From: Nitrospira sp.
Lineage (GTDB): Bacteria; Nitrospirota; Nitrospiria; Nitrospirales; Nitrospiraceae
Direction of reading: 5' to 3'
NCBI GenBank assembly: GCA_030123605.1
Contig: CP126123.1
Location: 558,001 to 622,000, forward strand
DNA: 64,000 nucleotides
The translations under genes were made by a program, and so were the position numbers. The notes under the pieces are model-generated. The model was not told the origin of the DNA and ran no database searches. It saw only the letters and a program-made list of their open reading frames with translations. Below, piece by piece: positions 1 through 64,000 of the stretch; within the stretch, counting starts at the first letter, position 1; each line of letters begins with the position of its first letter.

Positions 1-164
1 CTTCCGATCGCACCGGAGAGTTTCAACCGACCGTTCTCAATGCTGGCGCTGAAAGTCGGGTGCAGGGCTGCGGACGACGTCGTGGGTAGGTGACGAGGGA
101 TGCAGAGAAACGCGATCACGGTGAGTGCGAGGAGTCCTGCTCCGAGAATCATTCCGCGCGACAT
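1..164 (-). CDS. 5' end of an exported hypothetical protein (truncated by window edge)
   Basis: A minus-strand reading frame opens at the ATG at 164 and runs off the left edge after 54 codons, so only the N-terminus is visible. It starts MSRGMILGAGLLALTVIAFL, a basic residue followed by a hydrophobic stretch typical of a signal peptide or membrane anchor. After a short Thr/Ser/Ala-rich linker it ends with ENGRLKLSGAIG. That last phrase resembles the start of BON/OmpA-type periplasmic repeats, but this is only a hint. AAGGA lies about 8 bases before the ATG. Function unknown. Confidence 0.55.
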   Translation of the reverse strand, partial: MSRGMILGAGLLALTVIAFLCIPRHLPTTSSAALHPTFSASIENGRLKLSGAIG

Positions 165-500
165 GCGCAAATCCTTAGTGTCCTAATCATGAGCTCCCGC
201 CTGTGGCATTGAGCCTTCGGAGGGGCGGCGCCAAATCGAGACCTCGAGTGATACTTGATTAAAGTCATGGGCGCAATTTCACCCTTCGGCATCTCCATTG
301 ATGGGAGGGTACCACATCGCTCAGACTCATGCTAGCCCGCATTATTCGTGCAGGTTCCGTTCGGGCGAGACGGCCCGTGCTTGAGTGAGATCGTCCGTGC
401 TCTCGGCTTGCAGTGGCCTCGGGGCATCTGCTATTCTCGATCCGCTTTTCGTCCGACATTTTTCCCACCCACACGATAAGAAAAGTTGAAGGAGTTCATC
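165..500. other. Intergenic region between divergent genes
   Basis: No gene is seen in this 336-base stretch between the minus-strand gene ending at 164 and purH. It holds a plausible purH promoter (408-437). There is also a weak minus-strand candidate for the left gene: TTGCGC at 276-271, a 17-base spacer, and TATCAC at 253-248. Long ORFs crossing it on the minus strand are shadows of purH. Confidence 0.6.
408..437 (+). promoter_or_regulatory. Putative sigma-70 promoter of purH
   Basis: TTGCAG (408-413) and TATTCT (432-437) are separated by 18 bases, giving a start about 57 bases before the purH ATG. Spacing is acceptable and each hexamer has two mismatches to consensus. Confidence 0.35.
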
Positions 501-2054
501 ATGGCCAGCATTGCGCGGGCACTGATCAGTGTTTCTGACAAGACCGGAGTCGTGGACATGGCCAAGGGGTTGGCGGCCCTCGGCGCCGAAATTCTTTCCA
601 CCGGAGGAACTGCGAAGGCTTTGCGGGAAGCGGGCGTGGCGGTCACCGATGTCGCCGCCTATACGGGTTCGCCGGAGATCCTGGACGGCCGCGTGAAGAC
701 GTTGCATCCGAAGATTCACGGCGGGCTCCTCGGTCGACGCCGGGTGCCGGATCATGTGGCTCAGATGCAGCAACATGGCATCGGCAACATCGATGTGGTG
801 GTGGTCAACCTCTACCCCTTCGAAGCCACCATTGCCAAGCCCTCTTGTCCCTTCGAAGAGGCGATTGAAAATATCGACATCGGCGGGCCGTCCATGTTGC
901 GTTCCGCGGCCAAGAACCATGAGGACGTGTTGGTTCTCGTCGATCCGACCGACTACGGCCGCGTGTTGGATGCCTTGAAGGCCGGGTCGGTCACGCCGGC
1001 GTTGCGTCGCGAACTCGCTATGAAGGTGTTTCAACATACGGCTCGATACGACAGTCTGATTGCTGGCTATCTGGAGAAGCAGGCGCAGGGGAGCGGGATG
1101 AAATTTCCGGCGATTTTGTCGTTGCAGTTCGAGCGGGTGGAAACCCTGCGGTACGGAGAGAATCCTCACCAGCAAGGTGCGTTCTACCGTGAACTCAACG
1201 CCACAGAGCCGGCCGTGTCGCGTGGAAAAATCCTGCACGGCAAGGCCATGTCGTACAATAATTTTCTCGACTCGAATTCGGCGCTTGAACTGGTCAAGGA
1301 ATTCGACCAGACGGCCGTCGCGATCATCAAACACAACAATCCCTGCGGTTGCGCGCTCGGCACGACGCCGGTCGAGGCATACGTCAAGGCGCGCGCGACC
1401 GATCCCGTGTCGGCCTTCGGCGGCGTGATCGCGTTCAACCGGCCGGTGGATCTGGCGGCGGCGAAGGAAATCACCTCGACCTTTGTCGAAGTCGTCATCG
1501 CGCCGAGTTTTGCCGACGAAGCACTGACGGAATTGAAGCGCAAGAAAGACATTCGCCTGTTGGAAATCGGTCCTCTCACGAAGGCGACCGCCGAAGGGTA
1601 CGACCTCAAGAAATTGGTGGGCGGTCTGATCGTGCAGGATCGTGATTTGGGTGTGCTCACGGACATCAAGGCCCTGGCTGTGCCGACCGCGCGAAAACCG
1701 ACCGAAGAGGAATATGCCGCCTGTGCCTTCGCCTGGGTGGTCTGCAAACATGTGAAGTCCAACGCCATCGTCTATGGCAAACCCGGCGAGATCGTGGGGA
1801 TCGGCGCAGGACAGATGAGCCGGGTGGACTCCGTGAAGCTCGCCGGCATGAAGGCTCAGTCGTCGGTGAAGGGCTGTGTGATGGCGTCCGATGCGTTCTT
1901 CCCGTTCCGTGACGGGATCGACGCCGCGGCACAGGCCGGGATCACCTGCGTGATTCAGCCGGGCGGTTCCATCCGCGATGCCGAGGTGACCAAGGCGGTG
2001 GATGAGCATGGGATGGCGATGATACTCACGGGTATGCGCCACTTCCGCCATTGA
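501..2054 (+). CDS. purH: Bifunctional AICAR formyltransferase / IMP cyclohydrolase
   Basis: PurH carries out the last two steps of de novo purine synthesis: formylation of AICAR with 10-formyl-THF, then cyclisation to IMP. The 517-residue protein has the usual length. The N-terminal third is the MGS-like cyclohydrolase domain ([25 protein letters not shown]). The rest is the transformylase, with LRYGENPHQ and the catalytic Lys-His pair in KHNNPCG (about residues 277-278). I chose the ATG at 501 because GAAGGAG (488-494) sits 6 bases upstream. An in-frame TTG at 486 lies upstream of that SD and is rejected. purD follows 214 bases downstream, so the two purine genes are adjacent but separated by a dispersed repeat. 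Confidence 0.97.
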
Positions 2055-2069
2055 CGGAGGTTGAAACGG

Positions 2070-2179
2070 GCCTCCAACTTCGTTCTCGGCTCGAAAAAAT
2101 CCTCAACGTAGCCCAGAGGCTACGCCTCCGGTTTTTTCTTGCCTGCGGCCTTGTTGGAAAGCCTGTTTGATCATCCTCG
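2070..2179 (+). repeat. Dispersed intergenic repeat, copy 1 (forward)
   Basis: The purH-purD gap holds an element that recurs, reverse-complemented, at 16661-16779. Shared blocks in order are GTTCTCG-CTCG, AATCCTC-ACGTAGC, GCTACGCCTCCGGTT, TTGCCT, TGCGGCCTTG, and CTGTTTGATCATCC (the other copy has CAGTTTGAGCATCC). The centre GTAGCCCAGAGGCTAC can form a hairpin. No ORF is evident. It looks like a mobile or structural intergenic element. Boundaries are approximate. Confidence 0.7.
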
Positions 2180-2268
2180 GCAGAGCGAAGGCGTATGCTC
2201 ATGATTTTTTTGAGGCTGTAAATCCTGTATCGGATCCGTCTCCCATCATTTCAACTAAAGGTTGAGCT

Positions 2269-3546
2269 GTGAAGATTCTTGTCGTCGGGAGCGGTGGGCG
2301 TGAACATGCGTTGGTCTGGAAGATCGCCCGGAGCCCGCGGAAGCCGCGGATTTATTGCGCGCCGGGCAATGCCGGCATCGAAGGCCTCGCCGCCTGTGTG
2401 CCGATCAAGGCCGACGACATCATCCAGCTTAAGGAATTTGCTCTCAAGGAGCAGATCGACCTCACGGTAGTCGGCCCCGAAGCACCGTTGGCCCTCGGCA
2501 TTGCGGATGAGTTTCGGAAGGCTCGGCTGAAAATTTTCGGTCCGACCAAAGCCGCCGCGCGGCTGGAATCCAGCAAGAGTTTTTCCAAAGACATCATGGC
2601 GACCAATCACATCCCGACCGCCGCATCACGTAGCTTCGAGCAGATGGAGCAGGCGCTGACCTATCTCGACGCCCAACCCGTTCCCATCGTGGTGAAGGCG
2701 GACGGGCTTGCGCAAGGTAAAGGCGTGGTGGTGGCGACGACGCGAGAGGAAGCCAAACAGGCCGTCCGTGACGCGATGGAAAAATCCGTCTTCGGCGAGG
2801 CCGGGCATCGGGTGTTGATCGAAGAGTTTCTCGATGGCGAAGAATTGACCGTCATGGCCTTCACGGACGGAAAGACCGTCATTCCCATGGTGCCGGCCCA
2901 GGACCACAAGCGGGTGGGGGATGGGGATATCGGTCCCAACACCGGCGGGATGGGCGCCTATGCCCCGGCGCCCATCGGGACCGCCTCTCTCCGTGAGCAG
3001 GTCACGCGCCAGGTACTCCAGCCGACGGTCGATGCGTTGGCTCGCCTCGGTTGTCCCTTTCAGGGGGTTCTCTACGCAGGCCTCATGATCGTGAAGGGTA
3101 CGCCGTACGTCCTCGAGTTCAACGCCCGCATGGGCGATCCCGAAACCCAAGTCGTGTTGCCGCTGTTGAAGACGGATCTGGTCGAGATCATGGAAGCGGT
3201 GGTCGATCATCGCCTTGATCAGTTGGCGGTCGAATGGCACCATGATACGGCGGTCTGTGTGGTGATGACCTCACCGGGATATCCTGGTCCCTACCGGACC
3301 GGCCTTCCTATTCATGGACTGACCGATCAATCTGCCGATTCGCACCTCGCCGTGTTCCACGCCGGAACGAAGCGGGATGCGGCGCGCGTGGTGACAGCCG
3401 GTGGGCGGGTCCTGGCCGTGACTGCCTGGGGACCGTCCTTGCTTGCCGCCAGAGATCAGGTCTACAACGCCGTTCCCTCGATTCTATTCGACGGGCGACA
3501 TTACCGAACCGACATCGCGCATCGCGCTCTGCAACCCAAGACCTGA
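2269..3546 (+). CDS. purD: Phosphoribosylamine--glycine ligase (GAR synthetase)
   Basis: PurD joins glycine to phosphoribosylamine with ATP, the second step of purine synthesis. The 425-residue protein shows the family hallmarks: N-terminal GSGGREHAL, the ATP-grasp lysine loop KADGLAQGKGVVV, NTGGMGAY, and FNARMGDPETQ near the metal site. Length matches the usual 420-430 residues. Translation starts at GTG 2269, with AAAGG about 6-8 bases upstream. The next gene, tsaC, begins 19 bases after the stop, so purD and tsaC are probably co-transcribed. The upstream gap holds the dispersed repeat, and no clear purD promoter is seen. Confidence 0.96.
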   Translation: MKILVVGSGGREHALVWKIARSPRKPRIYCAPGNAGIEGLAACVPIKADDIIQLKEFALKEQIDLTVVGPEAPLALGIADEFRKARLKIFGPTKAAARLESSKSFSKDIMATNHIPTAASRSFEQMEQALTYLDAQPVPIVVKADGLAQGKGVVVATTREEAKQAVRDAMEKSVFGEAGHRVLIEEFLDGEELTVMAFTDGKTVIPMVPAQDHKRVGDGDIGPNTGGMGAYAPAPIGTASLREQVTRQVLQPTVDALARLGCPFQGVLYAGLMIVKGTPYVLEFNARMGDPETQVVLPLLKTDLVEIMEAVVDHRLDQLAVEWHHDTAVCVVMTSPGYPGPYRTGLPIHGLTDQSADSHLAVFHAGTKRDAARVVTAGGRVLAVTAWGPSLLAARDQVYNAVPSILFDGRHYRTDIAHRALQPKT

Positions 3547-3565
3547 TCCGGCTTCACGTCCGCAC

Positions 3566-4213
3566 ATGGCCCTCCTGCTTCCCTTCACTGAGCAGACTTG
3601 CGTTGCGATCCTGCCCGAGGTCCGTCGGGTATTGGCTGCGCAGGGTGTCATTGCGCTTCCCACCGAGACTCACTATGGCTTGGCGGTTCGGCCCACGCAG
3701 GAGCCGGCGTTGCGCCGTCTTGTCGAGGTGAAGGGGAGGCCGGCCGAGAAGCCGATTCTGGTGTTGATCGGCAACCGCGACCAGCTTGCGCAACTGGTCG
3801 AATCGATTCCGCCGGCCGCCGCCCTCCTGATGAATCTCTTCTGGCCCGGTCCCTTGACCATCGTCGTTCCTGCCGCGTCCGGGCTGTCACCCTTGCTCAC
3901 GGCCGGGACCGGAACGATCGGGATTCGGTGTTCTCCGCTGGTTCAGCTCCGGACGCTGTTGGAAGAGACCGGTCCCTTGACCGGAACCAGTGCAAACCGG
4001 TCGTCCGAACCGGCGCTGGACAGTGCCGAGGATGTTCAGCGCTCGCTGGGGTCGGCACTCGACGCGATTTTGGACGGAGGTCGCACACCCGGTGGCCCGG
4101 CTTCCACCATTGTGGATGCGTGCGGCCATCCGCGTCTGTTGCGAAGCGGAGCCTTGTCAAGCGATGTGATTCGCGCCGCGCTCGAGTCACAAGGCTACAC
4201 ACTTTCATCATGA
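3566..4213 (+). CDS. tsaC: L-threonylcarbamoyladenylate synthase (TsaC/YrdC)
   Basis: TsaC makes threonylcarbamoyl-AMP from threonine, bicarbonate and ATP for the t6A37 modification of ANN-decoding tRNAs. The 215-residue protein is a single YrdC domain without the extra Sua5 domain. Motifs include LPTETHYGLAVR, KGRPAEKPI, PGPLTIV, TGTSAN and GGPASTIVD. I place the start at ATG 3566, which gives MALLLPFTEQ. The longer frame from 3443 overlaps purD by about 100 bases and adds non-family sequence. No strong SD is visible, so translation may depend on coupling with purD, which ends 19 bases upstream. Confidence 0.9.
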   Translation: MALLLPFTEQTCVAILPEVRRVLAAQGVIALPTETHYGLAVRPTQEPALRRLVEVKGRPAEKPILVLIGNRDQLAQLVESIPPAAALLMNLFWPGPLTIVVPAASGLSPLLTAGTGTIGIRCSPLVQLRTLLEETGPLTGTSANRSSEPALDSAEDVQRSLGSALDAILDGGRTPGGPASTIVDACGHPRLLRSGALSSDVIRAALESQGYTLSS

Positions 4214-4238
4214 TTTGAGGGTCGGTTATCGGTATAAT
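4211..4238 (+). promoter_or_regulatory. Putative promoter of the coiled-coil lipoprotein gene
   Basis: A perfect -10 TATAAT lies at 4233-4238. A weak -35 (TGATTT, 4211-4216) is 16 bases upstream and overlaps the tsaC stop. The start would fall near 4245, giving a leader of about 17 bases containing GGGAGG. Confidence 0.45.
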
Positions 4239-4261
4239 CCGCCCCCATGGGAGGATCGTCT

Positions 4262-4717
4262 ATGTCCATTCGTTCAGGTCGCGCGGTGATGGGATTGTCG
4301 GTGTTCGGACTCGGCGCCATGCTCATGCTCACAGGATGTGATTTCTGGCCGCCGGCGTTGCAGGCTCAAATCGAACAGTTGCGCTCCGAGGCTCAACAGG
4401 CCGCGGCGGACAAGGCCCTGCTCCAGAATCAGCTCAATGCGGCGAACAAGGCGAAGGAAGAACTGCAAATTCGCGTGGAAGATTTGACGCGCGTGAACAA
4501 GGAGAAGTCGGCGATGATCGCCAACTTGGAACATACCCTCGCCGCCGCGAGGGAACGGGCTGCGAAGACGGCAAAAAACAGTGCGACGAAGCCGGCAACG
4601 AAAGCGGTCGTGAAGAAGTCCGTCCCACCTACATCCAAACCGGCGGCGAAATCAACCCGCAAACCGGTGAGTCCTAAGAAAACAAAACCAGCTTCCGTCA
4701 AGCCACCCACCCCGTAA
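4262..4717 (+). CDS. Coiled-coil lipoprotein with basic Lys/Pro-rich tail
   Basis: This 151-residue protein starts with a signal peptide and a clean lipobox, LTGC, at about residues 24-27, so it should be a lipid-anchored envelope protein. Residues 35-100 form a strongly predicted coiled coil (QAQIEQLRSEAQQ, LLQNQLNAANKAKEEL). The last 50 residues are Lys/Pro/Ala/Thr-rich (KKSVPPTSKPAAKSTRKP), a type of tail that may reach peptidoglycan or nucleic acid. I chose ATG 4262 because GGGAGG (4249-4254) is 7 bases upstream. An in-frame ATG at 4247 overlaps that SD and would lie at the 5' end of a transcript from the 4233-4238 promoter. Exact function is unknown. Confidence 0.75.
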   Translation: MSIRSGRAVMGLSVFGLGAMLMLTGCDFWPPALQAQIEQLRSEAQQAAADKALLQNQLNAANKAKEELQIRVEDLTRVNKEKSAMIANLEHTLAAARERAAKTAKNSATKPATKAVVKKSVPPTSKPAAKSTRKPVSPKKTKPASVKPPTP

Positions 4718-4769
4718 CACTCGTCAGCAGATCAAGGGGCCGTGACCCTGCGTCCGACCTGAACGGTAT

Positions 4770-4793
4770 AGGCCGCCTTGAAGGAACGGCCTT
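4770..4793. terminator. Possible hairpin terminator between convergent genes
   Basis: AGGCCG (4770-4775) and CGGCCT pair around a CCTTGAAGG core, forming a stem between the lipoprotein gene and fmdB. There is no clear T-run on either side, so this may be only an mRNA 3'-end structure. Confidence 0.3.
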
Positions 4794-4844
4794 GCCGCTC
4801 GGGGGTGAGTGCGAACGACGACAATGCCTTCTGCACCAAAGCGA

Positions 4845-5249
4845 TCAGGTCGCTGCGGAAGATGAAGATGAGGAATTCGAACTTGGGGTGCCGGTGCTTG
4901 ATGCGCCGGACCCGGACGAGGTTGTCGAACCGGCCTGCGCAGACGATGTTGCGGCGGCGGGCGCTGCGGCAGGAGCCGTACCCGCTGCGTCGGTGGAGGC
5001 AGGAGTTTTCGTCTTGTCGGTCTCGGCTGCCGGTTTTTCGGTCGACTCACTTCCCGCACCGGGTTTCATCTTGTCCGAATAATCGGTGATATACCACCCG
5101 CTGCCTTTGAACATGATGGCGGGCGGTGAGATCAACTTCATGACCACCTTGCCGCAACGGGTACATTCTTTGACGGGCTCGTCCTTGATGCTTTGTTTCA
5201 CTTCAAAGCGGTAGGCGCAACTGGTACATTGGTACTCATAAATTGGCAC
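4845..5249 (-). CDS. FmdB-family zinc-ribbon protein with low-complexity tail
   Basis: The first 45 residues are a typical FmdB/CxxC regulatory zinc ribbon: MPIYEYQCTSCAYRFEV, then CTRCGK. The four cysteines should bind one zinc, and FKGSGWYITDY follows as in this family. The remaining ~70 residues are Ala/Thr/Ser/Gly-rich and end in a serine run, which looks disordered. The start is GTG 5249 with GAGGAGGAG about 7 bases upstream. FmdB-like proteins are proposed to be regulatory but their role is poorly defined. The gene ends a minus-strand row with aspC, coaD and rsmD, 143 bases after aspC. Confidence 0.85.
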   Translation of the reverse strand: MPIYEYQCTSCAYRFEVKQSIKDEPVKECTRCGKVVMKLISPPAIMFKGSGWYITDYSDKMKPGAGSESTEKPAAETDKTKTPASTDAAGTAPAAAPAAATSSAQAGSTTSSGSGASSTGTPSSNSSSSSSAAT

Positions 5250-5392
5250 GAGATTCTCCTCCTCTTCTCACACCGACCTCATCAATCGTCACCGTTGCTC
5301 CCTCTGCTTCCTCGATTCAACAGGGTGCGCTCATCTCCATCGCCTCGATTCAACCGAAATCAAGAGGGGAAGGCGTCGAGGTGCTGCGGCAG

Positions 5393-6586
5393 TCACGACA
5401 AACGGCGGAGCGCCGCCTCAATCCGAGCGAGGCCTCGCTCAATGGCCTCCATGGCCGTCGCATAGGACAGGCGAATATGGACCCCGCTTCCGAACGGCTC
5501 TCCTGGAACGACCGCGACTTGGGCCTCGTTGAGCAAATAGGTGGCCAGCTGAGCTGCGGAACCGATCGGTTGATCCTTCCAGCGCCGAGACAGCAGGGCG
5601 CCGACGTTCGGGAACGCATAGAAGGCTCCCGTCGGCATGCGGCAGGTGACACCGGGCATCTTATTGAGTCGCTCGACCATCACGCGCCGGCGTCGGTCGA
5701 ATTCCGCCACCATGGTTTTGGTGAAGGGAGCCCCCTGCCGAAGCGCGGCTACTGCGGCTTTCTGCGAGATCGAACAGGGATTCGAGGTGCTTTGACTTTG
5801 GATATTGGCCATGGCCGTCAGCAAGTCCTTCGGGCCGGCGGCGTACCCGATCCGCCAACCGGTCATGGCATAGGCCTTCGAGACTCCGTTGATGATGACG
5901 GTTCTGGCGGCTACTTCCGGACTCAAGGCCGCGATGCTGATATGTTGGACGCCGTCGTAGAGGACTTTCTCGTAAATCTCGTCCGAAATGATGACGAGGT
6001 CATGGCGCAACGCCGTGGTCGCGATCCCTTCGAGGGTGTTCCGATCGTAGGTGGTGCCGGTCGGATTACAGGGACTGTTGACGATGATGGCTTTGGTCCG
6101 TGGGGTGATGGCGGCTTCGAGCGCGTCCGGACTGATCGTGTATCCCTCTTGCTCCTGCGTCGGCAGCAGAACCGGGGTGGCGTCGTTCAGCAGGGTCTGG
6201 TCCTGGTACGAGACCCAAAAGGGGACCGGAATGATCAACTCATCGCCCGCTTCCAGGAGCGCTTCCGCGAGATTGTACAGCGAATGTTTCGCACCGCAAG
6301 AGACGAGAATCTGCGATTTGTCGTACGTGAGCCCCTGCTCGGCCTTCAATTTCTCCGCAATCGCGCCACGCAATTCGTCGATGCCGGACGAGGGGGTATA
6401 TTTCGTGAACCCGGCACGAATAGCGGCCTCTGCCGCTGCCTTTACCGGTTCGGGCGTATCGAAGTCCGGTTCTCCGGACGCAAAATCGATGACGTCGATC
6501 CCTTGTGCCGCCATCGCCTTCGCGGTGGCTGTAATGCTCAGGGTCGGGGAGGGGACGATTCGTCCGGCACGGGCTGCGAGTTTCAT
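5393..6586 (-). CDS. aspC: Pyridoxal-phosphate aspartate aminotransferase (class I, subgroup Ib)
   Basis: This 397-residue enzyme should exchange amino groups between aspartate and 2-oxoglutarate in the cytoplasm. Family motifs are present: GEPDFDTPE, SGIDELR, NSPCNPTGTTY, DEIYEKVLYDG, the PLP-lysine segment NGVSKAYAMTGWRIGY, and the C-terminal substrate arginine in HIRLSYA. The fold is of the thermophile/Rhizobium type rather than E. coli AspC. Its ATG (6584-6586) overlaps the coaD stop by 4 bases (ATGA), which suggests translational coupling in an rsmD-coaD-aspC operon. Substrate choice (Asp versus Glu/prephenate) cannot be settled from sequence alone. Confidence 0.93.
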   Translation of the reverse strand: MKLAARAGRIVPSPTLSITATAKAMAAQGIDVIDFASGEPDFDTPEPVKAAAEAAIRAGFTKYTPSSGIDELRGAIAEKLKAEQGLTYDKSQILVSCGAKHSLYNLAEALLEAGDELIIPVPFWVSYQDQTLLNDATPVLLPTQEQEGYTISPDALEAAITPRTKAIIVNSPCNPTGTTYDRNTLEGIATTALRHDLVIISDEIYEKVLYDGVQHISIAALSPEVAARTVIINGVSKAYAMTGWRIGYAAGPKDLLTAMANIQSQSTSNPCSISQKAAVAALRQGAPFTKTMVAEFDRRRRVMVERLNKMPGVTCRMPTGAFYAFPNVGALLSRRWKDQPIGSAAQLATYLLNEAQVAVVPGEPFGSGVHIRLSYATAMEAIERGLARIEAALRRLS

Positions 6587-7071
6587 CCTTTCAAGCTCCG
6601 AATTCGTTCTTGGAGTCGTCTGGCCACTTCGGGATGCACAAAATCTTGGAGCGGCCCGCCGTGGCTGGCGACATCCTTAATGATGGTGGAGGACAGGTAC
6701 GAGAATTCTTCGCTGGGCATGAGAAAGACCGTTTCGACCGTTTCCGCGAGTTTTCGGTTGATGAGCGCCATCTGAAATTCGTGCTCGAAATCGGAAATGG
6801 CCCGTAAGCCGCGTAGGACGGCATGGGCGCCGCTTTTCCGCACGAAATCCACCAGCAGCCCCTCGAATGTCGTGACGTCCAGGTTGGGGAGGTCCTTTGT
6901 GACCAAGCTGACCATCTCGAGGCGTTCCTGCAGATTGAAGAGCGGATGCTTGCTTGGATTGGGTGCTACCGCCACGATGACTTTCTCGAACATTCGGAAT
7001 CCACGCCGGATGATGTCGCTGTGCCCATGCGTGATCGGATCGAACGTACCGGGGTAGACCGCAATTTTCAT
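6583..7071 (-). CDS. coaD: Phosphopantetheine adenylyltransferase
   Basis: CoaD transfers AMP from ATP to 4'-phosphopantetheine, the penultimate step of CoA synthesis. The 162-residue protein has the standard length. It carries the nucleotidyltransferase signature GTFDPITHGHSD with the HxGH motif, plus RGLRAISDFEHEFQMA and SSTIIKDVASHGG. I start it at ATG 7071 (MKIAVYPGTF). A longer frame reaches 7236 but would run deep into rsmD. Its ATG overlaps the rsmD stop by 4 bases, and its stop overlaps the aspC ATG by 4 bases. Confidence 0.96.
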   Translation of the reverse strand: MKIAVYPGTFDPITHGHSDIIRRGFRMFEKVIVAVAPNPSKHPLFNLQERLEMVSLVTKDLPNLDVTTFEGLLVDFVRKSGAHAVLRGLRAISDFEHEFQMALINRKLAETVETVFLMPSEEFSYLSSTIIKDVASHGGPLQDFVHPEVARRLQERIRSLKG

Positions 7072-7640
7072 GAGGACCGCACTACTTCCGATGTGACCTG
7101 AAATCGTGTCAGCGCTGTGTCTCCATAGTCGTACCGCTTCACCTGTGACAACGGCCCAATGATTGGCGGAATCGTCGCATTCCGCCCATGCTCCAGGATG
7201 ACGACGGCATCGTCTGCCAGCCATTGCCTGTCCCATTCCCGTGCTGATTCGATCAACTCAGGCGTCAGGTGGTAGGGTGGATCGCAGAAGACGATGTCGT
7301 AGGGACCGGACGACTGGACCTCACGACGGAAAAATTGAACGACCTGGAACGCGCAGATGGTGGCATGCTGCTGCAACCCGCACTGGTGAAGGTTGGACTG
7401 CACCAGCCGAAGCGCCTCCCGGTCGGCTTCGACGAACGTCACATGTGTTGCTCCGCGACTCAGCGCCTCAATTCCGATCGACCCCGTACCGGCATAGAGG
7501 TCGAGCACGCGGGCTCCCACGGTGCGGTCGCCAAGGATCGAAAAGAGGGCTTCTTTCACGCGATCGGACGTAGGACGGATGCCATATCCTCTGGGAGCAC
7601 GCAACCGGCGGCCCCGATGAACCCCTGAGATGACACGCAT
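7068..7640 (-). CDS. rsmD: 16S rRNA (guanine966-N2)-methyltransferase
   Basis: RsmD methylates G966 of 16S rRNA using SAM. The 190-residue protein has the SAM-binding motif DLYAGTGSIGIEALSRGA, the acidic loop VEADREA, and the catalytic N-MTase motif CDPPY. The N-terminus MRVISGVHRGRRL with RPTSDRVKEALF is typical of the family and fixes the start at ATG 7640, so an upstream extension to 7697 is rejected. It heads the rsmD-coaD-aspC operon; rsmD-coaD adjacency is common in bacteria. A promoter candidate is at 7688-7717. Confidence 0.95.
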   Translation of the reverse strand: MRVISGVHRGRRLRAPRGYGIRPTSDRVKEALFSILGDRTVGARVLDLYAGTGSIGIEALSRGATHVTFVEADREALRLVQSNLHQCGLQQHATICAFQVVQFFRREVQSSGPYDIVFCDPPYHLTPELIESAREWDRQWLADDAVVILEHGRNATIPPIIGPLSQVKRYDYGDTALTRFQVTSEVVRSS

Positions 7641-7687
7641 GATCGTAATCAGGTGAGAGGCATTCGCTGTCGACCGAACAGTCAAAG

Positions 7688-7717
7688 AATCTAACACAGC
7701 GTTTTTGAAAGGGTCAA
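7688..7717 (-). promoter_or_regulatory. Putative promoter of rsmD-coaD-aspC
   Basis: On the minus strand TTGACC (7717-7712) and TAGATT (7693-7688) are 18 bases apart, ending about 48 bases before the rsmD ATG. Both hexamers are close to sigma-70 consensus. Confidence 0.45.
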
Positions 7718-7765
7718 GGTAAGTGAGCGCAAAGCCTATGTTGTATCACGGCGGAGAGGGGTTCG

Positions 7766-7787
7766 CTCCCCGCCGCGGGGCGGGGAG
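7766..7787. other. Very GC-rich perfect hairpin
   Basis: CTCCCCGCC (7766-7774) and GGCGGGGAG (7779-7787) form a 9-bp stem with loop GCGG. It lies between divergent transcription units and lacks a T-run, so its role is unclear. It might insulate the two promoters or mark the end of an unseen RNA. Confidence 0.4.
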
Positions 7788-7817
7788 TGCTGTCACCGTC
7801 GAGGAGGAGTTCACGCT

Positions 7818-7846
7818 TTGACGCGTGAGAGGTGGCTCGTTATAAT
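7818..7846 (+). promoter_or_regulatory. Near-consensus sigma-70 promoter with palindromes over -35 and -10
   Basis: TTGACG (7818-7823) and a perfect TATAAT (7841-7846) are exactly 17 bases apart, the best plus-strand promoter in the window. The -35 lies within the inverted repeat TCACGC-N6-GCGTGA (7811-7828). The -10 lies within GGCTCG-N8-CGAGCC (7834-7853). The start would be near 7853. The dyads suggest operator control, but no regulator gene is adjacent. Confidence 0.65.
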
Positions 7847-7865
7847 GCGAGCCGTGTCAACATTC

Positions 7866-7905
7866 GGTTTGCAGGTGCTGAGGAGGCGGCCGATGTGTGC
7901 AAACC
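7866..7905 (+). promoter_or_regulatory. Hairpin enclosing the SD and start codon of the small ORF
   Basis: GGTTTGCA (7866-7873) and TGCAAACC (7898-7905) pair perfectly over 8 bp. The loop contains GAGGAGG (7879-7885) and the ATG at 7893. The outer TTCGGT (7863-7868) could instead pair with ACCGAA (7926-7931). This looks like a switchable, translation-occluding leader. Confidence 0.45.
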
Positions 7906-8081
7906 TTTCCATCGCCAGACCAACTACCGAACAGACCCGGGTGAGGAGAGAGTTATCGAGCCGCAACCGGTTGAGCTTCGCGGGCCGCGAGGCTCTTTCT
8001 CCGATTGGCCGAAATCGTCCGATCGATGATGGCCCCACAATTAATACATTTCCAAGCGTAGAAAATAAGGAAGAAATCTGA
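7893..8081 (+). CDS. Possible 62-residue small protein (or coding part of a leader RNA)
   Basis: The frame starts at ATG 7893 with an excellent SD (GAGGAGG, 7 bases upstream) and follows the strong promoter at 7818-7846. The predicted peptide starts MCANLSIARPTTEQTRVRRE, is basic in its first half and acidic at the end (SVENKEEI). It has no membrane segment and no motif I recognise. Its last 129 bases overlap, antisense, the zinc-ribbon gene at 7953-8126, which limits what its sequence can say about selection. It may be a real small protein, or this may be a regulatory RNA with a fortuitous ORF. Confidence 0.35.
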   Translation: MCANLSIARPTTEQTRVRRELSSRNRLSFAGREALSPIGRNRPIDDGPTINTFPSVENKEEI

Positions 8082-8126
8082 AAACCGTTCCAACATCATC
8101 ATACCTTTGCATTTCGGACATTCCAT
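7953..8126 (-). CDS. 57-residue CxxC zinc-ribbon protein
   Basis: Starts at ATG 8126 with AGGAGG about 6 bases upstream, giving MECPKCKGMMMLERFSDFF and later WKCINCGAIIDRTI. The CPKC...CINC pairs form a rubredoxin-like zinc ribbon. Between them lies an aromatic segment (FSDFFLIFYAW), so the ribbon may pack against another protein or a membrane. The tail is basic and Ala/Arg-rich. No specific function can be assigned; small ribbons of this type often act as regulators or RNA-associated factors. It lies alone between divergent units, with its 3' half antisense to the small ORF above. Confidence 0.75.
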   Translation of the reverse strand: MECPKCKGMMMLERFSDFFLIFYAWKCINCGAIIDRTISANRRKSLAAREAQPVAAR

Positions 8127-8259
8127 GTATTCCTCCTGGGTGGCGACGTTGACAGCTGTGTCTGCTCTCAAGCAAGAGCTGCACCAAAATGTCAAGTCAC
8201 GACGTTTCAATGGGTTATACGAGAAAAATGCCATATAGGAGATTGTTTAAGCGTCAAGG

Positions 8260-8294
8260 TGTCGGCACAAAAAGGTGCAAGCCGACATTTTTTT
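8260..8294 (+). terminator. Intrinsic terminator / attenuator just before radC
   Basis: TGTCGGC (8260-8266) and GCCGACA (8281-8287) form a 7-bp stem, with an alternative inner GCAC/GTGC pairing. Seven T residues follow at once (8288-8294). It is oriented to stop plus-strand transcripts from the 7818-7846 promoter and ends only 16 bases before the radC ATG. Confidence 0.75.
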
Positions 8295-8310
8295 GTCGTT
8301 GAAACCGGCT

Positions 8311-9027
8311 ATGACCTCGAAAAAATCGGGACGTGGGATCGGGGAATGGCCTGAGAGTGAACGTCCTCGTGAGCGGCTGCTCCGTGAGGGGGCCGAAAGT
8401 CTCTCGGATGCGCAATTGCTGGCGATTTTGTTGCGGGTGGGACGGCAGGAGGCCTCTGCGGTGAATGTTGGGATGGAGGTGCTTGGTCGTGTAGGGGGTA
8501 TTGTCGGCCTCCTGCATTGCAGCGTCGAAGAACTTTGCACGATTCCCGGAGTGGGGCCAGCCAAGGCGGCTCAATTGAAGGCGGCGGTGGAAGTCGGGAA
8601 ACGCGCGGTGTCTGCGCCCTTGACGACCGGAACCCGCATCGGCTCCAGCGCAGATCTGTTCAAGCATTACCATGCACGGTTGCGCGATCTACGACACGAG
8701 ATCTTCGCTGTGGTCCTACTGGATGCCAAGCACCAAGTCATCCGTGACGTAACGATTTCCGAAGGCAGCTTGACACTGAGCATCGTACATCCGCGAGAAG
8801 TCTTTATTCCCGCCATGCGGGCGTCTGCGGCGGCGGTGATTTTTCTCCACAACCATCCGAGTGGAGACCCGACGCCGAGCCAAGAAGACCGTGTGTTGAC
8901 GGCCAGGCTGGTGTCTGCCGGTTCCCTGTTGGGGATTCAAGTCTTGGATCACCTGATTGTGGGGGATGGCCGATATATCAGTTTCGCAGACCAAGGGTGG
9001 CTGAACGGTGAGGCGTCACAGGTATGA
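8311..9027 (+). CDS. radC: RadC/JAB-domain DNA-repair-associated protein
   Basis: RadC is an MPN/JAB-fold metalloprotein. It was historically linked to DNA repair, but its biochemical role is unsettled. This protein has the usual two parts: an N-terminal helix-hairpin-helix region (ESERPRERLL, LSDAQLLAILLRVG, CTIPGVGPAKAAQL) and a C-terminal JAB domain with the zinc-site motif HNHPSGDPTPSQED. I prefer ATG 8311 (238 residues). The in-frame GTG at 8275 lies inside the loop of an intrinsic terminator. There is no good SD and no obvious promoter between the terminator and the ATG, so expression may depend on read-through of that terminator. Confidence 0.92.
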   Translation: MTSKKSGRGIGEWPESERPRERLLREGAESLSDAQLLAILLRVGRQEASAVNVGMEVLGRVGGIVGLLHCSVEELCTIPGVGPAKAAQLKAAVEVGKRAVSAPLTTGTRIGSSADLFKHYHARLRDLRHEIFAVVLLDAKHQVIRDVTISEGSLTLSIVHPREVFIPAMRASAAAVIFLHNHPSGDPTPSQEDRVLTARLVSAGSLLGIQVLDHLIVGDGRYISFADQGWLNGEASQV

Positions 9028-9102
9028 GCTGCCATAACCGGCTGCATCGTCTGCCGCTACCGCAGGACTTGACTGCAAGGACTGAAACGCGCATTGAGAA
9101 AG

Positions 9103-9114
9103 GGTGGTACCACC
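9103..9114. promoter_or_regulatory. Perfect 12-bp palindrome upstream of the EF-G-like gene
   Basis: GGTGGTACCACC is a perfect dyad about 60 bases before the start codon. It could be an operator, or chance in GC-rich DNA. The 146-base gap also holds a good SD (GGAGGAGG) just before 9174. Confidence 0.2.
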
Positions 9115-9173
9115 GACGATTGTCTTTCTAACCAGGCCCAGCGCGGCCGCCGACTCACCGGAGGAGGTCGATC

Positions 9174-11279
9174 ATGAACGTTTCCCCCACCGAATCCATC
9201 AGGAATGTGGCTGTGGTGTCGAATGCGGGATCGGGCAAAACCTCGTTAGTCGAAGCGTTGGCCTACTGCGCCGGTAACCTCTCTGCTCCCGGCTCCGTGC
9301 TCGCCGGAACCACAGTCTCGGATTTCGAACCGGAAGAAATTCACCGCCGGACTTCACTCAACACCAGCGTGCTGCGGTGCTCCTACAAAAACGTCTCGCT
9401 CAATCTCTTGGACACCCCGGGCTCTCCGAGCTTCGTCGGTGAGACCAAATCGGCTTTGCGAGTGGCGGACGGTGTCGTTCTGGTCGTAAGCGCATCAATG
9501 GGAGTACGCAGCGAGGTTCAGCGGCTCTGGACCGTCATCCATGAGGCCCGGCTTCCCTGCGTGGTGTTCGTGAACGATCTCGATAAGGATGGTACGGCGT
9601 TCGCCAAGACGGTGGAGGAGTTGGCCAAGGATCTCGAAATCACCGTTGTACCCTTGACCTTGCCGATCGGCAGCGGCGCACCACTGACCGAGGTCGTGGA
9701 CCTGCTTCAGAATTGCGTCGTTACGCCGCGCTCGGAGCGTCCGCAACCACAACTGGGACCGGTGCCGTCAGAATGGCGGGAGCAGGTCGATCAAGCGAGG
9801 AATCGCCTGACCGAATTGGTTGCGGAGGGAGACGAACAGCTGCTTGATCGCTACCTGACCGACGGCGGGTTGACTGATGAAGTCTTGCTGACGGGGTTGC
9901 GGAAGGGCGTGCAAGGCGGTTCGCTTGTTCCAGTCATCGGTGGAGCGGCCCTGTACCATATCGGTGTCCACACACTCTTGCAGGGTCTGATCGACCTCAT
10001 GCCTTCGCCGATCGATCGAGCGCAGTCCGTGCCGCTACAGGGTTTCGGGCTTGCGGAAGGATCGGTTCAGGTTACCCGGCAATCGTTGGCGACCGACCCG
10101 TTCTCCGCGGTGGTGTTCAAAACCATCATCGATCCTTTTATGGGCCGTCTTTCCTATGTGCGTCTTTACTCGGGCACCTTGGAAGCAGATACCGGATTTT
10201 ATAACGCGACTAGGCAGGTGAAGGAACGAGGCGGACATCTATTCTCGATTTTTGGGAAAAAATACCAGCCGGTTCCGCGCGCGACGGCCGGCGACATCGT
10301 GGCGATCGGTAAGCTCAAGGACAGCCTGACGGGTGATACGTTGTGCGATGAACAGGCGCCGATTCGATATCCCGCTGTCCAATTGGCGCGTCCCGTCATG
10401 TCCTTCGCCATCGAACCGAAATCGAAGGCGGATATCGAGAAGGTGAGCCTGGGCCTGCATAAGTTGATCGAGGAAGATCCGAGCTTGGAGTTCGTCCGCA
10501 ACATGGAGACAAAAGAAATGGTGCTGAGCGGGATGGGGCAACTGCACATCGATGTCGCACTGGAAAAACTCCATCGCAAATACGGCGCCGAGGTGACATT
10601 ACACGCGCCGAAGATTCCCTATCGCGAGACGATCCGCAGCGTAGCGCAGGCACAAGGCAAGTATAAGAAGCAGACCGGCGGGCACGGCCAGTACGGCGAT
10701 TGCTGGTTGGAAGTCGGTCCGCTCCCACGCGGCAAGGGCTTTGAGTTCGACAATAAGATCGTCGGCGGCGCCATTCCGCGCAATTTCGTGCCGGCGGTTG
10801 AAAAGGGAGTCGTGGAGGCGTTGCACGAAGGTCCGCTCGCTGGGTATCCCGTCGTCGATCTTCGGGTGGCCGTCTATGACGGCTCCTACCATGTCGTCGA
10901 TTCTTCCGAGCTGGCGTTCAAGATTGCGGCGTCCATGGGGGTGAAGAAAGCGATGGAAGCGGCTCATCCGGTCCTGCTTGAGCCGCTCATGACCGTTGAG
11001 GTGGATGTCCCGGCCGACTGTATCGGAGCGGTCCTCGGCGATCTGAACGCTCGCCGCGGGCGGATCGTCCTGGTTGTGGCCAACGGCCACATGGAAACCG
11101 TCAAGGCCTTGGTCCCTCAAGCCGAGATGCTCAGCTATGCCCCGTCGTTGAATTCGATGACCGGCGGGCGGGGGAGTTACCTGATGGAATATGCGCAGTA
11201 CGAAGAAGTTCCGCGGGAACTGGCCGCCCGCATTATCGAGGAGCACAAGGCGGAACGCCATGCCGTCGCCGCACATTGA
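9174..11279 (+). CDS. EF-G-like GTPase (EF-G paralogue)
   Basis: The 701-residue protein has the full EF-G domain order: a GTPase domain (residues 1-270), then domains II to V. G1 is NAGSGKTS (residues 17-24) and G3 is DTPG (80-83). G4 reads NDLD (134-137) instead of NKxD. Switch I also differs from true EF-G (HRRTSLNTSV rather than RGITI). These features place it with the EF-G-like paralogues found beside canonical EF-G in many bacteria, whose role is uncertain. There is no translation-factor gene cluster around it; radC is upstream and an HtrA gene convergent downstream. Start ATG 9174 has GGAGGAGG 6-7 bases upstream. Confidence 0.88.
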   Translation: MNVSPTESIRNVAVVSNAGSGKTSLVEALAYCAGNLSAPGSVLAGTTVSDFEPEEIHRRTSLNTSVLRCSYKNVSLNLLDTPGSPSFVGETKSALRVADGVVLVVSASMGVRSEVQRLWTVIHEARLPCVVFVNDLDKDGTAFAKTVEELAKDLEITVVPLTLPIGSGAPLTEVVDLLQNCVVTPRSERPQPQLGPVPSEWREQVDQARNRLTELVAEGDEQLLDRYLTDGGLTDEVLLTGLRKGVQGGSLVPVIGGAALYHIGVHTLLQGLIDLMPSPIDRAQSVPLQGFGLAEGSVQVTRQSLATDPFSAVVFKTIIDPFMGRLSYVRLYSGTLEADTGFYNATRQVKERGGHLFSIFGKKYQPVPRATAGDIVAIGKLKDSLTGDTLCDEQAPIRYPAVQLARPVMSFAIEPKSKADIEKVSLGLHKLIEEDPSLEFVRNMETKEMVLSGMGQLHIDVALEKLHRKYGAEVTLHAPKIPYRETIRSVAQAQGKYKKQTGGHGQYGDCWLEVGPLPRGKGFEFDNKIVGGAIPRNFVPAVEKGVVEALHEGPLAGYPVVDLRVAVYDGSYHVVDSSELAFKIAASMGVKKAMEAAHPVLLEPLMTVEVDVPADCIGAVLGDLNARRGRIVLVVANGHMETVKALVPQAEMLSYAPSLNSMTGGRGSYLMEYAQYEEVPRELAARIIEEHKAERHAVAAH

Positions 11280-11280
11280 T

Positions 11281-11314
11281 CGATGTGAGAGGTGAGGAAC
11301 TCCTCACGCATCGG
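11281..11314. terminator. Hairpin between convergent EF-G-like and HtrA genes
   Basis: GTGAGG-AACT-CCTCAC (11292-11307) is enclosed by an outer CGATG/CATCG pairing (11281-11285 with 11310-11314). No T-run follows, so it may act as a bidirectional 3'-end structure. Confidence 0.35.
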
Positions 11315-11332
11315 CATCCGGCTCATGTTCCG

Positions 11333-12739
11333 CTATCGATCGGGGGGCTTCAAGACGACATAAAACGCCCGCCCTTCGCGCAGGACGCGGAGGAGAATCG
11401 TCTCGCCGCGTTTGACCTTGGCCACGGCGACGGTGAATTCTCCCACGGAGCCGATATCGACACGGTTCACTTCCTTGACCAGATCGCCTTCGCGCAGACC
11501 TTCAGCTTGCGCCAGGCTACCCGTCTCAACCTTGGCGATCAGCACGCCTCGGCTTTCGTTGAGGTGAAATTTCTCCGCCAATCCCACGGTCAGGTCCTGC
11601 ACATCGATGCCCAGCTTCATATCGGATCTCGTTTGGGGCAGCGATGCCGTCACGACTGTATCTCGACGTTCGCTCAAGGCCACATTGAGCTTCATCCGTT
11701 TACCGTCCCGCACGACTTCCACATGCGCGGTGGCTCCCGGTTCCAAGGCTGCGACGAGGCGCGACAATTTGTTCGGCGTGTCCACCGGGGCGCCGTCGAC
11801 TTTGGTGATGACATCGCCGGGCTTGATACCGGCCACGGCCGCCGGGTCCCGTTCAAACACTTCGTTGACGAGGACGCCTTCATTCTCATTTACCCCGAAC
11901 TTTTTCGCCAGGTCGGGAGTCAACGGCTGTAACCCGACTCCCAGCCAGGCCCGGACGACCTTGCCCTTCGCGATCAGCTGATGCATCACTTGCTTGGCCA
12001 TGTTGGAGGGAATGGCGAAGCCGATGCCCTGGGCGAAGTTGATGATGGCCGTATTGATGCCGACGATTTCGCCGCGCAGATTGAGCAGCGGCCCACCGGA
12101 GTTGCCGGGATTGATGGAGGCATCGGTCTGGATGAAGTTTTCATACCGCGACAGATTGATGTTTTCCCGCCCGATCCCGCTGACGACCCCGAGCGTGACC
12201 GTTCGATCCAGCCCGAAGGGATTCCCCACCGCGAGGACCCACTGGCCGACCTTCACGCCGGTCGAGTCGCCGAAGCGGGCGGCGGGGAGGGGGTGGTCGG
12301 CCGTGACTTTGAGCACGGCCAGATCCGTGTCCGGATCCTTCCCGATCACCTGGGCGAATAACTTGGTTTTGTCGGAGAAGCGCACTTCGACTTCCGAGGC
12401 GTCGCCGACCACGTGGTTGTTCGTAATAATGTGGCCGTTCGGGTCGACGATGACCCCCGAGCCGGACCCCGTCGAGTTCGGCGTCCGTTCGCCGGATCCA
12501 TCCCGAGATCGTCCCGGAGCTTGGATAGGAAAAATGCTCACGACGGAGGATTTGGCTTCCTCAGCCAAGTCCGTAATGACGGTTTGCAAGTCTTCCAACA
12601 GGCGCAGCCCTGGGGACTCTTTATGAGGGGAAGCGCCGTGGTCCGTCCCGGCGAGGCCGATGTCGTCACCGCCGAACACCCATGCGGAGAGAACGACGAT
12701 CAACATGCGCAGCGTCGAGGAGAAGAGTCGTGTCTTCAT
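11333..12739 (-). CDS. degP: HtrA/DegP-type periplasmic serine protease (two PDZ domains)
   Basis: This 468-residue exported protease/chaperone should degrade misfolded envelope proteins. It has an N-terminal signal segment (RMLIVVLSAWVF) and a trypsin-like domain with His109 (TNNHVVG), Asp139 (DTDLAVLK) and Ser214 (NPGNSGGPL). Two PDZ domains follow, from about residue 260 to the end (GVLVNEVFERDPAAVAG and GVLIAKVETGSLAQAEG). Length and layout match DegP/DegQ. ATG 12739 lacks a strong SD. It is the last gene of the minus-strand envelope block, 78 bases after the RCK_C gene, and converges on the EF-G-like gene. Confidence 0.94.
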   Translation of the reverse strand: MKTRLFSSTLRMLIVVLSAWVFGGDDIGLAGTDHGASPHKESPGLRLLEDLQTVITDLAEEAKSSVVSIFPIQAPGRSRDGSGERTPNSTGSGSGVIVDPNGHIITNNHVVGDASEVEVRFSDKTKLFAQVIGKDPDTDLAVLKVTADHPLPAARFGDSTGVKVGQWVLAVGNPFGLDRTVTLGVVSGIGRENINLSRYENFIQTDASINPGNSGGPLLNLRGEIVGINTAIINFAQGIGFAIPSNMAKQVMHQLIAKGKVVRAWLGVGLQPLTPDLAKKFGVNENEGVLVNEVFERDPAAVAGIKPGDVITKVDGAPVDTPNKLSRLVAALEPGATAHVEVVRDGKRMKLNVALSERRDTVVTASLPQTRSDMKLGIDVQDLTVGLAEKFHLNESRGVLIAKVETGSLAQAEGLREGDLVKEVNRVDIGSVGEFTVAVAKVKRGETILLRVLREGRAFYVVLKPPDR

Positions 12740-12817
12740 GATGGCGGCAAGCTCCGGAGAGCACCCTTGTTCCGGCTACAGAATACCAGATTCAGGATTT
12801 GCGGCGAAAGGAGCACC

Positions 12818-13456
12818 TCACGCCGACTTGGAGACCTCGGTCCGGTGGAAATGCGGGAGCCAATGGGTCAGATCGTTGCGAAGGCCGGTGAGGATCACCG
12901 TGTCGTCGGCCCGGAGCGTCATAGCGGCTGAAAGGGGGAGTAGGAAGGGGCCTCGAAACACGGCCACGATTCTGGTGGTTGCGGGGAGGTCGAATTCGCC
13001 GATGGGATGGCCGATGACAGCCGCGCCTAAGGTCACCACCACGCGTTCAATAGCGGCGTCGCGTAAGCCTAACTCGCGCTGCAGGGTGAGTAACTCTTCT
13101 TGGGCCACTTCGACCTTGAGTTCGCGGATGTGGCTCTCGATGTGCTGCAGAGTCGTGCGCTGCCCCTTGATACGGTCCGAGGTCGAACGGATAGCCTCCT
13201 CAAGCGACGGCAGTGCGGAGCGAGATTCCGACTGTGCCGAGCCGGTGGAGGTGGTGAGGACGTCGGCCATACGACGACCGATTTGCCGGTGCAGGGCCTG
13301 GATCTGAGTCAGAATCGTCGCGGCTTGACCATGGAGACGGAGTACCTGCACCTTGCGATTGACGCGCTCCGCGATGGCGACGATCGTCTCGTAGAGCGCG
13401 CTGCCTGTGAGGAAGAGTTCTTTGCGGAATCGCGCGAGCAGCTCAAATGACAGCAT
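12818..13456 (-). CDS. Coiled-coil protein with C-terminal RCK_C (TrkA-C) domain
   Basis: The first ~130 of 212 residues are helical and probably coiled coil (FELLARFRKELFLTG, RIKGQRTTLQHIESHI). The last ~75 residues form an RCK_C/TrkA-C domain: IERVVVTLGAAVIGHPIGEF ... LRADDTVILTGL. RCK_C domains bind ligands and gate K+ channels or transporters, but no RCK_N domain, channel pore or transporter is present here or next door. It may be a soluble subunit acting on a partner elsewhere. Upstream TTGACA (13489-13484) is the best -35 candidate, but its -10 (CATTAC) is poor and would leave almost no leader. Confidence 0.7.
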   Translation of the reverse strand: MLSFELLARFRKELFLTGSALYETIVAIAERVNRKVQVLRLHGQAATILTQIQALHRQIGRRMADVLTTSTGSAQSESRSALPSLEEAIRSTSDRIKGQRTTLQHIESHIRELKVEVAQEELLTLQRELGLRDAAIERVVVTLGAAVIGHPIGEFDLPATTRIVAVFRGPFLLPLSAAMTLRADDTVILTGLRNDLTHWLPHFHRTEVSKSA

Positions 13457-13485
13457 CGGAGTAATGTCTGATAAGATATATTATG

Positions 13486-14091
13486 TCAACTTCCATGTCC
13501 GATCCGCGCTTCCGTGCCACTCCACAACCGAATCAGGTTGTCCTTGTGCCTGCTCCAGATCAACAGGCTGACGACGCAAGCGAATCCCATAAAGAGCCAG
13601 GATTGATGGAGCAGCAGCGCTACAAAGGGAAACAGGCCGAATGCCAAGAGTGCCCCGCCTGACGAATACCTCCACAACAACACGGTTCCTATCCAGAGTC
13701 CCATGAGTGTGAGTCCTACCCCTGGAGCGATACCTGCCACCGCTCCCAGGGCCGTTGCCACGCCCTTCCCACCCTTAAAATTGAGGAACACCGAATGCAG
13801 ATGGCCGAAGATCGATGCCAAGGCGACAAGTAAGGCTGAGAATTCTTGCTGGAACAGCAGCGTTCCTACCCATCCGGCCAACCAGCCTTTTCCGATGTCG
13901 CCGATCAGCGTCAGGATGCCGGCCTTTTTTCCGCCGACCCGCAAGACATTCGTGAAACCGACGTTTCTGCTGCCCGCCGTTCGTGGATCCGTGACACCCA
14001 GCAGACCCGATACGACCACGCCGAAAGGAATCGATCCGAGGAGATAGGCGAACAGGCTGACGAGACCGATGAGCCAGGGACTGTCCATCAT
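13486..14091 (-). CDS. plsY: Acyl-phosphate:glycerol-3-phosphate acyltransferase
   Basis: PlsY acylates glycerol-3-phosphate at the inner membrane using acyl phosphate, the first step of phospholipid synthesis. The 201-residue protein has the multi-helix layout of the family. Its motifs are YLLGSIPFGVVV, GSRNVGFTNVLR with GGKKAG, and the phosphate-binding NFKGGKGVATALG. I start it at the MM pair (ATG 14091; the next ATG is 14088), 23 bases after the pgsA stop. A longer frame to 14145 overlaps pgsA and adds no family sequence. The neighbouring pgsA makes this a phospholipid pair. Confidence 0.93.
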   Translation of the reverse strand: MMDSPWLIGLVSLFAYLLGSIPFGVVVSGLLGVTDPRTAGSRNVGFTNVLRVGGKKAGILTLIGDIGKGWLAGWVGTLLFQQEFSALLVALASIFGHLHSVFLNFKGGKGVATALGAVAGIAPGVGLTLMGLWIGTVLLWRYSSGGALLAFGLFPFVALLLHQSWLFMGFACVVSLLIWSRHKDNLIRLWSGTEARIGHGS

Positions 14092-14114
14092 GGGTGTGCC
14101 GACCGAGGGCCGGC

Positions 14115-14729
14115 CTACAGCCCCTTTGCTCCGACCTGCCGCCAAAAATTTCGGACATACTGCGCGCCTGACACATACCCGAGGATGAGCGACAGGTACA
14201 GTGTCACGATGCCGGCGAGATGGAGATTACCGATCACCTCCACCACGGTCCCTTCAAGAATAAGGAGGACGATCGCGATCACTTGCAGAGCCATCTTGTA
14301 CTTGCCGGTGACTTCGGCAGACATGATCAGGCCTTCGCTGGCGGCGATGGCGCGAATGCCGGTGACGGCCACTTCCCGCGCGATGATGAGGATGGCGGCC
14401 AGCGCGCTGACGCGATCGACTTGCACCAGGAGGATCAAGGCGGAGAGGATCAACAACTTGTCCGCGATCGGGTCCAGCAGACGCCCGAGCTTCGTGATCT
14501 GCCCGGTCTTTCTGGCGACGTAGCCGTCGAGCAGGTCGGTCACGGCCGCGATGACGAACACGATGGCCGCGGAGAGGGCACGGTCCGGTGTGGGATCGAT
14601 CAGCAACATGACAAAGACCGGGATCAGCAGAATTCGGGCGAAGGTCAGGACGTTGGGCAGGTTGATGTTGCTTTCCTGCCCCGCCGCCCGTATCAGCGCT
14701 TGTCCGGTCTGTTTTCCGTTCGCTCCCAT
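14115..14729 (-). CDS. pgsA: CDP-diacylglycerol--glycerol-3-phosphate 3-phosphatidyltransferase
   Basis: PgsA makes phosphatidylglycerol phosphate at the inner membrane, the committed step to PG and cardiolipin. The 204-residue protein carries the CDP-alcohol phosphotransferase signature with all its Asp residues: DLLDGYVAR followed by GRLLDPIADK. It has about four to six hydrophobic helices and starts NLPNVLTFARILLIPVF after a short polar leader. It sits between kdsD (26 bases upstream) and plsY (23 bases downstream) and is probably co-transcribed with both. Confidence 0.94.
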   Translation of the reverse strand: MGANGKQTGQALIRAAGQESNINLPNVLTFARILLIPVFVMLLIDPTPDRALSAAIVFVIAAVTDLLDGYVARKTGQITKLGRLLDPIADKLLILSALILLVQVDRVSALAAILIIAREVAVTGIRAIAASEGLIMSAEVTGKYKMALQVIAIVLLILEGTVVEVIGNLHLAGIVTLYLSLILGYVSGAQYVRNFWRQVGAKGL

Positions 14730-14755
14730 TGGGCTCTTGCTCTCCGGTGGCTCCC

Positions 14756-15829
14756 CTACACAATGCCGTTTTTCAAGAGGTCATGCAAGTGGATGACGCC
14801 GGCTAGACGTTGATCGCGGTCCACGACGACGAGCGCGGTGATCGTATGGCGTTCCATGATCCCGAGGGCCGTGGTCGCCAATTCGTCCGGACCGACGGTT
14901 TTGGGGGTTCGGTTTCTGCCGTCCTCGGTGGGACGTTTGTGCAACGGATTGGCAAGATCGATGGCCGTCGCCGTCCTGAAGTCTCCGCCCTGTTGAAGAA
15001 AACGCCGTAGATCGCCGTCCGTGATGATGCCGACCACCGTCTCGGCTGCGTCGAGCACGGTCGTCATGCCGAGTCGCTTTCCAGTCATCTCCAGAATCGC
15101 TTCGGAGCCAGGCGTGTCGAGCCTGACGCGCGGCACATCCGACCCTCTATGCATCAAGTCCCGTACCTTCACCAGCAAGCGGCGGCCCAGCGTGCCTCCG
15201 GGATGAAACTGCGCATAGTCTTCCTGCTTGAATCCCCGCTTTTGCAGGAGCGCGATCGCCAGGGCGTCTCCCATCGCCAACGCCGCCGTCGTGCTCGCCG
15301 TCGGCGCCAAGCCCAGCGGGCAGGCCTCTTCGCTGACCGAGACGTCCAGGACCACGTCGGAGTTCTTGGCGAGGGTGGAATGCATTTTACCCGTGAGGGC
15401 GACCACGGGAATATTGATACGCTTGACGAACGGGAGCAGCTGCAAGACCTCTTGGACTTCACCGCTGTTCGAAATTGCGATCATGGCATCATGCCGCGCC
15501 ACCATTCCCAAGTCGCCGTGGATGCCTTCGGCCGGGTGCAGGAAGAACGAGGGTGTCCCCGTGCTGGCCAGCGTCGCCGCGATTTTCTGCCCGATCAAGC
15601 CTGATTTCCCCATACCGGAAATGACGACCTTCCCTGTACAGCGAAACAGAAGATCGACGGCGTGCGCGAACCGTTCGTCGAGACGAGCCGTCAAGTTTTG
15701 TACCGCGCGCGCTTCGATTTCCAAGACCCGTCTCCCCTCTTGGATGCTGGCGTCGAGGGGGGCCGGGCGGTCGGCTCGCGTTACGCGCGGGCGTTTTACC
15801 GAACCTGTTGTGTCGCGGCTGCGGCGCAT
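14756..15829 (-). CDS. kdsD: Arabinose-5-phosphate isomerase (KDO pathway)
   Basis: KdsD converts ribulose-5-phosphate to arabinose-5-phosphate, the first dedicated step of KDO synthesis. The protein has a SIS sugar-isomerase domain ([50 protein letters not shown]) and two C-terminal CBS domains ([20 protein letters not shown]). I choose ATG 15829 (357 residues), which overlaps the end of kdsA by 34 bases. A frame extending to 15964 would lie wholly over kdsA. Adjacent kdsA and nearby kdsB support the pathway assignment. No kdsC phosphatase gene is found between them. Confidence 0.92.
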
Positions 15830-16629
15830 ATGCGTAGTACCCGTTCGAGAAGCGCGCGAAGCGTATGGAGCGGAACCATGTTGGGTCCATCCGATAAGGC
15901 GGAGTCCGGATCGGGATGCACTTCCATGAAGAATCCGTCGCAGCCGGCTCCCGCTGCGGCGCAAGCCAAGGGTTCGACGAATTCACGCTGGCCGCTTGAC
16001 CTCGTGCCGCCTCCGCCGGGAAGCTGCACGCTGTGGGTGGCGTCGAACACGACCGGATACCCCAATCGTCGCATGATGGGAAAAGCCCGCATGTCCACGA
16101 CCAGATTGTTGTAGCCGAAGGACGAGCCCCGTTCGGTCAACACGATCCTCCGGTTGCCGCAGTCTTCCACTTTTTTGACGGCGTTGCCCATGTCCTGCGG
16201 CGACAGAAACTGTCCCTTCTTGATATTGACGATCTTGCCGGTCCTCGCTGCGGCGATCAACAGGTCCGTTTGGCGGCAGAGGAAGGCGGGAATCTGGAGG
16301 ATATCCACGACCCGGCCCGCCTCGATCGCCTGCTCCTCTGTGTGTACGTCGGTGAGCACCGGTACACCGACTTGTCGTTTGACCTGCTCCAGGACGGCCA
16401 AGCCCTTTTCTAACCCTGGTCCGCGGAACGAGTGGATGGAGGTGCGATTGGCTTTGTCGTAAGACGACTTGAAGACGTAGGGCATGCCCAAGGACTTGGC
16501 GATCTCCGCGATGTGTCCCGCCGTGTCCATGGCGAGCTGCTCGCTTTCGATCACGCAAGGGCCTGCGATCAAAAACGGCCGATGCCCTGCCCCGATCTTA
16601 AACTGTCCCACATCCACTTCGTACGCCAT
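15796..16629 (-). CDS. kdsA: KDO-8-phosphate synthase, metal-dependent type
   Basis: KdsA condenses arabinose-5-phosphate with PEP to give KDO-8-phosphate for LPS. The 277-residue protein shows [39 protein letters not shown] and FDATHSVQ. The Cys in GPC, the His in ATHS, the Glu in FMEVHPDP and the Asp in DSALSDGPN correspond to the metal ligands of the Aquifex-type, metal-dependent enzymes. The E. coli enzyme, which needs no metal, has Asn at the Cys position. Start ATG 16629 has no strong SD. The 151-base gap upstream, towards pyrG, is almost filled by copy 2 of the dispersed repeat, so kdsA may have its own transcription start. Confidence 0.95.
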
Positions 16630-16660
16630 AGTCTTGAGTGAGTCTCTCCTGAATTCACGG

Positions 16661-16779
16661 GATGCTCAAACTGATCTTTCAGCAAGGCCGCAGACGAGGC
16701 AGAACCGGAGCGTAGCGGAGCTACGTCGAGGATTGTGCCGAGTCGAGAACGCCGTTGAAAGGCAGTTTCAGCATCCCCA
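16661..16779 (-). repeat. Dispersed intergenic repeat, copy 2 (reverse)
   Basis: Reverse complement of the element at 2070-2179. Read on the minus strand it runs GTTCTCGACTCGG, CCTCGACGTAGC, GCTACGCTCCGGTT, GTCTGCGGCCTTGCTGAAAG, CAGTTTGAGCATCC. The core GTAGCTCCGCTAC is a short palindrome. Its outer ends (GGATGCTGAAACTG and CAGTTTGAGCATCC) also form an imperfect terminal inverted repeat. It fills the pyrG-kdsA gap. Confidence 0.7.
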
Positions 16780-16780
16780 T

Positions 16781-18382
16781 CTAGTGGCCGCATTTGCGGC
16801 GTAGAGCCGCCCCCACAAACCCGCTGAACAGAGGGTGCGGATGGTGCGGCCGTGACTTGTATTCCGGATGGAATTGCGTCGCCAGGAACCAGGGGTGGTT
16901 CTGTAACTCGACGATCTCCACCAACCGGCTGTCGGGCGATAGGCCGCTCAGAATCAGCCCCTTGGCTGTCAATTGTTCGCGGTACGCGTTGTTGAACTCA
17001 TAGCGATGACGGTGCCGCTCATACACCTCGCTCGCTCCGTATGTTTTCTCCGCCAACGTTCCCTGGCCCAGCTTGCAGGCGTACGCGCCGAGTCGCATCG
17101 TGCCGCCCATGTCGTTGATCGCCTGCTGGTCCGACATCAAGTGGATCACCGGATGCGGCGATCGTTCGTCGAACTCTGAACTGTTGGCGCCGGCCAGACC
17201 GGCGACGTTCCGGGCGAATTCGATCGTGGCGCATTGCATGCCCAGGCAGAGACCGAGGAAGGGGATCTGATGCTCCCGCGCGTACCGAATGGTGACGATC
17301 TTGCCCTCGATGCCGCGCGCGCCGAAGCCGCCGGGAATGAGAATGCCGTCGGTCTCGCGCAGGATACGCTCGGTGCCTTGACGTTCCACGTCCTCCGATT
17401 CGATCCAGGTGACATTGACGCGCGTTTCATGGTCGATGCCGCCGTGCACCAGGGCTTCCGCGAGGCTCTTGTAACATTCTTTCAGACCGGCATACTTGCC
17501 GACCAGCGCGATTGCCACCTCGTGCTTGGGATGTTTGATCTTCTGCACCATCGCATCCCATTCGCGAAGGTTCGGCGGGCCGGTTTCAAGCTTCAGTTGC
17601 CGGACGATCAATTCGTCCAACCCTTCCTTGCGGAATACGATCGGCACTTCATAAATGGTCTCGACATCCTTGGCCGTAATCACCGCGTCCTTCTCCACGT
17701 TGCAGAACATGGCGATCTTGGATTTGAGTTCCGGCGGGAGATAGCGGTCGGTCCGGCACAGGAGGATATTGGGCTGAATGCCGATTTCACGCAGCTTGTT
17801 GACCGAATGTTGCGTGGGCTTGGTCTTCAACTCGCCCGCGGCGCCGATATAGGGCACGAGTGTGAGGTGTACGTAGAGCACGTTTTCGCGGCCCACGTCG
17901 TACGGAATCTGCCGGATAGCCTCCAGGAACGGCAGGCTTTCGATGTCGCCGACGGTCCCGCCGATCTCGACGATCGTGACATCCATGCCCTTGGAGGTCC
18001 GCATGATGCATTGTTTGATTTCGTCCGTGACATGCGGCACCACCTGCACGGTTCCACCCAGGTAGTCCCCCCGTCGCTCCTTCGTAATCACGGAGTGGTA
18101 GATGCGTCCAGTCGTGTAGTTGTTCTCGCGGGTGAGCGTCAGCGACGTATATCGTTCGTAGTGGCCGAGGTCCAGATCGGTCTCCGCGCCGTCTTCCGTG
18201 ACGTAGACCTCCCCATGCTGGTAGGGATTCATCGTCCCAGGATCGACGTTGATGTAGGGGTCGAGTTTCAAGAACGTGATCTTCAGCCCCCGGCTTTCCA
18301 GCAGATTGCCGATGGAGGCGGAAGCCAGCCCCTTTCCGAGCGACGACACGACCCCGCCGGTGACAAAGATCAGCTTGCTCAT
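16781..18382 (-). CDS. pyrG: CTP synthase
   Basis: PyrG aminates UTP to CTP with glutamine and ATP. The 533-residue protein has the synthase domain ([32 protein letters not shown]) and a C-terminal class I glutaminase. The nucleophile Cys lies in [10 protein letters not shown] and the His-Glu pair in TQFHPEYKS. Length is standard. It starts at ATG 18382, 31 bases after kdsB. CTP is the co-substrate of KdsB and of CDP-diacylglycerol synthesis, which fits its place inside the envelope block rather than the pyr operon. Confidence 0.97.
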
Positions 18383-18413
18383 CGTGGCACCTTCTTATGA
18401 ATGCGGCGGGCGG

Positions 18414-19184
18414 TCATGATTGAGTGATACAGCGTCCGATCTCATGGACGCGCAGTTGTTCCAGGGCACCGGGCAGGTCCTCCGGACTGTCGATGCGCAA
18501 AGAGGCATGGCCGGTTTCCCACACGCGGATCCGAACACCGTGTTCCAGCGCACGCAATTGTTCGAGCTTCTCCGCTTCTTCCAGGACCCCGGTCGGCAGT
18601 GACGCCAGGCGCATCAAAGTCTCGCGCCGATAGATATAGAGACCCAAGTGGACGAAATGTAACCCAGGTACGGCGGCCCGCTGTCGGTCGTCCCGCACCA
18701 GCGGAATCGGCGCACGTGAAAAGTATAGGGCGTAGCCCTCGTGATCGGTCGTCACCTTGACGACGCCGGGATTATGGAGATCCTGGGCCGACTCGATCCG
18801 TCGTTTCAACGTGCCCATCGCCACGTCGCTCGCCAGAAACGGGTCCACCAAATCCGTCATGAGATCGGGGTGGAGGAGAATCTCATCTCCCTGCAGGTCC
18901 ACGAAGCAGTCACCCCGGTGAGTCTGTGCGACGCCTGCTACCCGATCGGTTCCGGTACGGTAAGGGTCCGTCATCATGACGACCTGTCCGCCGAATCGTT
19001 CGACCGCCGCCTTGATGCGCTCGTCGTCCGTGGCCACCAGCACGTCGTCGACAGCGCGACAGGCCTTGGCCTGTTCATAGACATATTGGATCATCGGCTT
19101 GCCCAGCAATTCGACCAACGGCTTTCCCGGAAACCGAGAAGATCCGTAGCGAGCCGGGATCACGACCGTGACCGATCGACCCAC
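18414..19184 (-). CDS. kdsB: 3-deoxy-manno-octulosonate cytidylyltransferase (CMP-KDO synthetase)
   Basis: KdsB activates KDO with CTP so that it can be transferred to lipid A. The 256-residue protein starts VTVVIPARYGSSRFPGKPL, the nucleotidyltransferase loop. It also has TDDERI, the metal/nucleotide motif NLQGDE in the variant form DLQGDEILL, and HLGLYIYRRETL. The start is GTG 19184, one base after the rfaE1 stop, with AAGG upstream. It is part of the tight rfaE1-kdsB-pyrG run. Confidence 0.95.
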   Translation of the reverse strand: MGRSVTVVIPARYGSSRFPGKPLVELLGKPMIQYVYEQAKACRAVDDVLVATDDERIKAAVERFGGQVVMMTDPYRTGTDRVAGVAQTHRGDCFVDLQGDEILLHPDLMTDLVDPFLASDVAMGTLKRRIESAQDLHNPGVVKVTTDHEGYALYFSRAPIPLVRDDRQRAAVPGLHFVHLGLYIYRRETLMRLASLPTGVLEEAEKLEQLRALEHGVRIRVWETGHASLRIDSPEDLPGALEQLRVHEIGRCITQS

Positions 19185-19185
19185 G

Positions 19186-20259
19186 TCAGCCTTGCTCCAG
19201 GGCGTTGGTCAGCTGTTCCGCCGTGACGGTGGCGGTCCCGACCATGCCGACCACGACGCCCGCCGCTTGATTGGCGAGCACGGCGGCTTCCCGCATCGTG
19301 GCTCCGGTCGAGAGTGCGAGCGCCAACGTTCCGACGACCGTATCGCCAGCCCCTGTGACGTCATAGACCTGCCGGGCGCGTGTGGGGATATGCCAGTGGT
19401 CTCCATGGCCTTGATAGAGACTCATACCTCGTTCTCCCCTCGTGACCAGTATGCTCTGACATCCCAACCGCTGTCGGAGGATCGTTCCGGCCTCGTTGAT
19501 CGTCTGATCGTCTTCGCCATGCACGCCGGCTGCTTGTGTCGCTTCCAGATGGTTGGGGGTGACGACGGTCACGCCCTTGTAATAACCGAAATGTTCGACC
19601 TTGGGGTCTACGACAATGGGGATCTTGCGCTGTCCCGCCAAACGAGTCAACTCCGTCATCAGCGAGGCCGTGACCACGCCCTTGGCGTAGTCCGACACCA
19701 CCAGGCAGGACAGTTCCTTCAGACGCGACTCGACGTACCGCAGGATGCGGCGTTGCAGAAGGCCCGTGAGTTCCGTGCGGCGTTCCACATCATAGCGGAC
19801 GATCTGTTGATTATGCGCGATCACGCGGGACTTTCTAGTGGTCGGCCGGTCGTGATCGATGACCACTCCGCCGCGACCCTGTCGTCGTCCGCCCAGCTCC
19901 TTCAAGAGCAGCCGTCCGCTTTCGTCGGCTCCGATCACGCCGCAGAGGTCCGCCTGTCCCCCGAGCGCGAGAATGTTGCTGAAGACATTCGCCGCCCCTC
20001 CCAGCTTGAGCGATTCCGACTCGACATGGACCACCGGCACCGGCGCTTCCGGAGAGATCCGGCTCACCCGACCCCACACATAGTGATCGAGGATCAAATC
20101 CCCGACCACCAGCACGCTCGCACTGGAAAAGCGCCGGATATAGGCGCTGAGGGTCGCTTGTTCCGCCCGCGTCCCATCGCCTTGCGGTCCGCCCGGCGTT
20201 CCGGTATTCGCGGAACGTCCTACTGGATGGCCTTTCCGAACCTTTCCCACCGTACCCAT
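19186..20259 (-). CDS. rfaE1: D-glycero-beta-D-manno-heptose-7-phosphate kinase (PfkB family)
   Basis: This kinase phosphorylates heptose-7-phosphate at O1 on the way to ADP-heptose for the LPS core. The 357-residue protein is a stand-alone RfaE1/HldE kinase domain. Motifs are GDLILDHYVWGRVSRISPEA, LGGAANVFSN, the PfkB anion-hole motif DVTGAGDT, and TPNHLEA. The adenylyltransferase half of fused HldE is absent and must be encoded elsewhere. ATG 20259 gives a polar, Gly-rich N-terminal extension of about 40 residues and overlaps lepB by 40 bases; no internal ATG or GTG start gives a shorter protein without cutting the domain. Confidence 0.9.
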   Translation of the reverse strand: MGTVGKVRKGHPVGRSANTGTPGGPQGDGTRAEQATLSAYIRRFSSASVLVVGDLILDHYVWGRVSRISPEAPVPVVHVESESLKLGGAANVFSNILALGGQADLCGVIGADESGRLLLKELGGRRQGRGGVVIDHDRPTTRKSRVIAHNQQIVRYDVERRTELTGLLQRRILRYVESRLKELSCLVVSDYAKGVVTASLMTELTRLAGQRKIPIVVDPKVEHFGYYKGVTVVTPNHLEATQAAGVHGEDDQTINEAGTILRQRLGCQSILVTRGERGMSLYQGHGDHWHIPTRARQVYDVTGAGDTVVGTLALALSTGATMREAAVLANQAAGVVVGMVGTATVTAEQLTNALEQG

Positions 20260-21011
20260 TCAGTCCATGATCCTTGTCCGCTCCACGACCAGTAAATGCG
20301 AAACGCTTTGCCACGCACCTTTTCGGTACGGACATAGCCCCAGAACCGACTGTCGAGACTTTGATCGCGATTGTCTCCCATGACGAAATAGGCATCGTCC
20401 GGAACCGTCACAGGACCGAAATTGTCGCGCGGATTGATGTGTCCGTCGATGACGCCGGGATCGATGCGCTGGGTGAAGGATTTGTCTTCCAACGGCGTGC
20501 CGTTCACGTGCACGATCTTGTTGCGAATCTGAATGGTATCGCCGGGCAGGCCGATCACCCGCTTGATGAAATCCTTGTCTTCGTCTTCGGGAAACCGAAA
20601 CACGATGATGTCGCCGCGCTGAATCGATCCGAACGGGATCACGGTCCGCGACGAGTAGCAGGTGATCGGCGGAAAGCCAGGCTGGAACGTACAGTCGGTC
20701 GGCCACTGCAACCCGTACGAGAGCTTGCTCACCAGAATGTGATCCCCGATCAGCAACGTGGGAATCATCGATCCGGAAGGAATCTTGAAAGCCTGCACGA
20801 CGAAGACACGGATGGCGAACGCCAGCAACATGGCGATGATGATCGCTTCCGCGTACTCACGGACGATCGATTTGTGGGCCGGCTGGGAGGCCTGTACGGC
20901 GGTTCCGGTTTCCGGCGTGCGGGTCGCCTGTTCGGAAGGAGCGGGGGGCACCACGGATCCGTCCGTCGCCGACGCCTCATCGGGATGAGACTGGTTGGGG
21001 TCCAGGCTCAT
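20220..21011 (-). CDS. lepB: Signal peptidase I
   Basis: LepB removes signal peptides from exported proteins at the outer face of the inner membrane. The 263-residue protein has a ~50-residue Pro/Thr/Ser-rich cytoplasmic leader and one clear membrane helix ([19 protein letters not shown]). The catalytic Ser81 is in PSGSMIPTL and the general-base Lys150 in [11 protein letters not shown], with [15 protein letters not shown] as the C-terminal box. Its ATG (21009-21011) overlaps the lepA stop by 4 bases, the familiar lepA-lepB coupling. A frame extending to 21110 lies over lepA and is rejected. Confidence 0.96.
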
Positions 21012-22819
21012 TCGTCCCCCACCTTGAGGATCGCCAAGAACGCCTCTTGCGGCACCTCCACCTTTCCGACGGCTTTCATGCGCTTCTTGCCCTCTTTTTG
21101 CTTCTCCCACAACTTACGCTTGCGGGAAATGTCGCCGCCGTAACATTTGGCCGTGACGTTTTTCTTGATGGCGCCGATCGTCTCACGCGCGATGATCTTG
21201 TTGCCGATGGCCGCTTGAATGGCGATTTCGAACATCTGTTTGGGAATCAGCTCTTTCATTTTTTCGGCCAGTTGCCGACCCCGTTGGTAAGCGCGATCCT
21301 TGTGCGTAATGAACGACAGGGCATCGACCGGCTCGCCGTTCAAGAGAATGTCGAGCCGCACCAGTTCGGACTCCCGATAGCCGAGGAGTTCGTAGTCCAG
21401 CGAGGCGTACCCCTGCGTCTTCGATTTGAGTTTGTCGTAAAAATCCAGGATGACCTCATTGAGCGGCAGCTCATAGCTGATCATCACGCGTGTCGGGTCC
21501 AGATAATGGATGCTGCGTTGGATTCCGCGACGTTCCTGGCACAATTGCAAGAGGGTGCCGACATACCGCTCCGGAGAAATGAGCGTCGCCACAATGAACG
21601 GCTCTTCGAACGAGTCGATCGCACTCGGCTCCGGTAGCTCCGCCGGGTTATCGATTTCCAGTACCTCGCCCTTCGTTGTGAGGATGCGGTAGATGACGGT
21701 GGGTGCCGTGGTGATGAGGGTCAGGCCGTATTCCCGCTCCAATCGCTCTTGAATGATTTCCATGTGGAGCAGGCCGAGGAAGCCGCAACGGAAGCCGAAT
21801 CCCAGCGCCAGCGAGGTCTCCGGTTCATAAATAAACGACGAGTCGTTCAAGCGCAATTTCAACAGCGCGTCCCGGAGATCCTCGTAACGGGCCGTGTCCG
21901 TGGAATAGAGCCCACAGAAGACCAGGGGCTTGACTTCTTTATAGCCGGGAAACGCCTGTTCCGTCGGTTGCACGGCGTCGGTCAAGGTATCGCCGATTTT
22001 TACGTCGGCCACTTCCTTCATGTTGGCGCAGAGGTATCCGACTTCTCCCGTCATCAGCTGGGTGCCCTTGGTCCGCTTCGGGGTGAATTGCCCCACTTCG
22101 GTGACTTCGAACAACCGGTCGTTGGACATGACCTTGATTTTCATTCCAGGGCGTACCGACCCGTCGATGATGCGGGTCAAGACGATGACCCCTTGGTAAT
22201 TGTCGAACCAGGAATCGAAAATCAGCGCCTTGAGCGGACGGTTCGGATCACCGGACGGCGGCGGAATACGTCGGACGATGGCCTCCAGCACCTCGGGCAC
22301 CCCGCGTCCTTCCTTCGCGCTCACCAACATGGCGTCGCTGGCGTCCAGGGTGAGGATCTCGGAAATCTGTTGTTTCGTGCCCTCTACGTCGGCGCTGGCG
22401 AGGTCGATCTTGTTGATGACGGGAATGATGGTGTGGTGATTGCCCATCGCCAGGTTCACGTTGGCGATGGTCTGCGCCTGCACCCCCTGCGTCGCATCGA
22501 CGAGCAGCAACGACCCTTCGCAGGCCGCCAGGCTGCGCGACACCTCGTACGTAAAGTCGACGTGACCGGGCGTATCGATCAAGTGCAGCGAATAGATCTT
22601 CCCGTCCTGCGCCCGGTAGCGAATGGCCACCGCGTGAGCCTTGATCGTGATACCACGTTCGCGCTCAAGGTCCATCGCGTCGAGGATCTGTTCTTTGAAC
22701 TCTCGGGCTGTGATGGCGCCCGTGGCTTCTAGGAACCGGTCAGCGAGGGTCGATTTACCGTGATCGATATGGGCGATGATCGAGAAATTTCGGATGAGAC
22801 TTTGCAAATCCTGGCTCAT
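21008..22819 (-). CDS. lepA: Elongation factor 4 (back-translocase GTPase)
   Basis: LepA/EF4 binds ribosomes and affects translocation and initiation under stress. The 603-residue protein has the canonical GTPase motifs [21 protein letters not shown] and NKIDLASAD. It ends with the LepA-specific C-terminal domain ([20 protein letters not shown]). Start ATG 22819 follows GGGGA. The leader from the consensus promoter at 22838-22866 is only about 12 bases. lepA heads the minus-strand envelope block and is coupled to lepB by an ATGA overlap. Confidence 0.98.
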
Positions 22820-22837
22820 GTCCCCAAAAATCGATTC

Positions 22838-22866
22838 ATTATAGTGGTCGCTTCCGAGGTTGTCAA
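22838..22866 (-). promoter_or_regulatory. Perfect-consensus sigma-70 promoter of lepA
   Basis: On the minus strand TTGACA (22866-22861), a 17-base spacer and TATAAT (22843-22838) match the consensus exactly. The start falls near 22831. Its -35 is the complement of the bioA -35 region, so the two promoters are back to back. Confidence 0.8.
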
Positions 22867-22888
22867 AGAAATCACCCGCCGATATAAT
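22860..22888 (+). promoter_or_regulatory. Near-perfect sigma-70 promoter of bioA
   Basis: TTGTCA (22860-22865), a 17-base spacer and TATAAT (22883-22888). The -35 overlaps five bases of the minus-strand lepA -35. The leader to the bioA ATG is about 66 bases and GC-rich. Confidence 0.75.
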
Positions 22889-22960
22889 CGCGCGCGGTGC
22901 GACGTTTCACGCGCGCAACATTTCCTGCCGCGCCGTCACTCCTTCGCGTTCGATCACGTC

Positions 22961-24343
22961 ATGTCCACACCGTCCAAGACCGCCCGACTCGCCGCATGGG
23001 ACCGGACTTATCTCTGGCATCCGTTCACACAGATGCAGGAGTGGGAACGGGACATACCGGTGATCATCGACAGGGGCAAGGGCTCCTACCTCATCGACAC
23101 GGAAGGGCGCAAATATCTCGACGGCACCTCTTCCATCTGGGTCAATCTGCATGGCCATCGGCATCCGCGGTTGGATCGCGCCCTGACGGTGCAGCTTCGG
23201 AACATCGCCCATTCGACCTTGCTCGGCCTGTCGAATCCACCGGCGATCCGGTTGGCTCGTGAACTGATTCGTCTCGCGCCGAAGGGTCTTCGGCGGGTGT
23301 TCTATTCCGACAACGGTTCGACGGCGGTCGAGGTAGCGCTCAAGATGGCGGTGCAGTACTGGCAACAACGGCATCCGGAGGCCGGGCCGAAGCAGACCTT
23401 TGTCCATTTGAAGCTGGCCTACCACGGCGACACGGTCGGTGCGGTCAGTGTGGGGAATATCGAATTGTTCCATGCCCGGTTCAAACCCCTCCTGTTTCCC
23501 ACCCTCCAAGTCGATCCGCCCTATTGTTATCGCTGCCCGCTCGGCTTGACCTACCCGGCCTGCCGCATGGCCTGCATCGATCCGCTTGAAACCATCTTGA
23601 AAACACGCCACCGCGAGGTGGCCGGTGTGATTCTCGAACCCTTGGTCCAAGCCGCCGCAGGGATGATCACCGCACCGCCCGGCTATCTCAAGCGAGTTCG
23701 CGACCTCTGCACCGAACACCACGTGTTGTTGATCGCGGACGAGGTGGCGACCGGTTTCGGCCGAACCGGCCAGATGTTCGCCTGCCGGCACGAGGGCGTG
23801 TCGCCGGACTTGATGGCGATCAGCAAGGGATTGACCGGCGGCTACATGCCGCTGGCGGCCACCTTGGCCACCGAGGAAATCTATCGCGCGTTTTTGGGTC
23901 GCTATGAAGAGTGGAAAACCTTCTTCCACGGACATAGCTACACGGGCAATCCCCTGGGTTGCGCGGTGGCGCTGGCGAACCTCGAGGTGTTTCGGCAGGA
24001 AAAAACCCTTGCCCATGTGCGCAAGCAGGCCAAACTGCTCGGCCGTTTGCTGCGTCCCCTGTCGTTGCAGACTCATGTGGGCGACATTCGTCAATGCGGA
24101 TTCATGGTCGGGATTGAACTGGTACGAGACCGGATGAAGCGGACCCCCTATCCGCTTGAACTGCGCATCGGCCATCGCGTGGCTCAAGCCTGCCGAGCGC
24201 GCGGGCTTCTGCTCAGGCCGCTCGGCAACATCCTCGTGCTGGTCCCTCCCCTCTCCACCAGCCCGCGGGAGTTGGCCCGCATGGTTGCAATTCTGCACCG
24301 CGCCATTGTCGAGACGACCGAAGGTCGCGTAGCGTCATCGTAG
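22961..24343 (+). CDS. bioA: Adenosylmethionine--8-amino-7-oxononanoate transaminase
   Basis: BioA converts KAPA to DAPA in biotin synthesis, using SAM as the amino donor. The 460-residue class III aminotransferase has LWHPFTQMQEW, the N-terminal phrase typical of BioA, together with LDGTSSIWVN, FYSDNGSTAVEVALKMA, YHGDTVGAVSVG, ADEVATGFGRTG and the PLP Lys at about 289 (AISKGLTGGYMPL). A Cys-rich insert (CYRCPLG...CRMACID, about residues 190-205) is seen in some bacterial BioA. I start it at ATG 22961; longer frames run into lepA. No other bio gene lies nearby, so the pathway is scattered. Confidence 0.93.
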   Translation: MSTPSKTARLAAWDRTYLWHPFTQMQEWERDIPVIIDRGKGSYLIDTEGRKYLDGTSSIWVNLHGHRHPRLDRALTVQLRNIAHSTLLGLSNPPAIRLARELIRLAPKGLRRVFYSDNGSTAVEVALKMAVQYWQQRHPEAGPKQTFVHLKLAYHGDTVGAVSVGNIELFHARFKPLLFPTLQVDPPYCYRCPLGLTYPACRMACIDPLETILKTRHREVAGVILEPLVQAAAGMITAPPGYLKRVRDLCTEHHVLLIADEVATGFGRTGQMFACRHEGVSPDLMAISKGLTGGYMPLAATLATEEIYRAFLGRYEEWKTFFHGHSYTGNPLGCAVALANLEVFRQEKTLAHVRKQAKLLGRLLRPLSLQTHVGDIRQCGFMVGIELVRDRMKRTPYPLELRIGHRVAQACRARGLLLRPLGNILVLVPPLSTSPRELARMVAILHRAIVETTEGRVASS

Positions 24344-24376
24344 GTTCTTCCTTCAAACCCCCTACTTGTTTGCTCT

Positions 24377-24407
24377 GATTCACCGTCGTTCGCATAGACG
24401 GCGAATC
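24377..24407 (+). terminator. Possible terminator hairpin after bioA
   Basis: GATTCaCCGTC (24377-24387) pairs with GACGGcGAATC (24397-24407) around a 9-base loop, with one mismatch. No T-run follows directly. A second stem (CGTTCAC/GTGAACG followed by GTTTT) starts at 24407. Confidence 0.35.
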
Positions 24408-24458
24408 GTTCACTTCCGAACGTCATGTGAACGGTTTTGGTCAGTCTCCGCCGCCGGT

Positions 24459-24486
24459 CTGACAGCGAGAAAGCGAGTGCTAGACT
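24459..24486 (+). promoter_or_regulatory. Putative promoter of the outer-membrane protein gene
   Basis: CTGACA (24459-24464), a 16-base spacer and TAGACT (24481-24486), about 45 bases before ATG 24532. Each hexamer is near consensus but the spacer is slightly short. Confidence 0.3.
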
Positions 24487-24531
24487 TGATTTCATGCTGC
24501 GTGACCGCTTCATTCCATCAGGTTTCGCATC

Positions 24532-25758
24532 ATGAACCGGGGTCGGATGATCGGGATCCTCCTCGCGATCCTTGCCCTCCCATTCAGCGCCCTGGCAGAA
24601 AACCCCCACCTCTCGGACCTCCTCCTCCAACGCATTCAATTCTCGGATACGGCCCGCACATCCGGTGCCGCCGCCATCCCCTTTTCGATCGCCTCCCCGG
24701 TGTTACATGCCTCCTTTCAGGCCACGTCCTTCGCGCCGCCGCAGACCTCGACTCGCTTGAAAGACTTGGTTCCCGATTCGGATCGGCCGCAAACCAAGGG
24801 CATCGTCGCCGCCTCGACCTGGCTCAAGGGACAATTCACGACGGAGGGTGAAGTCGCCAACAACGCCACGATCGATGCGGGCATGGCCTCTCGCATCGAT
24901 CAACGGGACGACGGATCCAAACGGATGGTGCGCATGGCGTTGACAGGAACCAATGGAGGGGTTCGATACGGGATCAACTATCGGTCGGCGGGGAAGGCGT
25001 TCTTCAATTCACCGGACCAGACGGTGCGGGAGGCATGGGTCGAGTGGGGATTGGGGATCGCCAAGCTTCGAAGTTCGACCGGACAAGTCTGGAACAATGT
25101 AGATCTGGATCCCGGCCGCTCAAGGATTCAACAGGGCTTCAATCGAATCGGTGTAGCGGTGGTCAAACCGGCCTGGCCTGAACTCAGCCTGACCTATTCA
25201 CGCAGCACCGTGGCGAGTACCTTCGATCCGACGGGAACGATTCCACAGCGCAATCGCAGCAACAGTATGGAGGCCGCCTTGGCCTACGGCGGACTCACCT
25301 GGAATGCCCGGCTGTCGTCGAGTTACATCCTGACGAACGACGACATCCGCGGGGGCGCTGGAACGACGGCCCTCGCCCAGACGTTGACCGCCGTCTACCG
25401 TCCCTTCAACACCCTGACCTTGACCCCGACCCTCAGTTATCGAACGGAAACCCAGAGTTGGTCGGGCGCCAAGGTCAACACTCCGATGGCTTCCTTGTCG
25501 TTGTTCTACAAGCAAAGCCGGCGCTTGTTGGTCAGCGCGATGGGAGGGTATACGAGCACCACATCCAGCGATAAGGTAACGGCGACGGAAAGCATCGTGG
25601 GGAAGGGAATGTTCGCCTTTCATCTGGATCCGATCCATGGTCACCCTACCACTATTTCCCTGGAAGCGTCCTACACCAATCTGACCAACCGGGCGTTGTC
25701 GGGGTTTGAGAGTGAGGATCTTTCCGGGTTGGTACGGATTCTGGTCGCTTCCTTGTAA
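24532..25758 (+). CDS. Predicted outer-membrane beta-barrel protein
   Basis: The 408-residue protein starts with a classical signal peptide (IGILLAILALPFSALAEN, cleavage near residue 22). The mature part shows repeated alternation of polar and hydrophobic residues with Tyr/Trp/Ser-rich strands (NGGVRYGINYRS, PELSLTYSRSTVAST, LTWNARLSSSYILT, LTPTLSYRTETQSW, RRLLVSAMGGYTST, TISLEASYTNLTN). This pattern indicates a beta barrel, although the final residue is Leu rather than the usual Phe. There is no known domain I can name. It stands alone between bioA and the convergent SAM hydrolase. Confidence 0.65.
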   Translation: MNRGRMIGILLAILALPFSALAENPHLSDLLLQRIQFSDTARTSGAAAIPFSIASPVLHASFQATSFAPPQTSTRLKDLVPDSDRPQTKGIVAASTWLKGQFTTEGEVANNATIDAGMASRIDQRDDGSKRMVRMALTGTNGGVRYGINYRSAGKAFFNSPDQTVREAWVEWGLGIAKLRSSTGQVWNNVDLDPGRSRIQQGFNRIGVAVVKPAWPELSLTYSRSTVASTFDPTGTIPQRNRSNSMEAALAYGGLTWNARLSSSYILTNDDIRGGAGTTALAQTLTAVYRPFNTLTLTPTLSYRTETQSWSGAKVNTPMASLSLFYKQSRRLLVSAMGGYTSTTSSDKVTATESIVGKGMFAFHLDPIHGHPTTISLEASYTNLTNRALSGFESEDLSGLVRILVASL

Positions 25759-25873
25759 TTCACCCCGTGGTGGTTCCTTCGCTGACAGCGACGATTGCTT
25801 CATGTCCCCTGTTCCCTCCCGTTTCTTCTCGATTATGCTACCGGGAAGGGAAGTGCTTGGTCGGGCAACCGGC

Positions 25874-26674
25874 TCAACAGAGTTCGACCCTTGCACCTCG
25901 GACGAGATTCAACCGGTCGGCCGCCCGCCCCTCGTTCACGAAGATTTCCACATAGCCGTTGCTGTTGATCAGGGCCTGCGGCTCACCGGGAACTCCTTCG
26001 CCATAACTTCGTACGAGTCCGTCGATGGTCAGGCCACCGATGCGGACATACGGTTCGGCGCGTTTGGTGTGGGCGCGGACTTCCTTGAGGTGGTAGGCGG
26101 TGAGATTGGAGATGAGGTTACCGAACCGGTCGATGTAGACGATCTCTCCCGCCATCACATGTTTGTCCCAGGCAGGCTCGGCAATCGTCAACCGTTCGTA
26201 ATTCGGCACGAGACGCCCGAACGACCCGATCGGCCGGCCCTTCGTCAGCCAGGCCGCCGCCGGAGCGAAGAGATCGCGTCCATCGAAGGTCGCGCCGTCG
26301 GAATCCAGCCGGTACTGACGGTTTTCGATCTGCCGCACCTCGATGCCGGTCTCGTCTTGGTAGATGTGGGTGAACAGGCCGTTGTCCGGTCCGATGAAAC
26401 AATAACGAGACGAGGACACGAGCAGCGGCCGCCTGGTCGTGCCCACCCCCGGATCCACCACCGCCACATGGATCGTGCCGTCCGGAAAGTAACGGTAGCA
26501 GGACTTCAACAGGTATGCGGCATCCGCTACATCGTGTGCGGTCACGCGATGAGACAGGTCCACGATGTGGGCTTGAGGATTGATGTGGAGGATGACGCCC
26601 TTCATGCTCGCCACGAAATAGTCGCGGTCGCCGAAATCCGTCAACAACGTGATGAGGGGAATGGCTGAGGGCAT
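25874..26674 (-). CDS. SAM hydrolase / SAM hydroxide adenosyltransferase family (DUF62)
   Basis: Members of this family hydrolyse S-adenosylmethionine to adenosine and methionine and are related to fluorinase and chlorinase. The 266-residue protein carries TDFGDRDYFVASMKGVI at the N-terminus, then DPGVGTTRRPL, GPDNGLF, GRDLFAPAAAWL and DRFGNLISN, all family signatures. The start is ATG 26674, 27 bases after the greA stop. It ends the long pyr-carB-greA minus-strand run and may be co-transcribed with it. The physiological reason for hydrolysing SAM in bacteria is not settled. Confidence 0.9.
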   Translation of the reverse strand: MPSAIPLITLLTDFGDRDYFVASMKGVILHINPQAHIVDLSHRVTAHDVADAAYLLKSCYRYFPDGTIHVAVVDPGVGTTRRPLLVSSSRYCFIGPDNGLFTHIYQDETGIEVRQIENRQYRLDSDGATFDGRDLFAPAAAWLTKGRPIGSFGRLVPNYERLTIAEPAWDKHVMAGEIVYIDRFGNLISNLTAYHLKEVRAHTKRAEPYVRIGGLTIDGLVRSYGEGVPGEPQALINSNGYVEIFVNEGRAADRLNLVRGARVELC

Positions 26675-26701
26675 GGAAATGAGCAGACCGGCAGGCTCTC
26701 C

Positions 26702-27178
26702 CTACAATTCTTCGAACCGAATTTCCACGACTTCGTACTCGACGAGCTTGACGGGCGTTTTCACTTCCACCAGATCTCCGACCCGTTTGCCGATGAGCGC
26801 GCGGCCGACCGGCGATTGGACGGAGATGCGTGAAAATTTCAAATCCGCTTCGTCCTGTCCGACCAAGGTATATTGTTTTTTCTCCTGCGCTTCCTGCTCG
26901 ATCAGGACCACGGTCGCGCCGAAGACCACGGTCTCGCTGGTGCGTCCTACGATGTCGATGATGCGGGCGTCGGCGAGTTTGCCTTTCAGTTCGGCCAGCC
27001 GCGCTTCGATGAAGCCCTGGCGCTCTTTGGCGGCGTCGTACTCCGCGTTCTCGCTCAGATCGCCGTGCGCGCGGGCCTCCGCAATCGCTTCGATCACCCG
27101 CGGCCGCTCGACTTTATGCAATCGATCCAGTTCGGCTTTCAGCGCTTCATACCCTTTTCTCGTGATCGGTGTCGGCAT
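26702..27178 (-). CDS. greA: Transcript-cleavage factor GreA
   Basis: GreA rescues backtracked RNA polymerase by stimulating cleavage of the nascent RNA 3' end. The 158-residue protein has the N-terminal coiled coil with the acidic tip ([18 protein letters not shown]) and the C-terminal FKBP-like domain ([31 protein letters not shown]). Start ATG 27178 ([13 protein letters not shown]) follows GGAGGGAGGT; an upstream in-frame start at 27205 overlaps carB and is rejected. It lies 23 bases after carB; carB-greA linkage is seen in other bacteria. Confidence 0.97.
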
Positions 27179-27201
27179 ACCTCCCTCCAAATAACCATCC
27201 G

Positions 27202-30200
27202 TCAATTCATCCGGTGATACTCCTGCAACGCTCGAATGGCAAGCCCCTTTTTCAGCAAGGCTTCGATTCCCATCACCGCCGCCAAGGCCCCCCGCATGGT
27301 GGTGTAGTAGGGGACGCCTTTGTGCAGGGCTTCACGTCGAATGGACAGGGAGTCGGTCTGGGCCGACGCGGTGCGCACGGTGTTGACGACCAAGGCCACG
27401 TCTCCGTTCTTGATATGGTCCACGACATGTGGGCGACCTTCCTGTACCTTGTTGACGACCTCCACGCAGAGTCCCTGCTCGCTCAGATGCAACGCCGTGC
27501 CCGACGTCGCCGTGATCCGGAACCCCAGCGCCGCGAGCCGTCGAGCCACGTCGTAGGCTCCTGCCCGGTCTTCGCTCTTGACGCTGATAAAGGCGGTGCC
27601 GGAGGTCGGCAGCATGGCTCCGGCTCCGGCCTGGGACTTGACGAAGGCCCAGCCGAAATCGCTGTCGATTCCCATCACTTCCCCGGTCGATTTCATTTCG
27701 GGCCCCAACAGGACATCAACCCCGGCGAACTTCGTGAAGGGGAACACCGCTTCCTTGACCGAGAGGTGCACCGGTGTCGGGGCGGCGGTGAACTGCAGTT
27801 GTTGAAGCGATTTCCCGACCATCACCTTCATGGCCAGCTTCGCCAAGGGAACCCCGATGGCCTTACTGACGAAGGGCACCGTCCGCGAGCCGCGCGGATT
27901 CACCTCCAGGACATAGATCGTCCGGTCCTTCACGGCGAATTGCGCGTTCATCAGGCCGATCACGCCGAGTTCCAGCGCCAGTGCCGTCATTTGCCGCCGG
28001 ATTTCTTCGATGATCGACGCATCCAAGGTATAGGGAGGAAGCGAGCAGGCCGAGTCGCCCGAGTGGACGCCGGCCTCCTCGATATGTTCCATGATCCCCG
28101 CCACCACGACGGTCGTACCGTCGGAAATCGCATCGGCGTCGATTTCGATCGCATCGCGCAAATACTTATCTATCAAGACCGGGTGTTTGTCGGACGCCTT
28201 GACCGCTGAGCCCATGTAGGCGAGCAGCCCTGCCTCGTCGTAGACGATCTGCATGGACCGTCCGCCGAGCACGTATGAAGGCCGTACCATGACCGGATAG
28301 GTAATGGCGGCGGCGACCTTCACGGCCTCCTCCACGGAGCGGGCCATGCCGCTTTCAGCCTGCCGCAGCCCGAGCTTGTCCAGCAGCTCACGGAACCGTG
28401 CTCGATCTTCGGCGCGATCGATCGCGTCGGGGCTGGTGCCGAGAATCGTCACACCGGCTCGGGACAGGGACAGTGCCAGTTTCAAGGGAGTCTGTCCTCC
28501 GAATTGCAGCACCACACCCATCGGTTGTTCACGTTGCACGATGTTCAGGACGTCTTCTTCCGTGAGCGGTTCGAAGTAGAGGCGGTCCGATGTATCGTAG
28601 TCCGTGCTCACCGTTTCGGGATTGCAGTTGACCATGATGGTCTCGATCCCCTCCTCCCGCAACGCCATCGCGGCATGCACGCAACAGTAGTCGAATTCGA
28701 TCCCCTGCCCGATCCGGTTCGGGCCGCCGCCCAGAATGACGACTTTCTTCCGATCCGTCGGCCGCGCTTCGCATTCCCGCTCGTAGGTCGAGTAGAGATA
28801 GGGCGTATGGGCTTCGAATTCGGCGGCACAAGTATCGACGCGCTTATAGGTCACGCTACGGGGCTGTGCCTCCGTTTCCAGCGCCAGACGCCAGCCTCGA
28901 ACAGTCCGTTGTTCCACCCCGAGTAGTTGGGCCATGCGTTCATCGGCGAAACCCAACTCCTTCGCGTCCACCAACAGCTCCCGGTCGAGTCTTGCGGTCC
29001 CGACCTTCCCGCGTTCGGCGACGAGCCGCCGTTCGAACGACACGATCTCGCGGATCTGCTCCAGAAACCAGGGGTCGATTTTGGTGAGCGCAAACAGCTC
29101 TTCGTTCGTCATGCCGAGCCGCATGCCGTCCGCCAGCCGCCAGAGCCGGTCCGGCAGCGGCGTGCGCACGGCTCGCCGAACCTGGGCCACCGCCTCCTCC
29201 CGATTCAGATCAGACGGCACACCAAAATCCAGGCCCATTTTCGAGCTGAAGCCGAATTGATCGACTTCCATGGAGCGGATCGCCTTTTGGAGCGACTCCT
29301 TGAAGGTCCGTCCGATCGCCATGGCCTCGCCGACCGACTTCATTTGCGTAGTCAGTGTCGGATCGGCGCCGGGGAACTTCTGAAAGGCGAAGCGGGGGAT
29401 CTTGACGACGACATAGTCGATGGTCGGTTCGAACGAGGCCTTGGTCACTCCGGTGATGTCGTTCGTGATCTCGTCCAGGCTGTAGCCGACGGCCAGTTTG
29501 GCCGCGATCTTCGCGATGGGAAATCCCGTCGCCTTCGAGGCGAGGGCCGAACTCCGGGACACCCGCGGATTCATCTCGATGACGACCATCTCGCCGTTGA
29601 CGGGATTCATGCCGAATTGGATGTTCGCCCCGCCGGTATCGACGCCGATCTCCCGAATGATGCGCAGGGCCGCATCACGCATCATTTGATATTCCTTGTC
29701 GGTCAACGTGAGGGCAGGAGCGACGGTGATGCTGTCGCCGGTATGGATGCCCATCGGGTCGAGGTTCTCGATCGGACAAACGATCACGACATTGTCTTTC
29801 ACGTCGCGCATCACTTCGAGTTCGAACTCTTTCCAGCCGATGACCGACTGTTCGATCAGCACCTGGCGGACCGGGCTCATGGCCAGCCCCCACTCCACCT
29901 GAGTGCGAAATTCCTCGATGTTGTAGGCGATGTTGCCGCCGGTTCCGCCCATCGTGAACGACGGTCGGACGATCGCCGGGAATTTGATCCGTTCGAGTTG
30001 TTGCTCCGCCTCAGACAGGGAGGTCGCCACGCCGCTGTCCGGCACACGCAGCCCGATTTTCCACATGGCCTGGCGGAAGGCGTCGCGGTCTTCCGCCTTG
30101 TGGATGGCGGCGATCGATGCCCCGATCAGTGTGACGCCGTATTTTTCCAGCACACCCCGCTTGGCCAAACCGATCGCCGTGTTCAAGGCGGTCTGTCCGC

Positions 30201-30471
30201 CCATGGTCGGTAGGAGCGCATCCGGTCGCTCGCACTCGATCACCTTCTCTACCACTTCCAGCGTGATCGGTTCGATATAAGTCCGGTCGGCAAAATCCGG
30301 GTCCGTCATGATCGTGGCAGGATTGCTGTTGATCAGGATGATGCGGTAGCCCTCTTCCTTGAGAGCCTTGCATGCCTGGGTGCCGGAATAGTCGAATTCG
30401 CAGGCCTGTCCGATGACGATGGGGCCGGAGCCGATCAAGAGTATGGAGCGGATGTCTGTTCGTCGTGGCAC
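27202..30471 (-). CDS. carB: Carbamoyl-phosphate synthase, large subunit
   Basis: CarB makes carbamoyl phosphate for pyrimidine and arginine synthesis, using ammonia delivered by CarA. The 1089-residue protein has two ATP-grasp halves, each with its glycine-rich motif ([19 protein letters not shown] and [17 protein letters not shown]), and a C-terminal MGS-like allosteric domain. I start it at GTG 30471 ([15 protein letters not shown] follows), with GAGGT upstream. The open frame continues to 30744 but lies over the M48 gene. Unusually, carA is about 2 kb upstream, separated from carB by two envelope protease genes. Confidence 0.97.
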
Positions 30472-30491
30472 GATTGACCTCGAAAAAGAAG

Positions 30492-31472
30492 TTAGCCGGT
30501 CGGCAGGGGCGCCTCGGGCATGGGACCTACCGGAGGCCGGTAGGGTTGAATCGGACCGGACGGGAGCGCCGGGGTCTTGCCAGGAGGGTGATAGTGTTTC
30601 AATGCCTCCGGGATCCAGGCTTCGATTTGATTGATCCGAGTGACGTCCGAAGGATGCGTCGAGAGAAATTCCGGGATCGCCTGTTGCGACCGGAAGCAGA
30701 GTTTGTTGATCATGGCCCTGGGACAGCCGCTCATTCGTTCCCAAAACGCGACCGCTTCGCGCGGATCATAACCCGCCTCCGCCATCAGACGCAGACCGAT
30801 GTAGTCCGCTTCCGATTCCTGTTTGCGGTCGAAAGGCAGCGACACACCGACGCCGTAGGCCGTCATGGCCGCCATGGCCGCATCAGGACGCCCGCTGGCT
30901 GCACCGGCTCCCAAGGCAGCAAGCTGCCCGATCTGTTCGAGAATCCCGCGGCTCATCCGTTCCGCTCCGTGGCGCTGCAGGGCATGGGCGACCTCATGTC
31001 CCATCACCGTCGCCAGTCCATCTTCATTTTTCGTCACTTTCAAAATACCGGTAAACACCGCCACCTTGCCTCCGGGAAGGGCGAAGGCATTGACGGTGCG
31101 ATCGTCCTGAATCACGGCGAACTCCCATTGATACTCCGGCTTGTTGGCCGCCTTGGCGATGCGCTCCCCCACCCGGTGCACCATTTGAGTCAGTTCCGCA
31201 TTGTCGCTCAACGGGGCTTGCCGCAGCACTTCTCGAAAGGCCGACAAGCCCATGGCCATTTCCTTTTCTTCCGAGAGGTAAATGAATTGATCCCGGGCCG
31301 TTCCGGGTGCCCGCTGGCAGCCGGCGATCGATTGCAGCAACCCCGCCGTCGCTCCGAGCCCCAGCGCGGTAGCGAGTACAGAAGCCGCGCGCCCGCCCCA
31401 TGCCAGGACTGCTCGTCGCCCCACCCTTGTGCTCAGCAGGCTCTCGATTGAATGATTCGATGAGGGATGCAT
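30492..31472 (-). CDS. M48-family metalloprotease lipoprotein
   Basis: The 326-residue protein has a long N-terminal leader with an Arg pair ([10 protein letters not shown]), a hydrophobic stretch and the lipobox IAGC near residue 52, so it is probably a lipid-anchored periplasmic zinc peptidase. The active site is [17 protein letters not shown] (HExxH), with the third ligand in [12 protein letters not shown]. The layout is like BepA/LoiP-type M48 peptidases that act in outer-membrane quality control. The C-terminus is Pro-rich. ATG 31472 has GGAG upstream; an alternative ATG at 31490 adds six residues. It lies between sppA and carB in the pyr operon. Confidence 0.88.
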
Positions 31473-31522
31473 CACGTCCGCTCCGTTCAATCAGTACGAC
31501 GCATCCGTTACCACTCACCGGC

Positions 31523-32491
31523 TCAGGGCATCCAGAGATACATGAACTGGGGCGACCCTCCCCGCACCATCGACAGGAGATCGAAATTCGCCAGGTTGGC
31601 GAAGGACGGTCCCGGCCCGATGAGCCGCGAATAAATGTTATTTTGATATTCGCCGGGCCGTCGATAGGTCACCACCCGTGCTTCCGTCAGCCCGGCTTTT
31701 TTCTTCGCCAACTCGACGGCATCGTCGAGGTACCCGATGTCATCGACCAGGCCGGATGCTTTCGCTTGCTCACCGGAATAGATGCGGCCGTCCGCCAACT
31801 TCTTGATGAGGTCGCCGGACAGGGCGGGGCGTCCTTCCTGCACGACCTGGAGAAAACGTTGGTAAAACCCATCGATGACGCCTTGGAAAATGGCGCGCTC
31901 CTCGGGCAACATCGCCCGGAACGGCGACCCCATGTCCTTGCGCGGTCCGGAGGTCACGGCATTCGCCTCGACGCCGACCTTTTCCAAGAGTCCACGAGCA
32001 TTGACGGTCAACATGATGACCCCGATGCTTCCCGTGACGGATGACGGATGGGCCAGCACTGCATCGGCCGCCGACGCGATATAATAGCCGCCGGAGGCGC
32101 CCACATCCATGATCGATGCCACCACGGGAACCTTGCGGGTGGTTTTGAAGTGCTTGAGTTCGTGATAAATGATGTCGGAGGCCGTGACCGTACCGCCCGG
32201 ACTGTTGATCCGCAGCACGATGGCCTTGACCCGCTCGTCTTTCGAGGCCCGCTCCAATTCTTCCTTGACGGTGGCGAGCATGCCGGGTGACGAATAAAAC
32301 CCGTCTTTGTTCTCCGAACTGATGACCCCCGAGATATCCATCAGCAGGACCTTGTCCTTGCCGGTGCCGCTGACCTTATGTTCTTCGAGGGTCCCAGGTC
32401 CGGGAGGCAGGTTGATCGTCACACAAGCGGTCTGCATCAGGGCGAGAGCCACAATAACCAGACCGGCACAGAGCTGCCAAGGACTAGGCAT
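31523..32491 (-). CDS. sppA: Signal peptide peptidase SppA (S49 family)
   Basis: SppA degrades cleaved signal peptides at the inner membrane. This 322-residue short form has one N-terminal hydrophobic segment ([17 protein letters not shown]), which may also be a lipoprotein signal, although its lipobox (QTAC) is poor. The catalytic serine is Ser133 in [12 protein letters not shown], and the lysine is probably Lys185 in GPRKDMGSP, as in the single-domain bacterial enzymes. RINSPGGTV forms the oxyanion region. The start at ATG 32491 overlaps the end of carA by 8 bases, indicating coupling. Confidence 0.92.
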
Positions 32492-33668
32492 GGTATTTCT
32501 CCATCAACGAGATAAATTCTTCAAAGAGGTAGGCTGAATCGTGGGGACCCGGCGAGGCCTCCGGGTGGTACTGGACCGAAAAGACCGGACGGTCCAGACA
32601 AACCATGCCCTCGACGGACCCGTCGTTCAAGCTGGCATGACTCATCTGCACACGACCGAAGGGCGTCTCCACGATCGACAGCTCCCGGTCCTGCGGCGGC
32701 CCATCAGTCGGGAAGCGCACGGCGAAATTGTGGTTCTGGGACGTGATCTCGACTTTTCTCGTCCGCAGATCGATGACCGGGTGGTTTGCGCCATGGTGGC
32801 CGAACGCGAGTTTGTAGGTGGAGAAGCCGAACGCTAGACCGAGCAGTTGATGACCCAGACAAATGCCGAAAATCGGCACCCGTCCGATCAACTCACGCAG
32901 GGCGGCCATGGCATAGGGCACGCCTTCCGGGTCGCCGGGACCGTTCGAGAGGAACAACCCGTGGGGATTGAGGGCCAATACCTCCTTGGCCGAAGTCGAT
33001 GCCGGGACCACGGTGACCTCGCAGCCGACGTCGACGAGTCGGCGCAGAATATTCTGTTTGACTCCGAAATCATAGGCCACCACTCTCCACAGGGTCTTCG
33101 CTGCTTGCGTGCTGCCTGAGTCGGGCATCCGCAGTTTCGGAGCCCAGTCGCCCGTGCCGCTCGTCCAGGGATAGCGGCGCTCACAGGTAACGGTCGCCGT
33201 CAAATCGCGCCCGATGATGCTCGGGGCCTGCCTGGCCTTCTCCGCCGCCCGGCGAGGGTCGAGGTCGAGGTGGGAAATCACGCCTTGTTGCGCGCCCTTC
33301 TCCCGCAGGTGTCTGGTGAGGGCCCTGGTATCGATACCCTCGATCGCGATGACGTTCGCCTCCTGCAAATACTCCTGGAGTGTCGCCCTGCTGCGCCAAT
33401 TACTCGCCAGCCGGCTGGACTCCTTGATGACGAAACCCTCAGCCCAGATACGACGCGATTCGATGTCTTCCGGCGTCACTCCGTAGTTTCCGATATGCGG
33501 GCAGGTCATGGTCACGATCTGCCCGCGGTAGGAGGGATCGGTCAGCACTTCCTGGTAGCCGGTCATGGCCGTGTTGAACACGACCTCGCCGATCGTTTCA
33601 CCTTCCGCCCCCAACGCCCGCCCTTCGAACCATGTTCCATCGGCGAGCGCAAGAATCGCTTTTTTCAC
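32484..33668 (-). CDS. carA: Carbamoyl-phosphate synthase, small (glutaminase) subunit
   Basis: CarA hydrolyses glutamine and channels ammonia to CarB. The 394-residue protein has the N-terminal CPSase domain ([30 protein letters not shown]) and a class I amidotransferase with nucleophile Cys in [15 protein letters not shown] and the His-Glu pair in [11 protein letters not shown] choose GTG 33668 ([10 protein letters not shown] follows) because AAGGAG is 5 bases upstream; the frame remains open to 33911 over the DUF4149 gene. It lies 2 bases after that gene and overlaps sppA by 8 bases. Confidence 0.96.
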
Positions 33669-33670
33669 CG

Positions 33671-34180
33671 TCACTCCTTCACGTGAATCCAGGATCGCAC
33701 CCGGACGGCCAGCAATGCGATCCCTAGCCCCACGTTTACGATATAGAGAACCCGCATCGGTTTGTGCATCCGGAAGAAGACCTCGAAGGCTGCTTTTCTG
33801 GCCTCTTCCCCTTTTGTGGCGAAGGCCTGCGCTTGCAGTGCCGCGGCTTGAGGATGCAGCACAAACGTGACGACTCCGGTGGAGAGCAGCATGGCGCCCA
33901 GTAGGAGCCATTCGGTTCGGGACACCTCCCCGTCAGCCATTCCTTGTTGAGCCAGCCAAGCTCGCCACAGGACTCCGATGGTCAAGACAGCCGCGGCGCC
34001 GAGCACCAACCGATTATACCCTTCGAAGGCGCGCGTCAGAAAGAAGCCTCCGGAATCCTGACCCCCGAACGTGTTGAACACCGCGGGAATCACGGCTGCA
34101 ACCAACACCAGGAGGCCCCCGATCCAGACTGCGAGGGCGAGCAACTCGCACGTGATACAGGCGATCAATCCGTATCGCAC
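33671..34180 (-). CDS. DUF4149 (TMEM205-like) integral membrane protein
   Basis: The 169-residue protein has four predicted membrane helices: near residues 5-33, 58-78, 90-110 and 143-160. The first ([23 protein letters not shown]) carries the W-G and P-x-x-F pattern of DUF4149 proteins. The loop before the last helix is charged. Function is unknown for the family. It sits between pyrC (16 bases upstream) and carA (2 bases downstream), so it is almost certainly part of the pyr operon, although no link to pyrimidines is known. Confidence 0.75.
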
Positions 34181-34196
34181 CGTGCCGTCTCCGCGT

Positions 34197-35489
34197 TCAG
34201 CCCCGCTGATCGAGCTGCGCGAGCTCGAACACCACCCGGCCGGAGACGATCGTGGTCGTCACGCGTCCCTTCACCTTCCAACCGGCGAACGGCGTATTGC
34301 GACTCTTGGAGCGAAACCGTGAGGGATCGACTTCCCATTGCGCTTGTGGATCGACGATGGTCAGGTCGGCCGGAGCGCCGACCGCCAAGGTCCCGGCATT
34401 GAGGCTGAAGGCCTTCGCCGGTGCCGTCGCCAGTTTCTCCACCGCCGATTCAATGGTGAGCACGCCCTCCTCGACCAAGGCCAGTGTCAGCGACAAGGCC
34501 GTCTCCAAGCCGACGATGCCGAACGGTGCCTCGGTAAATTCCTGCTGCTTTTCCTGTGAGGCATGCGGGGCATGATCCGTCGCAATGACGTCGATGGTCC
34601 CGTCACGGAGCCCTTCCTTGATCGCCTGCACGTCCTGCCAGGTTCTCAGCGGAGGATTCATTTTCGCATGGGTATTGTAGCCGCGCGTGAGTTCCTCCGT
34701 GAGGGTAAAGTGATGGGGGCAGGCCTCGGCCGTGACCTTGAGGCCGCGCGATTTCGCCTCCCGTACCATGCGCACCGAACCGACGGTACTGATGTGGGCG
34801 AGATGCAGCCGGGCGCCGGTGAGTTCCGCCAGGGAGACATTGCGCGCCACCATCACATCCTCCGCGGCGGAGGGAATGCCGGGCAGTCCGAGTTCGGTCG
34901 AGACCAACCCTTCGTTCATACAGCCGCCTTCGGACAGGTGCAAGTCCTCGCAATGGTCGACGACCGGCATGTCGAAGGCCCGGGCATATTCCATCGCGCG
35001 ACGCATGACGAGACTGTTCATGACCGGGCGCCCGTCATCCGAGATCGCGACGCAACCGGCGCGGCGCAGGTCTCCGATTTCCGCCAGTTCCTTCCCTTCC
35101 GACCCCTTGGTGATGGCGCCGATCGGGTAGAGATGGGCGTTGTCGGCGGCTTTCGCACGGTCCAGCATGAATTCGGTGATCGACTGATTGTCGTTCACAG
35201 GGTTGGTATTGGGCATGGCGCAGACGGAGGTGAACCCGCCTGCGACGGCGGCTGCGGTCCCGGACTGAATGGTTTCTTTATACTCGAATCCCGGCTCGCG
35301 AAAATGCACGTGGAGATCGACGAAGCCCGGCAGGACCAGCCGCCCCGCCGCTTGAATCACCGTTGTGCCCGCCGGTGCTTTCAACGCCGGCACCACCGCC
35401 GAAATCTTTCCGTTCTCGACCAAGACATCCGCGACACCGTTGAAGCGTCCGGGATCGATCACAAGCCCGCCCTGAATCAGAATCGCCAC
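34197..35489 (-). CDS. pyrC: Dihydroorotase (class I)
   Basis: PyrC cyclises carbamoyl aspartate to dihydroorotate. The 430-residue amidohydrolase has the binuclear metal site motifs DLHVHFREPG, a DHCEDLHLSEGG segment, HLAHIST, and ATDHAPH with the catalytic Asp, in line with the long class I enzymes that can pair with PyrB. I start at GTG 35489, with GGGGG 6 bases upstream. An in-frame TTG at 35501 lies at that SD. It follows pyrB after 71 bases and precedes the DUF4149 gene by 16. Confidence 0.95.
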   Translation of the reverse strand: MAILIQGGLVIDPGRFNGVADVLVENGKISAVVPALKAPAGTTVIQAAGRLVLPGFVDLHVHFREPGFEYKETIQSGTAAAVAGGFTSVCAMPNTNPVNDNQSITEFMLDRAKAADNAHLYPIGAITKGSEGKELAEIGDLRRAGCVAISDDGRPVMNSLVMRRAMEYARAFDMPVVDHCEDLHLSEGGCMNEGLVSTELGLPGIPSAAEDVMVARNVSLAELTGARLHLAHISTVGSVRMVREAKSRGLKVTAEACPHHFTLTEELTRGYNTHAKMNPPLRTWQDVQAIKEGLRDGTIDVIATDHAPHASQEKQQEFTEAPFGIVGLETALSLTLALVEEGVLTIESAVEKLATAPAKAFSLNAGTLAVGAPADLTIVDPQAQWEVDPSRFRSKSRNTPFAGWKVKGRVTTTIVSGRVVFELAQLDQRG

Positions 35490-35560
35490 GCGTGCCCCCA
35501 AGTTAAACGGCGAAAGTAGAAAGGAGAGTGGTTATTTTCAACTGCGTACCGTTCATTTTC

Positions 35561-36484
35561 CTATGCCCCCGTCCCGGACATGAGATAGAGGATGCCCATC
35601 CGTACCGCGACGCCGTTGGCCACCTGATCAAGAATGACCGAAGAGAGACTGTCCGCCACGTCCGGTGCGATTTCGACGCCGCGATTGATGGGGCCCGGAT
35701 GCATGACGATGGCGCCGGGCTCGGCCAGTTTGACCCGCTCGTTCGTCAATCCATACTGCTGCGCGTATTCGCGGATCGTCGGAAACAGGGCGCGGCCTTG
35801 TCGCTCGAGTTGAAGCCGCAGCATCATGATCACATGAACGCCTCTGAGGGCTTCATCCAGATTGTAATAGACCTTCACGCCGAGCCGGTCGATGTGCAGG
35901 GGAATCATCGTCGGAGGCCCGACGACCCGTACCTCCGCTCCGAGCTTCGTGAGGGCATAAATATTGGAGCGCGCCACGCGGCTGTGGGCCACATCCCCGA
36001 CGATGGCCACTCGCAACCCGGCAAAATCCATCCCACGGCCGCGGATGGTGTAGAGGTCCAGCAAAGCCTGCGTCGGATGTTCGTGCCAGCCGTCTCCGGC
36101 ATTGATCACGGAGGCCTTAACGCCTCGCGCCAGAGTTTCCGCCGCGCCGGCCGAGGAATGTCGCAGCACGATGATGTCCGCCTGCATGGCTTCGATATTG
36201 CGGGCCGTGTCGAGCAACGTTTCCCCTTTCACCACGCTGCTGGAAGAAGGCGAAAAGTTGATCACATCGGCGCTCAATCGCTTCGCCGCCAGTTCGAAAG
36301 AGGTGCGCGTCCTCGTGCTCGGCTCGAAGAAGAGGTTCACCACGGTCTTTCCCCGCAGGGCCGGCACCTTCTTGATCTCGCGTCCGGACACTTCCTTGAA
36401 GGAATCCGCTGTGTCCAGGATCAACCGGATGTCGTCCGCCGACAACAGGGTCAAACTGAGCAGGTCTTTTCGCTTGAGCCCCAC
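35561..36484 (-). CDS. pyrB: Aspartate carbamoyltransferase catalytic subunit
   Basis: PyrB joins carbamoyl phosphate to aspartate, the first committed pyrimidine step. The 307-residue protein has the carbamoyl-phosphate site [13 protein letters not shown], the catalytic [11 protein letters not shown], and the aspartate loop region ([11 protein letters not shown]). No pyrI regulatory chain is present, so control is probably through PyrR attenuation or assembly with PyrC. It starts at ATG 36484, 14 bases after pyrR. Confidence 0.97.
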
Positions 36485-36498
36485 GACAAGGTCTCCGG

Positions 36499-37196
<698 letters not shown>

Positions 37197-37225
37197 ATCT
37201 TAACGAGTCGCTCTCGTCGTGTCAA
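37197..37225 (-). promoter_or_regulatory. Promoter of the pyr operon
   Basis: TTGACA (37225-37220), a 17-base spacer and TAAGAT (37202-37197). The start near 37190 falls at the 5' edge of the PyrR leader stem, which supports the assignment. Confidence 0.75.
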
Positions 37226-37268
37226 GAATCCTGCGCCGGTCGTTGAGGGACAGGCACTCAACCCTTCA

Positions 37269-37297
37269 TTGACTCCCTGCATGTCATTTGTTAGCTT
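37269..37297 (+). promoter_or_regulatory. Putative promoter of transketolase
   Basis: TTGACT (37269-37274), 17 bases, TAGCTT (37292-37297), about 68 bases before the tkt ATG. A second weaker pair (TGACAT at 37300, TATCAT at 37324) is also possible. Confidence 0.45.
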
Positions 37298-37371
37298 CGT
37301 GACATTGAAGGCCGATCTGTCCCTATCATCGTTCCCACGACTTATCCGTTCCGATCGTGAAAGGATCGCGC

Positions 37372-39243
37372 ATGACTTCGTCTACTGTTGCAGCCACGCC
37401 TGAACTCCTGACCGTCCTGGCCAATAAAGCCACACAACTTCGTATCGACAGCGTCAAGGCGACGAGCGAGGCCGGGAGCGGCCATCCGTCAAGCTGTTGT
37501 TCGGCAGCGGACATTGCCGCGGTGTTGTTTTTTTCAGTGATGCGGTATGACCCGAAGAATCCCAAGTTGCCCAACAGCGACCGTTTCGTCCTTTCGAAAG
37601 GGCACGCGGCGCCCCTGCTCTATGCGGCCTGGGCGGAAGCCGGTCTGTTTCCCAAGTCGGACCTGCTGAAACTTCGTACGATTTCCTCCGACCTCGAAGG
37701 CCATCCGACTCCCCGCCTTCCCTTCGTGGACATGGCCACAGGGTCGTTGGGGCAGGGATTGCCGGCCGGTGTCGGTCTTGCCTTCAACGCGAAGTCCATC
37801 GACAAGACCGATTACCGTACCTACGTGTTGATGGGCGACGGAGAATCCGCCGAAGGCTCCGTGTGGGAAGCGGCGGAAGTCGCCCGCCACACCGCCTTGG
37901 ACAACCTCTGCGCCATCGTCGATGTGAACCGGCTGGGGCAAAGCGATCCGACCATGCTGCAGCATGACATGGAGGCCTATCGCGCCCGATGGGCGGGGTT
38001 CGGCTGGCACGCCATCGTCGTGGACGGCCATGATGTCGGCGCCCTGCTGACGGCCTTCGACGAGGCGGCGCGCACCAAGGGTCGACCGACGGTCCTGTTG
38101 GCGAAGACCTTCAAGGGGCATGGCATCTCCTTTATCGAGGATCTTCCGGATTGGCATGGAAAACCTCTGAAGAAGGGCGAGGAAACTCAGAAAGCTCTGG
38201 ATGAACTCACGCGCCAGTTGAAGCCCAATTCAACACAGCCGAAGATCCACCTGCCTACGGCAGGCAAGGCACCGGCGACTTCCAAGGGCACGATGGCCCC
38301 CGCGCCTTACAAGCTCGGCGATTCCGCCGCGACGCGGGAAGCCTTCGGAGTGGCGCTCCTGGCTCTGGGCGAAGCGAATCCGCTGGTGGTCGCCCTCGAT
38401 GCCGACGTGAAGAACTCCACGTACAGCGATAAGTTCGGCAAACGGTTCCCCGACCGATTCCTCGAAAACTTTATCGCCGAACAAAATATGCTAGGCGCCG
38501 CCGCCGGCATCGCGGCTTGCGGCAAGATTCCTTTCGTCGCCACCTTTGCCGCATTCTTCACGCGGGCCTACGATTTCATCCGCATGGCCGCCATCAGCCA
38601 GTCGAACCTGAAGCTGGTCGGGACGCACGTCGGCGTCAGCATCGGGGAAGACGGCCCGTCGCAGATGGGGCTGGAGGATTTGGCCATGATGTCGACCCAG
38701 CCCGGGGTGACGGTGTTGTACCCGTCCGACGCCCTGTCGATGTACAAGCTGGTCGAAGCGGCCGCCGCCCATAAGGGAATGGTGTATCTGCGGGCCGGTC
38801 GTCCCAAGACACCGGTGATCTATGGTTCCGATGAAACGTTTCGCATCGGCGGATCGAAAGTGATCCGGCAAAGCGCGGCGGATCAGCTGACGATCGTTGC
38901 CGCAGGCGTCACTCTGTTCGAAGCCTTGAAGGCGCATGAGCAATTGAAGGCCGCAGGGATCGCGACGCGCGTCGTGGATCTGTACAGCATCGTGCCGGTG
39001 GATCGGCAGGCGTTGGTCGACTGCGCGAAGGCGACGGGCGGGCGCTTCTTGACCGTCGAGGATCACTACGCCCATGGCGGAATCGGCGACGTCGTGCTGA
39101 GTGCGCTGGCGTCGGAAGGCGTACGGGTTCGGAAGTTGGCGGTACGTGAGATTCCGCGCAGCGGAAAGCCGGAGGAACTCGTCGATCATTTCGGAATCGG
39201 AGTACGTTCGATTGTCGAAGCCGCCAAAGAAATCCTCCGCTGA
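37372..39243 (+). CDS. tkt: Transketolase
   Basis: Transketolase moves two-carbon units between sugar phosphates in the pentose-phosphate and Calvin-type pathways. The 623-residue protein carries SEAGSGHPSSC, the thiamine-diphosphate motif GDGESAEGSVWEAAEVA...VDVN, and the catalytic Glu in FIAEQNMLGAAAG. Length and sequence resemble the shorter animal/archaeal-type enzymes rather than E. coli TktA (about 660). ATG 37372 has AAAGGA 7 bases upstream. It is divergent from the pyr operon and its 3' end overlaps the Crp/Fnr gene. Confidence 0.95.
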   Translation: MTSSTVAATPELLTVLANKATQLRIDSVKATSEAGSGHPSSCCSAADIAAVLFFSVMRYDPKNPKLPNSDRFVLSKGHAAPLLYAAWAEAGLFPKSDLLKLRTISSDLEGHPTPRLPFVDMATGSLGQGLPAGVGLAFNAKSIDKTDYRTYVLMGDGESAEGSVWEAAEVARHTALDNLCAIVDVNRLGQSDPTMLQHDMEAYRARWAGFGWHAIVVDGHDVGALLTAFDEAARTKGRPTVLLAKTFKGHGISFIEDLPDWHGKPLKKGEETQKALDELTRQLKPNSTQPKIHLPTAGKAPATSKGTMAPAPYKLGDSAATREAFGVALLALGEANPLVVALDADVKNSTYSDKFGKRFPDRFLENFIAEQNMLGAAAGIAACGKIPFVATFAAFFTRAYDFIRMAAISQSNLKLVGTHVGVSIGEDGPSQMGLEDLAMMSTQPGVTVLYPSDALSMYKLVEAAAAHKGMVYLRAGRPKTPVIYGSDETFRIGGSKVIRQSAADQLTIVAAGVTLFEALKAHEQLKAAGIATRVVDLYSIVPVDRQALVDCAKATGGRFLTVEDHYAHGGIGDVVLSALASEGVRVRKLAVREIPRSGKPEELVDHFGIGVRSIVEAAKEILR

Positions 39244-39940
39244 ACGGTCCGGCCAGGACGTTCCGGGCGGGCTGAACCAGATTCCCCTCCTCAACATCCT
39301 CAGCGCGAAGGATCGCCAGCAGGTCTTGGGCAACCTGACGGAAACCCGCTATGGGAGAGGGCAGTATATTTTTCGCGAAGGTGATCCCACCGAGTACTTC
39401 CATATCGTCAAAGAAGGCACGGTCAAGTGCGTCAAATCTTCCCTCGACGGGAAAGAATGCACGCTGAAGGTACTCATGCCGGGAGACTTGTTTTGCTGCG
39501 ACGCCGCCACGTTCGACGGAGCCTGCCATCCGGGGACGGCTCAACCGATGGGTGAGGTCAGCGTGTTGCGGATGCGGAAAGAGGCCTACTTCGACATGTT
39601 GCGGCGTAACCCAGACGCTGCGATGGAAGTCATTCGTTATCTGGGCAATCGGCTCAACGAAGCGCAGGAGAAGGCCAAGATCCTCGCGCTTGACCGGGCA
39701 GATCAACGATTGGCCTCCTTGCTGGTGGGTCTGGCTGAGCGAACGGGCGTCAATGAACCGAACGGTATTCGAGTGGCCGTTCGCCTCACCCGCGAGGATA
39801 TGGCGAATATGGTGGGGGTGACGACTGAAACCGCCATTCGGATCATGGCGCGGTTCAAGAAGGATCGTCTGGTGTCCGGGACCGCTGCGCGCCTCATCAT
39901 TCGCGACCTCCACAAACTGAAATTGTTGGCTTCCACGTAA
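39212..39940 (+). CDS. Crp/Fnr-family transcriptional regulator
   Basis: The protein has an N-terminal cyclic-nucleotide-binding-type beta barrel (LNILSAKDRQQVL, GQYIFREGDPTEYFHIVKEG, LMPGDLF) and a C-terminal winged helix (LTREDMANMVGVTTETAIRIM), about 240 residues in all. Cysteines occur at VKCVKS, KECTL, LFCCDAA and DGACHPG, but not in the N-terminal four-Cys Fnr pattern, so its signal (NO, redox, nucleotide) is open. The start is uncertain: TTG 39212 has GGAG upstream and overlaps tkt by 32 bases; GTG 39101 is less likely. It is directly followed by a palindromic operator and nirK. Confidence 0.85.
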   Translation: MSKPPKKSSAERSGQDVPGGLNQIPLLNILSAKDRQQVLGNLTETRYGRGQYIFREGDPTEYFHIVKEGTVKCVKSSLDGKECTLKVLMPGDLFCCDAATFDGACHPGTAQPMGEVSVLRMRKEAYFDMLRRNPDAAMEVIRYLGNRLNEAQEKAKILALDRADQRLASLLVGLAERTGVNEPNGIRVAVRLTREDMANMVGVTTETAIRIMARFKKDRLVSGTAARLIIRDLHKLKLLAST

Positions 39941-39970
39941 TTTTTTTCACGACAAACCGACAATCTTCAT

Positions 39971-39994
39971 AAAACATGACAATTGTCATGTTTT
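39971..39994. promoter_or_regulatory. Perfect 24-bp palindromic operator upstream of nirK
   Basis: The half-site AAAACATGACAA is followed by its exact complement TTGTCATGTTTT. Read as ATGAC-N4-GTCAT it has the half-site spacing of Crp/Fnr boxes and keeps the TGA core. Its centre (39982.5) lies 41.5 bases before the start expected from the -10 at 40012. It could also fold as a terminator hairpin after the regulator gene. Confidence 0.75.
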
Positions 39995-40017
39995 GTTGTC
40001 TGCGCCTCTCGTATGGT
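39990..40017 (+). promoter_or_regulatory. Putative activator-dependent nirK promoter
   Basis: A -10 candidate TATGGT (40012-40017) is preceded only by a poor -35 (GTTTTG, 39990-39995) lying in the palindrome edge. That is what a class II activator-dependent promoter would look like. The leader is about 74 bases, with AGGAGG before the ATG. Confidence 0.4.
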
Positions 40018-40097
40018 GCATCCTGACACAGCCCATTCGAGCGCTCCGAATGTGGAACGACGAGAGAGCAGCGCACAGCTAACTACAGGAGGCAGAC

Positions 40098-41099
40098 ATG
40101 CAACAGGGAGAAACGCAGCGGGTATCGGGACGCAGTCGGTGCAAGACGGCGTCCATTGCGGGGATAGCGTTGGGAGTGATCGCCGGCATGGCCGTCTCCG
40201 CTCACGCGAAGACGCATGACGTCAAAATGACGGCGGTGGAGACCGACATCGTGATCGACGGCAGCGGTGAACGATATGCCGCCTGGACGTTCAACGGACA
40301 ATTTCCAGGACCGGTGGTGCGTGTCACGGAAGGCGATACCATCAATTTCACCTTGACGAATCCGGAGACCAACAAAAATCCTCATGCCATGGACTTTCAT
40401 GCGGCGGAGATCGACTTCTTAAAGAACTATCGGGCGATCAACGCCGGTGAAACGATCAGCTTTACCTTCGTCGCCAAGAAGCCCGGAGTATTCTTTTACC
40501 ATTGCGGGGCGCCGCCGATGATTCAACACGTGGCGCGCGGCATGTTCGGGGCGATCATCGTGGATCCGAAGGACGCCAAGGTGTGGCCGAAGGCGGATCG
40601 GGAATATGTGTTGGTCCAGTCCGAATACTATAAGAATCCCAACGATGTGCAGGCGATGTTCGACCGGAAGTACGATGGGGTCTTGTTCAACGGCGGTATC
40701 TTCAAGTACCACCCGTTCGTGACCGGCGGCGGTAAGTTGGATGCGAAGCCCGGCGAGCGGGTGCGGTTCTACTTCGTCAATGCAGGTCCGAATGAGTTCT
40801 CCGCGTTACATCCGATCGGAGAAATCTGGGACAACGTGTACGAGAGCGGCAACCCTGCCAACAATCTGAAGGGCGTGCAGACCTACGTGGTCGGACCGGG
40901 GAGCGCGGCGACGTTTGACATCGTCGCGGAATCCGCCGGCGCTTATCCGATCGTGACGCACTCCCTCACGGGTGCCCTGCGCGGAGCCATCGCGGTGTTG
41001 GTGGCCGGGCCGGATGCCAAACCGGCGCCCTTGATGCCGATGGTGCCATGGGAAATCACCGTGCCGGAAACGGGCATTACGCCGCCTTCCGGACACTGA
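40098..41099 (+). CDS. nirK: Copper-containing nitrite reductase (NirK)
   Basis: NirK reduces nitrite to nitric oxide in the periplasm. The 333-residue protein has a signal peptide (IAGIALGVIAGMAVSAHA) and two cupredoxin domains. All copper ligands can be placed: type 1 His96, Cys136, His144, Met149 (PHAMDFH, FYHCGAPP, QHVARGMFG); type 2 His101, His135, His288 (VTHSL). The catalytic Asp99 and His238 (ALHPIGEIWD) are also present. ATG 40098 follows AGGAGG. It is first of a row of exported proteins and lies behind a Crp/Fnr-type palindrome. NO production or detoxification of nitrite are both possible. Confidence 0.93.
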   Translation: MQQGETQRVSGRSRCKTASIAGIALGVIAGMAVSAHAKTHDVKMTAVETDIVIDGSGERYAAWTFNGQFPGPVVRVTEGDTINFTLTNPETNKNPHAMDFHAAEIDFLKNYRAINAGETISFTFVAKKPGVFFYHCGAPPMIQHVARGMFGAIIVDPKDAKVWPKADREYVLVQSEYYKNPNDVQAMFDRKYDGVLFNGGIFKYHPFVTGGGKLDAKPGERVRFYFVNAGPNEFSALHPIGEIWDNVYESGNPANNLKGVQTYVVGPGSAATFDIVAESAGAYPIVTHSLTGALRGAIAVLVAGPDAKPAPLMPMVPWEITVPETGITPPSGH

Positions 41100-41109
41100 T
41101 GAAGTTCAG

Positions 41110-41141
41110 GGAGCGATCGGCCTTTCAGGGTCGATCGCTCC
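41110..41141 (+). terminator. Perfect hairpin after nirK
   Basis: GGAGCGATCG (41110-41119) pairs perfectly with CGATCGCTCC (41132-41141) around a 12-base loop, 10 bases after the nirK stop. The T-run is minimal (TT). It may terminate or stabilise the nirK message and so separate its level from that of downstream genes. Confidence 0.5.
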
Positions 41142-41202
41142 TTGCCGAGGAATACGATGATGGGTTTCTTGTTACAAGATCCTTGGTCGATGGGAGGTAT
41201 CG

Positions 41203-41550
41203 ATGCGACCACGTGGAATGGACCTGTGTTGCCTCCTCCTGATCGTGGGAGGATCGGCGACTTCGGCCGCTGCCGAACCCTCACACGAGCGCCTGACGCT
41301 CTCCTTATCCGGACCAGACTGTTCCGTCCAACGCCGGTCCATCGCCGAGGCGCTGTCACAACACTCGGGCGTCACACGCGTTGACCTGGAGACGGTGCCG
41401 GACCATGCGCTCCTGGATGTGGTGCGCGGTTCGGTAACCGCGGAGATTCTCACCACGGCGGTGAAATCGCGGTTGAACCCGGAGAGCGCTTGTCGCGTCG
41501 AATTGATGGAGTCCTGCGTCACCGCCGGTCCTCCCATGGCGAAGCATTGA
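41203..41550 (+). CDS. Exported small protein with HMA-like fold
   Basis: The 115-residue protein has a signal peptide (LCCLLLIVGGSATSAAAE). The ~85-residue mature part reads like a heavy-metal-associated (ferredoxin-like) domain: LTLSLSGPDC, then SIAEALSQHSGVTRVDLETV, LLDVVRGSVTAEILTTAV. The usual CxxC is replaced by a single Cys (GPDC), with two more Cys near the C-terminus (ACRVELMESC) that could complete a metal site or a disulphide. ATG 41203 follows GGGAGG. Directly downstream of nirK, it may be a copper chaperone or sensor, but this is inference. Confidence 0.6.
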   Translation: MRPRGMDLCCLLLIVGGSATSAAAEPSHERLTLSLSGPDCSVQRRSIAEALSQHSGVTRVDLETVPDHALLDVVRGSVTAEILTTAVKSRLNPESACRVELMESCVTAGPPMAKH

Positions 41551-41734
41551 ACCAGGGCCGTCGCTTCCACAGAGACAAGGTCGTGAGTGACGAAGCTCGG
41601 TGCCGTCGGAAAAAAGACCTTTCCGCCCACACATCCTGCCGAGTCGAGACCATGAAATCCAGCACCGCCTCCGACACCGTTTCGACGATGCGGTGACGTG
41701 CGGCTTCGGCAGTCCACCAGACGAAGGGCGAATC

Positions 41735-42346
41735 ATGCGGTCAAGGTGGACGACCATGTGGTGGCCGGCGGCTCTCCTGGCCGCGGCGTATTTCTGCACA
41801 GGCACCGGCCTCTGGGCGCAAGAAGCGGTGCTCGAATTCCCGATCCGGCCGTTCAACGTCGATGTCATGCTCCGCCAACAGACCTTCGCTCCCGACGATC
41901 GCGAAATCGGCGTGCAGGCCGGGATTACGGCCTTGCGATACGGGAATGTGGAGGTTCGGACCATCTACCAATATTTCAGCGTGCACACCCAGGAATTTCG
42001 AACCGATCAACATTCGGTCTTTCTGAATCCTCGCTGGAACAATTTCATCGATATTTTGGACTTTCCGAAACACAAGCCCTTGAACCGGACTATCAGGCAT
42101 CTGTTGTTCGGTCCATTGGAGGATCGAGCGGTACCGTACGTCGGTCTCCTTGGCGGTGGGGTGATGCCGGGTCCGGGGCACCGATCGCCGGGCCATTTGA
42201 TCGGAGGCCAGGTCGGGGTACGGTTTCCGGTCGCACGCAGTCTTTCCGTCGATATCGGAGTACAGTACACACAGTACGGCGTGGATTTCCGCGGCGAAGC
42301 GGGACAGGCGCAACAATGGGTATTCTTGACCGGCGTCCGATTTTAG
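41735..42346 (+). CDS. Exported protein, probable outer-membrane beta barrel
   Basis: The 203-residue protein has a signal peptide (MWWPAALLAAAYFCTGTGLWAQ) and a mature part rich in aromatic beta strands (EVRTIYQYFSVHTQEF, LIGGQVGVRFPVARSLSVDIGVQYTQYG) that ends in Phe (VFLTGVRF), the classical terminal residue of outer-membrane barrels. It may be a small barrel of the PagL/OmpW size range, but no family can be named. I choose ATG 41735; the open frame upstream to 41600 is not family-like. The next gene overlaps its 3' end by 31 bases. Confidence 0.6.
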   Translation: MRSRWTTMWWPAALLAAAYFCTGTGLWAQEAVLEFPIRPFNVDVMLRQQTFAPDDREIGVQAGITALRYGNVEVRTIYQYFSVHTQEFRTDQHSVFLNPRWNNFIDILDFPKHKPLNRTIRHLLFGPLEDRAVPYVGLLGGGVMPGPGHRSPGHLIGGQVGVRFPVARSLSVDIGVQYTQYGVDFRGEAGQAQQWVFLTGVRF

Positions 42347-43377
42347 CGCGCGTGCGGCCAAGCCGGTTGGGATGGACGGCGATGCTCCTCCTGCTCCTGC
42401 CCGGTTGTGGTCTGCTCATCGATGCCGTCGAAAAGGTGTGGCCCGTCACCGGGAACGAGGTGGATGCGATCTGCACCCGCTCGCGGGTGCAGATCGGCTT
42501 GGCCATGGAACCCTTCCGACCGTTCGTGTTTCCGACCATCTGGACCGACGAGGGGGCTCGCGTGAGCGGACTGGACGTCGAACTCGTGCGTGCGATGACC
42601 GATGAATTGTCTCGGCGCTGTGGTCGTCCCATAACGCCTGTCTTGCACCTGGTGCGGTTCAGGGATCTCTTTCGATTGTTGAATGAGGGACAGCTCGATT
42701 GGTTCGTGTCTGCGGTGGCGGCGAATATCCCTGCGCCGGATCGGGCCGGCGTCGCCTATTCGATTCCCTATTTCTATGGCGGTGGGAGCGGCGGCATGGC
42801 GAGGAATCACGAGGTCCTCGACCGGGTGCGGACGAACCTCCGGGAACAAACAACCCACCCCCATCCGGACCGACTCGCGGTGACGCGGCACGCCCTGGAC
42901 GGATTGACGATCGCGGTGCAGGACGGCACCAGCGCCTATCACTATGCGGAGGCGAACCTGAGCGCCAACCGGTTGCTCGTGTGCGATTCGCTACCCGCCG
43001 CCTTCGAATATGCGGACTCCCAGGCGACGCCTCCGATCGACGTCATTCTGGGCGCTCAGCCGGTGTTGGAGTACATGGTGACAAGGGTGCGCAAGGATTG
43101 GGCCTTGTTGACCCGCGACAACGGGGCGCCGTTGTTGTTGACGAAGGGTCACTATGTGGTCGCGATGGCGGAGGAAAGTTACCGGTTGCGTTGGCTGGTC
43201 AATGACCTGTTGTTGAAGTTGGATGAGTCCGGCCGGCTGCAGGAGATGCGGAAGCGCTGGCTCGATGAGGAGTACGCCTTTCCACGGCGCGCCTCGTTGG
43301 AGGGGTTGCCGTTCGATGTCGAAAAAATGGCGGCCCACTATACTCAGGGGACTTGTCGTATCAAGCCGGAGCCCTGA
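42316..43377 (+). CDS. Family-3 solute-binding lipoprotein without a transporter
   Basis: The 353-residue protein has a hydrophobic leader ending LLLLPGC (lipobox-like, about residue 31) and a periplasmic binding protein fold of the amino-acid (SBP_bac_3) type: VQIGLAMEPFRPFVFPTIW, GLDVELVRAMTDEL, LLNEGQLDWFVSAVA, YSIPYFYGG, LTIAVQDGTSAYHYAEANL, LLLKLDESGRLQEMRKRWL. There is no ABC permease or ATPase nearby, so it may be a ligand sensor rather than an importer subunit. ATG 42316 overlaps the previous gene by 31 bases; internal alternatives are GTG 42352 and ATG 42382. Confidence 0.75.
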   Translation: MGILDRRPILARVRPSRLGWTAMLLLLLPGCGLLIDAVEKVWPVTGNEVDAICTRSRVQIGLAMEPFRPFVFPTIWTDEGARVSGLDVELVRAMTDELSRRCGRPITPVLHLVRFRDLFRLLNEGQLDWFVSAVAANIPAPDRAGVAYSIPYFYGGGSGGMARNHEVLDRVRTNLREQTTHPHPDRLAVTRHALDGLTIAVQDGTSAYHYAEANLSANRLLVCDSLPAAFEYADSQATPPIDVILGAQPVLEYMVTRVRKDWALLTRDNGAPLLLTKGHYVVAMAEESYRLRWLVNDLLLKLDESGRLQEMRKRWLDEEYAFPRRASLEGLPFDVEKMAAHYTQGTCRIKPEP

Positions 43378-43400
43378 ATGTTCCGAATAGGAGGACGATC

Positions 43401-44156
43401 ATGAAGAGGCATGGGGTTTTCGCGTTGATGGTGGCCGTCACCCTGATGATCGGTCAGCTACCCGCGGAGGCCGTGGAACGGGCGGAAGCGGAGGAGACCG
43501 CCAGGTTATTGGCCAAACTCCTGCAATCCGGCCGCATCGTGATCGAGCGCAATCAATCGCTGATCGATGATCCCCACAAGGGCGAGAAGGGATTCACGCC
43601 GGACCTGTTCGAACAACAACTAGCGCAGGAATTTCGTCTCAAGACAGGGATCGACCTGACCTCGCTATCCAAGACACCGGTGTCCACGACGCTCCCGCCG
43701 CTGGCCAAGGAACTCTTGCCCGCGTTGGTGCAGGCCAGTCGAGAGGTGATCCGCGAGGCTCAGGTGGTCATCAATCAGCGGGGCATCGGTTATAAAAACT
43801 TCATCCCGGCGACCTATGGGAGTCAGGCTTCGGCACGCTTTTCACGGTCATCCCATGTGCGTCTGAAGCAAACGACCAATCAGCCGCGGAATCCGAAAAA
43901 CGAGCCGGATGAATATGAGGCGTCGGTATTGCAGTGGCTCGCGGGTCGACCGCGCGCCGAAGCGTATGTCAGTGAGTTGACCGAGGAGGGGCGCACGTTG
44001 CGGGTGGTCATGCCGATCTACTATGCCAAAGACTGTCTGACCTGTCACGGCGAACCGAAGGGCGACCTCGACATCTCCGGCTATCCGAAGGAAGGGCACA
44101 AGGAAGGCGACCTCGCGGGAGCCATCACGGTGACTGCGCCCTTGACGTCGCGATGA
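43401..44156 (+). CDS. DUF3365 (Tll0287-like) periplasmic c-type haem protein
   Basis: The 251-residue exported protein (signal peptide VFALMVAVTLMIGQLPAEA) matches the Tll0287-like DUF3365 layout: a helical N-terminal half (LLAKLLQSGRIVIERNQ) and a PAS-like C-terminal half with one haem site, CLTCHGEPKGDLDISGYPKE (Cys212, Cys215, His216). The C-terminal GDLAGAITVTAPL is also typical. Such domains are thought to act as redox or gas sensors, often fused to signalling modules; this one stands alone. ATG 43401 follows AGGAGG, 23 bases after the binding-protein gene, so both are probably in one operon with nirK. Confidence 0.82.
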   Translation: MKRHGVFALMVAVTLMIGQLPAEAVERAEAEETARLLAKLLQSGRIVIERNQSLIDDPHKGEKGFTPDLFEQQLAQEFRLKTGIDLTSLSKTPVSTTLPPLAKELLPALVQASREVIREAQVVINQRGIGYKNFIPATYGSQASARFSRSSHVRLKQTTNQPRNPKNEPDEYEASVLQWLAGRPRAEAYVSELTEEGRTLRVVMPIYYAKDCLTCHGEPKGDLDISGYPKEGHKEGDLAGAITVTAPLTSR

Positions 44157-44171
44157 GATGATCGGACCATA

Positions 44172-44204
44172 CCTTCTCGTCGCGAGAAGGAGGAGCCGTG
44201 CTCC
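44172..44204. terminator. Tandem hairpins between convergent genes
   Basis: CCTTCTCG-TCG-CGAGAAGG (44172-44190) is a perfect 8-bp stem. GGAGC-CGT-GCTCC (44192-44204) follows at once. They lie between the haem-protein gene and the convergent cupin gene; no long T-run is present. Confidence 0.5.
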
Positions 44205-44237
44205 GAGTGAGGAAAGCCCCGTGACCGGCGACCTGAG

Positions 44238-44558
44238 TCAAGCCTGACTCGGTGCGACGAACACCAGCACTTTCAATCGCCGCTCCGTATGGTTTTTCAC
44301 GCCATGTTCGTCACCGGCCGGAGCCATGGTACCCTGACCGGGGCCCAGCACCTGTTTCTCCGACCCGACTTGGAACGTGCCCTCCCCTTCCAACACGATA
44401 TAGATCTTGTCCTGTTCGCCGTGAATATGGCCCTTCTGTTCCTGGCCCGGCTCGAAACAATACACGTCGCAGAAAAACCGTGACGTCTGGAACAGGTTAT
44501 TCTTCTTCATCTTCTCGTTGCTGAACTGCTGAAAATCCGACAGTGCAATCACTTTCAT
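44238..44558 (-). CDS. Small cupin-domain protein
   Basis: The 106-residue protein is a single cupin barrel. Motif 1 is CFEPGQEQKGHIHGEQDKIYIVLEGEG (spread over residues 34-60) and motif 2 is GPGQGTMAPAGDEHGVKN. The His residues of HIH, the Glu/Asp of EQDK, and His of DEHG could bind a metal. The substrate is not deducible; single cupins range from isomerases and dioxygenases to metal-bound sensors. The ATG overlaps the stop of the HdrB/SdhE-like gene by 4 bases, so the two are coupled. Confidence 0.8.
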   Translation of the reverse strand: MKVIALSDFQQFSNEKMKKNNLFQTSRFFCDVYCFEPGQEQKGHIHGEQDKIYIVLEGEGTFQVGSEKQVLGPGQGTMAPAGDEHGVKNHTERRLKVLVFVAPSQA

Positions 44559-45478
44559 GTGGTCGGCTCCGGCGGCAAGGGTTGACGGTGTGGTGCTTGT
44601 GTAGACATACGTGTGATGATGCTGTCCACCGGGATGAGGTGCCGCGAGAGGCCCAACTCCGGCGCAGGAATTCCCATCGCCAGACCGAGCAGCTGCGGCA
44701 GATGGAGAATGGGAAGGTTGAGCGTGGTTTTCACGGCCTGTCCGGCCCGTTCCTGGTAGATATCCAGGCTCATGTGACAGAGCGGACAGGGTGTCACCAT
44801 GAAGTCGGCGCCGTGGTCACGCGCATCCTTCATATTGGTTCCGGCCATGGCGACCGCGATGGCTTCTTTCTCGAGGATGATGGGAAACCCGCAACATTTC
44901 GTCCTGCCGGCATAGGCGACCGGCTCCCCGCCGACCGCGCGAATGATCTTTTCCAGCGAGGTGGGGTTTTCGGGATCGTCGAACCCCAGTTCCCAGGATG
45001 GCCGCAGCATGTAGCAACCGTAGAACGGGGCGATGCGAAGATCACGGAAAGGCGTCGTGACCTGGTTCGCTACGCACGTGAGTCCGATGTCCCGGACGGC
45101 GATCCAGAGGAGGTGTTTCACCTGGATGTTGCCGCCGTACGCCATGCCGTCTTTGGCGAGGATGCGATTGATACGGTCGAGCGTCGCCCGCTCTTGTTTC
45201 AACCGTCGGTTCGCCGCGCTCATCACCCCCTGGCAGGTGCCGCAGATCGTCATGATGTCCAGCCCCAACCGTTCCGCCTGCGCAAAGGTCCTGGCGTTCA
45301 AGGCGAGGGCCAGGTCGGGATCGGCCTCGCCGATGACGCCTGCTCCGCAGCAGGAGGAGGCGGCGAGTTCGATGACCTCGATGCCCAACCGCCCGATGAT
45401 CGCCATCGTGGATTGATAGAGTTCCGGCGTCGCACCCTTGGCGGCGCAGCCTGGATAGAGGGCAAACTTGAGCGGCAT
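44555..45478 (-). CDS. CCG-domain iron-sulphur protein (HdrB / SdhE type)
   Basis: The 307-residue protein has two cysteine-rich CCG domains: YPGCAAKG, SSCCGAGV, CGTCQG in the first half and YGCYMLRP, TKCCGFPI, CPLCH in the second. In HdrB these ligate unusual [4Fe-4S] clusters; in type E succinate:quinone reductases the same module (SdhE) replaces the membrane anchor. An SdhB-like protein is encoded 10 kb away (55496-56458), so SdhE is a plausible identity. I choose ATG 45478 with GGGAGGT upstream. The cupin gene follows with an ATGA overlap. Confidence 0.82.
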   Translation of the reverse strand: MPLKFALYPGCAAKGATPELYQSTMAIIGRLGIEVIELAASSCCGAGVIGEADPDLALALNARTFAQAERLGLDIMTICGTCQGVMSAANRRLKQERATLDRINRILAKDGMAYGGNIQVKHLLWIAVRDIGLTCVANQVTTPFRDLRIAPFYGCYMLRPSWELGFDDPENPTSLEKIIRAVGGEPVAYAGRTKCCGFPIILEKEAIAVAMAGTNMKDARDHGADFMVTPCPLCHMSLDIYQERAGQAVKTTLNLPILHLPQLLGLAMGIPAPELGLSRHLIPVDSIITRMSTQAPHRQPLPPEPTT

Positions 45479-45609
45479 CGGTACGGTCACCTCCCTGGAG
45501 CCTGTCTCAGCAACCATAGCCTATTTGCTGCCTCGATTGACAGTCTGAGCTAAGGTTCACACGAGGGGATTCACAAAGGAAAACCCTGCCTGCACGGAAG
45601 AGGCTTCGA

Positions 45610-46056
45610 CTAGGGCAATTTCGACAGAGCCTCCTTATAATTCTTCTTGAGTTCCTCAACCGCCGCCGACACTTCGTCCCGCAGCTTTCCGAAAGCCGCG
45701 CTCGTCGATTCATTCACCCCATCCAGCTTCTTTCGCGCCTCGTTCTTCTGCTTCTCCATATCTGTGAGGGCTTGTTGAAGCTCAGCCCGGGCCTCTGCCG
45801 AGGCCGATTCCGCTTTCCGCCGAAGCTCGGCAATTTTCTTCTGCGCCTCTTTCAGTTCAGCATGAACTTTCTTGGTGAACGCCTCTTTCTGCTGAATCGT
45901 ATACTGCTTCGTCACCTCGACGGCCTCTTGTGTTTCCCGTACCACCTCATCTGCCGTCAAAGGCTGTTGCCGGTCGGCAGACGCTGCGTTCGAAGACACG
46001 ATCGTCAGCAGGGCAATCGATGTAAAGAGCATCAACGGAATTCTTTTCGCGGTCAT
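45610..46056 (-). CDS. Periplasmic coiled-coil protein
   Basis: The 148-residue protein has a signal peptide (LFTSIALLTIVSSNAASA) and an almost wholly helical, charged mature part (KKVHAELKEAQKKIAELRRK, AELQQALTDMEKQKNEARK, LRDEVSAAVEELKKNYKEAL), predicted to form a long coiled coil. It resembles uncharacterised sll1863-like stress proteins in general character only. ATG 46056 has GGAGGT upstream. No enzymatic motif is visible. Confidence 0.65.
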   Translation of the reverse strand: MTAKRIPLMLFTSIALLTIVSSNAASADRQQPLTADEVVRETQEAVEVTKQYTIQQKEAFTKKVHAELKEAQKKIAELRRKAESASAEARAELQQALTDMEKQKNEARKKLDGVNESTSAAFGKLRDEVSAAVEELKKNYKEALSKLP

Positions 46057-46294
46057 ACGGTCACACCTCCATCGGTTGAATCGGCAGGCGATGTTCGGGC
46101 CTCCGCAGGCAGCAGTATACCTTCATGGACTTGGTTCTGTCTGTCGCAGACCGCATCCAGGCTCGTCGCAGCGGCGTATCGGCGCTTGCAGTAGAAGTCA
46201 TCGTGAATCATGCGGGTTAAGGTTTGGGAAAAATATGCCGACAAGGACCTACAACTCAAACAATCCGACAATCTTTTCCTTCGATGGATATTTC

Positions 46295-47164
46295 ATGAGC
46301 GCAGAACGTCCTCAGGTGATTGACGTGGGATCGGCCGAACCGTTGGAACAGCTTTTGATCGATCGAATCAGGCAGGGATCCATTGAACTGCCGCTGCTGC
46401 CCCAAGTGGCGTCTCAGATTTTGGGCATGGTCTACGATCCGAATGCGGAAGCGGCCAAACTGGCCGCCCTGATTCATCAGGACCAGGCCTTGGCGGCCCA
46501 CGTCATCAAGATCGCCAACTCGCCGGCCTACATGACCCGGAATCCGGTCGTCTCGCTGCAACATGCGGTGTCGATGCTGGGCATGAATTTGATGTCGGAA
46601 ATCGCCTTCTCCGCCTCGATCAAAGGCAGCGCCTTCAAGGTGCCGGGATGGGATGCCGAAGTCAAACGCCTCTGGCAACATTCCCTGGCCAGCGGTGCCT
46701 ATGCCAAAGAAATCGCACGCATGCGCCGGTTCAATGTCGAAAGCGCCTACCTCTGCGGGCTCCTGCACGGCATCGGCAAGCCGGTGGTGTTGCAGACGTT
46801 GGTCCTGTTGGCCAAGGAACAGGACAGTACTCTGTCGCGTGAATCGTTGCACCGGTTGTTGGAGGGCTATCACACCCAGGTAGGACTGCTCGTCGCGGCA
46901 GACTGGAGCCTCCCGCCGCCGGTCGTGGAATCGATCACGTTTCATCGCGAGTATCACTATGCCAAGACGGCGAAACAGGAGTGTATGACGACCTGTCTGG
47001 CCGATCGGCTGGCCGATCATTTCCTCAACCCCGAGGGGTTGGACGAAGTGGCGGTACGCGACCATGCGGTGTATGCCGACCTGAATCTGTACCCCAAGGA
47101 TATCGATACCCTGTTGACCCTCAAGGATCAGGTTCGTAAAGCGGTGGAGGCGATGCCGCTGTGA
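46295..47164 (+). CDS. HDOD-domain signalling protein
   Basis: The 289-residue protein has an HDOD domain over most of its length: LPLLPQVASQILGMVYDP, LAALIHQDQALAAHVIKIAN, SLQHAVSMLGMNLM, LCGLLHGIGKPVV. HDOD proteins are metal-free relatives of HD phosphohydrolases and usually act in signal transduction. I use ATG 46295 (MSAERPQVIDVG); ATG 46235 would add 20 residues and cannot be excluded, since neither has a strong SD. Its stop overlaps the sthA GTG (GTGA), so the two genes are coupled. Confidence 0.85.
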   Translation: MSAERPQVIDVGSAEPLEQLLIDRIRQGSIELPLLPQVASQILGMVYDPNAEAAKLAALIHQDQALAAHVIKIANSPAYMTRNPVVSLQHAVSMLGMNLMSEIAFSASIKGSAFKVPGWDAEVKRLWQHSLASGAYAKEIARMRRFNVESAYLCGLLHGIGKPVVLQTLVLLAKEQDSTLSRESLHRLLEGYHTQVGLLVAADWSLPPPVVESITFHREYHYAKTAKQECMTTCLADRLADHFLNPEGLDEVAVRDHAVYADLNLYPKDIDTLLTLKDQVRKAVEAMPL

Positions 47165-48579
47165 AACCGACTTCTTCCTATGACATCATCGTGGTCGGAA
47201 GCGGTCCTGCCGGCCAGAAGGCCGCCATCCAAGGTGCCAAGGCCGGCAAACGCGTCGCCTTGATCGAGCAGGAGCAAGGGATCGGCGGCAACTGTGTCTA
47301 TCGGGGGACCATTCCGAGCAAGACCCTTCGTGAAAGCGCCGTGCAATTCGAGCGCATGAAACGATCGAGCGAGGTGTTCGAAGGGGGGCTGCGGCTGGAT
47401 GTGCCCCTGGCGTCATTGTTGCTTCGCCTGGACGAGGTCATCAAGGCGCATGAGTCCTATATGGCCAATCAGCTGACGCGCAACGGCGTCACCTACCGGC
47501 ATGGTCGGGCCAAGCTCCTCTCGCCGCACGACGTGCAGTTGGAGGCGGTGGATGGCGCCTGCCAGACGCTCAAGGCCGAGACCATCGTCCTCGCGACCGG
47601 GTCGCGGCCGCGCTCGATTCCCGACATTCCCATCGACCACGAGCATATTCTCGACAGCGATTCGATCCTGTCGATGATCTATCTGCCGCGTTCCTTGGCG
47701 GTCTTGGGCGGCGGCGTCATCGCGTGCGAATATGCGGCCATGTTTGCCCTGCTCGGGGTCGAGGTCACGATCATCGACAAGGCCGAACGACCGTTGTCGT
47801 TTTTGGACAAGGAAATCGTCGAGTTGTTTCAGCACAGCCTTCAACGGCAGGGAGGGCGGTTTTATTCCCGCCATACCGTCAAAGAGGTGGCGTGGGACGG
47901 GGTCTCCTCCGTGGTCGCACAGCTTGCGAACGGGATGGTCGTCAAGAGCGAAAAGATGCTGGTCGCCTTGGGCCGCCAACCGAATGTCGAAGAGTTAAAT
48001 CTCGAGGCGGCAGGCCTGTCGTTGGATGAGACGGGCTGGCTTCCCGTGAATGAATACGGACAAACCGCCGTGCCTCATATTTATGCGGCAGGCGATCTGT
48101 TGGGTCCCCCATCGTTGGCGTCGCGCGCCATGGAGCAGGGTCGTCGCGCGGTGAGTCACGCGCTGGGTCTCCCGGTCGGCGAAGCCGTCAATCAAATTCC
48201 GATCGGGATCTACACGATCCCGGAAATCGCCTCGATCGGCCTCGATGAGGAGCAGGCCGCCACCCGCTATCGCGGTCCGATCGTGGGGCGAGCGCGCTTC
48301 ACAGAGATCGCCAAGGGTCAGATCACCGGTTCCTGCGACGGCCTCTTGAAACTGATCGCCGATCCGTCCGGCGAACGATTGCTTGGTGTGCAGATCGTCG
48401 GCGAGGACGCGACCGAATTGATTCACCTCGGACAGATGGCTCTGCAAAACGGGGCAACCATCGACCGGTTTATCGATACGATCTTCAGCTTTCCCACCTT
48501 TGCCGAAGCCTACCGCGTGGCGGCCCTCGATATCCTGGGGCAACGCCGCAAGCGACAAGGCACCGTCCAGGCTGCGTAA
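47161..48579 (+). CDS. sthA: Soluble NAD(P)+ transhydrogenase / FAD-dependent disulphide-reductase family
   Basis: The 472-residue flavoprotein has the FAD dinucleotide fold (IIVVGSGPAGQKAAIQGAK), the NAD(P) fold (AVLGGGVIACEYAAMFALLG) and the C-terminal dimer domain (SFPTFAEAYRVAALD). The redox-active pair of lipoamide dehydrogenases is broken: GGNCVYRGTIPSKTLRE has one Cys, with Thr in place of the second, as in SthA. It should therefore move hydride between NADH and NADP rather than reduce a disulphide. Starts at GTG 47161, overlapping the HDOD stop. Confidence 0.88.
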   Translation: MKPTSSYDIIVVGSGPAGQKAAIQGAKAGKRVALIEQEQGIGGNCVYRGTIPSKTLRESAVQFERMKRSSEVFEGGLRLDVPLASLLLRLDEVIKAHESYMANQLTRNGVTYRHGRAKLLSPHDVQLEAVDGACQTLKAETIVLATGSRPRSIPDIPIDHEHILDSDSILSMIYLPRSLAVLGGGVIACEYAAMFALLGVEVTIIDKAERPLSFLDKEIVELFQHSLQRQGGRFYSRHTVKEVAWDGVSSVVAQLANGMVVKSEKMLVALGRQPNVEELNLEAAGLSLDETGWLPVNEYGQTAVPHIYAAGDLLGPPSLASRAMEQGRRAVSHALGLPVGEAVNQIPIGIYTIPEIASIGLDEEQAATRYRGPIVGRARFTEIAKGQITGSCDGLLKLIADPSGERLLGVQIVGEDATELIHLGQMALQNGATIDRFIDTIFSFPTFAEAYRVAALDILGQRRKRQGTVQAA

Positions 48580-48672
48580 GGGACCTCTCCCCGCGTGTTC
48601 CGCTTTGACCCTCACCCCTCGTTTACGATAGGCTCTCATCCGGCATGACCCCTCGCCCCGGAGGAACCGTTC

Positions 48673-50379
48673 GTGAACCGTGAAGAACGCCGCCGCCAGG
48701 AAAAATTGCTCGCGAAGAGGGCCGGGGTTGCGCCTGCCGCTCAAATTTCAGCATTCCTTCATGAAGCACAACGACACCATCAGGCCGGCCGGTGGGACGA
48801 GGCTGAACGGGGCTACCGCCTGATCCTTGAGCGGGAGCCGGCGCAGTCGGAGGCCCTCCAGGGTCTCGGCCTGTTGGCCTATCGGCGCGGTAATCTGCAA
48901 GGCGCCCTCGAATGGCTTGCTCGTGCCTGCAACACCGACCCACGCAATCCGGTCTATTGGTTCAACCATGGCGTGGTTCTGCAACGGGCCGGTCTGGTCG
49001 CGGACGCCGTCGAGGCCTATGGCAAGGCCATCCAGCTCAACCAACGCTATATCGAACCACGGACCAACCTCGGCAACGCCTACAAAGAGTTGGGTCGGCT
49101 TGCCGACGCGCAAGCGGCCTATGAGCAGGTCATCGCCATCAAGCCGGACCATGCCGAGGCGCAGAACAACCTCGGCGTCGTCCTGAAGGAACAGGGTCGG
49201 TTGGATGAGGCGGCGGAGGCCTATCGGCGGGCCATTGCCTTGAAGCCGACCCATGCGGAGGCGCAGAACAATTTAGGGCTCGTCCTCCTTGAGCAGGGCC
49301 GAACAGACGAAGCCATCCGCTGTTTCGAGCGGGCGCTTCAGATTCTCCCCGGCTACGGGACGGCGCTGTACAACCTCGGCATCGCCTGGATCTGGCGGGG
49401 CGATCCCGCGCGCGCGCTGCACCGCTTTGCGGAAACCGCCGCACTGAAACACGATCATGGGCGCCCCGTCACGGACCAGGCCGTCTTTCGGTCGCGGCTC
49501 AAACACGATGCCGAACAACTGCAGTATCTCTTCGCAGCAGGACTGGCGGGAGACGAATGGCGTCCGCACTACGAGGCGCTGAATCGATTGCGAGCGAAGG
49601 TGGAACCGACGCAGGGAGCCAGTGCCTCCTCGAATCGTCTGGCCTTGTCGCCCGCCGACCTTCAGCCCGTCGCTGCCTCCTTCAACCGCCTGATCTATGT
49701 CGCGTCTTGTGAGACGATCGATGCGGGCGCGTTGAATCCCGACTTGGACGTCGCCGCGATCGAGGCCCGATACCACGCGTCACAACCGGAAGTGACCTCT
49801 ATCGATGGGCTCCTGACGGAGGAGGCGCTGAGGCGGTTGCGACAGTTCTGTTGGACCTCGACGATCTGGAAGAAGGACTATGAAAACGGCTATATCGGGG
49901 CTTTTCTCGGCGACGGATTTGCCTCTCCCCTGCTGCTGCAAATTGCTGAGGAATTGCGGCGCCGGTTCCCGCGCATTTTCGGTGCCCATCGCCTGACGCA
50001 GGCTTGGGCCTTCAAACATGACAGCGCCAGGCGCGGATTGAATATTCATGCCGACGCGGCGGCCGTCAACGTCAACTTCTGGATCACGGCGGATGAGGCG
50101 AACCTGAACCGGGACAGCGGCGGCCTCGTGGTCTGGGACAAGGAAGCGCCCAGGGAGTGGGATTTCAAGACCTACAACAGCGATAGGAATCGGGACAAGA
50201 TCTACGAGTGGCTGACGAAGCAGGGGGCACAGGAAATCAAGATTCCCTATCGGGCGAATCGGGCGGTGGTCTTCAACTCAGACCTGTTCCACGAAACCGA
50301 CGACATTTCGTTCAAGGAAGGATTCACCAACCGGCGGATCAACGTCACGCTGCTGTACGGGCATCGGCATCGCCCCTGA
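48673..50379 (+). CDS. TPR protein fused to a 2-oxoglutarate/Fe(II) oxygenase-like domain
   Basis: Residues 25-260 hold about six tetratricopeptide repeats (AEAQNNLGVVLKEQGRLDEA, AEAQNNLGLVLLEQGRTDEA). The C-terminal ~200 residues look like a jelly-roll dioxygenase: an HxD pair at His459 and Asp461 (NIHADAAAVNVNFWI), a distal His540 (DLFHETD) and an Arg near 557 (TNRRINVTLLYG) that could hold 2-oxoglutarate. This would hydroxylate a protein or small molecule held by the TPRs; the substrate is unknown. GTG 48673 follows GGAGGA. Its 3' end overlaps the convergent GGDEF-EAL gene by 35 bases. Confidence 0.75.
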   Translation: MNREERRRQEKLLAKRAGVAPAAQISAFLHEAQRHHQAGRWDEAERGYRLILEREPAQSEALQGLGLLAYRRGNLQGALEWLARACNTDPRNPVYWFNHGVVLQRAGLVADAVEAYGKAIQLNQRYIEPRTNLGNAYKELGRLADAQAAYEQVIAIKPDHAEAQNNLGVVLKEQGRLDEAAEAYRRAIALKPTHAEAQNNLGLVLLEQGRTDEAIRCFERALQILPGYGTALYNLGIAWIWRGDPARALHRFAETAALKHDHGRPVTDQAVFRSRLKHDAEQLQYLFAAGLAGDEWRPHYEALNRLRAKVEPTQGASASSNRLALSPADLQPVAASFNRLIYVASCETIDAGALNPDLDVAAIEARYHASQPEVTSIDGLLTEEALRRLRQFCWTSTIWKKDYENGYIGAFLGDGFASPLLLQIAEELRRRFPRIFGAHRLTQAWAFKHDSARRGLNIHADAAAVNVNFWITADEANLNRDSGGLVVWDKEAPREWDFKTYNSDRNRDKIYEWLTKQGAQEIKIPYRANRAVVFNSDLFHETDDISFKEGFTNRRINVTLLYGHRHRP

Positions 50380-52471
50380 GCAAGGATTCAAACTCTTCGG
50401 CGCAGACCGGGCGGCTGAACAAATAGCCCTGGACCTCGTCGCACCCCTCTTCCCGCAATCGAGACAATTGTTCATCCGTTTCCACCCCTTCCGCCAGCAC
50501 CGACAGGTTCAAGCTGTGCGCCATGGCGATGATGGCTCTGGTGATCTTCGCGTTGTTCTCGTTGGTCAGGAGGTCCCTGACGAACGACTGGTCGATCTTC
50601 AGCCGGCTGAGGGGAAAGCGCTGAAGGTAACTGAGGGATGAATACCCGGTCCCGAAATCGTCGATCGAGAGGCGGACACCCATCGTACGGAGTCCTTCGA
50701 GCATGGTCACGGAGGCGTCGACGTCCCGCATGGCGATGGACTCCGTCAGTTCCAGTTCCAGTTGCGACGGATTCAGGCCGGAATCGCGCAGGGCGTCGCC
50801 GACCGTCGCGGGAAGCGTGCGTCCGTGGAAGAGGGAATTGGAGACGTTGGCGGAGATGGTAATGGGGGGCAATCCCATCCGTTCCCAGGCCTTTACCTGA
50901 CGGCAGGCTTCGCGGAGGACCCATTCGTCCATCGAGCGGATCAAGCCCGTGTCGATGGCGGCATTCAAGAAGACTCCGGGAGACAACAGGCCGCGCTTCG
51001 GATGGTTCCAACGGACGAGTGCCTCAGCGCCTAACATCTCACGTGAATGGATATTGAATGTGGGCTGATAGTAGACGACGAATTCTTCCCGTTCCAAGGC
51101 GCGTCGGAGATCGCTTTCGAGATCCAGCCGTTCGGCCGCGGCGGCGTTGAGCCCGGACGAATAGAACTGACAATTGTTCCGTCCCTGCTCCTTGGCGTGG
51201 TACATGGCCGTGTCGGCATTTTTCAAGAGGGCCTCCACCGTGGCGCCGTCCGAGGGATAAATCGAAATGCCGATGCTGGCCGAGATAAAGACTTCATGTC
51301 CGTCGATGCTGAACGGATGGGCCAGGGCCTCCAGAATCCGCCGGGCCACGCGACCGGCATCTTCAGGGTGCGACAGGGTCGTCAGCAGAATCGTAAATTC
51401 ATCCCCTCCGAGGCGGGCCAGCGCATGGGGCGGCTCATTCCCGGCATGACGACCGATCGAGTCGCTCTGGCGAACCGACTCACTCAGCCGCTCTGCCACA
51501 TGGGTGAGCAGGAGATCACCCACCGTGTGCCCCAAGGTATCGTTGATGACCTTGAAACGGTCCAGGTCGATGAACAGCGTGGCGAGGTGCAGGCGGTGGC
51601 GCTCGGCGTAGGACAGGGCGTTCGACAATCGATCCTTGAACAGCACCCGATTGGCCAGGCCGGTCAGGCTGTCATAATAGGCCAACCGATGGATGGCCCG
51701 TTCGGCCTGCTTGCGTTCGGTGATGTCCTGCGCCGTTCCGATGACCGTCAATTCATCCGTCTGCTCTTCGCGCACAGCCTCGGCCTGCAGGTGAATGGTG
51801 AAGTCCGTCCCGTTCGGCAGGACGATGCGATGGTCGATGTCGCAGGGAGTCTGGTGGCTGATGAGTTTTTCCAACGCATCTTTCACCCCCAGCCGGTCGT
51901 CCCGGTGCACCAGGTTGAGGAACGCTTCGATCGTGCCGGCGAAGTCTTGCGGGCGGATGCCGACCAGGCGACAGAGTTCGTTCGACATGGCGAAGCGATT
52001 GGTACGGGGATTCCAATCCCAGTTCCCGATGCGCGCAATGCGTTGGGCCAGTTCAAGACGGGCCTCGCTCCGGACCAGGGCCTGGAGAACGTTGCTGGTT
52101 CTGAGCATGTATCGGATATGGTGTCGGAGGATCGTGGCGTTGACCGGTTTGTTGATGAAGTCGGTAGCGCCGTGTTCGTAGGCCTGGGCGATGGAGTTCG
52201 CGTCGTCCAATCCCGTCATGATCAAAATGGGGATGCGTTTGCCGCGAGGCAGCGAGCGGATGCGCGAGCAGGTCAGGTAGCCGTCCATCTCCGGCATCAC
52301 GATGTCCAGCACGATGAGGTCGGGAGGAGTTTTTTCGAACATCGCCAACGCCTCTCGCCCGTCGGCGGCCGCGGTCACGACCATGCCGGCCGGTTCCAAT
52401 GAACCGCGGACGAAGAGACGTGCGGCTGGATCGTCGTCGATGACGAGGATGACGGGACGGGCTTGAGTCAT
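50345..52471 (-). CDS. Response regulator with PAS, GGDEF and EAL domains
   Basis: This 708-residue protein should control cyclic di-GMP. Domains in order: receiver (1-120, phospho-acceptor Asp56 in LIVLDIVMPEMDG), PAS (about 130-260, ending TAQDITERKQAE), GGDEF (270-440) and EAL (455-700). The cyclase motif is intact (ARLGGDEF) and the phosphodiesterase motif is intact (GAEALVRW, DDFGTGYSSLSYL). An RQSD I-site-like motif is set apart from GGDEF by a 12-residue insert (GRHAGNEPPHA region). No partner kinase is adjacent; the Cache-like sensor gene lies 212 bases upstream on the same strand. Confidence 0.92.
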   Translation of the reverse strand: MTQARPVILVIDDDPAARLFVRGSLEPAGMVVTAAADGREALAMFEKTPPDLIVLDIVMPEMDGYLTCSRIRSLPRGKRIPILIMTGLDDANSIAQAYEHGATDFINKPVNATILRHHIRYMLRTSNVLQALVRSEARLELAQRIARIGNWDWNPRTNRFAMSNELCRLVGIRPQDFAGTIEAFLNLVHRDDRLGVKDALEKLISHQTPCDIDHRIVLPNGTDFTIHLQAEAVREEQTDELTVIGTAQDITERKQAERAIHRLAYYDSLTGLANRVLFKDRLSNALSYAERHRLHLATLFIDLDRFKVINDTLGHTVGDLLLTHVAERLSESVRQSDSIGRHAGNEPPHALARLGGDEFTILLTTLSHPEDAGRVARRILEALAHPFSIDGHEVFISASIGISIYPSDGATVEALLKNADTAMYHAKEQGRNNCQFYSSGLNAAAAERLDLESDLRRALEREEFVVYYQPTFNIHSREMLGAEALVRWNHPKRGLLSPGVFLNAAIDTGLIRSMDEWVLREACRQVKAWERMGLPPITISANVSNSLFHGRTLPATVGDALRDSGLNPSQLELELTESIAMRDVDASVTMLEGLRTMGVRLSIDDFGTGYSSLSYLQRFPLSRLKIDQSFVRDLLTNENNAKITRAIIAMAHSLNLSVLAEGVETDEQLSRLREEGCDEVQGYLFSRPVCAEEFESLLRGDADARTAA

Positions 52472-52683
52472 GGGGCTCGCTTCGGCTGAACGCGGAGATT
52501 AAACGACGGCGTAGGCGGCCTATTCCGATTCTGAGGATCAACGGAGTCCTCGCGCGCACTTGTGGCCCCGCTTGTTCGTATCGGAATCAGCGTATCAACC
52601 TTCTCGATAAGGACCAGAAAAATACCGTTCATGAGCAGCCGGGACGGTAAGGCGAAAGGAGATGCAGCGCTGCCGAGCAGGAA

Positions 52684-53409
52684 TCAACCGACGTTCAGAA
52701 CCTCCGCCGATCGCCCCGCCGGTTCCTTTGGTTGATCCATGGCTTCCATGAGGATGCGGCGAATGACCGATCGGACCTGACGCATGATGCCCTGCAAGGT
52801 GAGGATCAACAGCGTTGCCAGCAGAAGAAACATCGGAACGATCGCCATGGCCACGTCTCTCACCAGGTCCTCACTCGATCGTGGCGCGACGGTATTCTGG
52901 GGTGCGGCGACCACCAGCCTGATCCATCCCATGACATGGTCTTCACGACGGAGCGGCTCGACCACGACCAGCATCTGCCTCCCTTGTTCGAGAGCAGGAG
53001 TGACGGTACCGCTCGGGTTCCCGCGCGCGACTATCCAGGCAGGGTCTTGAAGTCTCCTGCCGATGGCGGCGGGATTGGCGGCGGCCACGATGACATTATC
53101 GTCTGTGACGACCGCAGCATCGAGAAGACCGGCCTGTCTGGCATGCCTGTCGATGGCCTCTTGGAAAGCGGCGAAGTTCTCGCCGGTCAGCGACTCGCTG
53201 AACCAGGACAATGTCCGCGCCATGGCCCTTGCGTTCTGCCCGGCAGCGGTGACGGCTGCCGTGTGACGCTGTGCGATGAGGGAGCGATCCTGTTCGGCCA
53301 GCAGAGAGTACAACGCCGCAGCGCACAGGAGGGAGAAGACAAGGCTGAAGAAAACCGCCGGCAACCATGTGCGGGGCAATCGGGATGCGGTGACGGAAAC
53401 GGGAGCCAT
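52684..53409 (-). CDS. Membrane sensor with periplasmic Cache-like domain and no output domain
   Basis: The 241-residue protein has two membrane helices, near residues 17-38 (VFFSLVFSLLCAAALYSLL) and 188-207 (AIVPMFLLLATLLILTLQGI). They flank a ~145-residue periplasmic domain with a Cache/PAS look (DRHARQAGLLDAAVVTDDN, PAAIGRRLQDPAW, VVVEPLRREDHVMGWIRLV). Only ~35 residues follow the second helix, too few for HAMP plus kinase or GGDEF. It could pass a signal to the downstream GGDEF-EAL regulator on the same strand. Confidence 0.65.
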   Translation of the reverse strand: MAPVSVTASRLPRTWLPAVFFSLVFSLLCAAALYSLLAEQDRSLIAQRHTAAVTAAGQNARAMARTLSWFSESLTGENFAAFQEAIDRHARQAGLLDAAVVTDDNVIVAAANPAAIGRRLQDPAWIVARGNPSGTVTPALEQGRQMLVVVEPLRREDHVMGWIRLVVAAPQNTVAPRSSEDLVRDVAMAIVPMFLLLATLLILTLQGIMRQVRSVIRRILMEAMDQPKEPAGRSAEVLNVG

Positions 53410-53440
53410 TCTGAACCCTCCTCAATATGCGGATCCGCCG

Positions 53441-53578
53441 CTATGCGCAGGCGCATTTCCCGGCGCTGCCGGTCAGTTCGTACGGTCGTCGACGGAGGTT
53501 TTCACGACTCACCAGGTTGACCGAACCGAAGGAACTGTGGAAACGGACGGAAAAACTCGGGTATCGGCGTTGGTCCAT
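53441..53578 (-). CDS. 45-residue ORF resembling the start of a PilZ domain
   Basis: ATG 53578 opens MDQRRYPSFSVRFHSSFG, like the RRxPRFxVxF start of PilZ c-di-GMP-binding domains, but the frame ends after 45 codons (RRPYELTGSAGKCACA). The DxSxxG part of PilZ is missing. There is no clear SD. It is 23 bases after rtcB and may be a relic or a diverged mini-protein. Too short for certainty. Confidence 0.35.
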   Translation of the reverse strand: MDQRRYPSFSVRFHSSFGSVNLVSRENLRRRPYELTGSAGKCACA

Positions 53579-53601
53579 GGTCACGTCGTGATGGTGGTCG
53601 C

Positions 53602-55053
53602 CTAGCCCTTTATATTGCCGATCGGTTTCAGTTCCGCCACCTTTTTTGTGATTCCCGCGCGGTCCACGGTCTCGACGACGTCGGAAATGTTTTTGTAGGC
53701 GAATCCGGCCTCTTCGGCCAGGCCCGACATCGAGACGGCCTTGACCAAAATGCCGCGCCGGTGCATGTCGCGCAATAACTCCTGGCCCTGCACCCTGCGT
53801 TTGGCCTGGGCTCGCGACATAGTGCGGCCGGCCCCGTGCATCGTCGAGCCGAAGGTTTCCTGCATGGCGTGATCCGTTCCGACCAACAGATAGGAGCCCG
53901 TTTCCATGGAGCCGCCGCAGATGACCGGCTGACCGATCGTCCGATAGCAGTCCGGGAGTTCGGGACTGCCTGGCCCGAAGGCACGGGTGGCGCCCTTGCG
54001 ATGCACGAGCCACTCCCCGTCCGGATACCGTTCGACCTTGGCGATGTTGTGGGCTACGTCATAGATGAGGTGCATGCCGAGCGCATGAGGGCTTTCACCG
54101 AACACTGCCGCAAACGCCTCCCGTATTTGATGGGTGATGACCTGTCGATTGGCGAAGGCCGTGTTGGCCGCGCAGTTCATCGCCGCGAAATAGTCCCGCC
54201 CTTCGGGAGAGCGGAACGGGGCGCAGGCCAGTTGTTGGTCCTTGACCGTGATACCGTATCGGGGCATGGCCCTTTCGAATACCTTGAGGTAGTCGCTGGC
54301 GACTTGATGGCCGAAGCCGCGTGAGCCGCAATGGACCATGATCACGATCTGGTCGCGACCGGTGAGCCCCATGGCGGCGGCCGTAGGACGGTCGAAGAGA
54401 CCGCGGTCGGAAAGCACCTGCACCTCAAGGTAGTGGTTGCCGGACCCCAGTGTGCCCAGCTGGTTGATGCCTCGTTCCATGGCGTAGTCGGTGACTGTCG
54501 AAGGATCGGCTCCTTGCACACAACCCCGCTCCTCGATCCGTTCCAGATCTTCGTCCCATCCATAGCCCCTGGCGATACACCAGGCGGCGCCCTGGCGCAT
54601 GACTTCACGAAAATCTCGTTTCGTCAGGTCGACGAAGCCGCTCGATCCGACTCCGGCCGGAACCCGTCGAAACAGTTCCGTCATCAGGAGTTCAAGTTTC
54701 GGTTGCACTTCAGAGAGCGTGAGATCGGTGCGAATCAACCGCATGCCGCAGTTCACGTCGTACCCGACGCCACCGGGAGAGATGATGCCGTCCTCTGGGT
54801 CGAACGCCGCGACGCCGCCGATGGGGAAGCCGTAGCCCCAATGGCCGTCCGGCATGCAGAGCGCGTAACGACGGATGCCGGGCAGGCAGGCCACGTTGGT
54901 GACCTGATCGAACACCCCTCGATCCATGGAGGAAAGAATGGATGCGCTTGCATAGATCCTGGCCGGGACCAACATCCCCGGTTTTTCCGACGGCGGAATT
55001 TCCCAGAGGAAATCGCTGACCTGCTGGACCCGCATGTCGGTTTGAAGGTTCAT
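53602..55053 (-). CDS. rtcB: RNA ligase RtcB (3'-phosphate / 5'-OH)
   Basis: RtcB joins RNA ends bearing 2',3'-cyclic phosphate or 3'-phosphate to 5'-OH ends, using GTP and Mn2+. The 483-residue protein keeps the active-site set: the DVNCG metal motif, GSGNHYLE, VHCGSRGFG, YDVAHN, and the guanylylated His in HGAGRTMSRAQ, with the final Lys in PIGNIKG. It starts at ATG 55053, overlapping the archease stop by 4 bases. In other bacteria RtcB works in tRNA or rRNA repair; no rtcA or rtcR gene is here. Confidence 0.96.
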   Translation of the reverse strand: MNLQTDMRVQQVSDFLWEIPPSEKPGMLVPARIYASASILSSMDRGVFDQVTNVACLPGIRRYALCMPDGHWGYGFPIGGVAAFDPEDGIISPGGVGYDVNCGMRLIRTDLTLSEVQPKLELLMTELFRRVPAGVGSSGFVDLTKRDFREVMRQGAAWCIARGYGWDEDLERIEERGCVQGADPSTVTDYAMERGINQLGTLGSGNHYLEVQVLSDRGLFDRPTAAAMGLTGRDQIVIMVHCGSRGFGHQVASDYLKVFERAMPRYGITVKDQQLACAPFRSPEGRDYFAAMNCAANTAFANRQVITHQIREAFAAVFGESPHALGMHLIYDVAHNIAKVERYPDGEWLVHRKGATRAFGPGSPELPDCYRTIGQPVICGGSMETGSYLLVGTDHAMQETFGSTMHGAGRTMSRAQAKRRVQGQELLRDMHRRGILVKAVSMSGLAEEAGFAYKNISDVVETVDRAGITKKVAELKPIGNIKG

Positions 55054-55499
55054 ACGTCAAGTACCACTTTCGCTGTCCAGTTCGACCCGTCCTGCGTCAC
55101 GGCATAGAGATGTTTGGTGACACCCTTCACGTCTGACCGCAAGTCCTGCGTCGCAGGGTCCACCGGCGCCCCGATCACCTCGGCATGGAGATGCCAGAGC
55201 GAGCGTTCCGGCCGTTGTGTCAGAGACAGGTTGATCCGATGAAAGACCATGCCCTTCGCATCCTTGAGATGCACCAGCCGCCCCAGCCATTCGAACAGGA
55301 GCACGGCGAGGTCCGGCTCTTCCAGATCGATGGTCTGCCGCCTGGTTTGGCCGACGGTGGCAGGATCAGCCACGCTTTCGATGAGGGCTTGCGTCGCGGC
55401 GTCGAAGAGCTCCGGGAGGGAGCCTCCCACGGCCTCGAAGGCCATGTCGGCCAGCGCGACAGCATCGAGGAATCGGAAACTGCCGGCCATGTCGGTCAC
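55050..55499 (-). CDS. Archease, RtcB activating factor
   Basis: Archease speeds up RtcB guanylylation and multiple turnover. The 149-residue protein has the family length and features: GGSLPELFDAATQALIESV, LLFEWLGRLVHLKDAKGMVF, LHAEVIGAPVDPATQDLRSDVKGVTKHLYAV. The N-terminal motif usually written HTADxG is changed to LDAVALADMAFEA, keeping the acidic residues but losing the His. Position upstream of rtcB with an ATGA overlap strongly supports the call. Its own ATG overlaps the sdhB stop in the same way. Confidence 0.88.
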   Translation of the reverse strand: MTDMAGSFRFLDAVALADMAFEAVGGSLPELFDAATQALIESVADPATVGQTRRQTIDLEEPDLAVLLFEWLGRLVHLKDAKGMVFHRINLSLTQRPERSLWHLHAEVIGAPVDPATQDLRSDVKGVTKHLYAVTQDGSNWTAKVVLDV

Positions 55500-56458
55500 A
55501 TGCGGGGACGTCCGGCGAAGATCGCGCGGACCTGCTCGATACCGGGGATGCGTTGCCCGAACGGAGACGGAACCTTACCCTTGAGCCACATGCGTATGCC
55601 CAACGGCAACACGTGCAACAGCCGTCGCACGTTTGTTCCGACGACCTTCAAGGGCATCAGCGCTTCGTTGAGCCGTCCTTCGTGCTTGATGAGATCGACG
55701 AATCCGGTGATATGGCGAGCCCCTTCGGTGGAGGTTAGGCCATGGTGGATGGCGGAACGGCGCAGACGAATGATCGCTTCCATCGGTCGGACATCTTTGG
55801 GGCAGACTTGGACGCACATGTTGCACCGCGTACAGTCCCAGATGCCGTGATCTTCTTGAAGGGCGGTCAATCTGATCTGTTTGGACGCGGCAGGCTCACG
55901 GGGATCCGCGACGAACCGTGCCGCCTTCGCGAGCGCCGCAGGGCCGAGAAAGCCGGGCGAGACTTCATGCGAGGTGCAGGCCGCCACGCAGGCCCCGCAC
56001 ATAATGCAGGCATCCACATTGTGAAATTGGTAGGTCTCCGGAAGCAGCCGCAGTTGCCCCGATGGGCCGTACCGTCTGGTGGGATGGATGACCGGGGTCA
56101 GCCAAGGCGTGACGGAACGGACCTTGTTCCAGAAGGGGGTCATGTCCACGACCAGATCCTTGATGAGCGGGAGGTGAGGCAACGGTTCGATCGAGATCTT
56201 GCCGTGGCGTTCGAATTCCTTGCGGATCGAGGTGCGGCAAGCCAGTTTCTCCGTGCCGTTGATCCGCATGGCGCAGGAGCCGCAGATGGCGGAACGACAG
56301 GAGTACCGCAGGGATAAGCTGCCGTCGAGTTCGTTCTTGATGCGGATCAAGGCCTCGAGGATCGTCATGCCCCGGCCGATATCCAGGCGGTAGTCTTCCT
56401 CATGCGGGTGGCGGTCTGTTTCGGGGTTGAAGCGCCGGATGGTGAAGGTGAGACGCAT
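55496..56458 (-). CDS. sdhB: Succinate dehydrogenase / fumarate reductase iron-sulphur subunit
   Basis: SdhB passes electrons from the flavoprotein to quinone. The 320-residue protein has a ferredoxin-type 2Fe-2S domain (CRSAICGSCAMRING, LAC) and a C-terminal domain with CIMCGACVAAC and CTRCNMCVQVCPKD for the other two clusters. It is longer than typical SdhB (about 240). The extra C-terminal ~60 residues (RRLLHVLPLGIRMWLKGKV) may dock an SdhE/HdrB-like partner such as the protein at 44555-45478. No sdhA is adjacent. I choose ATG 56458, which has no clear SD. It is followed by archease and rtcB with ATGA overlaps. Confidence 0.9.
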   Translation of the reverse strand: MRLTFTIRRFNPETDRHPHEEDYRLDIGRGMTILEALIRIKNELDGSLSLRYSCRSAICGSCAMRINGTEKLACRTSIRKEFERHGKISIEPLPHLPLIKDLVVDMTPFWNKVRSVTPWLTPVIHPTRRYGPSGQLRLLPETYQFHNVDACIMCGACVAACTSHEVSPGFLGPAALAKAARFVADPREPAASKQIRLTALQEDHGIWDCTRCNMCVQVCPKDVRPMEAIIRLRRSAIHHGLTSTEGARHITGFVDLIKHEGRLNEALMPLKVVGTNVRRLLHVLPLGIRMWLKGKVPSPFGQRIPGIEQVRAIFAGRPRM

Positions 56459-56468
56459 GGGCTGGAAA

Positions 56469-56551
56469 GTTCTGAATTCTGAGTTATGAGCTGGTAGAGG
56501 ATTCCTTACTCGCAACCGAGAACTTGGAACTGATGACTCACGACTCAGAAC
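56469..56551. repeat. Imperfect inverted repeat between pepP and sdhB
   Basis: GTTCTGAATTCTGAGTTATGAG at the left is mirrored by CTCACGACTCAGAAC at the right. The phrases are built of ACTCA/GAACT-like units and are less GC-rich than the surroundings. It fills the intergenic gap and may be a terminator relic or a small dispersed element. Confidence 0.4.
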
Positions 56552-56568
56552 CGATCGTCCGGTTTCGT

Positions 56569-57717
56569 TCAGTCCAGTTCGAACACTTTCGGATAATTCG
56601 TGAGGTTGCGGCAACCGTCCTTCGTCACCAGTACCATGTCTTCGATGCGCACGGCGCCGAGTCCGGGGTAATAGAGTCCCGGTTCGACCGTGACCACATG
56701 CCCTTCCTGGAGCAACGAGCCGGTCCTGCTGATACGGGGCGCTTCATGGATGTCCAATCCGACGCCATGGCCGGTGCCGTGAAAGTACCCTTGCATGCGG
56801 CCGTTGACGAGGCCGGTCTTGTAACCGGCCTTCTCGAAACGATCGCAGATGCCTTGATGGATCACGGCCCCGTCGGCGCCGTCGCGGATCTTGGAGATTG
56901 CTTCTTCCTGGGCATCCTTGACGGCGTGGTAGAGCCGCTTCAATTCCTGAGAGGGCCGCCCGCGCACCACCGTGCGGGACATGTCGGCGAAGTAGCGCGT
57001 AGAAGCCGACCGGGGAAAGACGTCGAAAATGATGCTGCGATGGGCCGGCAGCGGCCCGCTGCCTTCATCGTGCGGATCGCAGGCCTGTTCCCCGCCAGCC
57101 ACGATGGTATGTTGCGCGACGCAATCGCATTCCATCAGCGTGACGTTGATCAGTTTCTTGATGCGTTCCGATGTGAGGACCTCTCCGTCCAGCCAGAGCT
57201 GGTCGGAGCGAATCTCGGCGCGGCGAAGGCTCCGGTGCGCGGCGGCGACCGCCGTTTCGGTGGCCCGTTGCGCCGCTTCGATGTGCCGGACCTCTTCCTC
57301 GGATTTGACGACACGGTGCTCGTAAAACGGCTCGCGTTTGGAGCGCAGCCTGTAGCCGAGTTCCTGCAGCCGGCTCGCATGGAGAAAGGGAAAGGTCGAG
57401 GGGACCAGAATGTCCGTCAGGCCGTGGTCTTGAAGAACCAGGTGAATCACGTCGATCGTGCCGGGATCCTTCACCCCCTGCGCCTTGGCGCGCCGCTCCA
57501 GCTCGGAATAGGACAACACGCGATCGACGGTCGCCTGGTGGCGTGCCCGATCCAATTCCAGGTCGCTCATGATCATCAGCCGTTCTCCCTTCAGTTCGAG
57601 ATAGATGAAGGGATCGGGGGCGATGAACCGCGTGGCGTAATACAGATTCGAGTCTGTTTCGCTCGCCGCCACGAAGAGCACGGCGGTCTGGTCGGTGTGT
57701 GCGATGGAGTGGGTCAT
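56569..57717 (-). CDS. pepP: M24 aminopeptidase P-like (Xaa-Pro) peptidase
   Basis: The 382-residue protein has an N-terminal creatinase-like domain (1-150) and a pita-bread metallopeptidase domain. Metal ligands can be placed: Asp in IFDVFPR, Asp in YFADMSRT, His in GTGHGVGLDIHE, Glu in VTVEPGLYY and Glu in RIEDMVLV. It should cleave X-Pro bonds in the cytoplasm. Length is in the prolidase/PepQ range. ATG 57717 is only about 50 bases after the AsmA-like gene, so these two may be co-transcribed. Confidence 0.9.
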   Translation of the reverse strand: MTHSIAHTDQTAVLFVAASETDSNLYYATRFIAPDPFIYLELKGERLMIMSDLELDRARHQATVDRVLSYSELERRAKAQGVKDPGTIDVIHLVLQDHGLTDILVPSTFPFLHASRLQELGYRLRSKREPFYEHRVVKSEEEVRHIEAAQRATETAVAAAHRSLRRAEIRSDQLWLDGEVLTSERIKKLINVTLMECDCVAQHTIVAGGEQACDPHDEGSGPLPAHRSIIFDVFPRSASTRYFADMSRTVVRGRPSQELKRLYHAVKDAQEEAISKIRDGADGAVIHQGICDRFEKAGYKTGLVNGRMQGYFHGTGHGVGLDIHEAPRISRTGSLLQEGHVVTVEPGLYYPGLGAVRIEDMVLVTKDGCRNLTNYPKVFELD

Positions 57718-57769
57718 GAAGTCGATGCAACGGCCGTCGATCGGATGCTATCACGCGTTTCGAAGGTAA

Positions 57770-60700
57770 TCAAGGCGCGACCGACGTCGATCCGGTGATC
57801 GGCTCGGCGGACGGCGCGGGCGGAGTATGGAGTTCCAGCGCGGGATCGAAGAGCGGATCCTTTTCTTCCTGCGGGGTGAGCATATCGACCGGCAGCATGA
57901 CCGTGTTTTTGAGCAGATCGAACGCGAGTTGGGCCACACCGGTCAGTCCCGTGGTGAACGACTTCATCGGCATGTAGGTCACCTGCGGATCATGGATGGA
58001 GCCCTTGACCTGGAACAGGGCGGTGGCCAAACCTTTACGGTCTCCCGCGACCAGGCGTCCGAAAAGCGGAATCGATTTCAAGAATTGTGAATAGGACCCG
58101 AAGGGGCTGACGGCCCAGACCATGTCCAGGTGATCGGTGGGCATGTCGTAGGTTCCGACCGCGGAAATTTTCAGCACGGGGCTGTCCAGGATGAAGTTTT
58201 GCGTTTTCATCAACCCGTTTTGAATCGTCAGGGTGGCCGTCATGCGATTGTACTGCAACCCTTCCTTTTCCAGGTCGACCTTGCCTTGCAACACAGCCGG
58301 GAGATTCAGGATGGAAATGATCTTCCACACGGTGAGATTCTCCGCCTTGAGAATATGCCCATCCTGCGCCACCACCTCGGTCTTGCCGTTCAAGGTCGGC
58401 AGGACTCCGTGCGGATTGCGTCCATGTCCGCGCAGCACACCGGTCAGCTTCAGATCGCCGGTGACCGGTTTATCGCTCGCATTCAACAGCGGCAGCATGG
58501 CGTCGACGGGAATGCCGGTCATCCTGACCGAGGTTTCCGTCTCGGCCGCTTCTCCCTTGGGAAGCCGGACGATCAGGCGTCCCGCCACCTGGCCGGTGCC
58601 GGACTGGCCCGCGACGCGGTCCAAATCCAGCAGGCCGTCTTGGATCGTCAACCGTCCGGAAAGGCCTCCGAACCGCAGGTGCTTGTACAACCCCCTCTCG
58701 ATCGTCGCCGTCGCGCTGACCTGGCTGGTCGAGGCCAGGGTCTCCAGAAATTCGCGGACCGGCGAGCGCTGGCCTTTCGGGATGAGCAGATCGAGGTCCA
58801 TTTGGGCGGATTCGACCTTGACGGCGATCACCGGTTTGGTCGTCCAATTCTTCAAGGCGCCCGACAGGCTGACGTCGCTGTCCTTGATCCGAAACGACAG
58901 CTGTTTGATGTCCGCGATGTTCTTGGAAAACTTCAGCCGGAGATAAATGTCCTCGACCTGCCCCTCCACGCCCTTGACCGTCATCAAGCCGTTGGTGAGC
59001 GCCAGCCATCCGCCGGTCCGCCAATTTCTCCAATCGGCGTCCCCGCCTTTCACATCCATGGAGACCTCGAGATTTCCCGCTTCGAGGCCGCTCTTGTAGA
59101 TCCACTCCGGGAGACTCGACAGCGACACGGTGCCGGAGGCGAGCGCGGCGTCGATCGTAAACCGGTCGCCGAGCGTGATCCGGCCCTTCAACGGCAACCG
59201 CAACGGCGGCACCACCAGTTCCAGGCGCGAAATCGTCAACCCGACGCCGCGCGTGACATCCGCATCGAGTTCCAATGAGGCCGCCGTGCCGGGCGGTTTT
59301 TCCCCTAGCGTCGGGAGCACCAGCTTGGCGTCGTTCAGCCCGATTTCGCCGCGCAGATGGGGCGAGCCGGAGGGACCGGACAGTTGAATCTTGGCGTTGA
59401 CGATGCCGGAAAGCAGGTCGTCCGGGAAGGACCCGACCGACATCATCTGACGCAACTGCGTCGCGTTGCCCTTGGCGCGGATGACGAAATCCTGAAAAAG
59501 GCTCGGCGTGCCGCCGCTGATCTGCCCGTTGAACTGAAACTGCGCCTCACCCAGATTGGCCGTGACTTGATCGAATTGCGCGCCGCCGGTTTGGGAAAAG
59601 ATGATGCGTCCCTGCATGGCGGTGAGCCGTTGCGGCAGCGCCGGGTTCACGAGGCTGACCTGTTCGGCGAGGACTTCTCCTCCGGCGAAGGTGATGCCTT
59701 CCGGCTTGTCCAGCGGTCCGACGAGACGAAAGGTCGGGTGCGCCTGGCCTTCGATCTCGCGCGATTGCGCGAGGAGCGATGTGAGTCGATCGGCACGGAT
59801 CGTCTTGATGAGAAATTTCACCAGGTCAGCCGCCGTCATGTTGCCGCTGACGTCCAGCTCCATCCAGGGACCGGCGTCGAGAAAGGACACGACCGCCTTG
59901 CCGTCGGTCATTTGCAACGTACCGTAGGTGCCCGTCACCTTTCCGACTCGGATGCGCCCCGGTTCCACGGAGATCGTGGCGGACAAATCCTGCGTGGGAA
60001 CATGGTCGGTCCCGATGAGCGCGGTGCCCTTCTCGATACGGAAATCCCCCGTGAGCGACAGTTGCGGGCTCGGAGCCGTCGCACCGCTCAGCGTGGCGCT
60101 GAGGATTTCCACGGTCCCTCCCAGCCGTCGTTGCTCGACGATGCCGGGCAATTGCGGATGGATCCATTGCGCGGGAAACCGGGCGAAGAGCTGCTGCAGG
60201 TCGATCGAGGGCGAGGCGAAGGTGATGGAAAACGTGGGTTGTGAGGTCAGGAGTCCCGCCAGATTGGCTTTGCCCGTGACCGCCAGCTCGTCGACGTTGG
60301 CGGCGATCTCCGTCAGGACGACGTCGTAGCCTGCCACACCGGGCGCGACACGGATGCGGCTTTTCAGATTGGCTCCGCCTTGCAGCCGGTCCGGCACGGG
60401 CCTGGGTCCGAAGAAGTCGGCCGCTTCTCGCAACCGCAGGTTGGCGGTTTCGATTTCCCCCTCGAATTGAAAGGCCGGACGGACCGAGTAGGGTTCCTCG
60501 GCGGCCAGAGACGACGAGGATTCGCTCAAGCTGATCGTGCCGGTCAGCGAGAAGGCCGACGGAGTCGTCTCGGCGGGCAGGGAGGCGGAGACATGCAAGT
60601 CCCCTTCGGCTTTCCCCGGATACACCTTCAACGCCATCTCCACCGCTTCGAGCTTGGTGGTCCGGACACCGTCGGATCTGGCTTCATCGGTGATCGTCAC

Positions 60701-61177
60701 ATGGCCGTTCTGAATGGTCGCTTCGCGGATCTGCAGCAGCCGGCTGAACATCTGGTAGGCCGACTCGTCCTTGGCCACGGACGGCAACCCGGCAAGGACA
60801 TTCCAGTGGCCGGAGCGATTGCGGATCAACGTGACGGTCGGCTCGTCGAAAAACAGCCGCTTCGCCACGACCTGTTTTTTCAACAGCGGCAGCAGCCGCA
60901 GCACGATGTCCATTTCCTTGGCCTTGAACACGATGTGCGACGGGTCGTCGTGACCATAGACGGTGACGTGTCCGAGTTCGAGCCGGATGCTCGGCAACAG
61001 CACCAGCTTGACGCGATCGACTTCGATCTTGCGCCGCAGGGTCGCTTCGAGTTGTTGCAGGAAGAAATTCTTGACGAGGTCGACGCCGAAGAGCTCGCGG
61101 GAATAGAGGAGCAGGAGAACAGTCAAGACGAGCAGGCCGAGCAGAGACAAGGCCACTGCGCGCGGACGAACCCTCAC
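57770..61177 (-). CDS. Large AsmA-like envelope protein
   Basis: This 1135-residue protein has one N-terminal membrane helix (VALSLLGLLVLTVLLLLYS) and a very long periplasmic part rich in beta strands. The N-terminal AsmA segment (IEVDRVKLVLLPSIRLELGHVTVYG, VAKRLFFDEPTVTLIRN) and the AsmA-like C-terminal region (GHILKAENLTVWKIISILNL, LDMVWAVSPFGSY) are recognisable. Such proteins form bridge-like grooves that move lipids between membranes. Start GTG 61177 has GGGAGG upstream; the frame is open to 61258. pepP follows at about 50 bases. Confidence 0.88.
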   Translation of the reverse strand: MRVRPRAVALSLLGLLVLTVLLLLYSRELFGVDLVKNFFLQQLEATLRRKIEVDRVKLVLLPSIRLELGHVTVYGHDDPSHIVFKAKEMDIVLRLLPLLKKQVVAKRLFFDEPTVTLIRNRSGHWNVLAGLPSVAKDESAYQMFSRLLQIREATIQNGHVTITDEARSDGVRTTKLEAVEMALKVYPGKAEGDLHVSASLPAETTPSAFSLTGTISLSESSSSLAAEEPYSVRPAFQFEGEIETANLRLREAADFFGPRPVPDRLQGGANLKSRIRVAPGVAGYDVVLTEIAANVDELAVTGKANLAGLLTSQPTFSITFASPSIDLQQLFARFPAQWIHPQLPGIVEQRRLGGTVEILSATLSGATAPSPQLSLTGDFRIEKGTALIGTDHVPTQDLSATISVEPGRIRVGKVTGTYGTLQMTDGKAVVSFLDAGPWMELDVSGNMTAADLVKFLIKTIRADRLTSLLAQSREIEGQAHPTFRLVGPLDKPEGITFAGGEVLAEQVSLVNPALPQRLTAMQGRIIFSQTGGAQFDQVTANLGEAQFQFNGQISGGTPSLFQDFVIRAKGNATQLRQMMSVGSFPDDLLSGIVNAKIQLSGPSGSPHLRGEIGLNDAKLVLPTLGEKPPGTAASLELDADVTRGVGLTISRLELVVPPLRLPLKGRITLGDRFTIDAALASGTVSLSSLPEWIYKSGLEAGNLEVSMDVKGGDADWRNWRTGGWLALTNGLMTVKGVEGQVEDIYLRLKFSKNIADIKQLSFRIKDSDVSLSGALKNWTTKPVIAVKVESAQMDLDLLIPKGQRSPVREFLETLASTSQVSATATIERGLYKHLRFGGLSGRLTIQDGLLDLDRVAGQSGTGQVAGRLIVRLPKGEAAETETSVRMTGIPVDAMLPLLNASDKPVTGDLKLTGVLRGHGRNPHGVLPTLNGKTEVVAQDGHILKAENLTVWKIISILNLPAVLQGKVDLEKEGLQYNRMTATLTIQNGLMKTQNFILDSPVLKISAVGTYDMPTDHLDMVWAVSPFGSYSQFLKSIPLFGRLVAGDRKGLATALFQVKGSIHDPQVTYMPMKSFTTGLTGVAQLAFDLLKNTVMLPVDMLTPQEEKDPLFDPALELHTPPAPSAEPITGSTSVAP

Positions 61178-61271
61178 TCCACCTCCCTCAACGTCGATCA
61201 AAGGCCCAGTGTACCGGATGCGCCGGAGGGAAATCCATACGGCACTTGCCCGGCTCACGCAGGTGTTGTGC

Positions 61272-61300
61272 TGGTGACCGTCGCGAGGGCGGTCTATAAT
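61272..61300 (+). promoter_or_regulatory. Putative promoter of the MFS gene
   Basis: A perfect TATAAT (61295-61300) with a weak -35 (TGGTGA, 61272-61277) at 17 bases. The start near 61307 coincides with the base of the hairpin at 61307-61326. Confidence 0.4.
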
Positions 61301-61306
61301 GCCCCG

Positions 61307-61326
61307 CCTTCGCGCAGGCGCGAAGG
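61307..61326 (+). promoter_or_regulatory. 5'-UTR hairpin before the MFS gene
   Basis: CCTTCGCG-CAGG-CGCGAAGG is a perfect 8-bp stem with a tetraloop, located at the presumed 5' end of the message and 4 bases before the SD GGGAGG (61331-61336). It could stabilise the mRNA or modulate ribosome access. Confidence 0.45.
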
Positions 61327-61341
61327 AACCGGGAGGTGACG

Positions 61342-62586
61342 GTGACCAGGGCGACGACGGCGACGAAACCGAGATGGAACATCCTCGGCCTCCTGTTCGC
61401 GATCAGCGTGGTGACCTACATGGACCGGGTCAACATCTCCGTCACGGCGCGGCAGATGATGCCCGCCTATGGGTTGACCGGCCAGGACATGGGGTACATT
61501 TTTTCGGCCTTCGTTTTCGGCTATGCCCTCTGTCAGATTCCCGGCGGCCGGTTGGGGGATCGCTGGGGGGCCCGCCTGGTGCTGACGATCGCGTTGCTCT
61601 GGTGGTCGCTGTTCACCGCCCTCACGGCGCTGGCTGCGACTCTGCCCATGGCTGCGATGGTCGGGACAGTAGGCGCACTCATCCTGGTGCGGTTCCTCCT
61701 CGGCGTGGGAGAAGCCGTGGCCCTGCCGAATTTCAATCGGGCCGTCGCCGATTGGATCCCCCCCACGCAACGAGGCCTCGGGATCGGCATCGCGATCGGC
61801 GGTATCGGGGTGGGGGCCGCAGTCACGCCTCCCCTCGCCTCCTGGATCATGGTGAACTACCGGTGGCAGACGGTGTTCTACCTCTCGGCCCTGGTGGGAA
61901 TCCTGGTGGCGGTTTTGTGGGTACTCGGCTCGCGGGACGGCTCGGCCGGCGGCAGGAGTTCATCGGTCGCCTCGCGCGCCGCCGTCCCTTGGAAGCGGTT
62001 GTTTCGGTCACGCACTCTGCGTTGGTTGGTCGCGAGTTACGCCTGCCTCGGGTACGTGGCGTACATTTACATGTCCTGGTTTTATCTCTACCTGGTGAAC
62101 GTGCGGGGGATCGATCTGTTGCGAGGGGGGTGGTTGGCAGCCACGCCGTTTCTGGCGATTCTCGTCTTCTGCCCGCTGGGCGGCTGGGTCACGGATCGTC
62201 TGGTCCCGACTGCCGGCTTGACCAAGGCGAGGATGACGGTCGGCCTGGTCGGCATGGTGGTGGCCGGAGGGTTGATCGCGCTCGGGGCCTGGGCCGACTC
62301 ACAAGCCGTGGCCATCGCCTCCCTCTCGCTGGGAGCCGGCTGGCTCTACTTCACCGTCGGTGCCTATTGGAGCGTGACGACCGACCTGTCCAAAACCCAT
62401 GCGGGAACTCTATCGGGCGTCATGAACATGGGGGCCAACGTGGGCGGGGCCATCTCACCCAGTTTGACGCCCTGGCTGGCCGACCACTGGGGCTGGACGG
62501 TGTCGCTGCTGGTCGCGGCGATAATCGCGCTCTGCGGCGGGCTGATGTGGACCCGAATCGATCCGAGCGAGGCATTGCAGGAATGA
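61342..62586 (+). CDS. MFS transporter of the anion:cation symporter type
   Basis: The 414-residue protein has twelve predicted membrane helices and MFS signatures: TYMDRVNISV in helix 1, GRLGDRWGARLVL in loop 2-3, and GGWVTDRLVP in the second half. The opening phrase and GVGEAVALPNFNRAVADWIP are typical of the ACS family (glucarate/hexuronate/phthalate/phosphate anions). The substrate is unknown. I start at GTG 61342, 5 bases after GGGAGG; GTG 61336 overlaps that SD. It is divergent from the AsmA-like gene and has no enzyme partner next to it. Confidence 0.88.
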   Translation: MTRATTATKPRWNILGLLFAISVVTYMDRVNISVTARQMMPAYGLTGQDMGYIFSAFVFGYALCQIPGGRLGDRWGARLVLTIALLWWSLFTALTALAATLPMAAMVGTVGALILVRFLLGVGEAVALPNFNRAVADWIPPTQRGLGIGIAIGGIGVGAAVTPPLASWIMVNYRWQTVFYLSALVGILVAVLWVLGSRDGSAGGRSSSVASRAAVPWKRLFRSRTLRWLVASYACLGYVAYIYMSWFYLYLVNVRGIDLLRGGWLAATPFLAILVFCPLGGWVTDRLVPTAGLTKARMTVGLVGMVVAGGLIALGAWADSQAVAIASLSLGAGWLYFTVGAYWSVTTDLSKTHAGTLSGVMNMGANVGGAISPSLTPWLADHWGWTVSLLVAAIIALCGGLMWTRIDPSEALQE

Positions 62587-62657
62587 AAGGAGAGCCCTTC
62601 CTTCGCAAGTCCGTTGCCCGGCAGGTTGGGACTACCAGGCGGGGCGATACGCGGCCT

Positions 62658-62966
62658 TTATTCGATTCGGGAGACAATCGGCCGGATGGAGACCCACCGG
62701 ACCCGGGACGCCATATTCCACAGAGCCTGCGAGAGTCGCCGATATGTGGACTCCAATGCACGGCAGCGCGCCACGAATCGACCGGACGACAACCGCGGGA
62801 AATAATCGCGGTGGCGTTCATAGAACAACGCTCGTCGCCCCCAGCGATCGGCATGCGCCATGAACAGCCATGCGACAATCCCGTAGGGTAGGCCTGGCAT
62901 TGTCAGATGCGCTCCCGTTTCGACAGGACGTTCGATTATTGAAGTAGGATGGATCGTTCCTCTCAT
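62658..62966 (-). CDS. 102-residue ORF, possibly a transposase remnant or chimera
   Basis: ATG 62966 has an excellent SD (AAGGAGG, about 7 bases upstream) and opens MRGTIHPTSIIERPVETG. From about residue 45 the sequence (ALFYERHRDYFPRLSSGRF, ALESTYRRLSQAL) recalls the N-terminal part of DDE transposases of the IS982/IS4 type, but the frame stops at 62658 and no catalytic motif follows. It may be the broken end of an insertion sequence joined to another start, or a genuine small protein. Low certainty. Confidence 0.35.
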   Translation of the reverse strand: MRGTIHPTSIIERPVETGAHLTMPGLPYGIVAWLFMAHADRWGRRALFYERHRDYFPRLSSGRFVARCRALESTYRRLSQALWNMASRVRWVSIRPIVSRIE

Positions 62967-63044
62967 GGTCGCTCCTCCTTGTCGTGGCGTCTGTGACCTA
63001 TGCGTGCACATCCCTGTCACCAGTCGCTCAGGCGTCATCAGTTT

Positions 63045-63173
63045 CTATGTAACCTCGAAATCGGCTGGAGTCTCATCGAGATAGGACGCCACCACCGCAA
63101 TGAGCCAGATCAACAGTGTGAATCCGACCAACAGGACCGCCAGATAGAAGGGAATTCCTCCTGTATGCATCAT
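63045..63173 (-). CDS. 42-residue single-helix membrane protein
   Basis: ATG 63173 follows AAAGGAG and gives MMHTGGIPFYLAVLLVGFTL, then LIWLIAVVASYLDETPADFEV. One strong membrane helix (residues 8-30) is followed by an acidic tail. It resembles, in size and layout, small subunits of respiratory or transport complexes (CydX-, KdpF- or CcoS-like), but no partner is in view and no family can be claimed. It lies 38 bases after the next small gene upstream (63212-63322). Confidence 0.6.
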   Translation of the reverse strand: MMHTGGIPFYLAVLLVGFTLLIWLIAVVASYLDETPADFEVT

Positions 63174-63211
63174 GATGGTGCTCCTTTCTCGTCGGATGAC
63201 TGCTCAGAGAC

Positions 63212-63322
63212 CTAACCTGGTAGATCGAGCAACCAGATACCCCACAGGATCATGAGCCCCATCACCAGGAACAGGCCCAGGTACAACAAGGAGATAGAGA
63301 ATCGTTCATTGAGCCAGATCAT
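63212..63322 (-). CDS. 36-residue single-helix membrane protein
   Basis: ATG 63322 gives MIWLNERFSISLLYLGLFLV followed by MGLMILWGIWLLDLPG, essentially one membrane helix with a short amphipathic start. GAAGG lies 9 bases upstream; an in-frame GTG at 63328 is an alternative start. It is the first of three tiny minus-strand genes downstream of hsdR. Function unknown. Confidence 0.5.
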   Translation of the reverse strand: MIWLNERFSISLLYLGLFLVMGLMILWGIWLLDLPG

Positions 63323-63407
63323 CTTCACAGACCTTCTGCTTCGCGATGCCTGCTCACTATGTACGACAGCAAGATGAACAGGGGATGAATCTGACATGAA
63401 AAAGGAT

Positions 63408-64000
63408 TCATGAAGAAGGTCGCGATAACATCGCGTGATAGGGACTGGAAGTGCGATCTCGGTAGACTTCGTAGACATGTTCGAAGACAGCGGAGCACTT
63501 CTGTTTGTAAAGGTCGGGCGTATAGGCACGGGGGAGACCTTGGTCGAGGACATCTTCGATGGCGAGCTTCACCCGCGACCGAGCCGCGACGGTGTGACGC
63601 CAGTTCAGCACCAGGAGTTGCTTCAGTTTTTCCAGGAGATCCTTCGCCACTTTCTTCAGTTCAGCACGCTCCTCTGCACTCAACGCTGGAGCCGGCCTGG
63701 TGAGGATGTCGAAGATGACCAATTCCTCTTCGGAAAGGTTTTCTCTGACATGCCGTTCTTGCTCTTCGTTCAAGCTGCGGCTGAGTGCCAACAGCTCTTT
63801 GAATAGGTCGTCGATGTTGCGGCTCCCCGCGTTGTAGGACTCGATCAATTCCTCAAACTTGGTGAGATAGTCGGCTCTGGTTCGATTCAGGCGAATCACC
63901 TTATCGAGTTGGGCACGGATCGCAGCCTTGAGTTGTTCCAAGTCGATGTTCTTGGTCTTGGACTTTCCAAATCGCTTGGCCAAAGCCTCGAAGTCGATCT
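63408..64000 (-). CDS. hsdR: Type I restriction enzyme R subunit, C-terminal part (truncated by window edge)
   Basis: The reading frame enters from the right edge (IDFEALAKRFGKSK at 63998) and ends at 63408, giving 196 residues. It is helical and matches the C-terminal domain of HsdR (DUF3387/EcoEI_R_C): LEQLKAAIRAQLDKVIRLN, LIESYNAGSRNIDDLFKELL, LSEEELVIFDILTRP, KLAIEDVLDQGLPRAYTPDL, FEHVYEVY. The helicase and nuclease domains, and hsdM/hsdS, would lie beyond position 64000. The window cannot show whether the system is intact. Confidence 0.88.
   Translation of the reverse strand, partial: IDFEALAKRFGKSKTKNIDLEQLKAAIRAQLDKVIRLNRTRADYLTKFEELIESYNAGSRNIDDLFKELLALSRSLNEEQERHVRENLSEEELVIFDILTRPAPALSAEERAELKKVAKDLLEKLKQLLVLNWRHTVAARSRVKLAIEDVLDQGLPRAYTPDLYKQKCSAVFEHVYEVYRDRTSSPYHAMLSRPSS

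Follow-up and report, generated by a model that had tools for sequence, protein, structure and literature searches.

A Crp/Fnr-family regulator tied to nirK by a conserved palindrome, beside a separable envelope gene cassette, in Nitrospira

Genes and proteins of the nirK locus

The window, that is, the whole stretch of 64,000 nucleotides that was analysed, comprises positions 558001-622000 of a 4.32-Mb Nitrospira genome. According to gene calls and Pfam, six plus-strand genes occupy 39212-44156, encoding in order a Crp/Fnr-family regulator (crp), NirK (nirK), an HMA-fold protein (hma), a predicted outer-membrane barrel (omp), a solute-binding lipoprotein (sbp) and a DUF3365 protein, and in this respect the sequence-only reading, made from the letters before the present analysis, had described the locus as it is. 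It had also stated that the usual nir/nor partners are absent, and indeed nor, nirV and nirN were found neither between nor directly beside the six genes. Hereafter, the regulator and nirK are referred to as unit A, and omp, sbp and the DUF3365 gene as unit B. The transketolase gene (tkt, 37357-39243) lies upstream, and convergent cupin and HdrB-like genes lie downstream. The regulator frame overlaps the end of tkt (window 39101-39243), and since tkt adjoins crp in almost every locus, both genes may be read as one transcript. In the literature we found no description of the six-gene set, of Nitrospira nirK together with DUF3365, or of a nirK-globin pairing.

The regulator (39212..39940, plus strand, with a TTG start assumed) matches PF00027 and PF13545 above cut-off; the genome encodes just one other HTH_Crp_2 protein. 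Among 26 aligned sequences, C49, C71, C72 and H82 (numbered from 39284) are invariant, and the recognition-helix Glu and Arg are retained as the invariant residues E182 and R186. The top PDB profile match is CooA, the CO-sensing haem Crp (PDB 2fmy, E 1e-25), whose 'GDIFCTH' aligns with the 'GDLFCC' of the regulator. Unlike CooA, the regulator carries inserted residues between the motif and the strand that follows. In addition, the His of the CooA 'FCTH' motif, which we take to be a haem ligand, is replaced by Asp at the aligned position ('FCCD'), and the identification as CooA was rejected. Denitrification regulators of the NnrR/DNR/FNR type share with the window protein the family, the nirK target and, in their operators, an architecture of two inverted half-sites 4 bp apart. 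The window regulator differs from them, however, in a predicted regulon of nirK only, in the half-site ATGAY, in an invariant Cys pair within the sensory domain and in lacking the FNR-type N-terminal Cys cluster, no Cys being found before residue 49 of the aligned part. For a Nitrospira defluvii-like MAG, an NnrR homologue has been reported (PMC8510549); it may be the window protein or a different one.

By homology and ligand residues, nirK (40098..41099, plus strand) encodes an exported, two-domain copper nitrite reductase of the nitrifier type. The ligands of type 1 copper (H96, C136, H144 and M149) and of type 2 copper (H101, H135 and H288) are all present by motif position, as are the catalytic residues D99 and H238 (motif positions, alignment to 4kns). 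The score of 197.7 bits falls below the curated TIGR02376 cut-off of 296.3, which is a score threshold and not a structural feature; the closest solved relatives are nitrite reductases, with chain 4kns the nearest (E 1.8e-106). This chain, which we take to be the Nitrosomonas europaea-type NirK, is likewise two-domain with all copper ligands. The setting is different, as the regulator and the neighbour genes at the window nirK are not those of N. europaea, where nirK presumably adjoins ncgABC and nsrR.

The exported product of hma (41203..41550, plus strand) matches HMA domains in a profile search. Its AlphaFold core (pLDDT about 95) adopts the ferredoxin-like beta-alpha-beta-beta-alpha-beta fold, with MerP 1osd as the top PDB match. 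In 29 aligned sequences C40, C97, C105 and M102 are invariant and H68 is nearly so, which means three invariant Cys where a one-Cys protein had previously been noted. The protein thus shares fold and profile with metallochaperones of the MerP/CopZ type, as well as export with MerP, but departs from them in its Cys pattern: CxxC is absent, the first Cys alone being retained, and the two other invariant Cys lie near the C terminus. The gene also occurs away from nirK, e.g., as tkt-hma without nirK or unit B (L186). In another lineage (L182-L185, L187), it follows a PBP-like gene and an exported IPT/TIG-domain gene in a conserved three-gene set. Our hypothesis is that the HMA-fold protein probably handles periplasmic copper, for instance by loading NirK; the loading idea is weakened, however, because hma of the other lineage, with its PBP-like and IPT/TIG neighbours, adjoins neither NirK nor an obvious copper gene.

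The exported 203-aa protein encoded by omp (41735..42346, plus strand) is predicted to form an outer-membrane barrel of about eight strands. Eight long strands are predicted in a low-confidence model (pLDDT 57); there was no Pfam match and no significant fold match, the hits to OmpW, OprF, PagL and Ail being weak and non-significant. The next gene, sbp (42325..43377, plus strand), encodes an orphan family-3 solute-binding lipoprotein (PF00497, 37.6 bits against a cut-off of 26.4), in which the lipobox Cys C28 and four further Cys are invariant and the carboxylate-type Arg140 is nearly invariant; its best solved matches are amino-acid binders. It belongs to the same fold family as the binding proteins of family-3 ABC importers (PF00497) and mostly keeps their carboxylate-type Arg. 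It differs from them in the four extra invariant Cys and in being a lipoprotein within a barrel/haem cassette with no ABC permease or ATPase among the neighbours scanned.

The DUF3365 gene (43401..44156, plus strand; PF11845, 89.4 bits) encodes an exported stand-alone mono-haem Cache protein, Tll0287-like, whose CxxCH (C212, C215 and H216) is invariant in 22 sequences, and the alignment holds no other conserved Cys. Its export, its CxxCH and its stand-alone form are those of the stand-alone sCache_heme proteins (Tll0287, PDB 5b82; PMC12889525), but its N-terminal half is longer and, in contrast to the redox-type members, it is without a distal Cys and hence without Cys/His axial ligation. According to a 2026 preprint, a signalling-fused DUF3365/sCache_heme domain binds NO tightly, and a stand-alone Cys/His-ligated sCache_heme protein was found to be redox-like (PMC12889525). 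Because the window protein is stand-alone and yet without the distal Cys, it is assignable from sequence to neither the NO-binder nor the redox class. About ten Tll0287/DUF3365-like proteins are encoded in the window genome (G000), most of them stand-alone, and two have the same long N-terminal form as the DUF3365 protein next to nirK.

The palindrome before nirK and the transcript boundaries

The gap between crp and nirK contains a perfect 24-bp palindrome, AAAACATGACAATTGTCATGTTTT (39971..39994), with Crp/Fnr half-site spacing, which we propose as the operator of the regulator; both this element and a strong stem-loop directly after nirK had been overlooked by the sequence-only reading. A recognisable palindrome was found in 59 of 59 crp-nirK loci of relatives, in addition to the window (53 distinct sequences). 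The -10-like hexamer TATGGT (40012..40017, plus strand) stands 17 nt after the palindrome, and among the 53 distinct loci 35 have this spacing and the other 18 have one of 18 nt, with a hexamer of TATGGT, TATCCT or TATGCT in 46. Because the hexamer follows at a fixed 17-18 nt, the palindrome would be centred at about -41.5 if the start is placed by this hexamer. Such a centre is typical of the sites from which class II Crp/Fnr activators work.

In genome-wide scans, the palindrome pattern gave a single match within one mismatch in this genome, and the one further site at two mismatches equalled the count of the reversed-pattern control. Eleven genomes with the regulator had the site at nirK, the five other one-mismatch sites in them being as many as the control gave, and no site was detected in four genomes of the regulator-less clade. 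Where a relative has a second nirK, a further site usually precedes that copy as well. Three of the 11 (G030, G095 and G038) possess such a copy (G030:C1:4190844, G095:C1:1295600 and G038:C6:2013788; L177-L179), and in each of them a further palindrome, matching the consensus at every position, lies some 140-160 bp upstream of the second nirK match. Near these copies there are no partners from unit A or B other than nirK itself, and the second nirK is apparently controlled in trans by the crp beside the first copy. The motif TGAYN4RTCA occurred in just 4 of 44 nirK loci without a close regulator; two of these (L091 and L097) have a 43%-identical Crp upstream, and another (L133) is the second nirK of a regulator-bearing genome. 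A Fisher test of site against adjacent regulator yielded 5e-23, a value that is overstated since the loci share descent. No site of the right form was found before hma or omp in the loci. Since the operator tracks the regulator and stands at nirK copies, the regulator is predicted, with good support from these comparisons, to be a dedicated nirK switch, most likely serving nirK alone.

The stem-loop directly after the nirK stop (41109..41142, plus strand) has a best hairpin of -27.5 kcal/mol and a short T tract, resembling a terminator or an mRNA end. A hairpin at this place is present in most loci, with a median best energy of -24.2 versus -10.6 for shuffles; its stem sequence varies among genomes, and at L070 it carries a long T run. 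Neither the nirK-hma gap nor the hma-omp gap of the window drew a call in a terminator scan, and a simple scan for promoters and terminators gave no more matches than shuffles. Given the short T tract and the lack of a scan call at this place, termination after nirK in the window may be partial, with read-through into hma and unit B. The search for a promoter of unit B revealed a TTGC...AGACT-like stretch conserved in many relatives, of which the window copy is ambiguous, so far suggestive, in the relatives, of a dedicated promoter for this unit.

The six genes among relatives

The comparison of loci covered 113 distinct fetched stretches; its counts are of loci related by descent, not of independent events, and the full-order count leaves out loci cut at their 5' end. 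The full crp-nirK-hma-omp-sbp-DUF3365 order was found in 37 distinct loci, and 4 more are without hma alone. The sequence-only reading had taken the six genes for one module, to be given up if they did not co-occur with nirK in relatives. Co-occurrence was found in these 37 loci, and the gene order is indeed kept both within the genus and beyond it in other genera; the set is nevertheless unlikely to be one unit, as its parts separate.

Among 296 sampled Nitrospirota genomes, sbp was confined to one family, Nitrospiraceae, where it was present in 103 of 147 genomes and a nirK homologue in 138 of 147. Almost half of the sbp-bearing genomes have sbp and nirK on different contigs or hundreds of kb apart. 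A family-wide search, with coordinates compared by eye, placed 54 of 55 high-scoring sbp matches next to nirK, and no match of the lower-scoring class adjoined it. Of the class away from nirK, 13 loci were read; omp-sbp stood in order in every one, accompanied by DUF3365 in 11. At L145 (4289-9360), which has no crp, nirK or hma, tkt and cupin/hdrB directly flank unit B, while L124 and L130 carry crp-nirK-hma without unit B nearby. L145 looks as if the crp-nirK-hma block had been lost or never inserted. The flanking genes pyrB, pyrR, tkt, cupin and hdrB keep the same order in the genus. Judged by these comparisons, the single-module reading fails as an unlikely one, and at least two units would stand side by side; where they are adjacent, units A and B might still act together as a lineage-specific possibility.

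A second context of nirK was represented by 35 loci, in which the next gene encodes an exported truncated globin (PF01152), without a close regulator and without unit B. In the regulator-less clade (L151-L154, L089-L111), some of the loci read have, after nirK-globin, a gene for a c-type cytochrome-like protein and one for a sigma-54 activator. Because nirK of the other lineage precedes an exported truncated globin, and because a DUF3365/sCache_heme relative binds NO (PMC12889525), a nitrite/NO theme around nirK is plausible.

Two probable neighbouring units and the competing readings

In our judgement, the locus is likely to consist of two neighbouring units, the regulator and nirK with their own switch (unit A) and a separate envelope cassette (unit B). 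The analysis shows the gene content, the fold families, the conserved residues, the conservation of the operator and its tie to the regulator, and the separability of unit B. The stem-loop after nirK and the absence of the operator before hma and omp likewise favour two units. In the proposed mechanism, the Crp/Fnr-family protein would bind the 24-bp palindrome near -41.5 and, acting as a class II activator, turn on nirK upon a signal for which NO, nitrite, low oxygen and redox state are candidates, with the invariant Cys pair as the candidate sensing site. The regulon would be essentially nirK, including the second nirK in trans where there is one. The exported NirK would reduce nitrite to NO in the periplasm, with the HMA-fold protein handling copper there, for example in loading NirK. 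The omp-sbp-DUF3365 cassette, probably on its own transcript, would capture or sense a small ligand or a redox signal, adjoining nirK in one lineage without depending on it. Within this scheme we infer that the regulator binds DNA, that it activates nirK and does not repress it, and that the HMA-fold protein delivers copper, as well as any function given to unit B. A Crp/Fnr site that covers the -35 region can also block RNA polymerase, and the palindrome over that region could let the regulator repress nirK instead; we hold this to be unlikely, as the centre near -41.5 and the fixed spacing to the -10-like hexamer in 53 distinct loci make up the typical geometry of a class II activator.

That all six genes form one functional periplasmic module for nitrite/NO sensing or defence around NirK would fit the full order kept in 37 distinct loci of several genera, some with different downstream flanks, the NO binding of a signalling-fused DUF3365 protein (PMC12889525) and the lack of any called terminator-like site between nirK and hma or between hma and omp in the window. 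Such a module is nonetheless improbable, considering that unit B and crp-nirK-hma persist apart (L136-L150, L145, L124, L130), that the operator stands at nirK only and that second nirK copies under the same operator are without nearby partners. Somewhat more credible than either of these, if still the lesser prospect, is mere synteny, in which a stable stretch pyrB-pyrR-tkt ... cupin-hdrB holds the genes together with no functional link beyond crp-nirK; it overlaps with the two-unit reading and differs from it solely in denying hma and unit B a link to NirK. The order of pyrB, pyrR, tkt, cupin and hdrB in the genus speaks for synteny, as do L145, where unit B alone fills the space between tkt and cupin/hdrB, and L124, where nirK-hma is directly followed by cupin/hdrB. 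However, the order from tkt to DUF3365 is kept without a nearby cupin/hdrB (e.g., L054, L055 and L128, as well as L065 without hma), and omp-sbp-DUF3365 moves to other places as a set. Beyond the two-unit reading, one may imagine a two-part envelope NO system in nitrite oxidisers of the Nitrospiraceae, in which a private sensor of the Crp type, its new ligand site being the invariant Cys pair, would switch nirK alone, while a family-specific cassette of the barrel, the lipoprotein and an NO-binding haem Cache protein would capture NO or a related signal without kinase or transporter; we regard this extension as speculative, with little chance of being right.

The physiological role of NirK in nitrite-oxidising Nitrospira remains to be determined (PMC6606698). 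Correcting the single-module reading avoids a misleading annotation of the locus and sets unit B apart as an uncharacterised envelope cassette, apparently family-specific within the Nitrospirota sample. With nirK as its sole predicted target and a clear layout of operator and promoter, the regulator renders the role of NirK testable, and identifying the signal of this regulator would tell when nitrite-oxidising Nitrospira make NO.
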